Shown here piece by piece: positions 1 to 59,219 of a stretch of 59,219 nucleotides of DNA (within the stretch, counting starts at the first letter, position 1; each line of letters opens with the position of its first letter). Position numbers and translations under genes: made by a program. The stretch comes from Clostridia bacterium (GTDB taxonomy: Bacteria > Bacillota > Clostridia > Christensenellales > Aristaeellaceae): positions 1 through 59,219 of the forward strand of contig JAGBDE010000036.1 in the NCBI GenBank assembly GCA_017937655.1. Direction: 5' to 3'. Below the pieces are notes generated by a model. The model saw only the letters and a list, made by a program, of their open reading frames with translations. It had not been told where the DNA came from and searched no databases.

Positions 1-2001
<2,001 letters not shown>

Positions 2002-2022
2002 CTAAAGATTTATGTTTGAAAG

Positions 2023-2073
2023 CCGTCTGTCTGCCCGTCAGCCTGTTTTTGGGCATGCCAAACAGACAGACGG
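2023..2073 (-). promoter_or_regulatory. Structured 5' leader of the PFOR gene with competing stems
   Basis: Between the promoter and the start codon, the minus-strand transcript contains three mutually related segments. Segment 1 (2073-2060) can pair perfectly over 11 bp with segment 3 (2033-2023, CAGACAGACGG), or 12 of 14 bp with the nearer segment 2 (2048-2035). The two pairings exclude each other. Neither is followed by a U run, so a classical terminator is not indicated; RNA stability or protein binding is possible. The palindrome GGCATGCC lies in the loop. Confidence 0.45.
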
Positions 2074-2090
2074 AGGTTTCCAACGTATCT

Positions 2091-2119
2091 ATTATATAGA
2101 CCTGATAAAAACTTGTCAA
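2091..2119 (-). promoter_or_regulatory. SigA-type promoter of the PFOR gene
   Basis: On the minus strand TTGACA (2119-2114), a 17-bp spacer and TATAAT (2096-2091) match the vegetative consensus exactly. The predicted transcript start is near 2084, giving a leader of about 95 nt. This fits very high expression of a central fermentative enzyme. Confidence 0.85.
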
Positions 2120-2186
2120 CCAAATGCGAAGCGATTTCATTAATATTGTTTTTTGTGTGTTTCTGTCGGCTGGCGCCTTGCGGGCG

Positions 2187-2215
2187 TTGACATTTCTGCC
2201 CTTAAAGACTATAAT
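2187..2215 (+). promoter_or_regulatory. SigA-type promoter of greA-lysS
   Basis: TTGACA (2187-2192), 17-bp spacer, TATAAT (2210-2215): a perfect vegetative consensus. Predicted transcript start near 2222, leaving a leader of about 130 nt before greA. Confidence 0.85.
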
Positions 2216-2235
2216 ATTCCGGGCTCTTTTTGGAC

Positions 2236-2279
2236 GTCGTTGCACCGCTGTAGCCCGAAGGGGCAGTGGGTGCGGCGAC
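2236..2279 (+). promoter_or_regulatory. Long hairpin in the greA leader
   Basis: Bases 2236-2250 can pair with 2264-2279 as a 15-bp stem with one bulged G and three G-U pairs; the loop itself can close as CCC-GAAG-GGG. No T run follows. It lies within the leader transcribed from the promoter at 2187-2215. In E. coli the greA leader is also a regulatory and small-RNA-producing region, but I see no sequence relation, so any function here is inferred. Confidence 0.45.
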
Positions 2280-2353
2280 TGTGCTTTATAGAGGCCACTA
2301 CGAACGCAAACACACTTCCGCATGTCCGCATATAGGAAAGGAGTTTCATCAAA

Positions 2354-2833
2354 ATGGCAGAAGAGAAAAAGATCATTCTGACTAGAGAAGGTTATGAAAA
2401 GCTGGAAAGCGAGCTGAACGAATACATCAGCGTGCGCCGTAACCAGGTTTCCGAGCAGATCGCCATCGCCCGCAGCTTTGGCGACCTGAGTGAAAATGCC
2501 GAGTATGACGAGGCCAAGAACGAGCAGAGCCGCATCGAGGCCAAGATTGCCGAGATGGAAAACACCCTGCGCAACTGCATCGTGGTGGAGGACGACGAAG
2601 TCAACACCGAGACCGTGGGCGTGGGCAATGTGGTCAGGGTCCGCAACATGGACACCAAGATGGAAATGACCCTCACTTTGGTGGGCGCCAACGAGATCGA
2701 CCCCGTGAACATGAAGATCTCCTCTGACAGCCCCATCGGCGCAGCTCTGCTGGGCAAGAAGAAGAACCAGACCATCACCGTGGATACCCCCAGCGGCCAG
2801 ATGAAGCTGAAAGTGCTGGAAATTACCCGCTGA
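2354..2833 (+). CDS. greA: Transcription elongation factor GreA
   Basis: Stimulates the intrinsic RNA cleavage activity of backtracked RNA polymerase, inserting its coiled coil into the secondary channel. The 159-residue product has the family length. The N-terminal coiled coil (about residues 5-78) carries the tip motif FGDLSENAEYDEAK with the conserved acidic residues; the C-terminal FKBP-like half ends in SPIGAALLGKKKNQTITV. The start follows AGGAAAGGAG. It is first in a two-gene unit with lysS, 27 bp downstream, behind a perfect consensus promoter. Confidence 0.96.
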   Translation: MAEEKKIILTREGYEKLESELNEYISVRRNQVSEQIAIARSFGDLSENAEYDEAKNEQSRIEAKIAEMENTLRNCIVVEDDEVNTETVGVGNVVRVRNMDTKMEMTLTLVGANEIDPVNMKISSDSPIGAALLGKKKNQTITVDTPSGQMKLKVLEITR

Positions 2834-2860
2834 TCCGTAAAACCCGAAGGAGAGTTACAC

Positions 2861-4369
2861 ATGTCTGAAATCAAGGAAGTACAGGCGACCGAGGAAATCG
2901 CCCGGCCCGAATACAGCGAACAGGAGCTGATCCGCCGCGAAAAGCTGCAAAAGCTGGTGGAAGCAGGCAATGATCCCTATACCATCACCCATTTTACCCA
3001 GACCCTGGAAAGCGACCAGCTGACCGAGGAAAACTTTGCCGAACTGGAAGGCAAGGAAGTCAGCGTGGCCGGCCGCATGATCTCCAAGCGCATCATGGGC
3101 AAGGCCAGCTTTGCCCACATCCTGGACGCCAAGGGCAACGTGCAGCTGTACCTGCGCCGGGAAGATCTGGGCGAGGATGTGTACAAGGGCTTTAAGGAAA
3201 TGGACATCGGCGACGTGATCGGCGTGAAGGGCATTGTGTTCCGCACCAAGACCGGCGCCATCAGCGTGCATGCCAATGAGCTGACTTTGCTGTCCAAGAG
3301 CCTGAAGGTGCTGCCCGAGAAGTTCCACGGCCTGAAGGACATGGACCTGCGCTATCGCCAGCGCTATGTTGACATGATCGTCAATCCCGAGGTCCGCGAT
3401 ACCTTCCGCAAGCGCAGCCAGATCATCAACGGCGTCCGCGCCTACCTGGACAACCACGGCTTCCTTGAGGTGGACACCCCCGTGCTCCATACCCTGGAGA
3501 TCGGCGCGGCCGCCCGTACCTTCAAGACCCACCACAATGCCCTGGACATCGACATGTTCCTGCGCATTGAAACCGAGCTGTACCTGAAGCGCCTCATCGT
3601 GGGCGGCTTTGACCGGGTGTACGAGCTGGGCCGTATCTTCCGCAACGAAGGCATGGACGCTACCCACAACCCCGAGTTCACCAGCATGGAAGTTTATCAG
3701 GCCTATGCCGACTACAACGACATGATGCGCCTGGTGGAAGAGATGTACTCCGAAGTGGCCATGAAGGTCTGCGGCTCCACCTGCATCCCCTACCAGGGCA
3801 ATATGATCGAGCTGAAGGCCCCCTGGAAGCGGGTGACCATGGCTCAGGCCGTGAAGGACGCCTGCGGCGTGGATTATGCCGACTGGAAGACCGACGAAGA
3901 AGCCCGCGCCTGCCTCAAGAAGATGGACGTGCACTGCGAGAAGGACGCCAAGCGGGGCGACTGCCTGGCTGCCCTCTTTGATGAGTATGTGGAAGCCACC
4001 CTCATCCAGCCCACCTTCGTCACCGACTATCCCGTGGACATCTCCCCCCTGGCCAAGCGCAAGCCCTCCAACCCCGACCTGACCGAACGTTTTGAGTTCT
4101 TCATCAACGGTCACGAGTTCGGCAACGCTTTCTCCGAGCTGAACGATCCCATCGACCAGCGCAAGCGCTTCGAGGATCAGGTCAAGCTCCGCCACGCCCA
4201 GGGCATCCTCACCGCTCAGGTGGACGAGGACTACGTCAACGCCCTGGAGTACGGCATGCCCCCCACCGGCGGCCTGGGCATCGGCATCGACCGCATGGTC
4301 ATGCTCATGACGGACAACGCCTCCATCCGCGACGTCCTGCTGTTCCCCACTATGAAGCCGGTGGACTGA
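2861..4369 (+). CDS. lysS: Lysyl-tRNA synthetase, class II
   Basis: Charges tRNA-Lys with lysine. The 502 residues match the class II family: an N-terminal OB-fold anticodon-binding domain (about 60-160, with VSVAGRM and GDVIGVKG), motif 2 as FRNEGMDATHNPEFT, and motif 3 near the C-terminus as GGLGIGIDRMVM. The start codon follows AAGGAGAG. There is no T-box in front: the gene follows greA after 27 bp and is probably co-transcribed. The greA-lysS pairing is common in Bacillota. Confidence 0.97.
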   Translation: MSEIKEVQATEEIARPEYSEQELIRREKLQKLVEAGNDPYTITHFTQTLESDQLTEENFAELEGKEVSVAGRMISKRIMGKASFAHILDAKGNVQLYLRREDLGEDVYKGFKEMDIGDVIGVKGIVFRTKTGAISVHANELTLLSKSLKVLPEKFHGLKDMDLRYRQRYVDMIVNPEVRDTFRKRSQIINGVRAYLDNHGFLEVDTPVLHTLEIGAAARTFKTHHNALDIDMFLRIETELYLKRLIVGGFDRVYELGRIFRNEGMDATHNPEFTSMEVYQAYADYNDMMRLVEEMYSEVAMKVCGSTCIPYQGNMIELKAPWKRVTMAQAVKDACGVDYADWKTDEEARACLKKMDVHCEKDAKRGDCLAALFDEYVEATLIQPTFVTDYPVDISPLAKRKPSNPDLTERFEFFINGHEFGNAFSELNDPIDQRKRFEDQVKLRHAQGILTAQVDEDYVNALEYGMPPTGGLGIGIDRMVMLMTDNASIRDVLLFPTMKPVD

Positions 4370-4379
4370 CAAACAATAT

Positions 4380-4411
4380 GCCCTGCGCGTCTTGTGATGT
4401 GCAGGGCTTTT
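4380..4411 (+). terminator. Probable terminator after lysS
   Basis: GCCCTGC (4380-4386) and GCAGGGC (4401-4407) form a 7-bp stem followed by only four T, so it is a weak intrinsic terminator. It lies just after the lysS stop codon. Confidence 0.55.
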
Positions 4412-4434
4412 GCAACGTGTAAAGAGGAGCGACC

Positions 4435-4893
4435 ATGAAAAAGGAAACGATTGAAGTAGTTCTGATGACAGTACTCGCCCTGATACTTGCAGTTTGCATG
4501 AGTGCCTTGATTCTGTATGCTTTCAGTACAGACCTGACAAGTCAGGGAAGCATTACCAGAAGGTTTTTCATAAACAAGAAGGTGTTTTTCACTGCGGTGG
4601 AAACGGGCAATTTTGATGCTGTAGAAAAGCTTCCTTTTATTCGGAGCGTTGAGCCAGATGATAGAGAACAAGAAATCCTTTTTCGTTGTGGCGGAAAGGG
4701 ATTGGGACCGTCGACCTCTTATTATGGCATCGTCTATATGGAAAACGGGCTGACTGTAAGCGATGAGGAACCCGGCGCCAGGTTCTGCTGGCTTCCCCAG
4801 GGAAACGGGTACATGATGCTTGGCGATGGGGACAATGTTTTTTATAGAGAGCCGTTGGAAGGCAATTTCTTCTACTTTGAAGAACATTATTGA
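4435..4893 (+). CDS. Small membrane-anchored protein of unknown function
   Basis: 152 residues with one hydrophobic segment near the N-terminus (about residues 8-30, rich in Leu, Val and Ile) and a soluble, acidic and aromatic remainder, probably outside the membrane. No recognisable domain. AAAGAGGAG precedes the start at good spacing. By eye the gene is more AT-rich than lysS or pnuC on either side (runs such as TTTTTCATAAAC), which may indicate later acquisition. It probably forms a single-gene unit between the lysS terminator and the pnuC leader. Confidence 0.7.
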   Translation: MKKETIEVVLMTVLALILAVCMSALILYAFSTDLTSQGSITRRFFINKKVFFTAVETGNFDAVEKLPFIRSVEPDDREQEILFRCGGKGLGPSTSYYGIVYMENGLTVSDEEPGARFCWLPQGNGYMMLGDGDNVFYREPLEGNFFYFEEHY

Positions 4894-5061
4894 GCCATCA
4901 AGGACGCAACGCAGATAAGGATTCGATGAGTTTCTCTTTTCGGGACTTTTGGTTGTGCTTTGGGCAAACAACTTCACATCAAACTGCCACCGGGTAGTGA
5001 ATGCAAGCATTCGATTGCACATCGTTAGGTCTTAGAAGATGTGCAACCGGATGCTTTTTTT
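4894..5061 (+). promoter_or_regulatory. pnuC leader with terminator-like hairpin next to the ribosome binding site
   Basis: Bases 5007-5023 pair with 5038-5054 (16 of 17 positions, one G-U pair, one A-C mismatch), followed by seven T (5055-5061). The T run lies one base before the AGGAGG of pnuC (5063-5068), so the hairpin is downstream of any pnuC promoter in this gap and would stop transcription just before the gene. A competing upstream pairing exists: GAATGC (4999-5004) is complementary to GCATTC (5007-5012). It could instead be the terminator of the gene at 4435. I found no TPP-type or other recognisable riboswitch consensus. Confidence 0.5.
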
Positions 5062-5074
5062 CAGGAGGATAGGT

Positions 5075-5770
5075 ATGGAAAAGAAAGCACAGGGATATTT
5101 CACCCTGGGAGAAAAATGGCTGTGGACGGCCTCTGTAATGGCCATTCTGGTGTCCTTTTTTGCCTTTGACCGGGCCAATTACTGTACGCTGGCTGCGTCC
5201 CTCGTCGGGGTGACGTCGCTGATTTACAACGCCAAGGGCAATCCGGCGGGCCAGGTGCTGATGATTGTGTTCAGCCTGCTGTACGGCTACATTTCCTATT
5301 CCGTGGCCTATTACGGCGAAATGATCACCTATGTGGGCATGACCGGCCCCATGGCGGCGGTGGCGCTGGTGGCCTGGCTGCGCAATCCCTACAAGGGCAA
5401 CCGGGCGGAGGTGAAGGTCAACCGCATCACCGGCCGGGAACAGGGACTGATGTGGCTGCTGGCAGCGGCGGTGACGGCGGTCTTCTACTTTATATTGAAG
5501 TATTTCAACACGGCCAACCTGCTGCCCAGCACCCTGTCCGTCACCACCAGCTTTGTGGCGGTCTACCTGACCTTCCGTCGCAGCCCCTGGTTCGCTCTGG
5601 CCTACGCCGCCAACGATGTGGTGCTCATCGTCCTGTGGGCCCTGGCCGCCCGGGAGGATCCCTCCTGCCTGGCGGTGCTGGTTTGCTTTGCGGCGTTTTT
5701 GGCCAATGATCTGTACGGCTTTTTCAGCTGGCGCAGGATGGAGCGACGGCAGATGGGAAACCAAGCGTAA
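5075..5770 (+). CDS. pnuC: PnuC-family nicotinamide riboside (vitamin) transporter
   Basis: Integral membrane facilitator for a ribosylated vitamin, most likely nicotinamide riboside feeding NAD synthesis; the substrate is inferred from family. 231 residues with about seven hydrophobic segments. Family signatures are the N-terminal LGEKWLW, the GVTSLIYNAKGN stretch after TM2, YGEMITYVGM, and the C-terminal pair AYAANDVVLIVLW and FLANDLYGFFSW. The start at 5075 is chosen because it lies 6 bases after AGGAGG; a longer reading frame from 5039 would start inside the leader hairpin. It is a single-gene unit between the leader hairpin and the bidirectional terminator at 5778. A thiamine (PnuT) or riboflavin specificity cannot be excluded. 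Confidence 0.88.
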   Translation: MEKKAQGYFTLGEKWLWTASVMAILVSFFAFDRANYCTLAASLVGVTSLIYNAKGNPAGQVLMIVFSLLYGYISYSVAYYGEMITYVGMTGPMAAVALVAWLRNPYKGNRAEVKVNRITGREQGLMWLLAAAVTAVFYFILKYFNTANLLPSTLSVTTSFVAVYLTFRRSPWFALAYAANDVVLIVLWALAAREDPSCLAVLVCFAAFLANDLYGFFSWRRMERRQMGNQA

Positions 5771-6279
5771 AAAGCAACACCCCCTTCGGAACATCCGAAG
5801 AGGGTGATTTTTTTTTGCTCCATTTTGCTGCGGATGGCCTTCAGGTCCTTGGCCATGCCGAGGAAAATTTTCATTCCGGCAACGAGCAGGAAGCCGACCA
5901 CCGCCAGAGAGGCGGCGGCCAGCAGGCCGATGAAGAAGCCTTCAACGCCGCCTGCGGCTGTGATGACAATCAGCAGGACGACGGCTGCGATGCAGAACAT
6001 CACCATGGCGATGTTCAGGGCCAGATCCACGCCCCGGATCCAGAAGTCGGTATCGGCGGCCTTGGCGAAAACGGAGGTGGGGCCATCGGTGAAGTTGTGG
6101 GTGTTGATGTAGGATTGCTTGAAGTCGGCTTTTTCCTCCGCTGTCCAGGAGGCGTAGGTGTCATAATCCACGTCCACCTGGTGAACCTTGCCGCCGCACT
6201 TGGGGCAGGCGGGGGCGCCGCCCAAAGCGGACCAGAAGCCGTGGCATTGGGTACAGACGTACAGTTTTCTTTCGCTCAT
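5602..6279 (-). CDS. Zinc-ribbon membrane protein, 3' end antisense to pnuC
   Basis: The N-terminus has a zinc ribbon (CTQC at about 9-12, CPKC at about 25-28), then a soluble linker and two hydrophobic segments (about 83-107 and 112-138). The frame continues through the nine-A run (5816-5808) and the terminator hairpin, then 169 bp antisense to pnuC, giving about 60 extra residues of unconserved look (Arg/Ser/Ala-rich). The genuine protein probably ends soon after residue 157. No nearby frame offers an early stop, so a length error in the A run does not obviously repair it. The start at 6279 follows AAAGGAGAAACACC. Function unknown. Confidence 0.6.
   Translation of the reverse strand: MSERKLYVCTQCHGFWSALGGAPACPKCGGKVHQVDVDYDTYASWTAEEKADFKQSYINTHNFTDGPTSVFAKAADTDFWIRGVDLALNIAMVMFCIAAVVLLIVITAAGGVEGFFIGLLAAASLAVVGFLLVAGMKIFLGMAKDLKAIRSKMEQKKITLFGCSEGGVAFYAWFPICRRSILRQLKKPYRSLAKNAAKQTSTARQEGSSRAARAHRTMSTTSLAA
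5778..5816. terminator. Bidirectional terminator between pnuC and the convergent gene
   Basis: Arms 5778-5790 and 5794-5806 pair at 12 of 13 positions around a 3-base loop, followed by nine T (5808-5816) on the plus strand. On the minus strand the hairpin lies inside the reading frame of the gene at 6279-5602. Confidence 0.85.
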
Positions 6280-6295
6280 GGTGTTTCTCCTTTTG

Positions 6296-9200
6296 TCAGC
6301 TCAGGCTGACGTGGATTTCTGCGGCTTCCTGCCGGCGGATGCGCTGGGCGGCGTCGCCCTGGGGCATGGCGGCGAAGCTTTCCTCGCTGCCGTCCTGCCA
6401 TCGGACGGTGACCTGCTGCATGGCGTACTGCCCGGGCAGATAGGCCTTGCCGGGCTGAATGTGGTACACCACCCGGGTCTTGCTGAGCAGCGTGGCCTCG
6501 ATCTGGTCACGGCCCTGGGTCAGGTAGGCGGGCAGCATGGGGGCCAGGTTCAGCTGCAGCTGGCCGTCCTCCAGGGTGAAGAGGGTCTTGCCCAGCAGCA
6601 TGATCTGCCAGATGGAAAGCAGCTCGGCGGTGGAGCCGGACAGACGGGCCACGAAGCCCTTGCCGTGGAAGCAGGGGTCGGGGTTGGCGCTGGAGGCAAT
6701 GAAGGAGGAGTTCTCCAGCGGGCTGCGGCCGTAAACGGCGGGATCCTGGAAGGGGACGGCCGCATCGTGGAAGGCGTCCGCAAATTCCTGGTGCAGTCCG
6801 GAGCGAAGCAGTTCCAGCAGGTACTTGTATTCCATGTGCAGCCAGATGGACTCGTTTTCCAGCCAGCCGGCGGTGAAGGCATGGGCCCGGCCGATCTCAT
6901 AGGAGGCTTCGCTGAGGGCCGCGTTGACCTTGAACATGCGCAGCTTCTGGTCGTACAGGCGGCTGCTGCGAACCGCATGGGTCAGCCGCTGCTTTTCCTC
7001 GGCGGGGTGATCAAGCCGCAGGTAGCGCACCTGGCCCTCCAGGAAGGTGGGCAGGGGCTGGACTTCAAAGGCGGTGGGGTGGAGGCCGCTATCGTCCTGG
7101 GTGAAAACGGTCACGTTGTAGCTGAAATAGGTGGGGCAGAGGCCGCCGCCCAGCTTCATGGCCTTGGCGATGCCCTGTCCCACATAGTCCGCAAACAGGC
7201 GCAGCGCGGCGCAGAGCAGGTCGTTGGGCAGGGTTTCCTTCGCGCCGGACAGGCCGTCCTTCACCTTCTGGCGATAGTCTTCCTTCAGGTCGTTCAGGAC
7301 GTTCCACACGGGCAGGATCTGGCCGTCCGCCATCCAGACGGAGCGGCTGTTTTGCAGCATGCCCACAATGCCCCGCATCAGCGCCGCCACATCGGGCAGC
7401 AGGGCCACGTCGTGGCCAAAGCGCTCCAGCCGCTGGAGAGTATAGTCCAGAATGCGCTTCAGCTCCAGGGTTTCCGCCACGGAGGAGCCCAGCAGACCGG
7501 GCAGGCCGTTGAGGGCGTCGTACCAGCCGGGCTTGCCTGCTTCCATTTCGATGCCCATGCCGTAGGGATCCAGGGTGGCGGTCTTGAAGGTGATGAGGGA
7601 CACCAGCTTTTCCATCAGCGTGGCGTAGAGCACCTGGCCGTTTTCATCCCGCTGCAGGGTATCCGGGGCGGGCTGCTTTTGCAGGAAGGAATACTGGCGC
7701 ACGCCCCGGTCGGTTACCACATAGCGCTTGGCCCGGGGCAGCACGCCCTCGGGGGAGCGGTACCAGGTGTAGCTTTCGTCCTGGAACAGCAGAGCCTCTT
7801 CCTGCTCGGGGTATACGCTCAGGTAGCTCTCGATCTGGTCCAGGTTGTAGGTCCAATGGTCGGTCCAGTAGCCCTCGCCGAAGGTGGCGGCCACGCCTTC
7901 CTTGGACTGGGCCATGGCCCGGGCGAAGAACTCCTCCTGGGGGACGGCCAGCTGCCAGTCCTCCAGGGCCATCCGCAGGCTGCCGGGGGTGAAGGTGGCG
8001 GAAAGCAGCTTCTCCGCCGCAGGGCGATCCGCCTCATTGACCAGCGCGCAGAGGGCGGCCTGGTCGTCGGCAGAGAGGGTGTACTGGAGGTATTCCACCA
8101 CCAGGGGGTTATAGCCGTCGGCCTGCACCAGGTTAAAGAAGGTGCGCACGTTGTTCATGCCCACCTGAGGGAAGAACAGCACGTCGCAGCGGCGGTTCTG
8201 GTTCACGTCCCGGAAGTTGCCGTTGCCCTGGGAGTAATACTCCGCCCGCATGCGGAAGGCGTTGTAGTCACGCTCCGGGTCGCCGTGCTTGCGGGAGTAC
8301 AGATAGGTCACCTTGCCGCCGGGCAGTTCCACCGGCGTGCCGCCACGGAGCAGATTGTCCAGATAGGTCTGGCGGCAGTACATGTCGAAGGTGGGGTCGC
8401 CGGTCTTGGAAGAAATGGCATCAGTCAGCTGCCAGACCAATTCGTTGGCCCGCTGGTGCTTTTCAGCAAGAACGCCGGGCTTCTCCATCTTCCGGCACAG
8501 GGCCTGGGCCCGGGCCTTGCTTTCCGCCTGGCCCACCAGAATGGTGTGGCTGCAGCTTTCGCCGGGTTCCAGGTGGATCTGCCGGGCAAAGAAGCAGCAG
8601 GGCAGGATGTTTTCCGTCACCTCGGCGTACTTTTGCCAGGCGTCAAAATCGGAAGCCAGGAAGCCCAGGGGCTTGGCCAGGGAACTATCGTAGCCAAAAA
8701 TATGCCGGGGATCCACAAATACAGGCAGGGCGTCGCCGTCCTCCGTGCGGGCAAAGGCAAAGTTCACGCCGTTGACTTCCTGAATGTCGCTGGTGTCTTC
8801 CATGCTGGCCCGTACCCGGAAGAACACAAGGTCTTTGTCCGTGTCCTCGGCCTGCATCCAGGCTTTGGCGGTCTGGGTCATGTGCTTGGTGGAGTGGAGG
8901 TTAATGCCAAAGGGCAAAATGGCGGGCATGCCGTCCAGCAGGTCCACGTCCATGGCTTCGGCGGAGGTGTTGGTCAGGGTGACGCGCCGCACCAGCGCCG
9001 CGCCCCGCTCCTCGGGCAGGGTGAAATAGGAAACGTCGGTCTTCACGCCCGCCCGCTCCTCGGTGATGGACAGATCATTCATGCCGATGCGCATGGAATG
9101 GGGCTGGGTGGCGTCGCTGAAGGGCTCCACCAGCTGGCCTCCCATTTTCAGGAACGTGCGCCAGCCCACCCGGTCGGTGTACTGGTAGGCCTGATGGGCG

Positions 9201-9385
9201 GGGAAAAACTCCATAATGGCGTGATCCTTGTCCTCCACGCCAAAGCTGCTGACCGCCTGGCCCCGGTTGACGTAGTAGCACCACAGGGGAACGCCGGTTT
9301 CGCCGGCGATGCCGGGCAGAAAGCTGCAGAAAGGCTCCATTTGTCCGTAGTTTTGCAGGGTATAGCGTCCGGTGTTGTCCAGCAT
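6296..9385 (-). CDS. GH94-clan inverting glycan (beta-glucan oligosaccharide) phosphorylase-like protein
   Basis: 1,029 residues. The N-terminus (NTGRYTLQNYGQ, then SFLPGIAG and VPLWCYYVNRGQ) and the central stretch GNGNFRDVNQNRRCDVLFFP are typical of the long proteins often annotated as cellobiose phosphorylase, in the GH94/GH149/GH161 group, which phosphorolyse beta-glucosidic bonds and release sugar 1-phosphate. The Asp of FRDVNQNRR is my candidate for the catalytic acid. The length is closer to GH161/GH149 or 1,2-beta-oligoglucan phosphorylases than to the roughly 800-residue cellobiose phosphorylases; the substrate is not decidable. No signal peptide, so cytoplasmic. The start follows AGAGGTG. 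It is preceded by a strong promoter and followed 16 bp later by the zinc-ribbon gene on the same strand. No sugar transporter is adjacent. Confidence 0.8.
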   Translation of the reverse strand: MLDNTGRYTLQNYGQMEPFCSFLPGIAGETGVPLWCYYVNRGQAVSSFGVEDKDHAIMEFFPAHQAYQYTDRVGWRTFLKMGGQLVEPFSDATQPHSMRIGMNDLSITEERAGVKTDVSYFTLPEERGAALVRRVTLTNTSAEAMDVDLLDGMPAILPFGINLHSTKHMTQTAKAWMQAEDTDKDLVFFRVRASMEDTSDIQEVNGVNFAFARTEDGDALPVFVDPRHIFGYDSSLAKPLGFLASDFDAWQKYAEVTENILPCCFFARQIHLEPGESCSHTILVGQAESKARAQALCRKMEKPGVLAEKHQRANELVWQLTDAISSKTGDPTFDMYCRQTYLDNLLRGGTPVELPGGKVTYLYSRKHGDPERDYNAFRMRAEYYSQGNGNFRDVNQNRRCDVLFFPQVGMNNVRTFFNLVQADGYNPLVVEYLQYTLSADDQAALCALVNEADRPAAEKLLSATFTPGSLRMALEDWQLAVPQEEFFARAMAQSKEGVAATFGEGYWTDHWTYNLDQIESYLSVYPEQEEALLFQDESYTWYRSPEGVLPRAKRYVVTDRGVRQYSFLQKQPAPDTLQRDENGQVLYATLMEKLVSLITFKTATLDPYGMGIEMEAGKPGWYDALNGLPGLLGSSVAETLELKRILDYTLQRLERFGHDVALLPDVAALMRGIVGMLQNSRSVWMADGQILPVWNVLNDLKEDYRQKVKDGLSGAKETLPNDLLCAALRLFADYVGQGIAKAMKLGGGLCPTYFSYNVTVFTQDDSGLHPTAFEVQPLPTFLEGQVRYLRLDHPAEEKQRLTHAVRSSRLYDQKLRMFKVNAALSEASYEIGRAHAFTAGWLENESIWLHMEYKYLLELLRSGLHQEFADAFHDAAVPFQDPAVYGRSPLENSSFIASSANPDPCFHGKGFVARLSGSTAELLSIWQIMLLGKTLFTLEDGQLQLNLAPMLPAYLTQGRDQIEATLLSKTRVVYHIQPGKAYLPGQYAMQQVTVRWQDGSEESFAAMPQGDAAQRIRRQEAAEIHVSLS

Positions 9386-9423
9386 AAAAGATGCACCTCT
9401 GTTGTTTTGTTAGTGGTATACCC

Positions 9424-9452
9424 ATGATAGCCCTGAAACCGGGAGATGTCAA
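9424..9452 (-). promoter_or_regulatory. Promoter of the glycan phosphorylase gene
   Basis: Minus strand: TTGACA (9452-9447), 17-bp spacer, TATCAT (9429-9424). The leader is about 35 nt. Confidence 0.75.
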
Positions 9453-9487
9453 GGAAGAACCGGCGGTGGCGCATCCGCCGCGGGATG

Positions 9488-9496
9488 TGGTATAAT
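9488..9496 (+). promoter_or_regulatory. Extended -10 promoter of the NimA-like operon
   Basis: TGG followed by TATAAT (9491-9496) is an extended -10 element; no recognisable -35 lies 17 bp upstream. It is 27 bp before the start codon at 9523. Confidence 0.6.
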
Positions 9497-9522
9497 GGCA
9501 AAAAAGGAGATGGGGGAGAAAC

Positions 9523-9993
9523 ATGCGCAGGAAAGACCGGGAAGTGACGGACGCTTTCAAAATCGAGGAAATCATTGCCGGATGCCATTGCTGCCGCCTG
9601 GGCTTCAACGACGACGGCGAGGTCTATATCCTGCCGCTGAATTTTGGCTGGGAGAAGCAAAGCGGCGGCTATGTGCTGTATTTTCACGGCGCCAGGGAGG
9701 GCCGGAAGATCGACCTGATCGGCAAAAATCCCCATGTGGGCTTTGAGATGGACCGGGGCTACCAGCTGCGCCCCGGCGACGTGGGCGGGGAATGCACCGC
9801 CAGCTTCCAGAGCATTATCGGCAACGGCGTGGTGGAGATGGTGGAGGATCCCCGGGAGAAGATCCACGGCCTCACGCTGATCATGGAGCACAACGTGGGT
9901 AAGCGGGAGTGGACCTTTGCGGAGCCCATGCTCCGGGCGGTGGCGGTGTTCAAGCTGACGGTGACTAAAATGAGCTGCAAGGAGCACGAGTGA
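9523..9993 (+). CDS. Pyridoxamine 5'-phosphate oxidase-like flavoprotein (NimA-like)
   Basis: 156 residues of the FMN-binding split-barrel fold: MRRKDREVTD, the IIAGCHCCRLGF strand, VYILPLNFGW, the YFHGAREGRKIDLI turn and VGFEMDRGYQL are the usual landmarks of the small NimA-related flavoproteins. Known members include nitroimidazole reductases and uncharacterised redox enzymes; which activity applies here cannot be told. Preceded by GGGGGAGAAAC. It is first in an operon: the next gene begins within its stop codon. Confidence 0.85.
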   Translation: MRRKDREVTDAFKIEEIIAGCHCCRLGFNDDGEVYILPLNFGWEKQSGGYVLYFHGAREGRKIDLIGKNPHVGFEMDRGYQLRPGDVGGECTASFQSIIGNGVVEMVEDPREKIHGLTLIMEHNVGKREWTFAEPMLRAVAVFKLTVTKMSCKEHE

Positions 9994-10376
9994 TGCGGAT
10001 AGAACACGCGGCCCTGTACGTAAGCGACCTGGAAAACGCAAAGGCGTTTTTTGAGAAATACTTCGGCGCGTCCGCCGGGGCGATGTATCATAATGAAAGA
10101 ACGGGCTTCCGTTCCTATTTCCTCACCTTTGCCGGGGATGCCCGGCTGGAGATCATGCATCGCCCGGACATGACGGAGGGGGACAAGCCCCTTTGTCGCA
10201 GCGGGTTTGCCCACCTGGCCTTCAGCCTGGGCAGCCGGGCGGCGGTGGACGATCTGACGCAGCGCCTGCGCCTGGATGGCTATCAGGTCATCAACGGGCC
10301 CCGGGTGACCGGCGACGGCTACTACGAAAGCTGCATCCTGGACGCAGAGGGCAACCAGATCGAAATAACGGAATAA
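9993..10376 (+). CDS. VOC-family (glyoxalase/bleomycin-resistance fold) protein
   Basis: 127 residues with the paired beta-alpha-beta-beta-beta modules of the vicinal oxygen chelate fold. It opens with MRIEHAALYVSDLENAKAFF and ends with the typical DAEGNQIEITE strand. Potential metal ligands are His5, His around residue 71 (GFAHLAF) and Glu near the C-terminus. I chose ATG at 9993 over GTG at 9990 because it overlaps the preceding TGA by one base and lies 8 bases after AAGGAG. Substrate unknown; lactoylglutathione lyase is only one of many possibilities. Confidence 0.88.
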   Translation: MRIEHAALYVSDLENAKAFFEKYFGASAGAMYHNERTGFRSYFLTFAGDARLEIMHRPDMTEGDKPLCRSGFAHLAFSLGSRAAVDDLTQRLRLDGYQVINGPRVTGDGYYESCILDAEGNQIEITE

Positions 10377-10390
10377 GCGAGGGACAAAAC

Positions 10391-10879
10391 GTGGCAAAAG
10401 TCATTCTCATCTGCGGCAAGATCTGCAGCGGAAAAAGCTGGTATGCGCGGAGCATCCGGGAACAGGAGCGGGCGGTCATCCTCTCCACCGACGAGGTGAC
10501 CTATGACCTGATCGACAACGAGCAGGGCGAGAAGTACAACGTCTTTGCCCAGCGGGTCAACCGCTACCTGCGCAAGAAGGCCGCGGAGATCGCCCGGGCG
10601 GGCTGCAATGTGATCCTGGACTGGGGCTTCTGGACAAAGGAGAACCGGGCGGAGATCACTACGTATTTCGCTGAGCGGAATGTGCCGGTGGAGTGGCACT
10701 ACATCGACGTGGACGACGCCACCTGGGAAAAGAATATCCAGGCCCGGAACGCCCGCATTGAGGCCGGGGAAGGCGGGTCGGACTTCTTTGTGGACGAGGG
10801 CCTGCGCCAGAAGGTGCTGGGCCTGTTTGAGACACCTGCCCGGGAGGAAATGGACGTGTGGCACCGGGTGGGGGAATGA
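10391..10879 (+). CDS. Small P-loop kinase (AAA_33 / zeta-toxin-like fold)
   Basis: 162 residues starting at GTG 10391. A Walker A motif lies at the very N-terminus (VILICGKICSGKSW), followed by LSTDEVTYDL, the helix around QRVNRYLRKKAAEIARAG, and CNVILDWGFW, the usual Walker-B-like strand of this nucleotide kinase group. Members phosphorylate small molecules or nucleotides; the substrate is unknown. GTG is chosen because Walker A must be near the start; GAGGGA lies just upstream. Third gene of the operon that begins at 9523, separated by 14 bp. Confidence 0.8.
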   Translation: MAKVILICGKICSGKSWYARSIREQERAVILSTDEVTYDLIDNEQGEKYNVFAQRVNRYLRKKAAEIARAGCNVILDWGFWTKENRAEITTYFAERNVPVEWHYIDVDDATWEKNIQARNARIEAGEGGSDFFVDEGLRQKVLGLFETPAREEMDVWHRVGE

Positions 10880-10954
10880 GCCCCAATAATATGAAGAGAT
10901 TGTAAACATTCTGAAAAGCGCGGCCGGCAGAACGCTTTCCGGCAGCAAGCACGC

Positions 10955-10983
10955 TTGAATCGGGCCGGGCGATGTGTTAGAAT
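10955..10983 (+). promoter_or_regulatory. Promoter upstream of the gene at 11023
   Basis: TTGAAT (10955-10960), 17-bp spacer, TAGAAT (10978-10983). A purine-rich leader of about 30 nt follows. Confidence 0.6.
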
Positions 10984-11022
10984 CAGGAAAACCGCGTTTT
11001 TCGGCGGTGATCAAGGTTTTTT

Positions 11023-11670
11023 GTGAAAGGGATGACATCCGTGGAGAAACGGTTTCCTATTTCAATGGATAAGATCAAGCATCATTTTCAGTATTCCTGG
11101 TGGAAGTACGCGCTGATTGTGGTCGCCGCCTTTCTGGGCTGGAACCTGGTGCATACCGTCACCCGCTACCGGAGCCCGGAACACCTGAAGGTGGAGTTCT
11201 GCTACTGCGGCTTCAAGGCCCCGGCCGAGAAAGACATAGACCAGCTGATGGACGAGCTGCATCAGACCTTGCTTCCTGACATGGAGGAGGTCACTTTCAC
11301 GGAAATGGTGCTGGACAGCGATTCCTACAGCGAGATGACCCTGTTTGTGCGTGCGGTCAGCGGCGAGGGCGACGTGTACATGCTGGACAAGAACAGCTAC
11401 CAGCGCCAGGGCGCGGGCCTGATGATGGACCTGACCCCCTACGTGGAATCCGGGGAGATCCAGGTGGGGGATATTGACCTGAGCGGCGCCTATGTGAAGG
11501 ATCCGGACACCGGCATGAAAGAGCTGGCCGGCATCCCCGCCGCGTCCCTGACCAAGTTTCAGGAGTACGGCCTGTACCACGACGGCATGTACCTATGCAT
11601 GCCCGTCAGCTGCGAAAACGTGCCCAACGCCATCAAGCTGATCAATTATTTCCTGGCAGAAATGAAGTGA
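11023..11670 (+). CDS. Membrane-anchored protein of unknown function
   Basis: About 215 residues with one transmembrane segment (about 28-47, YALIVVAAFLGWNLV) and a soluble region probably outside the cell. The C-terminal half (DVYMLDKNSYQ, DLTPYVESGE, and the final GLYHDGMYLCMPVSCEN region) loosely recalls ends of extracellular solute-binding proteins, but no family is firmly recognised. The start is uncertain: GTG 11023, ATG 11032 and GTG 11041 are all in frame and none has a well-spaced Shine-Dalgarno sequence. Has its own promoter. Confidence 0.72.
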   Translation: MKGMTSVEKRFPISMDKIKHHFQYSWWKYALIVVAAFLGWNLVHTVTRYRSPEHLKVEFCYCGFKAPAEKDIDQLMDELHQTLLPDMEEVTFTEMVLDSDSYSEMTLFVRAVSGEGDVYMLDKNSYQRQGAGLMMDLTPYVESGEIQVGDIDLSGAYVKDPDTGMKELAGIPAASLTKFQEYGLYHDGMYLCMPVSCENVPNAIKLINYFLAEMK

Positions 11671-11680
11671 AACGTATGAT

Positions 11681-11732
11681 ATTCCTTCCTTTTGTACATG
11701 CTGATAGTGCATGACCAAGGAAAGGAAGGAAT
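11681..11732 (+). promoter_or_regulatory. Hairpin that encloses the ribosome binding site of the Gin gene
   Basis: A perfect 12-bp inverted repeat: ATTCCTTCCTTT (11681-11692) and AAAGGAAGGAAT (11721-11732), with an inner CATGC/GCATG stem. The right arm contains the Shine-Dalgarno sequence of the gene starting at 11737, so the folded RNA would hide it. No T run follows. Confidence 0.5.
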
Positions 11733-11736
11733 GTGA

Positions 11737-11937
11737 ATGCGATACGGACAGAAATGCCTCCTCTGCGGCCGGGAATCTCCCACAGGGCTGCAAGTAATGG
11801 GCTGCCTGATTTGTTTTCGGTGCGAGAAGCAACTTTTGCGGGGGATGGATCGTCTGCCCGCAAGGAACGTCCGCCTGCGGCTGAACCGTCTTTACGGCAA
11901 GGGCCGGGCGGAGGTGTTTCCGTTTTGTAACCAGTAA
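11737..11937 (+). CDS. csfB: Gin-like anti-sigma-G factor
   Basis: 66 residues. The layout CLLCGRESPTG, then CLICFRCEKQLL, with two CxxC pairs about 16 residues apart, is that of the Gin (CsfB) family of sporulation proteins, which in Bacillus subtilis binds sigma-G and holds it inactive until engulfment. The C-terminal half is basic. Start at 11737 follows AAAGGAAGGA. The neighbouring dacF-like gene is also a sporulation-type gene. The short length makes the assignment moderately rather than fully secure. Confidence 0.72.
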   Translation: MRYGQKCLLCGRESPTGLQVMGCLICFRCEKQLLRGMDRLPARNVRLRLNRLYGKGRAEVFPFCNQ

Positions 11938-11960
11938 GGGCCGATGATCGGCCCTTTTTT
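11938..11960 (+). terminator. Terminator after the Gin gene
   Basis: GGGCCG (11938-11943) and CGGCCC (11949-11954) around a 5-base loop, followed by six T. Directly after the stop codon. Confidence 0.85.
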
Positions 11961-11977
11961 ATAAAGGAGGATGAACC

Positions 11978-12412
11978 ATGATCCGTCTGGCAACCATGGA
12001 CGACCTGCGCGCCGCCGCCGCGATGGCCATGCGCCTCTGGCCGGGAATGTCTTTGGAGGAGCGGGCCGACGACCTGCAGTCCCTGTTTGAGAACCCGGAA
12101 GCGGCGGTTTTTCTGGCCTGGAAGGACGGCGCGCCGGTGGGCTACGCCCAGTGCCAGCTCCGCCACGACTATGTGGAGGGCTGTGAGGAAAGCCCGGTGG
12201 GCTATCTGGAAGGCCTGTACGTGGAGCCGGAGTGCCGGGGGACGGGCCTGGCGGCGCGGCTGCTGGACAGCTGCCAGGAGTGGAGCAAACAGCAGGGCTG
12301 CACGGAGTTTGCCAGCGACTGCGAACTGGACAACGAGATGAGCCTGCGGTTCCATCTGAAGAATGGGTTTGAGGAAGCGGGCAGGATCATCTGTTTTGTG
12401 AAGAAGCTGTAA
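11978..12412 (+). CDS. GNAT acetyltransferase resembling aminoglycoside 6'-N-acetyltransferases
   Basis: 144 residues of the GNAT fold. The segment LRHDYVEGCEESPVGYLEG, the acetyl-CoA-binding loop ECRGTGLAARLL and the C-terminal CTEFASDCELDN plus NGFEEAGRIICF strongly recall AAC(6')-I-type enzymes, which acetylate the 6' amino group of aminoglycosides. Chromosomal relatives may have other natural substrates, so resistance is not established. AAAGGAGG precedes the start at optimal spacing. It is a single-gene unit between two terminators. Confidence 0.85.
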   Translation: MIRLATMDDLRAAAAMAMRLWPGMSLEERADDLQSLFENPEAAVFLAWKDGAPVGYAQCQLRHDYVEGCEESPVGYLEGLYVEPECRGTGLAARLLDSCQEWSKQQGCTEFASDCELDNEMSLRFHLKNGFEEAGRIICFVKKL

Positions 12413-12419
12413 CAGGAAG

Positions 12420-12452
12420 GCTGGGGCGCGGAACATCGTCCCCGGCTTTTTT
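12420..12452 (+). terminator. Terminator after the acetyltransferase gene
   Basis: GCTGGGG (12420-12426) pairs with CCCCGGC (12440-12446) with one G-U pair, followed by six T (12447-12452). Confidence 0.75.
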
Positions 12453-12483
12453 GTGCGAAAAATCCGCCGGAGGAATGCTATTT

Positions 12484-12533
12484 TGCTCCTTTGATGGATA
12501 TCCTTTCCACAGGACATGCCATGGGAAGGAGCA
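12484..12533 (+). promoter_or_regulatory. Inverted repeat enclosing the ribosome binding site of dacF
   Basis: TGCTCCTT (12484-12491) is the exact complement of AAGGAGCA (12526-12533); the right arm contains the AAGGAG of the gene starting at 12540. This is the same arrangement as in front of the Gin gene, and it could mask the ribosome binding site. Confidence 0.4.
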
Positions 12534-12539
12534 TTGTAT

Positions 12540-13715
12540 ATGAAGAAACAGAATTGGAGAACGCGGCTGACGGCGATTCTGCTGGCCTGCGCGCTGCTGC
12601 TGACAGGCACAGCTGCAAGCCGCACCGTCCCTTTGGAGGAGGGCGTGCCGGTGGAGGTGACCGCGCCCTCGGCCATGCTGCTGGAGGCGGAAACCGGCGC
12701 GGTGATCTTTGAGAAAAACGCCGACGAACGCCGCCCGGTGGCAAGCATCACCAAGCTGATGACCTTGCTGCTGGTGATGGAAGCGGTGGAGGCCGGAAAC
12801 CTTACTTTGGAGGATCCGGTGACGGTGAGCAGCAATGCAGCGGGGCAGATCGGCAGCCAAGCACTGCTGGACGCAGGAGCGGTGTACACGGTGGGGCAGC
12901 TGCTGAAATGCACCATCATCGCCAGCGCCAACGATGCAGCCGTGGCCCTGGCGGAGCACATGGCGGGCAGCGAGGAGGAATTTGCCCGGCTGATGAATGA
13001 GCGGGCGGCGGAGCTGGGCATGACGGACACGCTGTACATCAACGCCACGGGCCTGCCGGTGGAGGGCCAGTACACCACCGCCCGGGACGTGGCGCTGCTT
13101 TCCCGGGAGATCTGCAAGCATCCCATGTATTTTGAGCACAGCGTCATCTGGATGGACACGCTGACCCATCCCAGCGGCCGCACCACGGATCTAACCAACA
13201 CCAACCGGCTGGTGCGCTTTTACGAAAACTGCGACGGCCTGAAAACCGGCAGCGCGGACGACGCGGGTTATTGCCTGACCTGCACGGCCCAGAAGAATGA
13301 CATGCGGCTCATTGCGATCGTGCTGGGATGCAGTGCGGGGCAGACCCGTTTCAACGAGGCCAGGGCCATGCTGGACTATGGCTTTGGGGGATACCGGCGG
13401 GTGCAGCTGCTCAATCCGGGTGACCGTTTGGGCCAGAAGGTGGCGGTAAAGCTGGGCATGCAGGATGAGGTGGAGGCAGCCGCCGGCGGGGGCGTCAGCA
13501 TGCTGCTGAAGCATGGTCAGGAAAAGCAGCTGAGCATTGAGGTGGAGCTGCCGGAGGAAGTGGAGGCGCCCCTCAATGAGGGAGACGCGATGGGAATCAT
13601 CCGGATCAAACTGGGCCAGCAGCTGGTGGCCAAGATCCCTGCGGTGGCAGCGGAAGACGTGGGGATGCCCGGTCTGCTGATGGGATTTTTGATGGTTTTG
13701 CGCAACTGGCGGTAA
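12540..13715 (+). CDS. dacF: D-alanyl-D-alanine carboxypeptidase, DacF/DacB type
   Basis: 391 residues. Signal peptide in the first 28 residues (hydrophobic core AILLACALLLTGTA), then the peptidase S11 domain: SITK at 69-72 with the nucleophilic Ser, SAN at 129-131 and KTG at 235-237, all in the right order. A C-terminal beta-rich domain (about 290-375) and a hydrophobic tail (GMPLLMGFLMVL-like) for membrane attachment follow. It trims terminal D-Ala from peptidoglycan pentapeptides outside the membrane. The start at 12540 follows GGAAGGAG; an earlier in-frame ATG at 12516 lacks a site. Proximity to the Gin-like gene suggests the forespore enzyme DacF, but a vegetative paralogue is possible. 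Confidence 0.9.
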   Translation: MKKQNWRTRLTAILLACALLLTGTAASRTVPLEEGVPVEVTAPSAMLLEAETGAVIFEKNADERRPVASITKLMTLLLVMEAVEAGNLTLEDPVTVSSNAAGQIGSQALLDAGAVYTVGQLLKCTIIASANDAAVALAEHMAGSEEEFARLMNERAAELGMTDTLYINATGLPVEGQYTTARDVALLSREICKHPMYFEHSVIWMDTLTHPSGRTTDLTNTNRLVRFYENCDGLKTGSADDAGYCLTCTAQKNDMRLIAIVLGCSAGQTRFNEARAMLDYGFGGYRRVQLLNPGDRLGQKVAVKLGMQDEVEAAAGGGVSMLLKHGQEKQLSIEVELPEEVEAPLNEGDAMGIIRIKLGQQLVAKIPAVAAEDVGMPGLLMGFLMVLRNWR

Positions 13716-13777
13716 AATCGAAGGAAAGAACAAAGAAAAAACTTCATAATATAATGAAGAAAAAAAGGACGACGAAT

Positions 13778-13825
13778 ATCAGCCTCCGACGTGCCCGGAA
13801 GCAGGGAAATGGGAGGCTGATTTTT
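13778..13825 (+). terminator. Terminator after dacF
   Basis: ATCAGCCTCC (13778-13787) pairs perfectly with GGAGGCTGAT (13812-13821), followed by TTTTT. The loop is 24 bases. Confidence 0.7.
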
Positions 13826-13993
13826 GCATTTTGGCGCAAAAATGTCAAATCGGGGAGAAAAATTGCCAGATGATCGAAAAGCGAAAGGGACACACCCGGA
13901 TGCGTGGTAATACATGATGCCAGATTTTGTGAAGACTGCTGTCTTTGCCCTATGACAGGCCAAAAAAATTTTAGATTTTTTGTGAAAAAATGC
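13826..13993. other. Intergenic region between dacF terminator and S10 promoter
   Basis: AT-rich stretch with poly-A runs; I see no reading frame, repeat or recognisable RNA in it. Confidence 0.5.
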
Positions 13994-14022
13994 TTGCAAT
14001 CGGGATGGGTTTGAGGTATACT
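13994..14022 (+). promoter_or_regulatory. Promoter of the S10-spc ribosomal protein operon
   Basis: TTGCAA (13994-13999), 17-bp spacer, TATACT (14017-14022). The predicted start near 14029 gives a leader of about 255 nt before rpsJ. Confidence 0.75.
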
Positions 14023-14028
14023 ACTGAA

Positions 14029-14284
14029 GCTGTCTGTTTTAGGGATGAAGCGGTAAGTTGCGGCCATGGCCATGGCCGGTAATTATCGTGGACCAGCCCG
14101 AAAATCGGGCGACGGACTTGAGACACTGTGCCGGGTAACCCACGGAAGCCTGCTCAAGGGCGCAATGCGCAGGGCTGATACAGCTGCACAACGCAGCCAA
14201 GGCCACGCGGTGCGCTCATGTAAAAGCGACCGATGGACACACCCGACGGGGTGTACTTGAGACGAATATCAAGGAGGAACGAAA
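14029..14284 (+). promoter_or_regulatory. Long structured leader of the S10 operon
   Basis: The roughly 255-nt leader contains several potential stems: CCCGA-AAA-TCGGG (14097-14109); CTTGAG (14117-14122) with CTCAAG (14153-14158) enclosing a GGGTAACCC core; GCGC-AAT-GCGC (about 14160-14170); and ACACCC (14239-14244) with GGGTGT (14249-14254) just before AAGGAGG (14271-14277). It also holds the palindrome at 14062-14077, with a repeated GGCCAT. The length and density of stems suggest autogenous control by a ribosomal protein, but I recognise no catalogued leader family. Confidence 0.5.
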
Positions 14285-14599
14285 ATGGCCAACCAGAAAA
14301 TCCGTATCAAGCTGAAGGCTTACGAGCACAACCTGATCGATCAGTCTTCCGAGCGGATCGTCGAGACCGCCAAGCGCACTGGCGCCAAGGTGTCCGGCCC
14401 CATCCCGCTGCCCACCGAGAAGGAGATCGTCACGATCCTTCGTGCTCCCCACAAGTACAAGGATAGCCGTGAACAGTTCGAAATGCGCACCCACAAGCGC
14501 CTGATCGACATTCACAACCCCAATCCCCGTACGGTCGACGCCATGATGAAGCTGGATCTTCCTGCCGGTGTCGAAATCGAAATCAAGCTTAACAACTAA
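14285..14599 (+). CDS. rpsJ: 30S ribosomal protein S10
   Basis: 104 residues; begins [15 protein letters not shown] and contains [19 protein letters not shown] and [11 protein letters not shown], the conserved S10 signature and loop. Part of the 30S head and also NusE in antitermination complexes. First gene of the cluster, 7 bases after AAGGAGG. Confidence 0.98.
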
Positions 14600-14619
14600 C
14601 GCAGGAGGTACCACTAACC

Positions 14620-15258
14620 ATGAAGAAAGCGATCGTAGGCAAGAAAATCGGCATGACGCAGGTTTTCACCGATGATGGCCGCCTCGTGCCCGTTACCGTG
14701 GTGGAGGCCGGCCCCTGCAAGGTAGTGCAGAAAAAGACCATCGAATCCGACGGCTACGAAGCTGTTCAGGTGGGTTTTGACACTTTCTCCGAGAACCGGG
14801 CAAAGAAAGTCAACAAGCCCATGACTGGCCACTTCAAGAAGGCTGGCGTAGCCCCCACCCGTTATCTGCGCGAGTTCCGCCTGGATAACTGCAATGAGCT
14901 GGAAGTTGGCAATGAGCTGACCGTTGCTCAGTTCGCCGCCGGCGAAAAGATCGACGTGACTGGCGTCAGCAAGGGCCACGGCTTCAGCGGCGTCATCCAG
15001 CGCTGGAATCAGCACACCGGCCCCATGGCTCACGGTTCCAAGTATCACCGTGGCGTGGGTTCCATGGGTGCTAACTCCGACCCGTCCCGCGTGTTCAAGA
15101 ACAAGCATATGCCCGGCCATTTCGGCGTGGATCGCGTTACTGTCCAGAACCTGGAGATCGTCAAGGTGGACGAGGAACGCAATCTGCTCCTCATTAAGGG
15201 CGCGGTGCCCGGCGCCAACGGCAGCCTGCTGCTGGTTCGCAACACCGTCAAGGCTTAA
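14620..15258 (+). CDS. rplC: 50S ribosomal protein L3
   Basis: 212 residues; [20 protein letters not shown] at the N-terminus, and the conserved loop [14 protein letters not shown] plus [12 protein letters not shown] that reaches toward the peptidyl transferase centre. Initiates 50S assembly. 20 bp after rpsJ, with GCAGGAGG upstream. Confidence 0.98.
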
Positions 15259-15276
15259 GAAGGAGGAAACTACACC

Positions 15277-15900
15277 ATGCCTAAGACTGCACTGTATAAC
15301 ATGGAAGGCGCGGCCATCGGCGAAGTGGAGCTGAGCGAGAACATCTTCGCCGCCCCCATCAACACCGCCGCTATGCACCTGGTCGTCCGCTCCATTCTGG
15401 CCAACAAGCGTCAGGGCACCCAGAGCGCTCTGACCCGCGGCGAAGTTCGCGGAGGCGGCCGCAAGATCTATCGTCAGAAGGGCACCGGTAATGCCCGGCA
15501 CCACGGCAACCGTGCGCCTCAGTTCAAGCACGGCGGCGTCGTGTTTGCCCCCAAGCCCCGTGACTACGTCATCAACGTTCCCAAGAAGGTCCGCCGCCTT
15601 GCTTTCAAGAGCGCTATGACCTCTAAGCTCAACGCCGGCGAAATCATCGTCGTGGACGAGCTGAAGCTGGCTGAAGCCAAGACCAAGCTGATGGCCAAGT
15701 TCCTCGGCAACTTCGAGCTGAAGAACACCACCATGCTGGTTCTGGCTGGCAAGGATGAGACCATCACCCGCGCCGCCGGCAACATTGCCAAGCTGGAAAC
15801 CTCTTATGTCAACACCCTGAACGTGTACGACATCCTGAAGGCTGGCAAGATCATCCTCACCAACGACGCCCTGAAGGGCGTAGAGGAGGTATACGCATGA
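15277..15900 (+). CDS. rplD: 50S ribosomal protein L4
   Basis: 207 residues, the family length. The long internal loop (VRGGGRKIYRQKGTGNARHG-like, about residues 55-80) lines the exit tunnel. In E. coli L4 also represses its own operon; whether it binds the long leader here is unknown. Its last four bases overlap rplW (ATGA). Confidence 0.98.
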   Translation: MPKTALYNMEGAAIGEVELSENIFAAPINTAAMHLVVRSILANKRQGTQSALTRGEVRGGGRKIYRQKGTGNARHHGNRAPQFKHGGVVFAPKPRDYVINVPKKVRRLAFKSAMTSKLNAGEIIVVDELKLAEAKTKLMAKFLGNFELKNTTMLVLAGKDETITRAAGNIAKLETSYVNTLNVYDILKAGKIILTNDALKGVEEVYA

Positions 15901-16196
15901 AAAACCCCCATGATGTAATCCTTCGCCCCGTGCTGACCGAAGCTTCCTACGAGGGCTTCGCTGACAAGCGTTACGTGTTCGAAGTGCATCCCAGCGCCAA
16001 CAAGACCGAAATCAAGCTGGCCCTGGAAAGCATCTTCAAGGGCATCAAGGTGGACAAGGTCAACACCCTGCGCACCTTGGGCAAGATGAAGCGGCAGGGT
16101 CGTACCCAGGGCCGCACCCCGGAAATCAAGAAGGCATATGTGACCCTCGCCGAAGACTCCAAGGCAATTGAGTTCTTCGAGGGCATGGCCGAATAA
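15897..16196 (+). CDS. rplW: 50S ribosomal protein L23
   Basis: 99 residues; [32 protein letters not shown] and [13 protein letters not shown] are family landmarks. Sits at the exit of the tunnel where trigger factor and SRP dock. Translationally coupled to rplD by a 4-bp overlap. Confidence 0.97.
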
Positions 16197-16216
16197 AGCA
16201 GGGAGGACAAGAATCA

Positions 16217-17047
16217 ATGGCTATTCGAGTTTATAAGCCGACCTCGCCCGCTCGCCGCTTTATGTCGGTGCTGACGTACGAGGAAATCACTTCCAATAAG
16301 CCGGAAAAATCCCTTCTGGAAACCAAGAAGAAGCATGCCGGCCGTAATGCACAGGGCAAGATCACCGTTCGCCATCAGGGCGGCGGCAACAAGGTCAAGT
16401 ACCGCATTATCGACTTCAAGCGCGACAAGGTGGACATCCCCGCCAAGGTCGCCAGCATCCAGTACGATCCCAACCGCAGCGCCTTCATCGCCCTGCTGAA
16501 CTATGTGGACGGCGAGAAGCGCTACATCCTCGCTCCCCTGGATCTGAAGGTTGGAGATACCGTTATCTCCAGCGAAACTGCCGACATCAAGCCCGGCAAC
16601 ACGCTGCCCATCAAGTCCATCCCCGTCGGTACCCTGATCCACAACGTGGAAATCAAGCCCGGCCGCGGTGGACAGCTGGTCCGCTCCGCTGGTATGAGTG
16701 CTCAGCTGATGGCCAAGGAAGGCGCCTACGCTCAGGTTCGTCTTCCCTCCGGCGAAGTTCGCAAGGTTCCCATGAATGCCCGTGCCACCATCGGTACCGT
16801 TGGCAACAGCGACCACGAGAACGTTCGCATCGGTAAGGCCGGCCGTACCCGTCACATGGGCATCCGTCCCACCGTCCGCGGTGTGGTCATGAACCCCTGC
16901 GATCACCCCCATGGCGGCGGCGAGGGCAAGAGCCCTGTGGGTATGCCCGCTCCTGTTACCCCCTGGGGTAAGGTTGCTCTGGGCCTGAAGACCCGCAAGC
17001 ACAAGAAGTATTCCAACAAGATGATTGTGAAGCGCGCGGGCAAGTAA
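16217..17047 (+). CDS. rplB: 50S ribosomal protein L2
   Basis: 276 residues. RNA-binding OB and SH3-like domains with [15 protein letters not shown] and the C-terminal [14 protein letters not shown], which contains the conserved histidine near the peptidyl transferase centre. Preceded by AGGGAGGA. Confidence 0.99.
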
Positions 17048-17080
17048 GCCCATGCATCCAAGGAAGGAGGAAGCCTCTCA

Positions 17081-17362
17081 ATGAGCCGTTCCGTTAAAAA
17101 GGGACCTTTTGTAAACGAAGCGCTCTTTAAGCGCATCGCTGAGATGAACAGCACCGGCAAGAAGTCTGTGCCCAAGACCTGGTCTCGGTCCAGCACCATC
17201 TTCCCGGATTTCGTAGGCCACACCATCGCCGTGCACGATGGCCGCAAGCATGTTCCGGTTTATGTGACCGAAGACATGGTTGGCCACAAGCTGGGCGAGT
17301 TCGCCCCCACCCGGACCTATCGCGGCCACGCCGGCGAAAAGTCTGGATCTGTTAAGAAATAA
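17081..17362 (+). CDS. rpsS: 30S ribosomal protein S19
   Basis: 93 residues; [15 protein letters not shown] and [20 protein letters not shown] are diagnostic. Located in the 30S head, forms a pair with S13 (whose gene is not in this window). AAGGAGG upstream. Confidence 0.98.
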
Positions 17363-17381
17363 GCGGAAGGAGTGAGTTCTA

Positions 17382-17765
17382 ATGGCAACCAATACCCAGA
17401 AGAAGGCGCAAGCCCATATGGCGGCCCGCGATACTCGCCCGTCCGCTACTGCCAAGTACGTTCGCATTTCTTCCCGCAAGGTTAAGATCGTGATCGATCT
17501 GATCCGCGGCAAGAACGTGGACGATGCCCTGGCCATCCTGCAGTACACCCCCAAGGCTGCTTCCCCCGTTGTGCACAAGCTGCTGAGCAGCGCCATCGCC
17601 AACGCTGTGAACAACAATGAGATGGACCGCAAGTCCCTCTACGTCGCCGAAGTGTACGCCAACCCCGGCCCCACGCTGAAGCGTTACGTTGCCCGTTCCC
17701 GCGGCAGCGCGTCCCCCATTCTCAAGCGCACCAGCCACATCAGCGTTGTGCTGGATCAGAAGTAA
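17382..17765 (+). CDS. rplV: 50S ribosomal protein L22
   Basis: 127 residues, slightly long because of a basic N-terminal extension before [20 protein letters not shown]. The C-terminal hairpin ([20 protein letters not shown]) lines the exit tunnel and is where macrolide-resistance changes arise in other species. GGAAGGAG precedes the start. Confidence 0.98.
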
Positions 17766-17783
17766 TCCAAGGGAGGTTTATCA

Positions 17784-18455
17784 ATGGGTCAGAAAGTAAA
17801 TCCCCACGGTGCTCGCGTTGGCGTTATCTACAATTGGAGCACCCGCTGGTACGCCGGCAAGAAGGATTTCGCGAATAACCTCGTTGAGGATTACAAGCTT
17901 CGCGAAATGCTGAAGGAAAAGTACTATTCCACCGGCATCAGCCACATCGACATCGAACGGTCCGCCAACCGCGTGACCATCAACATCTTCACCGCCAAGC
18001 CCGGCATGATCATTGGCCGCGGCGGCGCCGGCATCGAAGCCCTGAAGAAGGAAATTGAAGCTTTCCTGGGCAGCCCTGCCAACATCAACATCATGGAGAT
18101 CAAGGTGCCTGACACCAACGCTCAGCTGGTGGCCGAGAACATCGCCCAGCAGCTGGAGAAGCGCATCTCCTTCCGTCGTGCCATGAAGCAGAGCATCCAG
18201 CGCGCCCTCCGCGCCGGTGCCAAGGGCATGAAGTGCACCGTGGGCGGCCGTATCGGCGGCGCCGACATCGCCCGCAGCGAGCACTATCACGAAGGCTCCA
18301 TCCCGCTGCAGACCCTGCGCGCGGATATCGACTACGGCTTCGCTGAAGCCAAGACCACCTACGGCCGCTTGGGCGTCAAGGTTTGGGTTTACAAGGGACA
18401 GAAGCTCCCCAAGCCCAAGAAAGCTCCGGTTGCCAAATCCGAAGGAGGCAAATAA
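17784..18455 (+). CDS. rpsC: 30S ribosomal protein S3
   Basis: 223 residues; [15 protein letters not shown], a KH domain with the [20 protein letters not shown] signature, and the C-terminal [20 protein letters not shown]. Part of the mRNA entry helicase. AAGGGAGG upstream. Confidence 0.98.
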
Positions 18456-18458
18456 GCT

Positions 18459-18896
18459 ATGTTGATGCCTAAGAGAGTCAAGCGCCGTCGCGTGTTCCGC
18501 GGCCGCATGAAGGGCAAGGCCCAGCGTGGTAACTTCCTTGCCTACGGCGATTACGGCCTTGTGGCTACCGAGCCCAGCTGGGTTACCTCTCAGCAGATCG
18601 AAGCCGCCCGTATCGCTCTGACCCGCTACACCAAGCGTGGCGGTCAGGTTTGGATCAAGATCTTCCCCGACAAGCCCGTAACCGAGAAGCCCGCCGAGAC
18701 CCGCATGGGTTCTGGTAAGGGTTCCCCCGAGTACTGGGTAGCCGTGGTCAAGCCCGGCCGGGTGCTGTTTGAAATCAAAGGCGTGTCTGAGGAAATCGCT
18801 CGTGAGGCCCTGCGTCTGGCTTCTCACAAGCTGCCCCTCAAGACCAAGATTCTCATTCGTGAGAACAAAAACGAAGCGGGTGGTGAAGCACAATGA
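18459..18896 (+). CDS. rplP: 50S ribosomal protein L16
   Basis: 145 residues; [19 protein letters not shown] start, and [20 protein letters not shown] near residue 85-105. Contacts A-site tRNA. Its ribosome binding site lies inside the end of rpsC, 3 bp upstream; it overlaps rpmC by 4 bp. Confidence 0.98.
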
Positions 18897-19093
18897 AGGC
18901 AAAAGAGCTTCAAGCAATGAACAAGCAGGAGCTTGAGACCAAGGTCGCAGACCTGAAGGCCGAGCTGTTCAACCTTCGTTTCCAGCTTGCCACCGGTCAG
19001 CTCGAAAACACCATGTTGATTCAGGGTGTGAAGCGGGACATCGCCCGCTGCCTGACCGTCCTTCGTCAGCTGGACCAAAAAGACGCTCAGTAA
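18893..19093 (+). CDS. rpmC: 50S ribosomal protein L29
   Basis: 66 residues forming two antiparallel helices: [18 protein letters not shown] and [20 protein letters not shown]. Located at the tunnel exit beside L23. Starts within the rplP stop (ATGA overlap). Confidence 0.96.
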
Positions 19094-19131
19094 TCTGAGC
19101 ATAGACCGAAAAGAAGGAGGCAGCCGCTTCA

Positions 19132-19392
19132 ATGTCTGAACAGAGAGGATACCGTAAGACCCGTGAAGGTCTGGTAATCAGCGACAAGATGGACAAAACC
19201 ATCGTCGTGGAAATCAAAACCCGTGTGCGTCATCCGCTGTATGGTAAGATCATGAATCAGACCAGCAAGCTGAAGGCTCACGACGAAAACAACGAATGTG
19301 GCATCGGCGATCGCGTCCGCGTGATGGAAACCCGCCCGCTGAGCCGCGACAAGCGCTGGCGCTTGGTCGAGATCATCGAGAAGGCCAAGTAA
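19132..19392 (+). CDS. rpsQ: 30S ribosomal protein S17
   Basis: 86 residues; [20 protein letters not shown] and [20 protein letters not shown] are the S17 OB-fold signatures. Binds the 5' domain of 16S rRNA. Preceded by AAGAAGGAGG. Followed by an unusually long gap. Confidence 0.97.
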
Positions 19393-19559
19393 GAACGCTC
19401 AGTCCTCGTAGAGTATGCTCCCTCTTGTTCCATAAGCAGCCGTGGATTTCAAATATCACGGTATGAACTGTGGAAGGGAGGGGGAAGAGCTCTCCGATGG
19501 ACGCTCCTACCCCATACTGAGGGCTTCAAAGCCCGATTCCAACAAGGAGGAAAAACCGT
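19393..19559 (+). promoter_or_regulatory. Structured 167-bp gap between rpsQ and rplN
   Basis: The only long interruption inside the ribosomal protein run before secY. Possible stems: CCGTG (19440-19444) with CACGG (19457-19461); a GGGCT-TCAA-AGCCC hairpin shortly before the rplN ribosome binding site; and AGTATG (19412-19417) with CATACT (19513-19518) spanning most of the gap. I see no convincing promoter and no terminator T run. A short in-frame ORF that crosses into rplN in another frame is not credible as a gene. It could be a leader or processing element for the spc part of the operon. Confidence 0.45.
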
Positions 19560-19928
19560 ATGATCCAGCCGCAAACTCGGCTCAAGGTTGCCGACAACTC
19601 CGGCGCCAAGGAAATCATGTGCATCCGTGTGCTCGGCGGTTCCTTCCGTCGTGACGGTTCCATCGGTGATGTGATCGTGGCCAGCGTGAAGAGCGCTACC
19701 CCCGGCGGCACCGTGAAGAAGGGCGATGTGGTCAAGGCCGTTATCGTGCGCATGCGTAAGCAGAAGCGCCGTCCCGATGGCAGCTACATCCGCTTCGATG
19801 ACAACGCAGCCGTTATCATCAACGACGCCAAAATGCCCCGTGGCACCCGTATCTTTGGACCTGTGGCCCGTGAGCTCCGTGAGAAGGATTTCATGAAGAT
19901 CGTTTCTCTGGCTCCCGAAGTGCTGTAA
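19560..19928 (+). CDS. rplN: 50S ribosomal protein L14
   Basis: 122 residues, exact family length; [20 protein letters not shown] and [19 protein letters not shown] are conserved. Binds 23S rRNA and bridges to the 30S. AACAAGGAGG upstream. Confidence 0.99.
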
Positions 19929-19942
19929 TGGAGGATTGACAA

Positions 19943-20308
19943 ATGCTTAAGAAAGTTCACATCAAGAAGAACGATCAGGTCGTTGTCATCTCCGGCCCCG
20001 CTACTGGCGAGCACGCCATCAAGGGCAAGCAGGGCAAAGTCCTGACCGTATTCCCCAAGACCGGCAAGGTGATTGTGGAAGGCGTTGCCTTCGTCACCAA
20101 GCATCAGAAAGCCCGTCGCCAGGGCCAGACCGGCGGCATCTTCCAGAAGGAACGTGCCATTGATGCATCCAACGTGATGCTGGTTTGCCCCAAGTGCGGC
20201 AAGGCCACCCGCGTGTCCCGCAAGAAGGTTGAAGTGACCCGCGAGGACGGCACCAAGAAGCTGAACACTGTCCGCGTCTGCAAGCGTTGCGGCGCCGACA
20301 TCGACTAA
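19943..20308 (+). CDS. rplX: 50S ribosomal protein L24 with zinc-ribbon-like C-terminus
   Basis: 121 residues, about 15 more than the common form. The KOW motif region is at 10-45 (GKQGKVLTVFPKTGKVIVEG). The C-terminus contains CPKCGKATR and CKRCGAD, a potential four-Cys zinc site, where many bacteria have no cysteines. Early assembly protein at the tunnel exit. Confidence 0.97.
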   Translation: MLKKVHIKKNDQVVVISGPATGEHAIKGKQGKVLTVFPKTGKVIVEGVAFVTKHQKARRQGQTGGIFQKERAIDASNVMLVCPKCGKATRVSRKKVEVTREDGTKKLNTVRVCKRCGADID

Positions 20309-20326
20309 TGTAAGGAGGCAAGGCTG

Positions 20327-20869
20327 ATGGCTACTCGTATTAAAGAAAAGTACATCAATGAAGTCGTGCCTGCTCTGCAGCAGAAGTTCGGCTACAAGAA
20401 CGTTATGGAAATTCCCCGTCTCTCCAAGATCGTTATCAACATGGGTCTGGGTGATTGCAAGGACAATCCCAAGGGCATGGAAGTGGCTGTTTCCGAACTG
20501 GCTACCATCTCCGGCCAGAAGCCCATGGTTACCAAGGCTCGCAAGTCCATCGCCAACTTCAAGCTCCGTGAGGGCATGAACGTTGGTGCCAAGGTCACCC
20601 TGCGCGGCGAACGTATGGAACAGTTCATGGATAAGCTGGTTTCCATCGCTCTGCCCCGCCTGCGCGACTTCCGCGGCGTAAGCGACAAGGCCTTCGACGG
20701 CCGCGGCAACTACGCCCTGGGCATCCGCGAGCAGCTGATCTTCCCCGAAATCGAGTACGATAAGGTGGAAAAGATCCGCGGCATGGAAATGATCTTTGTA
20801 ACTACGGCCAAGACCGATGAGGAGTGCAAGGAATTGCTCCGCCTGCTCGGCATGCCGTTTGCTCAGTAA
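20327..20869 (+). CDS. rplE: 50S ribosomal protein L5
   Basis: 180 residues; [34 protein letters not shown] and [20 protein letters not shown] are the L5 landmarks. Binds 5S rRNA in the central protuberance. TAAGGAGGC upstream. Confidence 0.98.
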
Positions 20870-20888
20870 GTAGAGAGGAGAGAAAACA

Positions 20889-21074
20889 ATGGCTAAAACC
20901 AGCATGAAAATCAAGCAGGCAAGAGCGCCCAAGTTCTCCACTCGCGCTTACACTCGCTGCCGTCTGTGCGGACGTCCGCACTCCGTGCTGCGTAAGTACG
21001 GCATCTGCCGTATCTGCTTCAGAGAGCTGGCCTACAAGGGCCAAATCCCCGGTGTCCGCAAGGCCAGTTGGTAA
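20889..21074 (+). CDS. rpsN: 30S ribosomal protein S14, zinc-binding type
   Basis: 61 residues; CRLC and CRIC separated by 12 residues form the zinc site of the short, type Z form (often called rpsZ). Ends in the usual [19 protein letters not shown] upstream. Confidence 0.98.
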
Positions 21075-21103
21075 GCGGGTAAAGAACGGAAGGAGGTTCT
21101 ATC

Positions 21104-21502
21104 ATGGTTGTGAATGATCCCATCGCCGATATGCTGACCCGCATCCGCAATGCGCAGATCGCAAAGCACGACGCTGTCGTTCTGCCCGCAAGCAATGCCA
21201 AGAAGGCAATCGCAAAGATCCTTCTGAACGAAGGTTATGTGAAATCGGTTGATTTTATCGACGAAGCTCCTCAGGGCAACATTAAGATCACCCTGAAGTA
21301 CGTCAACGGCAAGCAGCCCGTCATTGCTGGCTTGAAGCGCATCTCCAAGCCCGGCCTGCGGGTGTACGCCAAGTCCGAAGAGCTGCCCAAGGTTCTGGGC
21401 GGTCTGGGCATCGCCATCATCTCCACCTCTAAGGGTCTGATGACGGATAAAGAAGCCCGTAAGCAAATGATCGGCGGCGAAGTGCTCGCCTACATCTGGT
21501 AA
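21104..21502 (+). CDS. rpsH: 30S ribosomal protein S8
   Basis: 132 residues; [15 protein letters not shown] start and the C-terminal [20 protein letters not shown] signature. Central 16S-binding protein and, in E. coli, translational repressor of the spc operon; here its target, if any, is unknown. AAGGAGG upstream. Confidence 0.98.
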
Positions 21503-21528
21503 CCTATACGCAATGGAGGTGTAAGACA

Positions 21529-22071
21529 ATGTCTCGAATCGGAAAGCTTCCGATCACGGTCCCCGCGGGCGTAGAGGTGAAGGTGGACGAGAACAACACC
21601 GTTACGGTTAAAGGCCCCAAGGGCACTCTGACCCAGGCGGTGAACCCCGACATCACCCTGAAGCAGGATGGCAACATCCTGACCATCGAACGCCCCAGCG
21701 ACGCTAAGCCCCACAAGGCCATGCACGGTCTGTACCGCAGCCTGGTGAACAACATGGTGGTTGGCGTTACCGAAGGTTTCGCAAAGACTCTGGAGCTGGT
21801 TGGCACCGGTTATCGTGCCCAGGCAGAAGGCGGCAAGAAGCTGACCATCAACATCGGTTTCTCTCATCCCGTCATTCTGGACGCTCCCGAAAACATCACT
21901 TTTGAGACCCCCAATCAGACCACTATCGTGGTCAAGGGCATCAACAAGCAGCAGGTTGGCAACCTTGCCGCCGATATCCGCGCCATCCGTAAGCCCGAAC
22001 CTTATCTGGGCAAGGGCATCAAGTACGTTGACGAGCATATCCGCCGCAAGGAAGGCAAGACCGGTAAGTAA
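21529..22071 (+). CDS. rplF: 50S ribosomal protein L6
   Basis: 180 residues; [19 protein letters not shown] start, tandem L6 domains, and the C-terminal [20 protein letters not shown]. Located near the GTPase-associated centre. AATGGAGGTG upstream. Confidence 0.98.
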
Positions 22072-22092
22072 TCGAAAGGGGATTGAACGCAA

Positions 22093-22461
22093 ATGTTTAA
22101 AACGCGTGACCGCAATACGGATCGCAAAATCCGCCACGCTCGTGTACGCAAGAAAATTAGCGGCACCCCCGAAATGCCGCGTCTGTGCGTATATCGCAGC
22201 CTGAACAACATCTATGCTCAGATCATTGATGACACCAAGGGCATCACTCTGGCTTCCGCCTCCACCCAGGAGAAGGACGTCATGGCCCAGATCAAAGACA
22301 CCGACAAGAAGGGCGCTGCCAAGATCGTAGGCAAGCTGGTTGCCGAGCGTGCGTCCGAAGCGGGCATCAAGAAGGTCGTGTTCGACCGCGGCGGCTATGT
22401 TTATACCGGCCGTGTGGCTGAACTGGCTGCTGGCGCCCGTGAAGCCGGACTTGAATTCTAA
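22093..22461 (+). CDS. rplR: 50S ribosomal protein L18
   Basis: 122 residues; basic N-terminus, [18 protein letters not shown] and the C-terminal [20 protein letters not shown]. Binds 5S rRNA with L5. GAAAGGGG upstream. Confidence 0.98.
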
Positions 22462-22478
22462 GTAAGGAGGACGAACGC

Positions 22479-22976
22479 ATGCAACGTCAGGCACAGGACA
22501 GCGAGTTCAAAGAGAGACTCGTTGCTGTAAACCGTATCGCCAAGGTTGTTAAGGGCGGTAAGAATTTCCGCTTCTCCGCGCTGGTGGTCGTCGGTGACGA
22601 AAAGGGTCGCGTTGGCGCCGGTATGGGTAAGGCTGCTGAAATTTCTGAAGCCATCCGTAAGGCCAGCGAAGATGCCAAGAAGCATCTGATCAAGGTTGCT
22701 CTTCTGAACACCTCGATCCCCCACGAAGCCATTGGCCGCTTCAGCACTGGTAAAGTTGTGCTGCTGCCCGCTCCCGAAGGTACCGGCGTTATCGCCGGCG
22801 GCGCTGCCCGCGCTGTGCTGGAGCTGGCTGGTGTGAAGGACATCCGCACCAAGAGCTATGGCACCAACAACAAGATCAACATGGTCAAGGCCACTCTGGA
22901 AGGCCTCAAGCAGCTCCGTTCTGCTGAGCAGGTCGCCCAGCTGCGCGGCAAGACCGTGGAAGAAATTCTGGGCTAA
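22479..22976 (+). CDS. rpsE: 30S ribosomal protein S5
   Basis: 165 residues; [20 protein letters not shown] and [16 protein letters not shown] in the double-stranded-RNA-binding domain, and [18 protein letters not shown]. Involved in decoding accuracy. TAAGGAGG upstream. Confidence 0.98.
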
Positions 22977-22990
22977 GGAGGACGATGACG

Positions 22991-23173
22991 ATGAAACTGC
23001 AAATCACGCTGAAAAAGTCGCCGATCGCCTGCCTGCAGGTTCAGAAGGACACCGTGAAGGCTCTGGGCCTGCGCAAGATTGGTCAGACCGTTGTTAAGGA
23101 AGACAACGCCTGCATCCGCGGCCAGATCTTCCGTGTGAAGCACATGATCGACGTAATCGAAATCAACGACTGA
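22991..23173 (+). CDS. rpmD: 50S ribosomal protein L30
   Basis: 60 residues; [16 protein letters not shown], then [12 protein letters not shown] and FRVKHMIDV. Start at 22991 rather than 22985: the Shine-Dalgarno AAGGAGGA at 22975-22982 is 8 bases from it but only 2 from the earlier ATG, and the L30 N-terminus matches. Confidence 0.96.
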
Positions 23174-23186
23174 GGAGGGATACCCT

Positions 23187-23627
23187 ATGAAACTGCACGA
23201 GCTGCAACCCGCCGCAGGTTCCACCACCGCTGCAAAGCGTCTCGGTCGAGGCGTTGGCTCCGGTCTGGGTAAGACCTCCGGTAAGGGCCACAAGGGCGCC
23301 AAGGCCCGCTCCGGCGGCGGCAAGCGCCCCGGCTTCGAAGGCGGCCAGATGCCTCTGTACCGTCGCGTGCCTAAGAAGGGCTTCACCAACGCTTTCCGTG
23401 TGGAATATGCTACCGTGAACGTCGCTTCCCTGGACGTGTTCGAGGACGGCGCTACCGTTACTGTTGAAGACCTGAAGAAGGCCGGTCTGATCAAGAAGAC
23501 CCTGGACGGCGTTAAAATCCTTGGCAATGGCGAGTTGACCAAGAAGCTCACCGTTGAAGCCGCGAAGTTCACCGAAACGGCCAAGAATAAGATCGAGGCT
23601 CTCGGCGGGAAAGCCGAGGTGAAGTAA
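23187..23627 (+). CDS. rplO: 50S ribosomal protein L15
   Basis: 146 residues; [20 protein letters not shown], the basic Gly-rich [16 protein letters not shown] and [17 protein letters not shown] are typical. One base separates its stop from secY. Confidence 0.98.
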
Positions 23628-23628
23628 G

Positions 23629-24945
23629 ATGGCCAAGAATGCTACTCCTAAGACCAGCGTTTGGCAGTCTCTTCGCAATGCTTGGAAGGTAAAGGATATC
23701 CGCTCTAAGCTCATCTACACCTTCCTGATGCTGGTTCTGTTCCGTATGGTTGGCGTGATCCCCGCTCCTGGCATCAACTATGCCAAGGTTGTGGCCGACA
23801 TGCAGGCCGGCGGCCAGAGCCTGCCGATTCTGGATCTGGTTAACATGATGACTGGTAATGCCTTCTCCAGCATGACTATCATGGCTATGGGTATTACCCC
23901 CTACATCAACAGCTCCATTATCATGCAGCTTTTGACCATCGCCATTCCCGCTCTGGAGCGTATGCAGAAGAGCGGCCCCGATGGCCAGAAGAAAATCGCT
24001 CAGATCACCCGTTATGTGACTGTGGGTCTGGCTGTGATTCAGGCCATCGGCCTGACCGCAAGCCTGAACTACGTCAAGGATGGCTGGTTTAACTACGTTC
24101 TGGTCGGCGTCAGCATGGCCGGCGGTACCGCCCTGGCTATGTGGATTGGCGAGCGCATCACCGAGAAGGGTATCGGCAACGGTATCTCTCTGCTGATCTT
24201 CGCCGGTATCATCTCCGGCCTGTTCAACGGCATCGTTTCCCTGATCAAGGAAGCTGTGACCGGCAAGGCTCTGGCTCCCTGGCTGGTGCTGATTGGCATC
24301 CTGCTGCTGGGCCTGGTCATGATCGTTCTTGTCACCTTCGTTGACCTGGGTATGCGCCGTATCCAGGTGCAGTATGCAAAGCGCGTCGCCGGTCGCAAGA
24401 TGTACGGCGGCATGAACAGCATCCTGCCCCTGAAGGTTGTAAGCGTTGGCGTTCTGCCCCTGATCTTCGCTTACAGCTTCATGGCCTTCCCCTCCACCAT
24501 CATTCAGCTGGTGGGCGGCAACGGCAAGTTTGCCCAGTGGTGGAACACCAACATGACTTCCATCAGCCCCCTGTACATGATCATCACGGCTCTTCTGATC
24601 GTGGCGTTCACGTACTTCTATTCCTCCATTTCCTTCCAGTCGGATGAAATGGCGAAAAACATTCAGCAGCAGGGTGGCGTTGTGCCCCATGTGCGTCCTG
24701 GTAAGCCCACCGCGGACTTCCTCAAGCGCACCAACAGCCGCCTGACCCTGTTCGCCGCTCTGTTCCTGGCTGTCCTGGCCACCCTGCCCAACGTGGTAAC
24801 CGCTCTGCTGCTCCAGTCCGGCAACCTGAAGACCGCGATTCCCTTCGCTGCCTCCAGCCTGCTGATTGCTGTGAGTGTTGTTCTGGAAACCAAGCGGCAG
24901 CTGGACGACCTGCTGGTCAGCCGCAACTACGACACCCTGTTCTAA
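23629..24945 (+). CDS. secY: Protein translocase subunit SecY
   Basis: 438 residues with ten hydrophobic segments, the protein-conducting channel of the Sec system. Landmarks are the N-terminal helix before RSKLIYTFLMLVLFR, GVIPAPGINY, GITPYINSSIIMQLL (TM2), GERITEKGIGNG and the cytoplasmic loop TFVDLGMRRIQVQYAKR used for SecA and ribosome binding. Conserved last position of the spc-type set, coupled to rplO with a 1-bp gap. SecE and SecG genes are not in the window. Confidence 0.98.
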   Translation: MAKNATPKTSVWQSLRNAWKVKDIRSKLIYTFLMLVLFRMVGVIPAPGINYAKVVADMQAGGQSLPILDLVNMMTGNAFSSMTIMAMGITPYINSSIIMQLLTIAIPALERMQKSGPDGQKKIAQITRYVTVGLAVIQAIGLTASLNYVKDGWFNYVLVGVSMAGGTALAMWIGERITEKGIGNGISLLIFAGIISGLFNGIVSLIKEAVTGKALAPWLVLIGILLLGLVMIVLVTFVDLGMRRIQVQYAKRVAGRKMYGGMNSILPLKVVSVGVLPLIFAYSFMAFPSTIIQLVGGNGKFAQWWNTNMTSISPLYMIITALLIVAFTYFYSSISFQSDEMAKNIQQQGGVVPHVRPGKPTADFLKRTNSRLTLFAALFLAVLATLPNVVTALLLQSGNLKTAIPFAASSLLIAVSVVLETKRQLDDLLVSRNYDTLF

Positions 24946-25047
24946 TTAGAACGGATTACCGTTAGTTGACAAGCCCTGCGGCAATCCTGAAAAGGATAAA
25001 GCATCCAAAGATGCTTTGAATTGGAAACGAAGCCGCCTGGCACGGCA
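24946..25047 (+). other. Gap between secY and the adk promoter
   Basis: Contains an 8-bp hairpin, AAAGCATC (24998-25005) with GATGCTTT (25010-25017), with no real T run after it; at most a weak or processing signal. Nothing else seen. Confidence 0.4.
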
Positions 25048-25076
25048 TTGGCAGAGTACCGCGTTTGTGGTATAAT
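25048..25076 (+). promoter_or_regulatory. Internal promoter for adk-map-infA-rpmJ
   Basis: TTGGCA (25048-25053), 17-bp spacer, TATAAT (25071-25076) with an extended -10 TG at 25068-25069. Lies in the 212-bp gap before adk, so the distal part of the cluster can be transcribed separately. Confidence 0.8.
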
Positions 25077-25157
25077 CAGCTGTGCCGTGCACTGGCGGTC
25101 TTCGTCCATGTAAGGACAAATTCTGCTTGAGGCAGGGCAATGAAGGAGGAGGCAACA

Positions 25158-25790
25158 ATGTTGAATATCGTATTTTTGGGCCCTCCCGGCGCAGGCAAAG
25201 GAACCCAGGCCAAGATCGTTTGTGAAAAGCTGGGCATCCCCCAGATTTCCACCGGCGACATGCTCCGTTCCGCCATCGCCAACCAGACCGAAACCGGCCT
25301 GAAGGCCAAGACCTTCATGGACGCTGGTCAGCTGGTTCCCGATGAAGTGGTCATCGCCCTTGTGAAAGAGCGCCTGGCCATGGATGACTGCAAGAAGGGT
25401 TACATTCTGGATGGCTTCCCCCGTACTGTGGAGCAGGCTGAAGCCCTGCAGACCTTTGCCAAGCTGGACGCCGTGGTCGACCTTGACGTGGCGGACGAAG
25501 TGCTGGTGAAGCGCCTGAGCGGCCGCCGCGTATGCCCCCTGTGCGGCGCACCCTACCATGTGGACCGCCTCAACGGCGAAAAGTCCTGCAAGGTAGACGG
25601 AACGCCTCTGATTCAGCGCGATGACGATAAGCCCGAAACGGTTCTGAGCCGTCTGGAGGTTTATCACAAGAAGACCGCTCCTCTGATCGATTTCTACAAG
25701 AACGCCGGTCTGCTGCATTCCATTGGCGGCGACCTGACTCTGGAAGAAATCAGCGCGGAGATTCTGAAAGTACTTGAGGCAAGCAAATGA
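25158..25790 (+). CDS. adk: Adenylate kinase with zinc-type lid
   Basis: 210 residues; ATP + AMP to 2 ADP. P-loop GPPGAGKG at 8-15, ISTGDMLR and DGFPRTVEQAEAL for AMP binding, and a lid with CPLC, a third Cys and an Asp (C-K-V-D), the zinc-binding variant common in Gram-positives. Start at 25158 is chosen because AAGGAGGAGG is 6-8 bases upstream; an in-frame ATG at 25140 precedes that site. Confidence 0.98.
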   Translation: MLNIVFLGPPGAGKGTQAKIVCEKLGIPQISTGDMLRSAIANQTETGLKAKTFMDAGQLVPDEVVIALVKERLAMDDCKKGYILDGFPRTVEQAEALQTFAKLDAVVDLDVADEVLVKRLSGRRVCPLCGAPYHVDRLNGEKSCKVDGTPLIQRDDDKPETVLSRLEVYHKKTAPLIDFYKNAGLLHSIGGDLTLEEISAEILKVLEASK

Positions 25791-26566
25791 TCTATCTGAA
25801 GAATGCTCAGCAGATCGAATGCATGCGCAAGGCGGGTGCGATCCTCTTCGAGGTTCTCTGTCGCCTGCGTGAAGCCATCAAGCCGGGCATGAGCACGGCA
25901 GAGTTGGACGTTTACGCAGAGCAGCTGATCCGCAAGCATAAGGCGATCCCCTCTTTTCTGGACTACAACGGCTACCCTGCCAGCATCTGCGCTTCCCTCA
26001 ACGAGGAAGTGGTGCATGGCATTCCTGCGGATAACGTGATTATCCAGGAGGGTGACGTGCTGTCCGTGGACTGCGGCCTGATTCTTGACGGCTGGCAGTC
26101 TGACAGCGCCTTCACCGTGGGCGTGGGCCAGATCAGCCCCGAAAAGCAGAAGCTGATTCAAGTGACAGAAGAATGCTTCTTCAAAGGCGTACGGCAGGCC
26201 ATCGCCGGCAATCATGTGGGCGATATCGGCCACGCGGTGCAGGAGCACGCGGAAAGCCACGGCTATGGCGTCATCCGGGATCTGACCGGACACGGCATCG
26301 GCCGCAACATGCACGAGGAACCCAGCATTCCCAATTTCGGCAAGGCCGGCCACGGCGTGAAACTTCGCCCGGGCATGGCCCTGGCCATTGAACCCATGAT
26401 TGCCATGGGCGATTGGCGGGTGGAAGAGTTGGAGGATGGATGGACCATCGTCACCGCTGATTCCAGCATTTGCTCTCATTATGAACACACCATTGTGGTC
26501 AATGAGAACGGTCTGCCGGAACTGCTCAGTTATCCGGGCTTTGCCCTGACGGAGGAAGCCCAGTGA
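25787..26566 (+). CDS. map: Methionine aminopeptidase, type I
   Basis: 259 residues; removes the initiator Met from nascent proteins. The five metal ligands of the family are seen in order: Asp in VDCG, Asp in SDSAF, His in GHGIG, Glu in IEPM and Glu in HYEHT. HGIP and the SLNEEVVHG stretch complete the active site. Overlaps adk by 4 bp (ATGA). The DCG, rather than the more usual DVG, is a small variation. Confidence 0.97.
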   Translation: MIYLKNAQQIECMRKAGAILFEVLCRLREAIKPGMSTAELDVYAEQLIRKHKAIPSFLDYNGYPASICASLNEEVVHGIPADNVIIQEGDVLSVDCGLILDGWQSDSAFTVGVGQISPEKQKLIQVTEECFFKGVRQAIAGNHVGDIGHAVQEHAESHGYGVIRDLTGHGIGRNMHEEPSIPNFGKAGHGVKLRPGMALAIEPMIAMGDWRVEELEDGWTIVTADSSICSHYEHTIVVNENGLPELLSYPGFALTEEAQ

Positions 26567-26895
26567 AAGTGCAGTCGGCAGAAGAAGGGCGCATCGCCAT
26601 CGTGACCAGGGGTCACGACTGCGGTACATGGTGCGTGGTTTACCGGGTGGTGGATGAACGCTACGTTCTCCTATCCGACGGAAACCTCCGCAGCATACAA
26701 AAGCCGAAGAAGAAGCAACTTAAGCATCTTACCCTGCTGCCCATCAGCATTCCCGTCCGCGGGAAGGGCATGAGCGGCGGCCCCATTCAGGACAGCGATA
26801 TCCGCAAAGCCCTGAAAGAGGCAAAGGATGCTTACCTTAACAGATGCAACGGCATCTTGACAGAGAAGGAGGAATGTGCACTTGTCCAAAAGTGA
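26563..26895 (+). CDS. KOW-domain RNA-binding protein (L14e-like)
   Basis: 110 residues starting at GTG within the map stop. The N-terminal half ([21 protein letters not shown]) is a KOW/L14e-like barrel, as found in a small family encoded between map and infA in many Bacillota; the role is unknown but a ribosome link is inferred from position. The Lys-rich turn [10 protein letters not shown] and a helical tail follow. It overlaps infA by 14 bp. Confidence 0.85.
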
Positions 26896-27103
26896 TGTCA
26901 TCGAAATGGAAGGCACCGTAACTGAAGCTCTTCCGAACGCGAATTTCAAAGTTGAGCTCCCGGGCGGCCACATCATTCTGGCTCAGATCTCCGGCAAAAT
27001 GCGCATGAACTTCATCCGCATCTATCCCGGCGATAAGGTCAAAGTAGAGCTTTCGCCCTACGATCTGACCCGTGGTCGTATTACCTGGCGCAGCAAGAAC
27101 TAA
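26882..27103 (+). CDS. infA: Translation initiation factor IF-1
   Basis: 73 residues of the OB fold, with [16 protein letters not shown] and [23 protein letters not shown] choose TTG at 26882: it gives the canonical start [11 protein letters not shown] and lies 9 bases after AAGGAGG (26866-26872), whereas the in-frame GTG at 26876 is only 3 bases from that site. The TTG start may limit its translation. Blocks the A site during initiation. Confidence 0.95.
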
Positions 27104-27106
27104 TAG

Positions 27107-27268
<162 letters not shown>

Positions 27269-27302
27269 TAGGCCATGCCTTCGGTTTCCTCAAGGAAGCC
27301 AT

Positions 27303-27333
27303 AAAAAATCCGGGAACGTTCCCGGATTTTTTT
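27303..27333. terminator. Bidirectional terminator between rpmJ and the ABC ATPase gene
   Basis: A perfect 30-bp palindrome (27303-27332) with GC-rich core CCGGGAACGTTCCCGG flanked by A6 and T6-7. It ends the ribosomal protein cluster and serves the convergent gene, whose stop codon lies in its edge. Confidence 0.92.
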
Positions 27334-28006
27334 AATTGCAGGGAATCAAGTGCCCATCCGTCACCTGATAGCGGGTCTGGGCTCGAGCCGCTACGCCCAG
27401 ATCGTGGGTGATGAGGACGATGGTATGCCCGTCCTGATGCAGCGCGTCAAAAAGGGACAGCATATCGTCCCGGCTGGCAGGATCCAGGGCGCCGGTGGGC
27501 TCGTCGCAGAGGAGGAGCCGGGGCTGATAGCACAGCGCCCGGGCCATGGCCACACGCTGCTGCTGGCCGCCGCTGAGCTGGCTGGGCCGATGATCCTTTC
27601 GCCGAGCAAGCCGCACCATGTCCAGGGCATCCAGCGCCATTTGGCGACGCTTTGCCTCGGGCACACCCCGGAGCATCAACGGATATTCCACGTTTTCCAG
27701 GGCCGTCAGCTTCTGAAACAGTTGAAAGCCCTGAAACACAAAGCCGATCTTCTCCCGGCGGATCCGGCAAAGCTCATCGGCCCGGAGGGAGGATACGTCC
27801 ACCCCGTCCAGGAAATAATGGCCGAAGGTGGGGGAGTCCAGGCAGCCGATGATATGCATGAGAGTGCTTTTTCCGCTTCCGCTGGCCCCTATCAGCGCCG
27901 AATACTCGCCAGGGCAAATATGCAGCGCAACGTCCTCCAGCACCCTTAAAGGGCCTTCTGGGGCCTTTGAGGGGTATATCTTGGTAATGCCTGTCATACG
28001 GATCAT
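27332..28006 (-). CDS. ABC transporter ATP-binding protein (MacB/LolD type)
   Basis: 224 residues with all ATPase motifs in order: Walker A GASGSGKS, Q-loop FVFQGFQLF, signature LSGGQQQR, Walker B LLLCDEPTGALD, and H-loop THD. The subfamily resembles MacB/LolD/FtsE-type exporters that act with FtsX-like permeases. No permease or membrane fusion gene is adjacent, so it is an orphan ATPase here. Start at 28006 is preferred: GGGAGG is 7 bases upstream, while the ATG at 28012 abuts it. Confidence 0.92.
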   Translation of the reverse strand: MIRMTGITKIYPSKAPEGPLRVLEDVALHICPGEYSALIGASGSGKSTLMHIIGCLDSPTFGHYFLDGVDVSSLRADELCRIRREKIGFVFQGFQLFQKLTALENVEYPLMLRGVPEAKRRQMALDALDMVRLARRKDHRPSQLSGGQQQRVAMARALCYQPRLLLCDEPTGALDPASRDDMLSLFDALHQDGHTIVLITHDLGVAARAQTRYQVTDGHLIPCN

Positions 28007-28042
28007 TTTCATCCCTCCCGGGGTAGTATGCGCAGGAAAGAC

Positions 28043-28071
28043 TGTACAATCCGCCGGGGGAGTGGTATAGT
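28043..28071 (+). promoter_or_regulatory. Promoter of rpiB
   Basis: TGTACA (28043-28048), 17-bp spacer, TATAGT (28066-28071) with an extended -10 TG. Start codon 43 bp downstream. Confidence 0.6.
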
Positions 28072-28114
28072 AAGAAGGGATGAACCCCACCAAAGCATAA
28101 CGGAGGGACAGAAT

Positions 28115-28567
28115 ATGATTGCGATCGCCTGCGACCACGGCGGAATTGACCTGAAAGAAGCCACCATCGAGGTTCTGAACGAACTGGGCCTGGAATATAT
28201 GGACTTTGGCACGGACAGCCATGCCAGCTGCGATTACCCCGTTTTCGGCGCACGGGCTGCCAAGGCTGTGGCCAGCGGCGAGTGCGAGAAGGGCATCATC
28301 CTGTGCGGCACCGGCGTGGGCATCGGCATTGCGGCCAATAAGGTCAAGGGCATCCGCTGCGTCATCTGTACGGACACCTTCAGCGCCAGAATGAGCCGCC
28401 TGCACAACAATGCCAACATGATCGCCCTGGGTTCCCGGGTGCTGGGCAGCGAGCTGTGCAAGGAAATTCTCCGCACCTGGCTCACCACGGACTTCTCCTA
28501 CGACGAGCGTCACATGCGCCGCGTGCAGATGATTATGGACATCGAGGCCGGAAAAGACGTAGAATAA
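28115..28567 (+). CDS. rpiB: Ribose 5-phosphate isomerase B
   Basis: 150 residues; interconverts ribose 5-phosphate and ribulose 5-phosphate. MIAIACDHGGIDLKE at the N-terminus, the LCGTGVGIGIAANK active-site loop with the catalytic Cys, and the HNNANMIALGSRVLG stretch are diagnostic of RpiB/LacAB; LacA or LacB would be shorter or paired. Start follows GGAGGGA. Single-gene unit between promoter and terminator. Confidence 0.95.
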   Translation: MIAIACDHGGIDLKEATIEVLNELGLEYMDFGTDSHASCDYPVFGARAAKAVASGECEKGIILCGTGVGIGIAANKVKGIRCVICTDTFSARMSRLHNNANMIALGSRVLGSELCKEILRTWLTTDFSYDERHMRRVQMIMDIEAGKDVE

Positions 28568-28578
28568 CGCAAAGCAAA

Positions 28579-28609
28579 AGAGCCGCCGAGGTCATCGGCA
28601 GCTCTTTTT
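28579..28609 (+). terminator. Terminator after rpiB
   Basis: Arms 28579-28589 and 28595-28605 pair at 10 of 11 positions around a 5-base loop, followed by five T. Confidence 0.85.
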
Positions 28610-28638
28610 GGTTGAACCAAAGCGCGCGGAAAAAATAT

Positions 28639-28932
28639 TTAGTCTTCCAACAGGGACTGGAGAACCTTCCGCAGCTTGAGATTTTGCTCTGCAAGCCTGC
28701 TGTTTTCCGTTTCCAGCCGTTTGATACGTTCGACAATTGTATCATCGTTGAGAAGGGATTGGACTTCGAACAGTTTGTCTGTGTTCTTCGCAGAAGATTT
28801 TGCTTCGTTGTCCCTCTTCCACTTGTACAGGGTCTGAACGGAAAGGCCAGTTTCCTCGTGGGTCTTCTGCACGCCCTTTTGCTGGATCAGGGTAAGTGCA
28901 GCGGCTTTGGTTTCCGCGGAATGCCGAATCAT
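28639..28932 (-). CDS. Transposase-like helix-turn-helix protein with coiled coil
   Basis: 97 residues. N-terminal HTH of the IS3 OrfA type (ETKAAALTLIQQKGVQ, HEETGLSVQTLYKWKRD), then a linker and a predicted coiled coil (IVERIKRLETENSRLAEQNLKL) with a leucine heptad. No orfB-like integrase, inverted repeats or target duplication is visible around it, so this is either a relic or a domesticated DNA-binding protein. GGAGGG is 7 bases upstream of the start and the frame is intact, which favours a functioning gene. Confidence 0.75.
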   Translation of the reverse strand: MIRHSAETKAAALTLIQQKGVQKTHEETGLSVQTLYKWKRDNEAKSSAKNTDKLFEVQSLLNDDTIVERIKRLETENSRLAEQNLKLRKVLQSLLED

Positions 28933-28977
28933 GGTGCTTTCCCTCCAATGTTGCGCAGGATAATATAAGTGTAAAGC

Positions 28978-28989
28978 ATTTCCCAGGAA
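28978..28989. promoter_or_regulatory. Operator-like near-palindrome in a divergent promoter region
   Basis: TTTCC-CA-GGAAA lies between the divergent HTH and esterase genes. Weak -10-like boxes occur on both strands; no promoter is firm. It could bind the adjacent HTH protein. Confidence 0.3.
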
Positions 28990-29052
28990 AGTCAATAGAA
29001 ACAGAAGAAGTTTACGAAAATTTTTAGAAAGTATACAGAAAAGGCAATAAAA

Positions 29053-29703
29053 ATGACATTTGACACATATATTTGCGGCAATCCGCATAAAGTGCTGTAT
29101 CATTTTTGCAACGAAAACGCTCGTGAAGCACAAGCGGCATGGAAAGCCCTGACCCAGCACGCGGACGACTTTGCCTACGTGCCCATCCTTGTGGAGGATT
29201 GGAACGCCCAGCTGTCGCCCTGGGCAGCGCCTGCCGTGTTCGGCAGGGAAGGCTTTGCGGGCAACGGCCCGGAAACCCTGGGATGGCTGAGGGAGGAATG
29301 CATGCCCGCCATCCATAAGGAATGTCCCTGTATACAGGAAAGCTGCATCGGGGGATATTCCCTGGCGGGGCTGTTCAGCCTGTGGGCTTACTACGAGACC
29401 GGCCTGTTCCAGGGCGCGGCAAGCTGTTCCGGCAGCCTGTGGTATCCGGGCTGGGAGGAATACGCCGCCAGTCATCACGGCCCGGCGGGCAGCCGGGTGT
29501 ATCTGAGCCTGGGCGACAAGGAGGAGCACACCCGCAACCAGCAGATGCAGAAGGTGGGGGACAGCACCCGGCGGCAGCATCTGCTGCTGATGGAGGATCC
29601 TCACGTTGTAAAAACCACGCTGAACTGGCATCCCGGCGGGCATTTTCATCAGCCCATGGAGCGCACCCTGCAGGGCCTGGCATGGCTGCTGGAACATGAA
29701 TAA
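29053..29703 (+). CDS. Alpha/beta hydrolase (esterase-like)
   Basis: 216 residues. The nucleophile elbow is IGGYSLAGLFSLWA (Gly-x-Ser-x-Gly type with Ala variation), the acid may be in the SLGDKEEHTR stretch, and the catalytic His is in HPGGHFHQP near the C-terminus. The arrangement resembles small esterase-D/enterobactin-esterase-like hydrolases. No signal peptide. Substrate unknown. The ribosome binding site is weak (AAAAGG). Confidence 0.82.
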   Translation: MTFDTYICGNPHKVLYHFCNENAREAQAAWKALTQHADDFAYVPILVEDWNAQLSPWAAPAVFGREGFAGNGPETLGWLREECMPAIHKECPCIQESCIGGYSLAGLFSLWAYYETGLFQGAASCSGSLWYPGWEEYAASHHGPAGSRVYLSLGDKEEHTRNQQMQKVGDSTRRQHLLLMEDPHVVKTTLNWHPGGHFHQPMERTLQGLAWLLEHE

Positions 29704-29705
29704 AG

Positions 29706-29736
29706 AAAAGACGCATCCAAGGCGGATGCGTCTTTT
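29706..29736. terminator. Bidirectional terminator
   Basis: Perfect 13-bp stem, 29706-29718 with 29724-29736, A-tract on one side and T-tract on the other, between two convergent genes. Confidence 0.9.
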
Positions 29737-29740
29737 GTGA

Positions 29741-30916
29741 TCAGAAGTTCTCGATCAGGAAACAGGGGTTGGTGGGGAATGCCTTCAGCAGCGCGTCAGA
29801 GGTCCGATGCAGTTGGATATCCTGCCGGCAGGTGAGCAGCGTGGGCAGATCCATCGCGCCGGGAAGAAGCTGGCTCAGGGCCTGGATGGACAGCTCCAGA
29901 TCGGCCTCGATGGAATCGTCAATGGTGACGGTGGTCTGGCCGGAACAGTCCACCCGGTAGGTGTGATCGTTCTCCGGCAGAATGGTATCGTGCACCCGGA
30001 CGGTAAAGCCGGTCAGGTCGGCGGGCCAGGGGTGGAGCCGCAGGGCCTCCGCAGCATTGATGACCCGGAACATGCCGCAGTTGCGCACATTCACGGAAAT
30101 GTCATAGGGCTCCTGGAAGATGGCAAACAGATTGGCGTCGGCAGGAAGCTTGAAGCGGATGCTCTCGCCGCTGGGGGTCAGCAGCTTGAAGAAGCCGAAC
30201 AGGCCATGCAGCGCCTTGGGGGACGTGTAAGCCCAGTCCAGAATGGAATAGATCTTCTTATCGCCATCCTGGGCATGCTCAAACAAACAGTAGGCCTGGG
30301 CCGCGCCGGTCTCGTCGTACCAGACGTAGGTGTGGTGATGGGTCACGTAGGGATCCTTGTCCAGACGGTGCTTCCAGTAGCCGTCGTCACGATCTACCAG
30401 GAAGTTATGCTTCTTCTGGAACGCGGCGTAGATGGCCTGGATGTCAGCCTTGTCGTCCCCGGGCATGAACTGCTTCACACTGCCGATATAAGGGAAACCC
30501 TTGAAGGCCTCCATGCCAAACTCGCAGAACTGAATGGGCGCGCCGGTTTCATAGCCAAACTTGCGGTAGAAAATGTGGGAAAAAGGGAACAGGGAGCTGA
30601 GCACGTCGCCCTTGTCATAGGAGGCTTTGAGCACAAAGGGCAGCAGGTGCCGCATATGCCCCTCCCGCCGATATTCCGGGAACGTGGCCACGCCGCCGAT
30701 GCCGCTCATGCCCACAACGTGGCCCCAATAGCTGCAGCGGTAGGGGTTGGAGATGACGCTGGAGGTCATTTTGCCGTCGTCGGTGAAAGCGCCGTAGGAA
30801 TGCTCCACCTCGTTGTTCGTGTCCACAGGGGTTTCCTGCCGGTCAAAGCGGAAGGCGATATTCATGTTGTTCTGCATGGAAAGGAAATCTTCTGGGTTCA
30901 GGCGACGCAGTTTCAT
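29741..30916 (-). CDS. Eis-like GNAT acetyltransferase
   Basis: 391 residues with the three-part layout of the Eis family: an N-terminal GNAT domain with the acetyl-CoA loop GVATFPEYRREGHMRHLL, a second degenerate GNAT half (EAFKGFPYIGSVKQFMPG onward), and a C-terminal SCP2-like domain (TVTIDDSIEADLELSIQAL). It ends with the free C-terminal carboxylate after FLIENF that Eis enzymes use. Acetylates amines such as aminoglycosides or other substrates; the target is unknown. Start at 30916 follows AAAGGAG. Confidence 0.85.
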   Translation of the reverse strand: MKLRRLNPEDFLSMQNNMNIAFRFDRQETPVDTNNEVEHSYGAFTDDGKMTSSVISNPYRCSYWGHVVGMSGIGGVATFPEYRREGHMRHLLPFVLKASYDKGDVLSSLFPFSHIFYRKFGYETGAPIQFCEFGMEAFKGFPYIGSVKQFMPGDDKADIQAIYAAFQKKHNFLVDRDDGYWKHRLDKDPYVTHHHTYVWYDETGAAQAYCLFEHAQDGDKKIYSILDWAYTSPKALHGLFGFFKLLTPSGESIRFKLPADANLFAIFQEPYDISVNVRNCGMFRVINAAEALRLHPWPADLTGFTVRVHDTILPENDHTYRVDCSGQTTVTIDDSIEADLELSIQALSQLLPGAMDLPTLLTCRQDIQLHRTSDALLKAFPTNPCFLIENF

Positions 30917-30941
30917 AGGGTTCTCCTTTCGGGGAATGAAA

Positions 30942-30988
30942 TGGTTGGATGGTACAACCAGTATAGCAAAGCCCAGCCAGAAAAGCAA
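30942..30988 (-). promoter_or_regulatory. Promoter and operator-like repeat of the Eis-like gene
   Basis: TTGCTT (30988-30983), 17-bp spacer, TATACT (30965-30960). Just downstream, TGGTTG (30942-30947) and CAACCA (30955-30960) form an inverted repeat that would overlap the transcription start. Confidence 0.6.
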
Positions 30989-31705
30989 TTACAGGCTGCT
31001 GAGAATGAGCGCCGCGCCGGAGATGATCAGCATGATGACGATAAGCCGCTTGACCAGTTTTTCGTCCAGCACCTTGCCGCTGAAAATGCCCAGCCCCACG
31101 CCGATGAACATGAACGGAAGCAGGCTGAGGGCCTGGCGAAAGATTTCCGCAGAAAGAATATCTGTCACAAGGTACATGATCAGCCGGAAGGTATTCTCCA
31201 CCAGGAACACACAGCACATGTTGGCCTTGAAGGAGCTGGTGTCGTCGGTCACCCGGCCGATGTAGGCTCCCATCAGCGCGCCGATGCCGTACAGGCCGCA
31301 CAACAGGCCGGACAGAAGCCCAACGATGCCGAGCAACACGGGAGACTGCTTGGCTTTCCGGGTGCTCAGTTCCCGGACCAGCATTTCCAGCCCCACAAAG
31401 ATGATCACCGCGCCAAAGATGATCTTGACGATGCGGCTGTCCACATTCTTGAGGAACAGAACGCCGGGGATGCTGCCCAGGATCACCAGCAGAATGGAGG
31501 GCAGGCAGATGTTCCATTTGATGGACTTGCGCTCCCGCCAGGTGAGGATGATATTGGTGGGGTAGCCCAAAATTAGCTCCACGGGGGAGATGTTGATATT
31601 GTTATTGGAAAAGCTGAGCATGGTGGTAAACACCAGCGTGCTGCCAAAGCCGCACAGGCCTTTCACAAAATACGCCGCCACCGCGGAAACCATCCACCAG
31701 ATCAT
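30989..31705 (-). CDS. TauE/SafE-family membrane exporter
   Basis: 238 residues, nearly all in seven or eight hydrophobic segments, with the paired GFGSTLVFTTML and GLLSGLLCGLYGIGALMG motifs of the family. Members export sulfite, sulfoacetate and other organosulfur anions; the substrate here is unknown. Start at 31705 follows AAGGGA; a longer frame from 31756 would begin at the promoter. Confidence 0.88.
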   Translation of the reverse strand: MIWWMVSAVAAYFVKGLCGFGSTLVFTTMLSFSNNNINISPVELILGYPTNIILTWRERKSIKWNICLPSILLVILGSIPGVLFLKNVDSRIVKIIFGAVIIFVGLEMLVRELSTRKAKQSPVLLGIVGLLSGLLCGLYGIGALMGAYIGRVTDDTSSFKANMCCVFLVENTFRLIMYLVTDILSAEIFRQALSLLPFMFIGVGLGIFSGKVLDEKLVKRLIVIMLIISGAALILSSL

Positions 31706-31739
31706 TGGTACAGATCCCTTCAAAAGTACTTCGGCCCAG

Positions 31740-31768
31740 ATTATACACCCGGGCAAAATGAAAGTAAA
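31740..31768 (-). promoter_or_regulatory. Promoter of the TauE-type gene
   Basis: TTTACT (31768-31763), 17-bp spacer, TATAAT (31745-31740). Confidence 0.7.
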
Positions 31769-31771
31769 CGC

Positions 31772-31802
31772 AAAAAAGCCCGCAGCAAATTCAGCCGCGG
31801 GC
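31772..31802 (-). terminator. Terminator of the HTH/ParB-like gene
   Basis: On the minus strand GCCCGC (31802-31797) pairs with GCGGGC (31783-31778), followed by six T. Confidence 0.8.
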
Positions 31803-31809
31803 GATGGGT

Positions 31810-32553
31810 TTATTGGAGATACTTGCCGTATTTTTCCATGAACTGCTCGTATTCGTACCGATCCGTGATCCAGAAAATCACATGGGCGGTCTCCACCCCA
31901 AGGCGGGTATAGGCCTCCCAGCGAGTGTTGCCGTCGTTGAGCTCAAACTCGCCCTCGGTTTTGCCCTCGGGGATCAGGTAGTGGACAATCAGCGGCGGAA
32001 GGTCGGCGTTCTGCTGGACGGCCCCCTGAATCTGCGCCACATGGTTTTCCCAGACTTCGGGGTGGATGCGGTAGCGCATGCCCTCTTCCGGCCCGGTGCA
32101 ACGGGTGAAAAGTTTCAGGGGCATTTCCACAGGGCCAAGAAACATCCGGTCCACAATTTTCAGACCGTCGGAAAAAGGCTTGTTGTGGCCGTCGCCCAGC
32201 AGATAGGCATGAACCCAATCCTCCAGCTGGCCGGCCGCCGCCCATTCCTTGGCCGATGTAAGCGTGCCCTTGTGCTGCATAGGAATCATCTCCTTTTTGT
32301 TGTACACGATCCGTTTGATGGATTCGCAGGAGAGATGATACTCATCCGCCAGCTGATCCGCAGACTGTCCCAGGGCAAACTGCGCACGGATGTCCTGGTT
32401 CCGCTGGCGGAGATATTCCCTGTAGCCGGATGCGGCGCCCCATTCCCGCTTGCGTTCCCGGGAGGGAATGTAGACCAGCTGGCCGGAAATGTACTTCTGC
32501 ACCTGCCTGAGCAGCGGCTCCGGCAGAAGATCCCGGGCGTTCTCGTACTTCAT
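31810..32553 (-). CDS. HTH (CD3324-like) domain fused to a ParB-like domain
   Basis: 247 residues in two parts. Residues 1-90 match the small CD3324-type family: KYENARDLLPEPLL, VYIPSRERKREWG, SGYREYLRQRNQDI and a helix-turn-helix ending LSCESIKRIVY. Residues 100-247 carry a ParB/sulfiredoxin-like core: LPPLIVHYLIPEG, then FELNDGNTRWEAYTRLGV, which recalls the DG.nR motif of ParB CTPase/nuclease domains, and VIFWITD. I infer a DNA-binding regulator or nucleotide-using enzyme. Start at 32553 is preferred over 32559 because GGGAG then sits at normal spacing. Confidence 0.75.
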   Translation of the reverse strand: MKYENARDLLPEPLLRQVQKYISGQLVYIPSRERKREWGAASGYREYLRQRNQDIRAQFALGQSADQLADEYHLSCESIKRIVYNKKEMIPMQHKGTLTSAKEWAAAGQLEDWVHAYLLGDGHNKPFSDGLKIVDRMFLGPVEMPLKLFTRCTGPEEGMRYRIHPEVWENHVAQIQGAVQQNADLPPLIVHYLIPEGKTEGEFELNDGNTRWEAYTRLGVETAHVIFWITDRYEYEQFMEKYGKYLQ

Positions 32554-32761
32554 GGGCATCTCTCCCTTCGGGGGATATTGTACAGCACAGTGGGGGAGGG
32601 GAATAGACCCGGAATGGGTATAGGCGTTTGTGACATAAAAAGGTCATCAAATTGGTTAAATTTAAAAAATGTAGATCTACCAAAATAAACTGGAGAGTAC
32701 ATGGTTTAGTTTATGGTGGATCCCCGACCCTGTCAAGGAAAGATATTCATTTTGGCATATG
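32554..32761. other. Intergenic region upstream of the HTH/ParB gene
   Basis: AT-rich with a candidate TACAAT -10 on the minus strand at 32583-32578 but no good -35. Nothing else recognised. Confidence 0.4.
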
Positions 32762-32794
32762 AAAAGGAGCCAGGCCATTGAACAGCCTGGCTCC
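32762..32794 (-). terminator. Terminator of the giant surface protein gene
   Basis: GGAGCCAGGC (32794-32785, minus) pairs perfectly over 10 bp with GCCTGGCTCC (32775-32766), followed by TTTT. Confidence 0.85.
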
Positions 32795-32806
32795 TAATGC
32801 TATTGA

Positions 32807-35800
32807 TTAAGGAAGCTTCCTTTTTTTGTGTACAAGCAAGATCATAATCAACAAGGATACTCCCGCCAGAGTGAGCCACATAGCAATAGGCTGACGGTCT
32901 CCGGTATCGGGCAGCTTGGTATTGATGATGGTTCCGCCGTTGTCAGCGCAGTCGGCCTTTCTGCCAATAGCGTTCTGATAGGCAGCTTCATAACCGGGTA
33001 GCGGTTCTTCCATTACGGTGTAGACCGCAGGTTCTCCTTTGTACTGATCAGGTAAATCGTAATACTTGTACCAACCATTGCTGGGCGTGGGAGTCTTGAT
33101 ATCAAGCTTTTCACCGTTGCAGTACAACACAAGCGTGATGGCAGGCGGAGTTTCGTTTTCCTTCAGACCACGCCAGCGTTTGTACACCTGGAACTCAGCT
33201 TGTCGAACTTTGCGATTAATGATGGTACCACCGTTATACACTACGTTGGTTGTGTTTTCGTGAGGCGATACATTTTCATAGATTGTCACAAAGCCCTCGA
33301 AGTACTTCTCCTTGGCGCTGTACTCGATGGTAAAGCCATCATCATCGTACATACGCAGGTTTTCATAAGTGTACACATCGCCGTCGCGGGTATATTTGGG
33401 CTGAGGATCCATCTTTTTGCCATTTGCATACAGCGTCAGGGTAATGGCGCCGCTTCCGCCTTCCCAAATCTTCTTTACCGTAAAGGAGGTGGTTTTTGCA
33501 GCGTTGGTAAATCCGACTCGGATCAGCTCGTTGCGAAGGATGATGCCCTCTGCGCTGCCTTCGGTAAGCTCGCCCACATAGCCGTCGCCGGTGGTTTCAG
33601 CAACTGCATAGTTCACGCCGATGGGCAGTTCATAGATACGCATCGTTTCGCCATGCTTAAGCTTGAAATGGAAAGCGCCGTCTTCGCCGAAGGTCGCCAT
33701 GAGTGCGCCGTCGGGGCCAACTGCAGGAAAGCTACCGGTTACAGGCTGATCACCCTGGGAGAGTGTTACCGTGAAGGGGAATGCCTTTTGCAAGTTGCCT
33801 TCTGTAACAGTCTTGGTGATTTCCATCACGCCCAGGGGACTGTTGGTAAGGGTTGTAGCATTGCCCTGCGTGTTCACGCTGGAGGAATATCCAGGAACAG
33901 GAAGCTCGCGAGCTTCATAGGTATACTTCATACCCTGTGCATCGAAGGCGGGCAGATTGGTGAAGGTATAAGTCCAGCCGCTTTCAGCCGTAAGGCTTGC
34001 TTCACTGTATTTCACCTTGTTCTGGTACAGCTCCACGGTGATGCTGTCAGGCCGAATTCCCAATGCATCTTCGTCGTCCAGCCAGTTCTTGCTGATGCTG
34101 TGAGAGGTGGTATCGCTGTAAGTGTTAGTGAAGAGAACAGGCTGACCGTTCAGGTCGTCAGTAATCAGCAGCGTTCCGTCTCGGTTATCAGTGATATTCA
34201 GGGTAATGGTCTGAATAACCGTATCATACGTGACGCCTGCAGCGCCAGAATCCACTTCAACAATCTGGTAGACTTTTGTTCCCACATCCGTTTCGCAGAA
34301 AGTGAGCGCGGGGAAGCTGATGTTACCGTTTTCATCATTGCGGGCTGACATCAGTTCATAGCCTTCCTCATCCAGCAGAGCGAAGACAAATTCATCGGCC
34401 TGCAGAGGCTTACCGGAAAGGCTCTTCTGTGCCACAGGGCTGTATTCACCAGTTGCGGCGTAGGTGTTGGTGAAACTTGCGCTTGCAGTCTGGTTGACCA
34501 CGATGTTTCCAGTAGCGCCGAGGCTCTTCTGGATAAAGCCGGCCGCATCAGCTTCGGTAACAGCATAGTTTGCACCGTGGGGGAGACCAGAGATCAGGGC
34601 GGTTTCGCCACCGGTAAGTGTGAAGACAGCGCTACCGTCAGTCACGGTGAGATACTCTGTATTACCACTCTTCTCAATGAAGTACTGGCCGCTGAGGGGC
34701 TGACCCGCCGCGTCCGTAAGCAGCAGGGTAAAGTAGAATTCCTGCGTATCATGAGCAGGATTGCTGCTGACCACAGTCTTGCTGACGCTCAGACTACCAG
34801 GCTTGACTTTGTTTGTAATGGTATTCTCGCCATCAACATTGACCTCGTCCGACACATCATGCAAGGTGTAGGTAATGGTGGGAGTCAGCAGACCCTTGCC
34901 GTCCTTGTCTGCCATGTTGATCGCCACGAATACCACGTCATTGCAGTAGGAAACAGTTTCATCATTTCCGGGTACTTCCACCACAGCGTATAGGTAATCG
35001 CCCTCGGAAGTGTAGGGAATATCCGGGAAGATGACGCTGCCGTCAGCGGCATTTGTAGCAACAGAAACAACGCTATTGTTGACATCCACCAGTTGGAAGG
35101 TGAACTCATCCTCGGTGAGAGTACGACCGTTCAGAACCTTGTTGATTCTGGGCGCGGCTACGCCCTTGACCACGTAGGTATTCAGAAGGTTCTCTTTGCT
35201 GGTTTTGGTGGACTGGATCACGCCGGACTTGGTGCTGTCCATAGTCCAGCCAGGCAGCGAATCAGGTTCAGACACCTGATAGTGCACCCCGGCGGGGATG
35301 TTGGTGATGTTCAGGACGCCGCCGTTGCCCATTTTGGCGGTCAGGTATCCGTCAGTAATGGAGTAGGCGCTTCCGTTGGCAGTCACCTCGCCAGCGAAGG
35401 GCCGTCCCATGGCATCCGTAAAGAGTACCTGAACGGTGAAGGTCTGGCCTGCGGCGGCATCGGTTGCACCCTTGGTGGTTTTGCTGACGGTCAGGGCGCC
35501 AGGCTTGGTGCTGTTTACGAACACAGGAGGCTGATCGTCCGGGTATTTCACTACCGCAGAAAGATTGCCCTGGGCATCATCTGCCACGGTAACAGTGACA
35601 GTATAGGATGCCTTATCATAGTTGATGGTGCCGTCCTTGCCCGTCACCTCGGCGATAGTGTAGGTATGCGTGCCCACATCGTCCTTGCCATACTCGATCA
35701 TATCAAAGATAATACTGCCGCCGGCGGCGTTCTGCTTGGTTTGCAGCACGGAGCCGTTTTCACTGAGGGTGAAGGTGAAGGCGTTGGCCTCTGCGCCTGT

Positions 35801-38800
35801 GCCGTCCATGAGCTTAGAGGCACGGAGGGTGACGGAGGTCTTGTTGGGGTTGTACTCGTTGGTGAATTGAACCTCGCTGGTTTCAAGGGGCAGGATGACG
35901 CCATTTTCGTTTACCTTATTGACCAGCACCCAGCCAGCAGGGGTTTCTTCCCAGACTTCGTAGGCGGTGGAAGCGGGGATGTTGTCGAAGGTGATGGTTT
36001 CGTTCACCTTGAGATTGACGGTATAGCCATCTTCGGTAGCGGTGACTGCGCTCTGTCGGGGCTGCCATAGTGCCGTGAGGGTGACTTCCTGATTCTCACC
36101 ATATGTATTCCCCTGAGGAATGATGCAAATGCCTTCTTCTACAGGGTAGGTATTGGTGCCATCGGTGAAGCCCACCAACTCGTGACCGAAGAAGTAGAAA
36201 GTAGGAACAAAGCTGTACTCTGTGCCGCATTCCACCCACTGGGATTTCATCTCACCAGCGCCATCACCGTGGTCAAAATTCAGCTTGTAACTGATTTTAT
36301 GCCACACCCATACACCTGCATGTCCACCATCTCTAAACAGTTCAGACAAGGTTAATACCTGTTCTGGATCTTCTGCATTGACCCATTTGCCATCGTATGG
36401 TGCAGTACTTGGTGGATAAATATAACTGTCCAATTCAGCATAGTCATTACCGATTTTGATCCAACTTAGATTCCGCACATTGGTGTACATCTTATCCGAT
36501 GTTTTAGGCCATCTTGTATTCAGTGAACTGATATCCAGTTTTTCGAGAGCAGTACACCCGTAGAACATATACCAGAACCACGGGCTGCTTCCGTTTCTCG
36601 TAAAACTGCTCAAATCCAATTCTTTCAATTTAGTACATTCACGGAACATATTACTCCATCTTTTGTTTTTTGAAGTATCAAAATTCCGAACATTCAAACT
36701 TTCCAGATTGCTGCAACCACCAAACATGTAGTCCATATTCGTTACATTACTTGTATTGAAGGTTGAAACATCAATTTCTGGCAGGGTACTGCACTTGGCA
36801 AACATATACTGCATATCATTAACCCTGCTGGTATCGAAAGTGCCCAAATCAAGTTCAGTTAACCCAGAACAGTTATTAAACATATGGTCCATGCTCGTTA
36901 CCAGACTGGTGTTAAATGAGCTTAGGTCAATTGACTCTAAACTGCTACATCCATTGAACATGCTTTGCATGGATGTCACATTGCTGGTATCAAAGTTGGT
37001 CAAATCAAGTTCTTTCAAGCTGGAACAACCGCTGAACATTCTCTTCATATTTGTGATGTTCTGGGTAGTAAAATTGCTCAGATCGAGTTTTTCCAACGCC
37101 ATACAGTTTTCAAACAATCCAACATCATTCCAGTTGATTGATGTAACTTTACTGGTATCGAAGCTGCTCAGATTGAGGCTTTTGAGAGCTTTACAATCTG
37201 CAAACATACCACCCATTGCTGTCACATTGCTTGTATCAAAATTCGACAAATCCAGTTCTTGCAGTACATAGCAATCTTCAAACATTCTGTTCATGTCCTC
37301 AACTATGCCCGTGGAAAAATTACTCAAATCAACAGCAGGAAGTTCATAACAACCTTTGAACATTTCGTTCATATACTTAACATTGCTTGTATCAAAACTG
37401 CTGATCTGAAGCTGAGTCAATTTAGAACAAGCGGAAAACATTTCTGACATATTCACAACATTGCTCGTATTGAAATGCCGCAAATCGAGATTGGTTAGCT
37501 TGGTACTATAGAACATTTGCGACATATACTTTACACTGGAAGTGTCAAAACTGCTCAGATTGATACTACGCAACGCCTTACAGTAATAGAACAACTGTGA
37601 CATGGTTGTAACATTGCTTGTATTGAAACTGCTGAGATCCAAGCTTGTCAATTCTTGGCAATTTCCAAACATTGCGGTCATATCCGTAACTTTGGCAGTA
37701 TTGAAATGCTTCAGATTCAGACTTTGTATATCGTAGCAGTTATAAAACATATATTGCATTTGTTTTGCATTCTGCGTATCAAAACTGCTTATATCAATAC
37801 TTGTCAAATGATCGCAATCCTTAAACAAATAGGACATATCTGTTACGGCACTGGTATTCAGTCCATTCAGGTTTGCACTTACCAAAGCCGAACAATTTTG
37901 GAACATATACGCCATATTGGTTACGCCACTTGTATCAAGCTTATCCAATGTAACTTGCTCAAGTTTGCTTTGATTCACAAACATCCACTGAAGCGTTTTT
38001 AGTTTTATATCTCCCTCCATTGATACGGAAACAATCGAATCCTTATTAGCATACCAAGGCCAAGCATTGTAACTTGCCGCAATATTCTCAAAATTTCTGA
38101 ATACATGATAAACCGTGCCATCAACAGTTGTGCTGGCGCTATTTGTTTCTCCAAATGTAAAAGTTACATTTGTATTATCAGATGCTGCTCCATTATAGGT
38201 ATAGCTACCATCTGTATTGGCATTCGCACGGAAGAACACCATCTCGCCGGTCGTTTCATTGAGAATTGCCAAGCCTTCACCATTCAGATTGCTTGCAGTA
38301 TATGCTTGGGTGGGAGCTTGGACAACAGGTTCAGCATGATCCATTACAACAGGCTGCACTGTAGGAATGACAACCGGCTGTTTTGTGGGCTTTACCGTGG
38401 GCTGCACCGTGGGGGCAGGCGTAATAAGCCCCGACGACTCGCCAATGGTCAAGTTAGGCGTAGGTGTAGGGGGTACAGCCAAAGCTGGCGTTACTTCCGG
38501 GCCGGAGAAATCATAGTCGATATCTGGTGCCGCTTCGCCAGACAGTTTTACATGGAAAGTAAACTCCTGTCCGGGATTGCTGCTTCCCGTGCCCTGCACC
38601 CGCTTGGTCAGGCTTAGGCTGCCGGGTTTGAGGGTGTTTTCAAACACGGGCATGGTCAAATCACCGGTGATGGTCATTTTGCCCGGCACGGTTCCCACTC
38701 CGTCGCAATATGTGCATTTTCTAATATCATCATCGTCCTTGATAGTCGCATAATAGTGATTTCCTCCACCGTACGCATCGCCGTAGGAATATGCGCTATA

Positions 38801-41800
38801 CACCGTCATGAACGTTTGTCCGCTCCAAGACCGTATCTCCACATAATATCCGCCGCTCGCAAATGATTCTGACAGACCGCATCCGCCGCATTTGCTGCAT
38901 TTTTCACCGTTTGCATCCTTTCGGAAACCACCACATGCGTCACAGAAGCCATTTCTTCCATAATTTACCTTTCTGGTAGACGTAGAGCCATTTTTGCTCA
39001 AATATGTTACACATAAATACCCCACACCAGAGCCCTTGCAACTGGAGCAGTCCACAATTTCCCGCTCATATCCCTGCGAATCCTGCGAAAAGCTCAGGGT
39101 ACCGTCGCCATTGTCAAACACCCTGAGGGTGATGACATATTCCTGATTAGAGTACACCACCGTATTGTCCCGGCCCTGCTTTTCGCGGATCAGGTATGTG
39201 TAGGTGGCAGGTTCGTCATCGTTCAGGCTCACATCGTTCTGGTCAAATTTGAGCGCGCCAAACACAATGTTGCCCTCGGCATCGTTGGTGGCTGTTCCAA
39301 GGCAATCGCCGGTGATATCGCCTGTTGCGTTGTCAAAAGCGTAAAGCTCAAAGGTGAATTCTTTTTCTTTCAGCGGGCGGCCTTCCAGCACCTTCCAAGC
39401 CTTGAGCACCACTTCGCCCTCGGCAGTATAGGTGTTATCAAAGGCCAGACTATCGGCGGTGCCGTTCGCCGTTGCAAAGGTGGGGGTCACGGTCAGGTTG
39501 CCATCGCCGGTATCATCGGTAACAGCAATGGTAACAGCGTATTCCTTGGCATCGTAGCCGTAACCGTTCGCGCCCATGTTCACTTCCCGCACAATGTACT
39601 GGAAGGTGGAGCCCGCATCGGCCTCGGTGTAGTCCAGCTGTCCAAAGATGGCCTCGGCAGCGGATTCAATATCCTTGCCGCTACCGCCGGTGGTATTGCC
39701 TTCCTCCGGCGCATTCACCCGGGCGGTGCGGATCACCTCACCGTAGGTGGGGCTATCCGGGTTATTATCCACCAGTTCAAAGCGGAACTGGTTCTTGCGG
39801 ATCTGACGGCCTCCGAGGCTCTTGTCAACGGTCAGCTGTGTGACACCTTTGGCAGAATAAGTGTTGGTGAATTCTGCGCGGGCAGTCTGTCCGGCACGAA
39901 TTGTTCCTTCCGCATCCTGAGATGTGACGGTGAAACCAGCAGCTTCTGTTTCAAATACCTCGTAAGCGCTCTCGGAGGGCAGGTCATAAACAACAATTTT
40001 CTGATTGCCCATCAGATGGAAGGGATCGCCATTTCCAATCTTGCCTTCTGCAACCTGCTTCCATTCGTCTCCGTTTTGCTCATAGACAATATAGGCATAC
40101 TTGTCCATCAGCGGCACAGCAGGCTGAGTGGGATCGGTCTGCTCCTGCAGCAGCACCAGCGTAAAGGTAAACTGCAATTTGGCAGCCGTGGCGGTAGCGT
40201 TCTCTACGGTTTTGAGCACTTCCAGGTTGCCCATGGGATGATAGGTGTTATTGACCATGGTGTAGTCAATGGATTCGCCAGCATACTTGGGCACGTATTC
40301 TTCTTCCACGCGGTAGACGTATTCATGGCCACCCTCGGCGTACTTATCAAGTTTGCCGAAGGAATAGGTCCATTTGCCATCGGCATCAGGGGTGACAACT
40401 CTGCTGGTCACATACTCGTCATCGCGATACAGTTTCAGGGTGACGCTCTGGGGACGCATGCCGTTGGCGTTGTCATCGTCGTTCCAGACCTTTTCGCCGC
40501 TGACGGGGATCTGTTCATTGGGATGCACGTTGATGAGCCGATAGTGGTTCAGGTCGATAAATTCTACCTTGCTCTCATAGCCCTCCACCGGAACTTCGGT
40601 GAAGGTGTACAGGTAGCGTTGGCCGTTTTCATTCACGATATCCAGCTGATTGAACTGCGCAGACCAGTTATTGGTCTGGTCCATCACGGCGGTGACAGGC
40701 TGATTCTTGGAATCCATTACCGGCTGGAAGTCTCCGGCCAGGCCCGCTACGCGACGCTCCACCGCCACAGTAACAGCCTCAGGGCGCAGACCGTCGTGGT
40801 TGTTTTGATCCTTCCACACCTTTTCCAGCTTGATCACACTGGGCACAATACCTACACGGGTGTAGTCGTTACGGATCATACGATAGTTGGACAGCCAGTT
40901 AGTACCGTTGGCGTTGGTTTGGCCCTGAATGAGGCGCACACGGGCGTTGTTGTAGGCATACATGTTGTTGGTGGGATCCATGGCGGCTTCCCAGTCCACA
41001 TCGCCGTTTTCGGTACGGGCGTATGCACCCTTGGCGACCCAAACATCCGGATTGCCGTTGTCATCAGGGGCTACCATGCGCAGATAACCGGAAATGCTTT
41101 CTTCCGGTTTCAGGATGAATTCAGTGCCGTCGGCACAGGTGGTGGCGTCAATGGCAATGGCGCTCACGGTCAGACCTGCAGGCACTGTCCAGATGCCTTT
41201 TGCATCCAGTTCAGCCACCTTCCAGATCTGGCGGTTGGTGATGTCATAGTTGCCGGAAGCAAAAAGTTCGGTGTCTGTATCAAAGTTGTCATCAGTAGAA
41301 CCGGATTTGCTGTCCGCAAATTGCAGCCCTGGCAACTGGGAATAGAGCAGCACGGGAGCAACGCCTGCGTTGACAAATTCGCTCAGGTCAACCTTTTGCA
41401 GCGTGCCGCGCCACTGGCCCTTTCCCTTCCAGACGCCGGACCAGTCCTTGCGTTCCTGGGTATGCGCAAAGTCTGCTGCCTTGGTGGCATCGGTGTCTTC
41501 GTCTGCGCTGGGATCGGGGATAATGTAGTTTTCAATGGTATCGTAAATGATGATGCCCTTTGTAGAAGTGGTCTCCGCAGAGGAAACACGCAGGCGGTAG
41601 GAATAGCCAAGGCCTTCGTATACTGTCACCTGTTCCTGTCCGTCTAAGCCCTGGGTCCAGATGCCCACAAAGTCATTGGAAACGGCTTTGTCCAGACCAG
41701 ATACCGCATAGGTCAAAGAAGTGACATTGTTGCTGCATTTGCCATATACGAAACGGTTTTCGCCGGGCTTTGTGTTGGGGTTGAGTCCAGTCATGGCAGA

Positions 41801-44578
41801 TGCAATATCGGCGGGCATGCTGGGAGTGGTGGCATTGTTGCCGCCCAAGGGGTTATCAGGGTCACCTTTTTGATTCTTGATGGTACCCAGGGTGCCATTC
41901 CTGAGATTATCCACGGTGGATTCAAAGGCCACATAGTTGACCAGATTTTTGCCATATTCATCCATGTCCAGCCAGGTATATGCAGCGGTAAAAGACAGCC
42001 TGGGTTGGTCGGCATAGCCAAGGCCGTTAGTATAGGAGGGCTTGGGTGTCAGCTCGGCCTCCACTACCAATAGAATGCGACCGGTGTCGTTGTAGTTGTC
42101 AATGGTATAGACGTTAGTGATCGTATCTTCATCGCGCAGCTTGATGGTATCCAGCAGAGGTACCACATGGGGAGGCAGCAGATCGTACCACACACCGGAG
42201 GTTTCGGCAGGAATAACACCTTCCTCTACGGCGGCATCATATTCGCTACGGTTTTTGAGATTGCTCTGTTCGGTGAGGGTGGCAGTATAGTGGATCAGCA
42301 GCCGCTGGTTTTCGTAATCACTTTCGTAGGTGCCGCTCTTGCTGAGGGATACGCCATAGCTGGCGCCGGCATAGGTGGCGAGGGAGGAGTCAAAATCGTC
42401 ATCCAACACCAATTTGCCTTCGCCGTTTTGATCCACCCAGCCGTACACGTCCATGATCACATCGTTTTTGAATTTGGTGGTGGGGTTTTCATTCTGCTCA
42501 AACAAATCCTTCACAATCTGACGGGTACGGTCAGAGGGCTTCATGGTAATGATGGGATACACATACCAGTCGATCATGGCAATATCGCATTTTTCAGCGG
42601 TCTTGCCATTGAATACATTGCTAACAAAGGTATGACGAACGTCTGTCACATTTTTGGGGAAATAGACGGTCATGCCGGAGGCAGTACAATCGGCGGACAG
42701 ATTTTTGAATGCAAAAGTACCCGTGCCATCCTCGCCCCAGGTGGCAATGGCGGCAGTATGCCATGTTTCCTCGTTGTTCAGCTGGTATTCAATCAGCAAA
42801 TCAGGGGTGGGCAGGGAACTGTCGGTCTTGTAGTTCCATGTGCCGTTCGAGTTTTTGGCATAGCGCATCTTACTAGGCACGGAGATGCGCAGGCCTTTCA
42901 TTTCAAAGTCCTCAGAAGTGAGGGGAGTGGTTTCGTAGTTGAAGAAGGTCTGGAAATCGTGAGTGATCTGCTTCCAGCCCAGCAAACCAAAGTCTGCATC
43001 GGTCAGTTCCATTTGGTTGAGCAGGGCGTTATCAGCAGAGCCAGGGTCGCCCACACCAAAAGTTCGGGGAGAGGTCCACGGATAGCCATAGCCGATGGTT
43101 TCCACCACGAAGTTCATGTCCACAGGCTGTTTGTTTTCCAGCTTGTTGAGAGCATAGCCGTAGAGCCAGTCTTTATGGGTTACCTGCTCCGTCCATTTAT
43201 TCACGGCAAAATGTCCGGTGGGGCGGCGATAACGGATAGGGGAATAAGGGACGATCACATTGTCTACGGCGGTGGTTACCTCTTGAGGATCGGCAGGCTT
43301 ATTCCACTGGTCGGCCTTCACCGACGCGTCCGTTTCTGTGAGGATCCACTCCACTTCGTTTTCGAAGTAATAGACACGCTGGGGTTCGTTGGCCCGAGGA
43401 ACATAAAATTTATCCTTGCGGTAAGCGGACCACATATATGCCGTATGAGAATATTGGATGCCAGTAGAGCTGATGCCGATATGATCTGCAATCTCGGCAG
43501 TAAAATCCAGATCGCCGTCTTTTAGTATGGTTCCCTGATAATTGGTGCTGCCCAGGAAGATGCCCTCGGTGACAAAAGAGGGCGTTTTTTTGCCGTCGGA
43601 GCCTACTACATATTCATAAGCGTCAGAAAGAACGTCCTGGATGTCCAAAGAGAAAGGCTGGTTATTTACATGGGAATGATAGGTATACCAGCGAACGTAA
43701 ACATAGTCTTCAGGATCAGTGCCTGCCGGCAAATTGGCCAGTAGTTCCTTGCTGAGTTCAGCGGGCGCGGTTTCGTACACGTCGCCACCTTTGTAGGCGC
43801 TGGTGATTTTGGCCCGGGTATCGATTTGCGCATCGATGGGCAGACTGGTCAACTCGATCGTGTTGCCTTGATTGGTCAGCACTTCGCAATGTGCAGTAAT
43901 GGGGTCGCTGCGGCTCATATCCACCACGTTCATGGGTTTGATATCGGTAATGGCAACTTCAATAGAGACGCTGGAAGTGGCGCCGATGGTACGGGTGTTT
44001 GTCAGTACGTAGTTATCACCGATGATCTGCCAGTTAAAATCCGCCTTTTTGGAGGGGGCGGCAGGCAAAGGCAACTCCAATGAACCGATGAGCTTGTTGG
44101 GATCTGTTACGCCAACCGTTTCGCCCTCCGCGCCGGTGGGAGTAAACTGGCGACTATGCCATACCTGTGCAGGAATGGTAATTGTGATATCGCCGGGAGC
44201 ATAGTCATACTGACCGGAGAACTCCACCTCTATCTTATAAATCATGGATAGGGGAGACGCGCTGGTGGTGGCAAGATACAGATGGCTATAGTCATCCAGT
44301 TCCTCTTGCGAAACAGCCTGACCATTGTTGTTGGTCTGGCTGTCGGGAGTGATCCAGACAACTTTGATACCTTCGATCTTAGAGCCATCCAGATCGTTGG
44401 TGCCAGAAGAAGCCGCGGGAGTATCGGATGCTTCTTCTGCGATGGCATAGGTCAAGCCGGTATGCGCGGAATCGTCGGCTTGCCAAAAATCGGTTGCCGG
44501 AAGAAGACCCTGAAAGCACAGGATCATTGCCAGCAGCAGACTCCATACCGTTTTGATCGATTTGCGTACACCCTTCAT
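32807..44578 (-). CDS. Giant sortase-anchored mosaic surface protein (3,923 residues)
   Basis: Cell-wall adhesin-like protein. Signal peptide at residues 1-35 (KTVWSLLLAMILCFQG). About 40-1,240 is a long beta-rich region without a family I recognise. Cna-B-like domains start near 1,245 (LEKVWKDQNNHDGLRPE) and 1,358 (EKVWNDDDNANGMRP). Pilin-type isopeptide-like domains start near 1,581 and 1,720; the second is interrupted by a four-CxxC module (38694-39049). A Pro/Thr linker (about 2,025-2,090) leads to about 18 BspA/DUF285 repeats, an InlB-like segment, further pilin-like and DUF7601-like domains, and two C-terminal Cna-B domains. The anchor LPDTG (32914-32900), a hydrophobic segment and KKRK end it. 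The ATG at 44578 is 6 bases after AGAGGTG. No sortase gene is in the window. Confidence 0.93.
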   Translation of the reverse strand: MKGVRKSIKTVWSLLLAMILCFQGLLPATDFWQADDSAHTGLTYAIAEEASDTPAASSGTNDLDGSKIEGIKVVWITPDSQTNNNGQAVSQEELDDYSHLYLATTSASPLSMIYKIEVEFSGQYDYAPGDITITIPAQVWHSRQFTPTGAEGETVGVTDPNKLIGSLELPLPAAPSKKADFNWQIIGDNYVLTNTRTIGATSSVSIEVAITDIKPMNVVDMSRSDPITAHCEVLTNQGNTIELTSLPIDAQIDTRAKITSAYKGGDVYETAPAELSKELLANLPAGTDPEDYVYVRWYTYHSHVNNQPFSLDIQDVLSDAYEYVVGSDGKKTPSFVTEGIFLGSTNYQGTILKDGDLDFTAEIADHIGISSTGIQYSHTAYMWSAYRKDKFYVPRANEPQRVYYFENEVEWILTETDASVKADQWNKPADPQEVTTAVDNVIVPYSPIRYRRPTGHFAVNKWTEQVTHKDWLYGYALNKLENKQPVDMNFVVETIGYGYPWTSPRTFGVGDPGSADNALLNQMELTDADFGLLGWKQITHDFQTFFNYETTPLTSEDFEMKGLRISVPSKMRYAKNSNGTWNYKTDSSLPTPDLLIEYQLNNEETWHTAAIATWGEDGTGTFAFKNLSADCTASGMTVYFPKNVTDVRHTFVSNVFNGKTAEKCDIAMIDWYVYPIITMKPSDRTRQIVKDLFEQNENPTTKFKNDVIMDVYGWVDQNGEGKLVLDDDFDSSLATYAGASYGVSLSKSGTYESDYENQRLLIHYTATLTEQSNLKNRSEYDAAVEEGVIPAETSGVWYDLLPPHVVPLLDTIKLRDEDTITNVYTIDNYNDTGRILLVVEAELTPKPSYTNGLGYADQPRLSFTAAYTWLDMDEYGKNLVNYVAFESTVDNLRNGTLGTIKNQKGDPDNPLGGNNATTPSMPADIASAMTGLNPNTKPGENRFVYGKCSNNVTSLTYAVSGLDKAVSNDFVGIWTQGLDGQEQVTVYEGLGYSYRLRVSSAETTSTKGIIIYDTIENYIIPDPSADEDTDATKAADFAHTQERKDWSGVWKGKGQWRGTLQKVDLSEFVNAGVAPVLLYSQLPGLQFADSKSGSTDDNFDTDTELFASGNYDITNRQIWKVAELDAKGIWTVPAGLTVSAIAIDATTCADGTEFILKPEESISGYLRMVAPDDNGNPDVWVAKGAYARTENGDVDWEAAMDPTNNMYAYNNARVRLIQGQTNANGTNWLSNYRMIRNDYTRVGIVPSVIKLEKVWKDQNNHDGLRPEAVTVAVERRVAGLAGDFQPVMDSKNQPVTAVMDQTNNWSAQFNQLDIVNENGQRYLYTFTEVPVEGYESKVEFIDLNHYRLINVHPNEQIPVSGEKVWNDDDNANGMRPQSVTLKLYRDDEYVTSRVVTPDADGKWTYSFGKLDKYAEGGHEYVYRVEEEYVPKYAGESIDYTMVNNTYHPMGNLEVLKTVENATATAAKLQFTFTLVLLQEQTDPTQPAVPLMDKYAYIVYEQNGDEWKQVAEGKIGNGDPFHLMGNQKIVVYDLPSESAYEVFETEAAGFTVTSQDAEGTIRAGQTARAEFTNTYSAKGVTQLTVDKSLGGRQIRKNQFRFELVDNNPDSPTYGEVIRTARVNAPEEGNTTGGSGKDIESAAEAIFGQLDYTEADAGSTFQYIVREVNMGANGYGYDAKEYAVTIAVTDDTGDGNLTVTPTFATANGTADSLAFDNTYTAEGEVVLKAWKVLEGRPLKEKEFTFELYAFDNATGDITGDCLGTATNDAEGNIVFGALKFDQNDVSLNDDEPATYTYLIREKQGRDNTVVYSNQEYVITLRVFDNGDGTLSFSQDSQGYEREIVDCSSCKGSGVGYLCVTYLSKNGSTSTRKVNYGRNGFCDACGGFRKDANGEKCSKCGGCGLSESFASGGYYVEIRSWSGQTFMTVYSAYSYGDAYGGGNHYYATIKDDDDIRKCTYCDGVGTVPGKMTITGDLTMPVFENTLKPGSLSLTKRVQGTGSSNPGQEFTFHVKLSGEAAPDIDYDFSGPEVTPALAVPPTPTPNLTIGESSGLITPAPTVQPTVKPTKQPVVIPTVQPVVMDHAEPVVQAPTQAYTASNLNGEGLAILNETTGEMVFFRANANTDGSYTYNGAASDNTNVTFTFGETNSASTTVDGTVYHVFRNFENIAASYNAWPWYANKDSIVSVSMEGDIKLKTLQWMFVNQSKLEQVTLDKLDTSGVTNMAYMFQNCSALVSANLNGLNTSAVTDMSYLFKDCDHLTSIDISSFDTQNAKQMQYMFYNCYDIQSLNLKHFNTAKVTDMTAMFGNCQELTSLDLSSFNTSNVTTMSQLFYYCKALRSINLSSFDTSSVKYMSQMFYSTKLTNLDLRHFNTSNVVNMSEMFSACSKLTQLQISSFDTSNVKYMNEMFKGCYELPAVDLSNFSTGIVEDMNRMFEDCYVLQELDLSNFDTSNVTAMGGMFADCKALKSLNLSSFDTSKVTSINWNDVGLFENCMALEKLDLSNFTTQNITNMKRMFSGCSSLKELDLTNFDTSNVTSMQSMFNGCSSLESIDLSSFNTSLVTSMDHMFNNCSGLTELDLGTFDTSRVNDMQYMFAKCSTLPEIDVSTFNTSNVTNMDYMFGGCSNLESLNVRNFDTSKNKRWSNMFRECTKLKELDLSSFTRNGSSPWFWYMFYGCTALEKLDISSLNTRWPKTSDKMYTNVRNLSWIKIGNDYAELDSYIYPPSTAPYDGKWVNAEDPEQVLTLSELFRDGGHAGVWVWHKISYKLNFDHGDGAGEMKSQWVECGTEYSFVPTFYFFGHELVGFTDGTNTYPVEEGICIIPQGNTYGENQEVTLTALWQPRQSAVTATEDGYTVNLKVNETITFDNIPASTAYEVWEETPAGWVLVNKVNENGVILPLETSEVQFTNEYNPNKTSVTLRASKLMDGTGAEANAFTFTLSENGSVLQTKQNAAGGSIIFDMIEYGKDDVGTHTYTIAEVTGKDGTINYDKASYTVTVTVADDAQGNLSAVVKYPDDQPPVFVNSTKPGALTVSKTTKGATDAAAGQTFTVQVLFTDAMGRPFAGEVTANGSAYSITDGYLTAKMGNGGVLNITNIPAGVHYQVSEPDSLPGWTMDSTKSGVIQSTKTSKENLLNTYVVKGVAAPRINKVLNGRTLTEDEFTFQLVDVNNSVVSVATNAADGSVIFPDIPYTSEGDYLYAVVEVPGNDETVSYCNDVVFVAINMADKDGKGLLTPTITYTLHDVSDEVNVDGENTITNKVKPGSLSVSKTVVSSNPAHDTQEFYFTLLLTDAAGQPLSGQYFIEKSGNTEYLTVTDGSAVFTLTGGETALISGLPHGANYAVTEADAAGFIQKSLGATGNIVVNQTASASFTNTYAATGEYSPVAQKSLSGKPLQADEFVFALLDEEGYELMSARNDENGNISFPALTFCETDVGTKVYQIVEVDSGAAGVTYDTVIQTITLNITDNRDGTLLITDDLNGQPVLFTNTYSDTTSHSISKNWLDDEDALGIRPDSITVELYQNKVKYSEASLTAESGWTYTFTNLPAFDAQGMKYTYEARELPVPGYSSSVNTQGNATTLTNSPLGVMEITKTVTEGNLQKAFPFTVTLSQGDQPVTGSFPAVGPDGALMATFGEDGAFHFKLKHGETMRIYELPIGVNYAVAETTGDGYVGELTEGSAEGIILRNELIRVGFTNAAKTTSFTVKKIWEGGSGAITLTLYANGKKMDPQPKYTRDGDVYTYENLRMYDDDGFTIEYSAKEKYFEGFVTIYENVSPHENTTNVVYNGGTIINRKVRQAEFQVYKRWRGLKENETPPAITLVLYCNGEKLDIKTPTPSNGWYKYYDLPDQYKGEPAVYTVMEEPLPGYEAAYQNAIGRKADCADNGGTIINTKLPDTGDRQPIAMWLTLAGVSLLIMILLVHKKRKLP
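32900..32914 (-). other. LPDTG sortase sorting signal
   Basis: Codes Leu-Pro-Asp-Thr-Gly, followed by a hydrophobic stretch (MWLTLAGVSLLIMILLV) and the positively charged KKRK tail. The complete tripartite signal for class A/E-type sortase anchoring. Confidence 0.95.
36470..38005 (-). repeat. BspA/DUF285 leucine-rich tandem repeats in the surface protein
   Basis: About 18 copies of a 26-residue unit with consensus L-x-x-L-(D/N)-L-S-x-F-(D/N)-T-S-x-V-x-x-M-x-x-M-F-x-x-C. Nearly every unit ends in Cys; copy 6 has Thr there and copy 11 has a 4-residue insertion. The repeats diverge at the DNA level, so they are old rather than recently amplified. The family is used for adhesion and surface binding. 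Confidence 0.92.
38694..39049 (-). other. Four CxxCxGxG-type cysteine motifs inside a pilin-like domain
   Basis: Reading N to C: CSSCKGSG, a lone Cys, CDACGG, CSKCGGCG and CTYCDGVG, the layout of the DnaJ cysteine-rich zinc domain but with longer spacers. The insertion separates EREIVD from the last strand VPGKMTITGDL of the surrounding domain. Confidence 0.8.
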
Positions 44579-44692
44579 TTGCAGCACCTCTTTGGTTATG
44601 GTAATCCAGGCGTCTAGGAAAGAACGTTTTGATCAGATGCCTGGAGAAAGAAACAAAAGGCAAAAAAGGCCCATTTTTCATTAAAATATAAT

Positions 44693-44721
44693 ATCATATT
44701 TTGTTGAAAATTACCATACAA
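44693..44721 (-). promoter_or_regulatory. Candidate promoter of the giant gene
   Basis: TTGTAT (44721-44716), 17-bp spacer, TATGAT (44698-44693), in an AT-rich region. The leader is about 110 nt. The rest of 44579-44797 contains no frame or repeat I can support. Confidence 0.5.
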
Positions 44722-44797
44722 AAGGGTTTAATTATGATAGCTTCTTAAGCAACTATCTTTCATCAATTGGTAAGGGTGCTATAGGGTTGTTAGAAAT

Positions 44798-44831
44798 AAA
44801 AAATCCAAACCAAAACTGGTTCGGATTTTTT
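44798..44831 (-). terminator. Terminator of the recombinase gene
   Basis: 15-bp stem (44831-44817 with 44812-44798), fully paired on the minus strand with one G-U, loop of 4, ending in six T. It begins at the stop codon of the decayed recombinase. Confidence 0.85.
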
Positions 44832-46317
44832 ATGGTGCAGCGTTCGATTTCATATCCGAACCGGTTTGTTCTTTCTCAACACTTGCCTGCAGGTCTCCGA
44901 AGGTGGCTTGTACGGTATCCTCCTTGAAATTGAATGTGATCTCCAACTTATCATCATACAGGAAGATGGCATTGACGAAGGTATCAACCAGCATCTACCG
45001 GTGCTCTTTACGCTTTACATCCAGCTTCCTGAAACGCATCAACCAGAATCGCAGGGCATCCTCTTCGATCTTTTTGCTGGTAAGGTTCTCGTGGGCAATC
45101 TTGTTTTCCAGCTCATCCCGTGCCGCTTCCAGTTCATCCAGCCGTTCTTTGGTGGATCGGTTCAGGATGCCTTGCTGGATTGCGTTCAACAGGTTGTCGA
45201 TGCCTTTGTTGACTTCCCGCAGTTCCCGCTCGTACAGGGGAATGTTCACATTCTCCTGCTCCTGCATCTCCATCAGCTTATGGGCAACATCATCTAATGA
45301 AAGCATCACTTCGAATCAGCTCCATACCTTGGCAACAACCAGATCTTCGATTTCAACCTTGCGCACGGGTTTCTTTCAGCAATTCGTCCGCTTCTTTTTA
45401 ACAGAAACGCATTTGTAGTAATGATGTACTACTCCGGTTCTGCTTGTTCCGCTTTCTCCACAGAGATAGGCACCGCAGTAACCACAGAACAGTTTAGTTG
45501 TCAGGATATAGTCATCCTCCGCCTTGTGACGGGCTGGCGCTTTCCGGTTTTTCTCCATTCTGACCTGCACACGTTCGAACAGTTCAATCGGAAGGATTGG
45601 TGGAATGCCGTCCGGAATCACAATATCACGGTAGGTATACTCGCCAATGTATCGTCTGTTCTTCAGCATCCGCTGAACGCTGTTGAGCGTTGGATCTTCA
45701 CCGAAGTTGTTCTTGACACTATGTTGGATTAGGTAGGCAACCAGATCTTTCATCATTGCGCCTTCCGTATAGCGTTTAAAGATTTCCAACACATGGGGAG
45801 CCGTCAGAGGATCATTCTGAAAATGCTGATCCTTATCAATGATGTATCCGATTGGCTTGTTGCCACCGTTGAACTTGCATTTCAGGGCATTCTCAGTCTG
45901 ACCGCGACTGACTTTTTCAGCCAGATCAGCGGAGTAGTATTCTGCAAAACCCTCCAGCACAGATTCCAAAATGATGCCTTCGGCACCATCCGAGATCAGC
46001 TCCGTGGCTGAACCAACCTTAACACCATGACGTTTCAGGGCAGCCTTGTACCGTGCGCTGTCATAACGATTGCGGGAAAAGCGATCGAGTTTCCAGACAA
46101 TGACCATATCAAACAGATGCTTGCTGCTGTCTCTGATCATATTCTGGAATTCCGGTCGCTTATCCGTTTTGGCAGAATACGCCCGGTCGATATAGTGGCG
46201 CAGAATGGTAATATCATTCTTCTCAGCAAACGCTGTGCACTCACGCAGCCGACCTTCGATACTTTCTTCCCGTTGGTTATCGGAAGAGTATCTTGCGTAA
46301 ATAACCGCCTTCATCAT
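44830..46317 (-). pseudogene. Large serine recombinase, inactivated
   Basis: Residues 1-313 are intact: catalytic N-terminus AVIYARYSSDNQREESIEGR with the nucleophile Ser, KLDRFSRNRYDS, a recombinase domain and a zinc ribbon (CGYC). The frame then meets TGA (45378-45376), and the expected KKPVRKVEIEDLVVAKVW continues after it. A missing G after TGG and a further shift put the coiled coil (45309 to 44995) in another frame. A TAG (around 44996) again interrupts before the end at 44830. This is a member of the family that inserts or excises mobile elements; with at least two stops and two shifts it is not expected to work, although the catalytic domain could be made alone. It overlaps the repressor gene by 4 bp. 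Confidence 0.88.
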
Positions 46318-46664
46318 TCATCCTCCATGATCCTGTACAGGCTCTCCTTCAGCTTCTTGTTGGCAGGCGAGCCGGGATCAAAACACATTTCGATAAAGCG
46401 ACGCATCTCCTCTTTTTCCGGTGTGATCCGGGGACGGAATTCGTAGCTTTTCCCTTCGGGGTTCTCTGTCCGCCCGAAAATGTAGTCCAGTGATACATCA
46501 AAATAATCTGCATATCGTCGGAAGATCGCCACCGGAGGCGTGGTCTGTCCGTTCTCGTAACGATTGATGCTGGATTGCGTCGTTTCAATGGCTAAGGCAA
46601 GGCTTTCCTGAGAGATGTTGATGCTTTCCCGGAGAGCCCGAAGTCGTTTTCCGATGATTTTCAT
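46314..46664 (-). CDS. XRE-family repressor
   Basis: 116 residues. An N-terminal Cro/C1-type HTH (RLRALRESINISQESLALA, then TTQSSINRYENGQTTPP) and a short C-terminal tail. Start at 46664 is 7-8 bases after GGAGG; the earlier ATG at 46679 includes that site. Its stop overlaps the recombinase start. Probably controls its own promoter and the divergent gene through the palindromes at 46715-46748. Confidence 0.9.
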   Translation of the reverse strand: MKIIGKRLRALRESINISQESLALAIETTQSSINRYENGQTTPPVAIFRRYADYFDVSLDYIFGRTENPEGKSYEFRPRITPEKEEMRRFIEMCFDPGSPANKKLKESLYRIMEDE

Positions 46665-46691
46665 CTGTACAACCTCCATTTCTTGTGTTAT

Positions 46692-46748
46692 AGTATAACC
46701 CAGAAAAGGAGAAAAATCAACTCATAATTATGTCGATATTAGTTGATT
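46692..46748. promoter_or_regulatory. Divergent promoter and operator palindromes of the XRE repressor
   Basis: Minus strand: TTGATT (46720-46715), 17-bp spacer, TATACT (46697-46692). AATCAACT (46715-46722) and AGTTGATT (46741-46748) form an 8-bp inverted repeat with the perfect 10-bp palindrome CATAATTATG (46723-46732) between the arms. The left arm covers the -35 box, the expected place for repression. Confidence 0.7.
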
Positions 46749-46768
46749 AAGAAAAAGGAGGCTTCACA

Positions 46769-47020
46769 ATGGATATGTACACCTGCTACTTCAACATGGA
46801 TACCGGCTGCGTAGATGTATGGCTGCGGGATGGACGGATCATCTCCATTAACTGCACAAAAGCGGAGGCGGCGTATGCAGATAATATGTACCAACGTTCG
46901 GAGCTGGATTGGTTGATTTACAACGATCCTGCTGCTTATATGGAGCTGATTATGGAGGGCGATCCGAAGGAGTATTTAGAAGCAGTGACGCAGTATGGGC
47001 TGCCAAATGAAATGCAGTAA
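46769..47020 (+). CDS. Small conserved protein (DUF6061-like)
   Basis: 83 residues, MDMYTCYFNMDTGCVDVW at the start and MYQRSELDWLIYNDP in the middle, a combination I associate with a small family in Clostridia of unknown function that is often near mobile elements. AAAAGGAGG precedes it. Divergent from the XRE repressor across the shared operator. Confidence 0.75.
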   Translation: MDMYTCYFNMDTGCVDVWLRDGRIISINCTKAEAAYADNMYQRSELDWLIYNDPAAYMELIMEGDPKEYLEAVTQYGLPNEMQ

Positions 47021-47045
47021 CAAAACGAAAACACATCAATAAAAG

Positions 47046-47076
47046 AGCAACGCCCGCACAGACGGGCGTTGCTTTT
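47046..47076. terminator. Bidirectional terminator
   Basis: AGCAACGCCCG (47046-47056) and CGGGCGTTGCT (47063-47073), a perfect 11-bp stem with flanking A and T runs, between convergent genes. Confidence 0.9.
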
Positions 47077-47091
47077 GGTTTGTTCAGATGA

Positions 47092-47856
47092 TCACTTTAC
47101 AGAAGCCAGCGCGGCATCGGCCTTGGCGATCCACTCGGTGCGGTCGCCCAGTTCGATGGCTTCCAAAGTCTGCATGGTTTCGGCAGCCTGGGCTTCATCC
47201 AGCGTGCCATCCTTGGCAGCCTTCACAGCGGCAAAGGCAGCCTTGGCGGCATCCACCTGCCGCATGCCCTTGGCGAAACCGCCGCGCATGGAGGTTTCGA
47301 TGCCGAACAGCTTGTCGAAATACTGCTCGTTGTTGGAGAACTGACCCAGAGAGCTGACGCCCAGACGGAAATTGCTCATGCCCTTGGTGTTCTTGAAACC
47401 AAAGCGCATGTAGTGCTTGATCTCTTCCTGACCTTCGCTGTTGGTCTTCTTCTCTTCCTCGTGAGTGTAGGAAACCAGATCAGCCAGGCGATAGACACAG
47501 GCGTAGGTGGTCTTGCCGAAGAACATGAACTTGTAGCGGTTTTCCACAAAGGCGATCAGACCAGTGGAGGGGGAAACGTACACGATCAGGTCGCTCAGGC
47601 CGGTCACCTGACGGAGCTTTTCTTCCTTCACCTTGGTTTTCTGCAGGGGAACGAAGATCTGGTTCCATACCTTGGTGCCGAACTCGATCTGCTCGATGTG
47701 GTCGGTCACGTCGGTCAGGGTGGCGGCTACACGGTCGAAGACCTTGAAGCACTTCTTGCTGCATACCTTGCGGCAGATGTAGTTGCCGTCCGCCAGCTTT
47801 TGGGCGCTGAGCAAGCCGATCTCAGCGCCGCAGATTGCACAGTTGTGTTTTGCCAT
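47092..47856 (-). CDS. DUF4428-type zinc-finger protein
   Basis: 254 residues. The N-terminal zinc finger has CAIC, then C-SKKC (residues about 6-33), followed by the IGLLSAQKLADG linker typical of DUF4428. A longer PH-like/beta domain follows (FVPLQKTKVKEEK, then VENRYKFMFFGKTTY), and an Ala-rich helical C-terminus. No membrane segment or signal. Start at 47856 is about 9 bases after GGAGG. Last gene of the minus-strand cluster. Confidence 0.8.
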   Translation of the reverse strand: MAKHNCAICGAEIGLLSAQKLADGNYICRKVCSKKCFKVFDRVAATLTDVTDHIEQIEFGTKVWNQIFVPLQKTKVKEEKLRQVTGLSDLIVYVSPSTGLIAFVENRYKFMFFGKTTYACVYRLADLVSYTHEEEKKTNSEGQEEIKHYMRFGFKNTKGMSNFRLGVSSLGQFSNNEQYFDKLFGIETSMRGGFAKGMRQVDAAKAAFAAVKAAKDGTLDEAQAAETMQTLEAIELGDRTEWIAKADAALASVK

Positions 47857-47882
47857 AAGATGATACCTCCATGTATTTTTGT

Positions 47883-47904
47883 CTTTCTTTGTGCGCAAAG
47901 AAAG
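47883..47904. repeat. Short inverted repeat between cluster genes
   Basis: CTTTCTTT (47883-47890) and AAAGAAAG (47897-47904) around GTGCGC. It has no T run in either direction; possibly a processing site between the SH3 and DUF4428 genes. Confidence 0.35.
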
Positions 47905-47923
47905 CGGGGTTCGTTGGTGGGGA

Positions 47924-48895
47924 TCAGAACTCCCTCAAATACAGCGAGCCGTCCTCGCCGCTGATCTCGATGAAGGCGAAGTGGTATACACCCTCCGCAT
48001 CCTCATAGCCAACGGCCAGGTTGGGGCTATCGCCCCATATCACAGCGCCCACATGCATCGGATGATCAGAATCCATCTGATACTGAATCTCCTCCAGCGT
48101 TGCCTCATACACATCTTCGCCGTGTTCTTCATCCCAGGCGCTCATGGAAACGCTGAAGAGATGTACATGATTGATCGTGGTATCCGTATACAGGACGAAT
48201 GTTACTTTGGGCAGTTCCGGATCATCTGCCGCCATATAGTCGGCATATTCAAAATAAGTGTGTTCCTCATATTCCATGATGGGGAAAATGCTCGAATCGG
48301 CAATTTGGAGGGCAGGAGCAGGGCCGTCCTCATCTTCCCCGCCAAATGGATCTACACGCAGTGTGATCTGCCGCGGGAAGTGGAGCATTTCGCTGTACGC
48401 TTCCGCATGCATCAGGTTGATATAGCCGCTGCGGCAGCCCCATTCCACATAGACCCTTCCGTTGTCCATGATCACACAATCACGCACAATGGTATTTGCC
48501 GGAATGTAATCAAGGGGCTCCGTGCTGTCAACAGCAGCGTAGAAGGGCGCACCCTCCGGGGTGGTGGTGACCATCATGGCGTTGAAGGTAAGAGCGCCGT
48601 CGCTGGGCTCCAGATACTGGGCCATAATGTACCCGGCATAGCCGTCAAACTCGCAGTAGACCCATTGGTCGCTGTCATACCGGCAGTTGCTGACGATAGA
48701 GCCCAGCGAGACCTTTACCAGCCTCGAGGAGGAGGCACGGGGCTGCTTCCTGAGAGAGACCCATTCGTTGCAGTTCACTACCTGCATGTTGCCGATGTAG
48801 TCGCCCTCCTCGGCGAAGACAGAAATACAACCACTAACCAGCAGTACAGCCGTAAGGAAAAGGGACAGAATACCCGAAAGAATCTTTTTCATCAT
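47924..48895 (-). CDS. SH3b-domain exported protein or lipoprotein
   Basis: 323 residues. Signal sequence MMKKILSGILSLFLTAVLLV with a possible lipobox LVSGC, though a type I site after VFA is also possible. An SH3b domain lies at about 38-95 (EWVSLRKQPRASSSRLVKV, ending YAGYIMAQYLEP), then another SH3-like segment and a beta-rich, acidic C-terminus. Bacterial SH3b domains bind peptidoglycan or proteins at the surface. Starts inside the stop codon of the gene upstream (ATGATGA), so it is translationally coupled. Confidence 0.85.
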   Translation of the reverse strand: MMKKILSGILSLFLTAVLLVSGCISVFAEEGDYIGNMQVVNCNEWVSLRKQPRASSSRLVKVSLGSIVSNCRYDSDQWVYCEFDGYAGYIMAQYLEPSDGALTFNAMMVTTTPEGAPFYAAVDSTEPLDYIPANTIVRDCVIMDNGRVYVEWGCRSGYINLMHAEAYSEMLHFPRQITLRVDPFGGEDEDGPAPALQIADSSIFPIMEYEEHTYFEYADYMAADDPELPKVTFVLYTDTTINHVHLFSVSMSAWDEEHGEDVYEATLEEIQYQMDSDHPMHVGAVIWGDSPNLAVGYEDAEGVYHFAFIEISGEDGSLYLREF

Positions 48896-50172
48896 GCCTG
48901 CTCCTGTTTTTCGATTTTTTTGCGGTTGGTTTTGGTGTAAAGGAACAAATCCTGCTTCAGGCTCAGCTGCAGGCCGCCCTCGCGGGAGTATCCGGCGGCG
49001 CTGGATTGGCTGGCCGCCTGCTTCAGCTGGCCGATCAATCCACCCACCACGCACAGCGCCACAATCAGACCAACGATGCCAACAATCAGCATCGTGCCGC
49101 CTGCAAGCTGCTTGAGCAGGTACAGGATCAGCGCGCCGACGCCCATCACGCCTGCAAAAGCGCCTGCGCCCCACAGGAAGGCCTTGCCTTTGTCGGTGGG
49201 CACATCGCAGGTCAACTTGCCGGTCTGGCCGTTGATGGCGAAGGTGTAGGTCTTGCCGTCCTTCACGGTGGTAATGAGCCATACGGGCAGAAGCACCGCA
49301 GTCACCTTGCCGCCCTTGGAGGAGAAGCCTTTGCTGCGCTCGCTGACGCTGGTGTAGCCGGTAACGGTATTCCTGATGGCGGTGGTGATGCTGTTTTCCA
49401 CCCGCTCCACAGCCCGCTTTTCGCAGTCTGCCGCATCCACATCCGCATGGTCGGCCAGCGAACCGGACAGCACGGAGGGGGAGAAGGGCACGGCCTTGGT
49501 CAGGTCGTAGGGCTCCAGCGATTCGCTGATTTTGTTGTCCAGCTTCACGCTGCCGTCCACGGGAATGTTTTCAAAGCTCATGGTGCCGCTGCGGTTGACG
49601 ATGTAGTGCTCGATGGTCTCAATCTCCCAATCGTCGGTGCGCTGGGTGCGGCGTTTTTCCGCGCTGTAGACGATGGTGGCATCTGCATCGCAGTCGAACA
49701 GCCAGTAAGGCACATACAGCTTGCGGATTTCGGCAATCTGGTTATCCTTCTTGAAGATGTTGGGCAGCAGCTTCTTGCCCTGGAAGTAGTCCTCAAACAT
49801 CTTCTGGGCTTCTTCCTTGGAGATGACAAAGGGAACCACCAGCTCGGGGCGGATGCCGCCCTCGATGCGGTCGGGCAGAATGGTGGGGCTGCCGCAGTAA
49901 GGGCACTCGGTGGCGGTGGTGGTGCCCTCGGTGATCAGCTCCGCACCGCAGCTTTTGCAGCGGTAGGCCTTCATCTGAGCCATATCGGCAGCGTTATAAC
50001 CCTCGTCGGGGACGTCGAAATCGATGCCGCCGCCGGTCTGGGCAGCGTACATGGCTTCCACAGCAGCCAGGTCAAACTGGCTGTCGCATGCGCCGCAGAT
50101 CATCTTCCCGCTTGCACCGTCAAAGGTGAGGGGAGAGGCGCAGTTGGGGCATTTGTAGGCAACGGTACTCAT
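48892..50172 (-). CDS. Zinc-ribbon (TFIIB-type) membrane protein
   Basis: 426 residues. Two N-terminal zinc ribbons: CPNC/CGAC (about 8-30) and CKSC/CPYC (about 72-93). A large middle domain contains YVPYWLFDCDADATI and a VERVENSITTAI helix, then two or three transmembrane segments (about 330-385) and a charged tail ending KKIEKQEQA. Such proteins are common in Clostridia without known function. Overlaps both neighbours by 4 bp. Confidence 0.85.
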   Translation of the reverse strand: MSTVAYKCPNCASPLTFDGASGKMICGACDSQFDLAAVEAMYAAQTGGGIDFDVPDEGYNAADMAQMKAYRCKSCGAELITEGTTTATECPYCGSPTILPDRIEGGIRPELVVPFVISKEEAQKMFEDYFQGKKLLPNIFKKDNQIAEIRKLYVPYWLFDCDADATIVYSAEKRRTQRTDDWEIETIEHYIVNRSGTMSFENIPVDGSVKLDNKISESLEPYDLTKAVPFSPSVLSGSLADHADVDAADCEKRAVERVENSITTAIRNTVTGYTSVSERSKGFSSKGGKVTAVLLPVWLITTVKDGKTYTFAINGQTGKLTCDVPTDKGKAFLWGAGAFAGVMGVGALILYLLKQLAGGTMLIVGIVGLIVALCVVGGLIGQLKQAASQSSAAGYSREGGLQLSLKQDLFLYTKTNRKKIEKQEQA

Positions 50173-51059
50173 TGGTTCGCTTGCTCCTTATCGTAAGTTG
50201 TATGGGCTTTGACTTTGGGCTTGCGCAGACCCAGAACGGCCAGTACAGCGCCGATCAGCATAAAGACGATGGAACCGCCCATGATGCCGCCCTGGTTGGC
50301 GGACAGGATCTGTTCCTTGCTGAGTACGCCATCTTTCACAATAGGCCCCAGCGTGTCGTCTGCCACAAGGAGATTCCCCTGCTGGATGCCGGCGATGGTC
50401 ATTTCCTGCTCACCGGCTCCGGTATAAACCTTGTAAGCGTAAGCCTTTGCGCCTTCTCGCTCCAAGGCAATTTCTTTATCCATCTCGCGGGTGATATGGG
50501 GAATATCCGTATTTCCACTGTATTCAAATGCATCGTAGTAGTATTTGCCACCGGCGATCACCCACCAACGTTCCGTCGGAGCACCCTCCTTGGTTTTTCC
50601 GCGGCCCAGCACATAGTCGTTGGCGCTGAGTTCCTCCATATTGAAGTCCTCATATTCGCTGTCGGCCGGAAGACCGATGAGCGTCTTTTCATCCAAGGCA
50701 AATTCACCAAGGGAAGCCTTGCCCACGATGCTCTTCTGGCCTTTGGATACCCAGCCATATTTATACAGCAATTGCTCGCTGGATGTCAGCTTGTACTCCT
50801 CAGCATAACGGTACGCCTTGATGGTGTCAAGTGTCAATCCCAATTCCTCGTCGTAGGCAGGGGCAGTCATCTCCAGCTTGCCGTGGATGATTACCAGTTT
50901 GCCTTCGTTTTCCGGCAGTACGACAGGCTCTTCCAGATAAACCGCATTCTCCAGCAGGGCTTTCTGACCGGGTATGTCCATCAGACCCTTAACGCCCAGC
51001 GCAAGCAGGGCAACGCCCAGCACCAGCAGAATGATTTTTCCGATATTTTTCATGATCAT
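50169..51059 (-). CDS. TMEM43-like two-pass membrane protein
   Basis: 296 residues with an N-terminal membrane segment (IILLVLGVALLALGVK), a long extracytoplasmic region and a C-terminal segment (IMGGSIVFMLIGAVLAVLGL). EGKLVIIHGKLE and the EYKLTSSEQ region recall the TMEM43 family; resemblance is moderate. Start may be 51059 or 51053; both are near GGGAG. Its stop overlaps the start of the zinc-ribbon gene (ATGA), suggesting that the two proteins are made together. Confidence 0.75.
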   Translation of the reverse strand: MIMKNIGKIILLVLGVALLALGVKGLMDIPGQKALLENAVYLEEPVVLPENEGKLVIIHGKLEMTAPAYDEELGLTLDTIKAYRYAEEYKLTSSEQLLYKYGWVSKGQKSIVGKASLGEFALDEKTLIGLPADSEYEDFNMEELSANDYVLGRGKTKEGAPTERWWVIAGGKYYYDAFEYSGNTDIPHITREMDKEIALEREGAKAYAYKVYTGAGEQEMTIAGIQQGNLLVADDTLGPIVKDGVLSKEQILSANQGGIMGGSIVFMLIGAVLAVLGLRKPKVKAHTTYDKEQANQ

Positions 51060-51145
51060 TTACTCCCTTATCTTGTTCCGCCGAGGATGATGCACAGATG
51101 CGTGCAATGCTCAGCCAGTATTTCCATGGCACACGCAGCTGTTTC

Positions 51146-51854
51146 TTATTCCTCAGGAACATTTTCTGCCCGGAGAAGGATGGATTCCACCCGGCCATTT
51201 TCATCAAAGGTGATGATCAGCACGCCGTCAAAACCTTCGTCATCGGCAGAGAGGGAATATGGGCTGACGGGCACGCGGTAGGTGCATTCGTCGTCGCTTT
51301 CATCATCCAGAAGCAGGTTGGCCTTCTTCAGGGTTTTCTTCACATCCTTCAGCTTATCGCCTACTTCTACGCCATAGAGGGTATGGCCTTCGCTGGTCAG
51401 TTCCAGTTCTTCAATATAGTACAGGCCGGAGATACGGATGCCATCGTTGCTGTATTCGGTGGCGTCGGCGTCTGGATTCTCTTCCAGAGCCAGATCTTCC
51501 TGCGCAAATTCGAAACTGCGCAGATAGTAGCCTTTCAGTTCCTTTTTGTTGCGATCCGGTCTGCGGGTATCATCGTAATCGATCTCGCCCACGACCACCT
51601 CGGCAAAGTCTGCCATGATCCAGCATTCTTTGTTCTTGTATTCCACCTGAAACCAGACGGTGCCCTTTTTGCCCAGCTGGGCATCCAGCAATTCGCCCAG
51701 ACAGGTGTTTTTCTTCTGCGCCACGGTGGAAACCTTGTTCTCCTTACCGGGGCCTTTTCGCAGGTTGACTTTGCCAGCGGTGGTGAACACCATCATGCCT
51801 TCCACATCATCGCGGTTGATGTTGGAGGGTTTCTTGGTTGCCTTGGGTTTTTCA
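51146..51854 (-). pseudogene. SH3-domain part of a frameshifted gene (see 51855-53040)
   Basis: About 235 codons in a different frame from the cysteine-repeat part upstream. The frame already makes sense immediately after the G6 run: PPEKPKATKKPSNINRDDVEG, a Pro/Lys linker, followed by an SH3b domain (VFTTAGKVNLRKGPGKENKV) and a C-terminal beta domain. No well-placed ribosome binding site precedes its first ATGs (51796). One extra C in the tract would fuse it to the upstream part. Confidence 0.8.
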
Positions 51855-53040
51855 GGGGGGAGGAAGAAGAGGAAGATGAAGAAGCGGAGGAAGAGGAAGA
51901 AGAGGCAGCCTTATATGTCTCGGTCTGCTTTTCGTTGCAGGTCTTGCAGACACGCTCCTTGGTGCCGTCCTTGCCACTGGTGGCTTTTACAGTGATTGCC
52001 CACTCGCCCCAGTCATGGCCTTTGGCTTTGATTTCGGTAGTGGTTTTGGTATTGCAGGTCTTGCAGGTTTTTTCGCCCTTGCCGGCCTTTTCGCAGGTGG
52101 CGGCAGTGGTCACTTTGGTTTCGCCCCAGCTGTGGCCCAGTTTGGGAATAGTGCGCTCCTTGTCCGTTTTGCCGCATACGGAACACTTGGAGGATGCCTT
52201 GCCATCCTCTGTGCAGGTAGCCGCCTTGATCACCTGGTCATCCTTCCAGCTGTGACCGGCAGCAGAACCCACTTGCTGTTCCTTTTTTTCACCACACTTT
52301 TTGCATTCAGATTTCACGATTTTAGGCGTATCACATGTTGCAGGTGTTGTAGAAACAATACTCCAGTTGTGACCGGCGGAATAAACTGTCTCCGTTTTTT
52401 CTGCGCTGCAGTATTCGCACTGCATAACCTTCTGACCATCCTTGGTGCAGGTGGGGTCGGTTCTGCTCAGTTCGGTGGTGTATTCATGCTTTCCTGTGGG
52501 GTTGAGGGTTTCTTGTTTTGTTTCGTGACAATTTTCGCACGCAAAGGTTTCATAACCAGCTTTTACACAGGTGGGTAGGTTCTCACCGGTGGACTTCCAG
52601 CTGTGACCTGTCGCCGCGATTTCTTCCATCTTCGTCTCTTCGCATTTCCCGTTCATGCACTCGTAAATCCTCTGGCCTGCGGTCGTACATGTGGGCGGAA
52701 TTCTGGAGGTGTACTCCCAGTCATGCCCCTTCGGAGGAAGGGTCTCATAATCTCTTGCACCGCAACGGCTGCATTCGGACCATTCTTTACCCCGTTCTGT
52801 ACAGGTGGGCTCATCGGTGGACGAATACACATAGGAATGTCCCAGTTTGTCCCCGGCCTTTTCCGTCCAGGTGCCGCCACAATCTGCGCATTTCAGCACA
52901 AAGTAGGCAGGTTCTGTGCAATTGGCATCAGTAAAGCCAATCCGGTATTCTGCAGGCTGCACACACTGGCAGCCTGCCAGCGCCAGCGCCGGGATCATCA
53001 GCAGGAGAATCAAAACTGCCGCAAGAAAGAAACGTTTCAT
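51793..53040 (-). CDS. Cysteine-repeat exported protein, 5' part of a frameshifted gene
   Basis: 415 residues as read. N-terminal signal/lipobox (LLLMIPALALAGC). Then about nine repeats of 37-40 residues with a GH-x-W motif, ATC/PTC, and a CxxC pair (CADC, CSRC, CENC, CEYC, CKKC, CSVC, CKTC...), likely metal-binding or disulfide modules. A Ser-rich stretch follows, then a G6/C6 run (51855-51860) after which the frame becomes nonsense-like and stops. With seven C the protein continues into the SH3 domain, giving about 630 residues. Start at 53040 follows AAGGTTCC poorly; the signal peptide supports it. Confidence 0.85.
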   Translation of the reverse strand: MKRFFLAAVLILLLMIPALALAGCQCVQPAEYRIGFTDANCTEPAYFVLKCADCGGTWTEKAGDKLGHSYVYSSTDEPTCTERGKEWSECSRCGARDYETLPPKGHDWEYTSRIPPTCTTAGQRIYECMNGKCEETKMEEIAATGHSWKSTGENLPTCVKAGYETFACENCHETKQETLNPTGKHEYTTELSRTDPTCTKDGQKVMQCEYCSAEKTETVYSAGHNWSIVSTTPATCDTPKIVKSECKKCGEKKEQQVGSAAGHSWKDDQVIKAATCTEDGKASSKCSVCGKTDKERTIPKLGHSWGETKVTTAATCEKAGKGEKTCKTCNTKTTTEIKAKGHDWGEWAITVKATSGKDGTKERVCKTCNEKQTETYKAASSSSSSASSSSSSSSPLKNPRQPRNPPTSTAMMWKA

Positions 53041-53112
53041 AATGAAAGGAACCTTCTTATTTGGTCTGTATTATGTTGATGGTTTCAACCGTCTTGGCTG
53101 CACAGGGGGGGA

Positions 53113-53616
53113 TTACCAGTCGCGCATGTCTTCCGGCAACAGCCTAATGAAATGCGCATCGATAGCGCTGGAGGCAGCGCCGTATCCACTGGGAAATTTG
53201 CCGTAGCCGCTGGCGTGGACAGCGGTACCGTCAGCGAAAGAAAAGTTCACATTGAAGTGGGTTCCGTCCAGCAATGTGGAATCGGAGCCGCTGAAGCCGT
53301 CCCAAGCCAGCATACCGTATTGGGAGATGAAACCGGTCAGCGTATCCACCCATGCTTCATCCACCGGAACGGGGTAGGGTTCCTCTTCGTTGGCCATCAG
53401 GAAATAGACAGTATTTTTTCCTTCTTCTGAGCGAAATTCGTAGCCCTGCACCCGTTTGAAGTAGGAACTGCTTTCGGTGAAAGAAAACTCTGTTAATGCG
53501 GCATCGGGAACGCCATGTTCGTTAGGCGCTTTGTCGTTGGGTACAGGTTTTTGGCATCCGCCCAGCAGGAAGGCCGCACCCAACAGAAGACACAGCAGGA
53601 TAGCACGTCTGTTCAT
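53113..53616 (-). CDS. Lipoprotein of unknown function
   Basis: 167 residues. Lipobox LLGGC at about residue 20 after AILLCLLLGAAF. The mature part has a YPVPVDEAWVDTLTGFI stretch and a beta-rich C-terminus; no family recognised. Start at 53616 is 6 bases after GAAGGAGG; a longer frame from 53658 is rejected for that reason. It is first in the minus-strand cluster. Confidence 0.8.
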   Translation of the reverse strand: MNRRAILLCLLLGAAFLLGGCQKPVPNDKAPNEHGVPDAALTEFSFTESSSYFKRVQGYEFRSEEGKNTVYFLMANEEEPYPVPVDEAWVDTLTGFISQYGMLAWDGFSGSDSTLLDGTHFNVNFSFADGTAVHASGYGKFPSGYGAASSAIDAHFIRLLPEDMRDW

Positions 53617-53769
53617 GTTTCCTCCTTCGACCTTATGCGTCGGTTGGCAAGTATTCATTTCGACCTACAGAAATTTCCTCAGCATCATTTTACCAATTGG
53701 GTTGTTTTTTCGGAACTACACGAAAGTACTGTTTTCCGATTGGCGTGGAAAAAAGATACTTTTGTATAG

Positions 53770-53798
53770 TGGTCAAATATATGCGAAATTGCTATAAT
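53770..53798 (+). promoter_or_regulatory. Promoter of the signalling operon
   Basis: TGGTCA (53770-53775), 17-bp spacer, TATAAT (53793-53798) with extended -10 TGC. About 57 bp before the start codon at 53855. Confidence 0.7.
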
Positions 53799-53854
53799 CA
53801 AAATGATAAGGCACATGAATAACTGCCGATATTGTGTATAAGGAAGAAAAACCT

Positions 53855-55513
53855 ATGCCGCTGTCCAAAAAACGTTCGGTTACCTATTTACTGTTGATCG
53901 CAGCCGCATTGCTGTTTGCTTATTCACTGCGCTTTGTGTTTCACCCCATGACAGAAAACGCCCTTTCGGCCATCGCTATGATGACCCTGCGCTGGGCTAT
54001 TCAGGTAACGCTGACGCTGCTCTGGTGCATATCCATCCGGCGGCGCATCCTGAACACCGCCATTCAGAAGATGCTGCTGAGCGTCGGCGGGCTGTTGCTT
54101 TTCTGGCAGGTCGCCCGCATTATCAAATATGACTATGTCATCGTCACCGGACCAATTGGCCGCTATTGCTGGTACAGCTACTATATTCCCATGGTGCTGG
54201 TGCCGCTGATCGGTGTGTTCGTCGTTGACCACATTGGCAAACCAGAGGGCTACCATTCTCCTGTATGGATGCGCTATCTGTTTATTCCGGCGCTGTTTCT
54301 GCTGGGCACGGTGTTCACCAACGACCTGCACCAGCTGGTGTTCACCTTCCCAAACGGTTTTGAAGCCTACAACAACGACTATGGCTACGGACTGATGTAC
54401 ATCCCGGTGATGGCATGGTTTGTGGTGCTGGCCATGCTCTTTGCGGTGATGCTGTTGTTCAAGAGCCGCGTACCGGGCAGCAAGAATTTTCAGCGGTTGC
54501 CGCTCTTTGTTACGATATTTGCCATTCTCTTCTGGGCTGGTTACACCGCTAAGCTCTACGTGGGCGACCTGACAGCAGTGGACTGCATCTTCATCGTCCT
54601 GCTGCTGGAGGGCGCCATCCAGAGCGGCCTGATCCCCTCCAACATGAATTACCGTGGGCTGTTTGAAAGATCCACCATCGCTGCCCGGATTGTGGACGGG
54701 CACGGGCAGACTCGCTACGCATCCGCCAATGCCGCTCCGCTGGAAAAAGCAATGATGGAACAAGCGCAGCATGAGCCCGTCGATTTGGGCGATACCCTTT
54801 TGCATCATCAGGCCATCCACGGCGGCCATATCTACTGGCAGGACGACGTCAAGACCATCAACCAGCTGGCGGAACATCTGCGGGATGCCAACGATATGCT
54901 GGGTGAGCGTTACGACCTGATGAAAGCCGAGGTAGAGCTTAAGGAACGCCGCCTGCAGACCGAAGAAAAGAGCCGCCTGTATGACCGCATAGCCCTAGAG
55001 GTCGCGCCTCAGCTGAACAAGGCAGATGCGCTGCTCAAGCGGAGCCGGGAGTATCCGGAGGAGGCCAATACGCTGCTGTCGCAGGTGTGCGTCATCAGCG
55101 CATACATCAAACGCCGTGCCAATCTGATCCTGCTGGGGGAAGAAAAGGCGACGGTGGCCGCCCGGGAGCTGGAATCCTGCCTGCGGGAATCGTTGGATAA
55201 CCTGCGCCTGTGCGGCGTGATCACCTATCTGGACTGCCATTGCGACGGGCAGGCTGCCGTTGAGCAGATTGTTGCCATGTACGATTTGTTTGAGAATGTG
55301 ACGGAAATGCTGCAAAGCAAGCTGAGTGCCATGATGGTTACGGCATCGTATACCGATGGGGTTCTGCGCCTGCGCATTCAAGCTGGCTGTAAGGAAGCGG
55401 TCAATGAGCCGTTGAACCTGACGCTGGAAGGCGGTACCGTCACCAGCGAAGCGCAGGATGAAGACCTGATCATCGACGCAATGCTGGAAGAGGGAGGTGC
55501 CAAGGCATGCTGA
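53855..55513 (+). CDS. 7TM sensor protein without a kinase ATPase domain
   Basis: 552 residues. Seven hydrophobic segments in the first ~240 residues with the pattern of the histidine-kinase N-terminal 7TM domain (NDLHQLVFTFPNGFE and MNYRGLFERSTI are typical). A PAS-like segment (ARIVDGHGQTRYASANA) follows, then a long coiled coil. The helix at EEKSRLYDRIALEVAPQL resembles a dimerisation helix in which the His is replaced (Tyr-Asp). I see no N, G1 or G2 box, so it probably cannot bind ATP as a kinase. ATG at 53855 is chosen over GTG at 53834 for its position after AAGGAAG. Overlaps the next gene by 7 bp. Confidence 0.8.
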   Translation: MPLSKKRSVTYLLLIAAALLFAYSLRFVFHPMTENALSAIAMMTLRWAIQVTLTLLWCISIRRRILNTAIQKMLLSVGGLLLFWQVARIIKYDYVIVTGPIGRYCWYSYYIPMVLVPLIGVFVVDHIGKPEGYHSPVWMRYLFIPALFLLGTVFTNDLHQLVFTFPNGFEAYNNDYGYGLMYIPVMAWFVVLAMLFAVMLLFKSRVPGSKNFQRLPLFVTIFAILFWAGYTAKLYVGDLTAVDCIFIVLLLEGAIQSGLIPSNMNYRGLFERSTIAARIVDGHGQTRYASANAAPLEKAMMEQAQHEPVDLGDTLLHHQAIHGGHIYWQDDVKTINQLAEHLRDANDMLGERYDLMKAEVELKERRLQTEEKSRLYDRIALEVAPQLNKADALLKRSREYPEEANTLLSQVCVISAYIKRRANLILLGEEKATVAARELESCLRESLDNLRLCGVITYLDCHCDGQAAVEQIVAMYDLFENVTEMLQSKLSAMMVTASYTDGVLRLRIQAGCKEAVNEPLNLTLEGGTVTSEAQDEDLIIDAMLEEGGAKAC

Positions 55514-56790
55514 CCTTCGCCTCCCTCCCCATGAACCTCAAGACCACCATTGCCACGCTACTGTTTCTGACCATGATCGCCGGGATCTGCACCTGTATGC
55601 TGGTGGGGAAAAAGCAGGGGAAAGCCAAGCTGTTCCTGCTGCCGGTATGCACAGCGGTCGTTGCAGCCATGCTGCTTCTGTACGCCTCCGTTATCCGGGC
55701 AGAACGTGCACCGGCGTATATTCCGGTCATCTCCCTGTGGTTTGAGCAGCAGTCGGTGATCTTTTCCCTGCTGGTGTGGCTGGCGATCGCATCATTCTTC
55801 GGTATGGTGATGATGGAGGAACGAAGCCGCCGCAAGAAGGCTATTACTCCTTCCTCCATCAAAGAAAGTCTCGACCAGTTGGAAACGGGCCTGTGCTTTT
55901 CCCAGCCCAACGGTCTGGTGCTGCTCACCAATCACCGCATGAATCAACTGAGCCATGCCCTTTTCGGCAGGGCGTTGCAAAACGCAGAGCTGTTCTGGCA
56001 GGCGTTGGTCTGTCAGGAGCCGGTAGCGGGCGCGGTACGAATCACCGCCGGTGAACAGCCCGAATTCCGCTTGCCGGATGACACCATTTGGACATTCCAC
56101 CGGGAAGAACTGGACGGCGTTATCCAGATCGCCGCCGCAGATACCACCCGGCAGCACCTGCTGGTGGATGAACTGCGCATTAAGCACAGCGAACTGGAAG
56201 AAATGAATGCCCGTATCCGCACCTACGGCGACAAGGTGGACGAGTACGTGATTGCCCGGGAGCGGCTGGAGACCCGCGTGAATCTGCACGGTTTCCTCGG
56301 TCAGGCTTTGCTGATGACACGCCATTATCTGCAATATGAAACCGGCGATGCAAACAGAATCATCGATATCTGGCAGCGCAACATCGACGTGCTGCGGTTG
56401 GAAGCAGAACCCCAGCAGGACGCCGACTCCCTTGCAAGCCTCCGAAACGCTGCGAAAGCCATCGGCATGCAGGTGCATGTGAATGGGCAGCTGCCGGAAA
56501 GCCCTCAGCAGCGGAAGCTCATCGCCGCTGTCGGCGCGGAGACGCTGACCAATGCCGTGCGCCATGCGGGGGCAAAACAGCTGTGGATCGATGTGGAGGA
56601 TACAGAGAATGCCTATATCATCCGCTATACCAACGATGGTACGGAGCCGACTGCAACCGTCACGGAGGGCGGCGGCCTGAGCACCGCCCGCAGAAAGATC
56701 GAAACCGCAGGCGGGCAGATGAAGCTGGAAACGGAACCGCGCTTTATGCTGACCATCATCTTTGAGAAAGGGGTGGGGATGGATGTATAA
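55507..56790 (+). CDS. Sensor histidine kinase, NarX/LiaS-type ATPase
   Basis: 427 residues. Three N-terminal membrane segments (about 10-35, 42-62 and 82-103), a PAS-like middle (LETGLCFSQPNGLVLLTNHRM), a coiled coil, then a dimerisation helix with candidate phosphoacceptor His in RVNLHGFLGQALL, where the usual Asp after His is Gly. The ATPase domain has the N-box ETLTNAVRHAGAKQLW and the G-box GGGLSTARRKIETAGG. Pairs with the NarL-type regulator 8 bp overlap downstream. Confidence 0.88.
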   Translation: MLTFASLPMNLKTTIATLLFLTMIAGICTCMLVGKKQGKAKLFLLPVCTAVVAAMLLLYASVIRAERAPAYIPVISLWFEQQSVIFSLLVWLAIASFFGMVMMEERSRRKKAITPSSIKESLDQLETGLCFSQPNGLVLLTNHRMNQLSHALFGRALQNAELFWQALVCQEPVAGAVRITAGEQPEFRLPDDTIWTFHREELDGVIQIAAADTTRQHLLVDELRIKHSELEEMNARIRTYGDKVDEYVIARERLETRVNLHGFLGQALLMTRHYLQYETGDANRIIDIWQRNIDVLRLEAEPQQDADSLASLRNAAKAIGMQVHVNGQLPESPQQRKLIAAVGAETLTNAVRHAGAKQLWIDVEDTENAYIIRYTNDGTEPTATVTEGGGLSTARRKIETAGGQMKLETEPRFMLTIIFEKGVGMDV

Positions 56791-57415
56791 CGTTTTGATC
56801 GTGGAAGATGACCCTATGGCGAGAAAGCTGATGGAGATCTTTATCAGCACAAGCCCCAATTACCACCTGCTGCCCTCGCTGGACAGTGCAGCCATGGCAG
56901 AGCTTTACTGCATGACCAATCGGGTGGATCTGATCCTGATGGATGTATGCACCGCTATGGATGCCAACGGCATCGAGGTGGCGGAAAAGCTGAAGCAGCT
57001 CTATCCGCAAACCAAGATCATCATCATCACCAGTCAGCCGGAGTACAGCTACATTGCCCACGCCCGAAAGATCGGGGTGGACAGCTTCTGGTACAAGGAG
57101 CCTACCGCTGAGGCGCTGCTCAAGATCATGGATCGAACCATGGTAGGGGAATCCATCTACCCGGATTCCGCACCCATCACCCGTCTTGGTGCTGCGCTCA
57201 GCAATGATTTTACCGAGCGGGAGATGGAGGTACTCAGGGAACTGGTAAGCGGCAAGACTGACGCTGCCATTGCCGAGACCCTTTGTCTTTCCGTTACCCG
57301 GGTCAAGCAGCACATTCTCCGCATTCGGGAAAAGACCCAGTTTGCCAACCGTACAGAGCTGGCAGTCCGCGCCAGGGAGAGTGGGCTGGTGATCGGGGAG
57401 TACCGGGGGGAATGA
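56783..57415 (+). CDS. NarL/LuxR-type response regulator
   Basis: 210 residues. Receiver domain with VEDDPM at 7-12, phosphoacceptor Asp in DLILMDVC, the switch Ser/Thr in IIITSQPE and Lys in WYKEP. The C-terminal LuxR HTH contains FTEREMEVLRELVSGKTDA and LCLSVTRVKQHILRIREKT. Start at 56783 overlaps the kinase gene by 8 bp. The operon's target genes are unknown. Confidence 0.95.
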   Translation: MYNVLIVEDDPMARKLMEIFISTSPNYHLLPSLDSAAMAELYCMTNRVDLILMDVCTAMDANGIEVAEKLKQLYPQTKIIIITSQPEYSYIAHARKIGVDSFWYKEPTAEALLKIMDRTMVGESIYPDSAPITRLGAALSNDFTEREMEVLRELVSGKTDAAIAETLCLSVTRVKQHILRIREKTQFANRTELAVRARESGLVIGEYRGE

Positions 57416-57770
57416 AACAAAGAAAGCTGTGCTATGGTGCACAGCGCTCGTTGTTTTACAAGGGCTCCCCCCTGCATCTCAGGAAGAATCCAAAGAAACC
57501 GGCGGTTTCGTGGCGCACAACTTTGCATGCAAAGTGTAGTGTGTTATACCTTTTGTGGGCGCTGACGCTGGAAAGGTGCTGGGCCGGCCAGGGCCTTGCC
57601 TGCGGCATGAGGGCAGGCGGATTTTGTGGATAAGTGCCACGAAAACACCGGGCTTTGCAGGAGCAAAAGCCGCCTGACCGGGAAGAGTTGGGGCAGGAAT
57701 GCCTGCAGCCATGCGGAAGGCTTCCTGCCTCAACGTCCCACAAAAGGGATACTCACCCCGCCGCAGCGGA
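57416..57770. other. Noncoding region with palindromes
   Basis: No credible gene in 355 bp. It contains a perfect 16-bp palindrome ACTTTGCATGCAAAGT (57520-57535), GGCCGGCC and a GCCTGC/GCAGGC hairpin near 57597-57617. It looks like a remnant or a repeat, but I see no second copy in the window. Confidence 0.45.
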
Positions 57771-58765
57771 TCACTCCCACGGGTCGGTGGCGAGCAGGGT
57801 TTCCTTCGGCAATTTGTCGTTATCACAGCCCAGAAGATACGCAATGGCTTTCCCGGCAAACACGTTGGTGCGGATGGTAGCCCCGTCAGCAAGCCGGACG
57901 ATCCGTGCGGTTCCGTTTTCAAAATCGAATACGATCTCGCCCCATTCGCCGTCGCAGTCTGCCTGATACAGGTAGGCAGCGGCGGCGATTTTCTTTTTGC
58001 GTTTGGTCTTGTTGATCTGCTTCAGGAGAATGGCATGCAGCGCTCCGTCAGCCACCAGATGCTCCGTCAGATGTTCCACGGCTTTCCGGTAAGCACGTTC
58101 CGCTCCGCTGGTGCTTCTGCCTTCAAACAGGATGGCAAGCTCCTCGAAGGTGGGCCGCTTCTCCCACGATCCCACTCGTCCGCAGTTCATGCAGATGGAT
58201 AGCCGCTTCTCCAGCAGAGTTTGTTCCCGGTAGTTCAGTTTGTCAAAAGCACGCTCCACCCGACTGGCCCGCATGCCGTTCCAGAGTCTCTCCGTGTAGT
58301 CCCAATGATCATCCTGGGTCACATCCATCTGGGTGCGTTCACTGTCATCATCACGTACTGTTTTGAAAAACGACTGACGGTTCCGAAGTCCACGGACAGT
58401 ATCCAGGTACTCCTGAGCGAGAGCAGGATCGCAGTTGTATTTTTCTGAAAACGCTGCAACCGGATCCGATTCGTTGTGCCACATCCACGCCATGGTGCGC
58501 AGCATTTTGTAACTGCTCAGCGAAGATACCGACCATGATTCTTCTCCCATCAGAAACTTCTGGATCTCATCTTTCACAAATGGGTAGATGTAGGTGGTGA
58601 ACTCCGCGCCTTTTTCAGGATCGTAATCCGACAACTTTTCCAAAAGCATCGTCTGACAGGACAGCTTAATATCCAAAAATCTTTCACCGCTGATTGCTTC
58701 GTTTGTGTCAGACAACAGCACTGACCTGATCCTTTGATTGAGAAAAAGTTCATAGTGATGCAGGA
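57771..58765 (-). pseudogene. Sigma-70-like factor, N-terminus lost to an IS
   Basis: About 330 residues remain. The stretch MLLEKLSDYDPEKGAEFTTYIY and VKDEIQKFL is the region 2 signature (DPEKG.F..Y). Region 4-like HTH is KLNYREQTLLEKRLSICM to FEELAILFEGRSTSGAERAY, with a CMNC insertion. A basic C-terminal extension follows. The frame continues upstream as antisense of the transposase (58868 to 58766), which cannot be native sequence, so the original start is lost. Whether a shortened protein is made is unknown. Confidence 0.75.
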
Positions 58766-59219
58766 AGAACGAGAAGTACCATGTTCGCAGCGAAGGGCGG
58801 ATCATTAAGAAGGCTGTATATATCGCTATCGGGATCGATCTGGATGGCAAGAAGGATGTACTGGGCATGTGGGTTGGCTAAAATGAAAGCGCCCGATACT
58901 GGACGACTGTACTCAACAGCCTGAGAAACCGTGGCGTGGAGGATATCTTTATTGCCTGTACAGACAATCTGACCGGATTCAGTGATGCCATCGCTGCGGT
59001 ATATCCCCATACAGATATTCAGAACTGTATTATCCACTAGCTTCGCAATTCCAGTAAGTATGTTTCGTACAAGGATTTGAAACCGTTAATGGCGGATCTG
59101 AAGAAGGTTTACGCAGCCGTGGATGAACAAAGTGCGCTGGCTGCTTTGGATGACTTCGCTGAAATCTGGGACAAGAAATATCTCAAGATTTCCGAGTCCT
59201 GGCGCAAAAACTGGGCCAA
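58759..59219 (+). mobile_element. Degenerate IS256-family transposase fragment (continues past window)
   Basis: One frame reads YHVRSEGRIIKKAVYIAIG, then IDLDGKKDVLGMWVG and NESARYWTTVLNSLRNRGVE, all hallmarks of IS256/Mutator transposases. It has TAA at 58879-58881 where Glu (GAA) is expected and TAG at 59038-59040 where Gln (CAG) is expected, so it is dead. The N-terminal part of the transposase is missing to the left; the right part runs off the window. Confidence 0.9.

Follow-up and report, generated by a model that had tools for sequence, protein, structure and literature searches.

The window, i.e., the whole 59,219-nucleotide stretch analyzed here, encodes a giant cell-wall-anchored surface protein of 3926 amino acids (positions 32807..44587; this and all features below lie on the reverse strand), which belongs to an uncultured gut bacterium and whose open reading frame matches the Pfam families DUF285, DUF7601, Cna_B, and FctA. 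A putative signal peptide (approximately residues 1-45; 44453..44587), recognized by eye from a basic start and a hydrophobic core, is followed by an N-terminal region (residues 46-1200; 40988..44452) that is conserved among relatives and gave no Pfam match at an E value of 0.01. Next come the better of two CnaB stretches (residues 1362-1448; 40244..40504; PF05738), a DUF7601 domain (residues 1492-1577; 39857..40114; PF24547), an upstream FctA domain (residues 1586-1720; 39428..39832; PF12892), a second FctA (CnaB-like isopeptide) domain that bears an insert (approximately residues 1720-1990; 38618..39430; supported by Pfam, AF2, and Foldseek), the DUF285 repeats, an adjoining variable region (approximately residues 2200-2680; 36548..37990; PF03382, seven stretches in the scanned piece), and a C-terminal stalk of FctA, DUF7601, and CnaB domains found by Pfam, with approximate limits (32948..35890). 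The sorting signal (32810..32914) consists of LPDTG at residues 3892-3896, a hydrophobic stretch, and a basic tail; with four sortase matches above the cut-off in its own genome and the signal peptide seen by eye, the protein has the features of a sortase-anchored surface protein.

The domain bearing the insert passes the Pfam model PF12892 (FctA, Spy0128-like isopeptide) at 53.4 bits, the cut-off being 22.1. In the first 120 residues of its AF2 model, the host domain had pLDDT values of 74-95 by blocks, and the best Foldseek matches of the model were FctB minor pilins (E values of 3.7e-5 to 3.8e-4), with T-antigens weaker (E = 0.044) and no fold matched beyond the host pilin fold. The Lys/Glu/Asn triad of FctA is present and retained in relatives, with residues assigned by pattern and by eye: the predicted isopeptide Lys, K1732 (39392..39394), is a lysine in all 32 domains compared (29 by script and 3 by eye); the predicted Glu is E1802 (39182..39184; 32 rows compared, 3 by eye); and the predicted Asn, from the domain comparison, is N1984 (38636..38638), C-terminal to the insert. 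The insert thus sits between E1802 and N1984, in the loop preceding the predicted isopeptide Asn.

Within this insert, four CxxC motifs span residues 1847-1965 (38693-39049). The outer pair consists of motif 1, CSSCKGSG (residues 1847-1854; 39026..39049), and motif 4, CTYCDGVG (residues 1958-1965; 38693..38716), and the inner pair of motif 2, CDACGGFR (residues 1882-1889; 38921..38944), and motif 3, CSKCGGCG (residues 1897-1904; 38876..38899); as judged from motif spacing, a variable loop of 27 amino acids (38945..39025) separates motifs 1 and 2, and one of 53 amino acids (38717..38875) separates motifs 3 and 4. Four CxxCxG motifs arose in none of 200,000 shuffles of the 141-residue segment 1840-1980, which holds 10 cysteines. 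An earlier note, made from this DNA alone, had described a DnaJ-like cysteine module within a pilin-type domain of a sortase-anchored protein, and the motifs, the FctA score, and the LPDTG signal bear this out. Its four CxxCxGxG-type motifs are present as CxxC, with the full pattern in three and the last glycine missing from motif 2, and its coordinates, 38694..39049, were right in place and one base short at the start. The segment is not a sequencing chimera or assembly error, because it recurs in other genomes. AF2 modeled the insert of the window at pLDDT below 50, except for 50-55 around the inner motif pair, and that of one relative (L010) below 50 throughout; the insert gave no match to PDB sequences at an E value of 10.

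The DnaJ central domain binds two zinc ions, one through motifs 1 and 4 and the other through motifs 2 and 3. Against its Pfam model, PF00684, the insert of the window scored 14.4 and 16.7 bits, under the gathering score of 32.7; the best insert of a relative reached 31.9 bits, and all 15 scans of 14 inserts fell under the cut-off. The spacing between motifs is 27/7/53 here versus 9/14/6 in all 16 DnaJ genes read, no J-domain was found among the 13 Pfam families listed for the giant protein at an E value of 0.1, and the one PF00684 match of the own genome is a separate 374-amino-acid frame. Score, spacing, and the missing J-domain rule out a true DnaJ fusion. The inner motif pair does align with DnaJ motifs 3-4 (hhalign 95.5%, 31 columns) and is similar to the zinc motifs of anti-TRAP as well. 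Related families were passed by single relatives, namely BSD2_CRD (PF25436) by the insert of L010, with 28.3 bits against a cut-off of 27, and anti-TRAP (PF15777) by that of L048, with 34.2 bits against 32; neither family was listed for the insert of the window in the Pfam scan.

Relatives of the protein keep the cysteines while the intervening loops change strongly, which suggests, at the level of sequence, a zinc-held clamp that would display variable binding loops outside the cell. Such a clamp was not visible from one sequence. Using 201 amino acids of the N-terminal region as the query, we searched 308 genomes of the same bacterial family and retrieved 32 relatives, 31 of them scorable; the contig of the remaining one (L073) ends ahead of the domain. 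L044, a duplicate of L010, and L074, a duplicate of L056, were left out; in L049 and L056 a break in the frame separates the N-terminal part from the part with the insert, and each piece was scored on its own. At the insert site, at least four CxxC motifs were found in 16 scorable relatives, two in 5, and none in 10, with one or three in none of the 31. The count is not strictly even, which speaks against the clamp, because L072 has five CxxC motifs plus a CxH; L071 has six. In four of the two-motif forms the motifs line up with the outer pair, consistent with a single zinc site; L064, whose two motifs are placed differently, was omitted from this alignment. A distant relative from another family of the same class has four motifs in a compact arrangement at the same site, and the motif spacing in G913 is 6/7/6.

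Loop lengths across the inserts were 27-74 and 39-152 amino acids. Loop identity was tabulated for the 50 of 120 pairs with host-domain identity of at least 45%, 10 of which belong to the g26 group. In the 40 other pairs, whose host domains are 46-77% identical, identity of loop 3-4 was 10-38% versus shuffle means of 16-25% and lay within 2 SD of the shuffles in 35; in the other 5, the loops still show kinship, an observation counted against variable-loop display. Four close relatives of the g26 group are 91-100% identical over residues 61-1440, 75-96% immediately upstream of the insert, 23-76% inside it, and 91-98% immediately after it. Also unfavorable to the clamp, the insert is not the sole variable part, because identity dips at residues 1441-1620, in DUF285, and, for two g26 pairings, in the C-terminal windows as well; in the DUF285 neighborhood, identity to L046 was 0-31% in 60-residue windows starting at residues 2041-2701, with gaps taken as mismatches. 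In all 16 inserts, GC3 was lower than in the codons that precede them and under the amino-acid-corrected expectation, with z < -3 in 12. Weighing against the clamp are the weak signal in the window itself (z = -2.7, with equally low values in 45 of 239 stretches), its absence from the L056b insert (z = -0.3), and the synonymous divergence between L054 and L055, which at 0.143 in the insert is not above the 0.186 of the host domain. Loop dN/dS was 1.34 and 1.25 in the L054-L055 pair and 0.42-0.85 in two other g26 pairs; positive selection on the loops is not established, since dN/dS exceeds 1 in one pair alone, and was set aside.

These data also bear on a plainer account, in which the knuckles merely stabilize a spacer and the loops, binding nothing, vary through low constraint. 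Loop dN/dS close to or under 1, the widely ranging loop lengths, and the lack of the module in 10 of 31 scorable relatives would all agree with such a spacer. We nevertheless consider it unlikely, in that the motif pairs are retained as the loops diverge, and the recovery of identity right after the insert together with low GC3 fits allele replacement better than drift alone.

Several sources for the insert were considered and rejected. A DNA-level mobile repeat encoding the hairpin was unsupported, the best DNA pair among 11 equal-length hairpins being 62% identical. For a plasmid or phage origin, tblastn gave no match at an E value of 1 among 72,556 plasmid records or 50,697 phage records, and for a tie to the serine recombinase immediately upstream it gave no match in the relatives' loci, of which short flanks were covered.

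Zinc-dependent G5 adhesion is a precedent for zinc-mediated assembly, and neighboring molecules or cells might be cross-linked here by zinc ions or knuckle contacts that they share. A site between chains is in principle conceivable for two-motif forms, and formation of anti-TRAP oligomers requires zinc (PMC2896485). Motif pairs within a single chain, however, are explicable without sharing, and a conserved self-contact would not be expected to have variable loops; we regard cross-linking as improbable. A thiol or redox device would suit a protein that its anchor makes extracellular; the CxxC motifs could open and close disulfides, act as oxygen sensors, or link up with thiols of a partner. We hold this to be quite improbable, given that CxxCxGxG is a zinc-knuckle signature, that searches for two oxidase families, DsbA and VKOR, gave no match in the own genome (94% complete), and that in an insulin assay no reductase activity was seen for ZnJ2, a zinc-binding protein with four motifs of this kind (PMC5818400). 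Because CxxC counts in relatives are 0, 2, or at least 4 and neither DsbA nor VKOR was matched, a metal site is the likeliest chemistry of the module, the first of the two options, zinc or thiol, in the earlier note. DnaJ-like holding of unfolded or extended polypeptides outside the cell, which the resemblance to DnaJ and BSD2 and the holding-chaperone activity of ZnJ2 (PMC5818400) might suggest, is highly improbable in view of the different spacing, the long loops, scores under the DnaJ cut-off, and the listing of neither a DnaJ nor a J-domain family for the giant protein in Pfam. The chaperone, redox, and cross-linking roles of the module, and likewise the folding, sensing, and cross-linking roles once proposed for it, have no specific support, and the data favor a clamp for variable loops.

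The reading we prefer, to which we give an even chance, is a head of adhesive or antigenic role in which exchangeable variable loops are clamped by nested zinc knuckles. The cysteine-knuckle module sits in the FctA isopeptide domain, after the strand predicted to carry the Glu and before the one predicted to carry the Asn; this position, the motif counts in relatives, the retained triad, and the constancy of the motifs beside changing loops are all seen in the sequences. One zinc would be held at the base by motifs 1 and 4 and a second zinc farther out by motifs 2 and 3, in a DnaJ-like nesting whose pairing we infer solely from spacing. The two long loops would thereby be fixed as a rigid head, held away from the wall by the isopeptide stalk, and recombination would exchange them. 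They may bind a changing partner, such as a mucin or plant glycan or another microbe, or may vary for escape from phages or antibodies. Counted against a two-zinc clamp is the report in PMC5818400 that ZnJ2 with its four CXXCXGXG motifs gave off only one zinc per molecule. More tentatively, and with less than even confidence, we propose a new extracellular recognition class in which nested zinc knuckles, borne on a covalently locked stalk, clamp and present two hypervariable loops that owe their diversity to cassette exchange. Its smallest form, a two-motif zinc hairpin, would also occur in other surface loops, e.g., in a transporter-like permease that the same bacterial family encodes.

Should the loops bind ligands, the module would be a compact, disulfide-free variable-loop scaffold that suits anaerobes and would offer a handle on what uncultured gut Clostridia bind with their giant surface proteins; the natural series of 0, 2, and 4 motifs across homologues makes its function testable by comparison. 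The earlier note knew of no described adhesin with such a module, and none with zinc knuckles of the DnaJ or anti-TRAP type was reported among the matches listed in our searches of open-access text.

Among known systems, the host domain resembles the FctA/Spy0128 pilin domain in its Pfam score, its triad, and its Foldseek matches to FctB pilins, but differs from it by the insert, which is lacking in the four other FctA-type stretches of the same protein aligned here. To the DnaJ central domain the insert is likened by its four CxxC motifs of CxxCxGxG type, whereas, unlike the DnaJ and BSD2/ZnJ2 group, it lies on a sortase-anchored protein inside an isopeptide domain. Anti-TRAP of B. subtilis has 53 residues and contains two CXXCXGXG motifs that bind zinc (PMC2896485). 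Two-motif forms of the module likewise carry a pair of CxxCxGxG-type motifs separated by a short spacer, but in a surface-protein loop, whereas anti-TRAP is a free-standing regulator. The inserts of RrgA and Spy0125 are von Willebrand A or thioester domains. Isopeptide folds accept insertions of adhesion domains within loops, and RrgA and Spy0125 share with the present protein an insert of large size that separates residues contributing to the isopeptide (PMC12617251), but differ from it in that here the insert is built of cysteine knuckles with variable loops.

The giant surface protein (3926 residues, open reading frame at 32807-44587 on the minus strand) is encoded on the window, contig C28 of an assembly of 2.56 Mb and 94% completeness. 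Pieces of the protein matched CnaB, DUF7601, FctA and DUF285 in Pfam, with no Pfam match at E 0.01 for residues 1-1200, and its C-terminus carries LPDTG followed by a hydrophobic segment and then a basic tail. Four sortase matches over the cut-off were found in the same genome, as was a second protein of this kind, L061, without the insert. The four cysteine motifs occupy residues 1847-1965 (window 38693-39049, minus strand); none of 200,000 shuffles of residues 1840-1980 contained four CxxCxG motifs.

The domain that hosts the insert is of the FctA type, scoring 53.4 bits against a Pfam cut-off of 22.1. An AF2 model of 280 residues reached block pLDDT values of 74-95 over its first 120 residues (mean, 61.8; pTM, 0.55), and Foldseek returned FctB minor pilins (four matches with E no higher than 0.001) and more weakly T-antigen pilins at E 0.044. 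Within the predicted isopeptide triad, the insert separates E1802 from N1984. Lys, Glu and Asn were retained in all 32 domains compared (31 family members and G913, a distant relative in another family of the class); where the script pattern failed to find or misassigned the residue (the Lys of L068-L070 and the Glu of L053, L060 and L072), it was read by eye. The corresponding loop is short in insert-free relatives. According to a survey (PMC12617251), the CnaA and CnaB folds can accommodate inserts in their loops, and these are usually isopeptide or adhesion domains.

An initial search through 100 related genomes also detected the module in G012, a genome of the same genus, and a contig scan of a genome collection added one locus, L010, from a Clostridia bacterium metagenome-assembled genome of goat caecum. 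With the N-terminal 201 residues as query, 32 matches at E 1e-8 were obtained in 22 of 308 family genomes and 8 of 50 genera. The insert site could be scored in 31 of these, with at least four CxxC motifs in 16, two in 5 and none in 10; by our tally, the 21 carriers of two or more motifs belong to 16 genomes of six genera. When samples of the order, class and phylum were searched with profile A3 at E 1e-9, the module was found in 5/396 genomes (including the window's own, to whose family all five belong), 2/391 (its own and G913) and 1/398 (its own alone), respectively; at most seven candidates per genome were scored at first look, and two-motif forms may be missed in these counts. The G913 insert is compact, with four motifs at spacings of 6/7/6 at the same site of a 4305-residue frame. 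The N-terminal region of this protein (L077, G913:C116) contains a second, different cysteine cluster, CSGCKTGQSCDGCPDC, at residues 502-517. In L049 and L056, the giant-gene frame is broken between the N-terminal and insert-bearing parts, both open, by either assembly error or pseudogene formation.

A quick tree with 32 rows, based on the N-terminal part, required at least six changes for presence or absence of any motif and 10 for the three states, and close sisters can differ, for example L048 and L053 with four versus two motifs. On this tree, the module is often gained, lost or trimmed.

Loop 1-2 spans 27-74 residues, loop 3-4 39-152 and the spacer between motifs 2 and 3 0-29 (median, 6.5). 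Loop identities were compared for those pairs whose host domains share at least 45% identity, 50 out of 120; in the 40 of these outside g26, a group of close relatives, loop 3-4 identity was 10-38% versus shuffle means of 16-25%. By our reading, loop identity in 5 of the 40 pairs lay over 2 SD above its shuffles, so kinship is still visible in some loops. Within g26, L054 was compared with L055, L071 and L056, and L055 with L071, in 60-residue windows. Identity was 91-100% over residues 61-1440, dipped to 55-90% at about 1441-1620, was 75-96% over 1681-1860, fell in the insert to 73-76% for L054-L055 and 23-56% for the other three pairings, and returned to 91-98% directly behind it; in these other three pairings, each involving L071 or L056, identity was also 45-51% in the first window and fell to 48-60% in the last windows. 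DUF285 and its surroundings are likewise variable between the window protein and L046.

The dN/dS values of the two L054-L055 loops, resting on 39 nonsynonymous and 10 synonymous changes, were 1.34 and 1.25, with 0.13 for the N-terminal part; loops in L054-L071 and L055-L071 gave 0.42-0.85. In all three pairs, synonymous divergence of the insert exceeded that of the N-terminal part. Relative to the host domain, it was about double in both L071 pairs and not above it in L054-L055 (0.143 versus 0.186). This pattern is compatible with exchange of diverged alleles, short of proof. GC3 of the insert fell below that of the codons before it, up to 400 in number, in 16/16 cases (mean, -0.21), the amino-acid-corrected value was below expectation in 16/16, with z under -3 in 12, and seven of the 16 inserts lay below every sampled stretch of their own gene. 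The window insert was unremarkable (z -2.7; 45/239 stretches as low), and the signal was absent from L056b (z -0.3).

Directly upstream of the giant gene lies a serine recombinase with Resolvase and Recombinase domains (44995-46317, minus strand), to which the loci retrieved from relatives gave no match; a separate 104-residue frame after it may be its C-terminal part. The adjoining gene at 31810-32559 (minus strand) gave a Mor-activator match of 24.0, just below the cut-off of 24.9. Elsewhere, L042 (G249:C5) contains a 90-residue frame with four CxxC motifs at spacings of 3/13/6, near sequence resembling the window's HTH gene. A two-motif CxxC hairpin also follows the first predicted membrane helix of a permease, which we take to resemble a peptide ABC transporter, in L036, L040 and L082 (G141:C2, G301:C65 and G022:C17); L036 and L040 came up through the motif itself, and a 60-genome search found the hairpin in one of eight further permeases (L082) and a short loop in the other seven.

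Given the observed place of the insert, its motif counts, the triad and the variability, we propose that the cysteine motifs would bind zinc, pairing in nested fashion (1+4 and 2+3), that the loops would form the working surface, exchanged by recombination, and that the purpose may be binding or escape. DsbA and VKOR, the two oxidase families searched for, had no match in the 94% complete genome; together with the Gly pattern, this favors metal rather than disulfides at the motifs. Two-motif forms have a spacer of 0 to 9 residues, and L071 and L072 carry additional CxxC and CxH motifs within loop 3-4, which may form a third metal site.

Among known zinc knuckles, DnaJ_CXXCXGXG ranked first among Pfam matches in 12 of 15 scans of 14 inserts, second in two and was absent in one (L051), and was below its cut-off in all 15; the BSD2 cut-off was passed by the L010 insert and that of anti-TRAP by the L048 insert. 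Motifs 3 and 4 of DnaJ are members of different zinc sites. In profile comparison, they align with the inner pair of the insert over 31 columns (hhalign, 95.5%), which is thus a likeness of sequence and no proof of shared pairing. ZnJ2 has four such motifs and released one zinc per molecule (PMC5818400), which speaks against two zinc ions per module.
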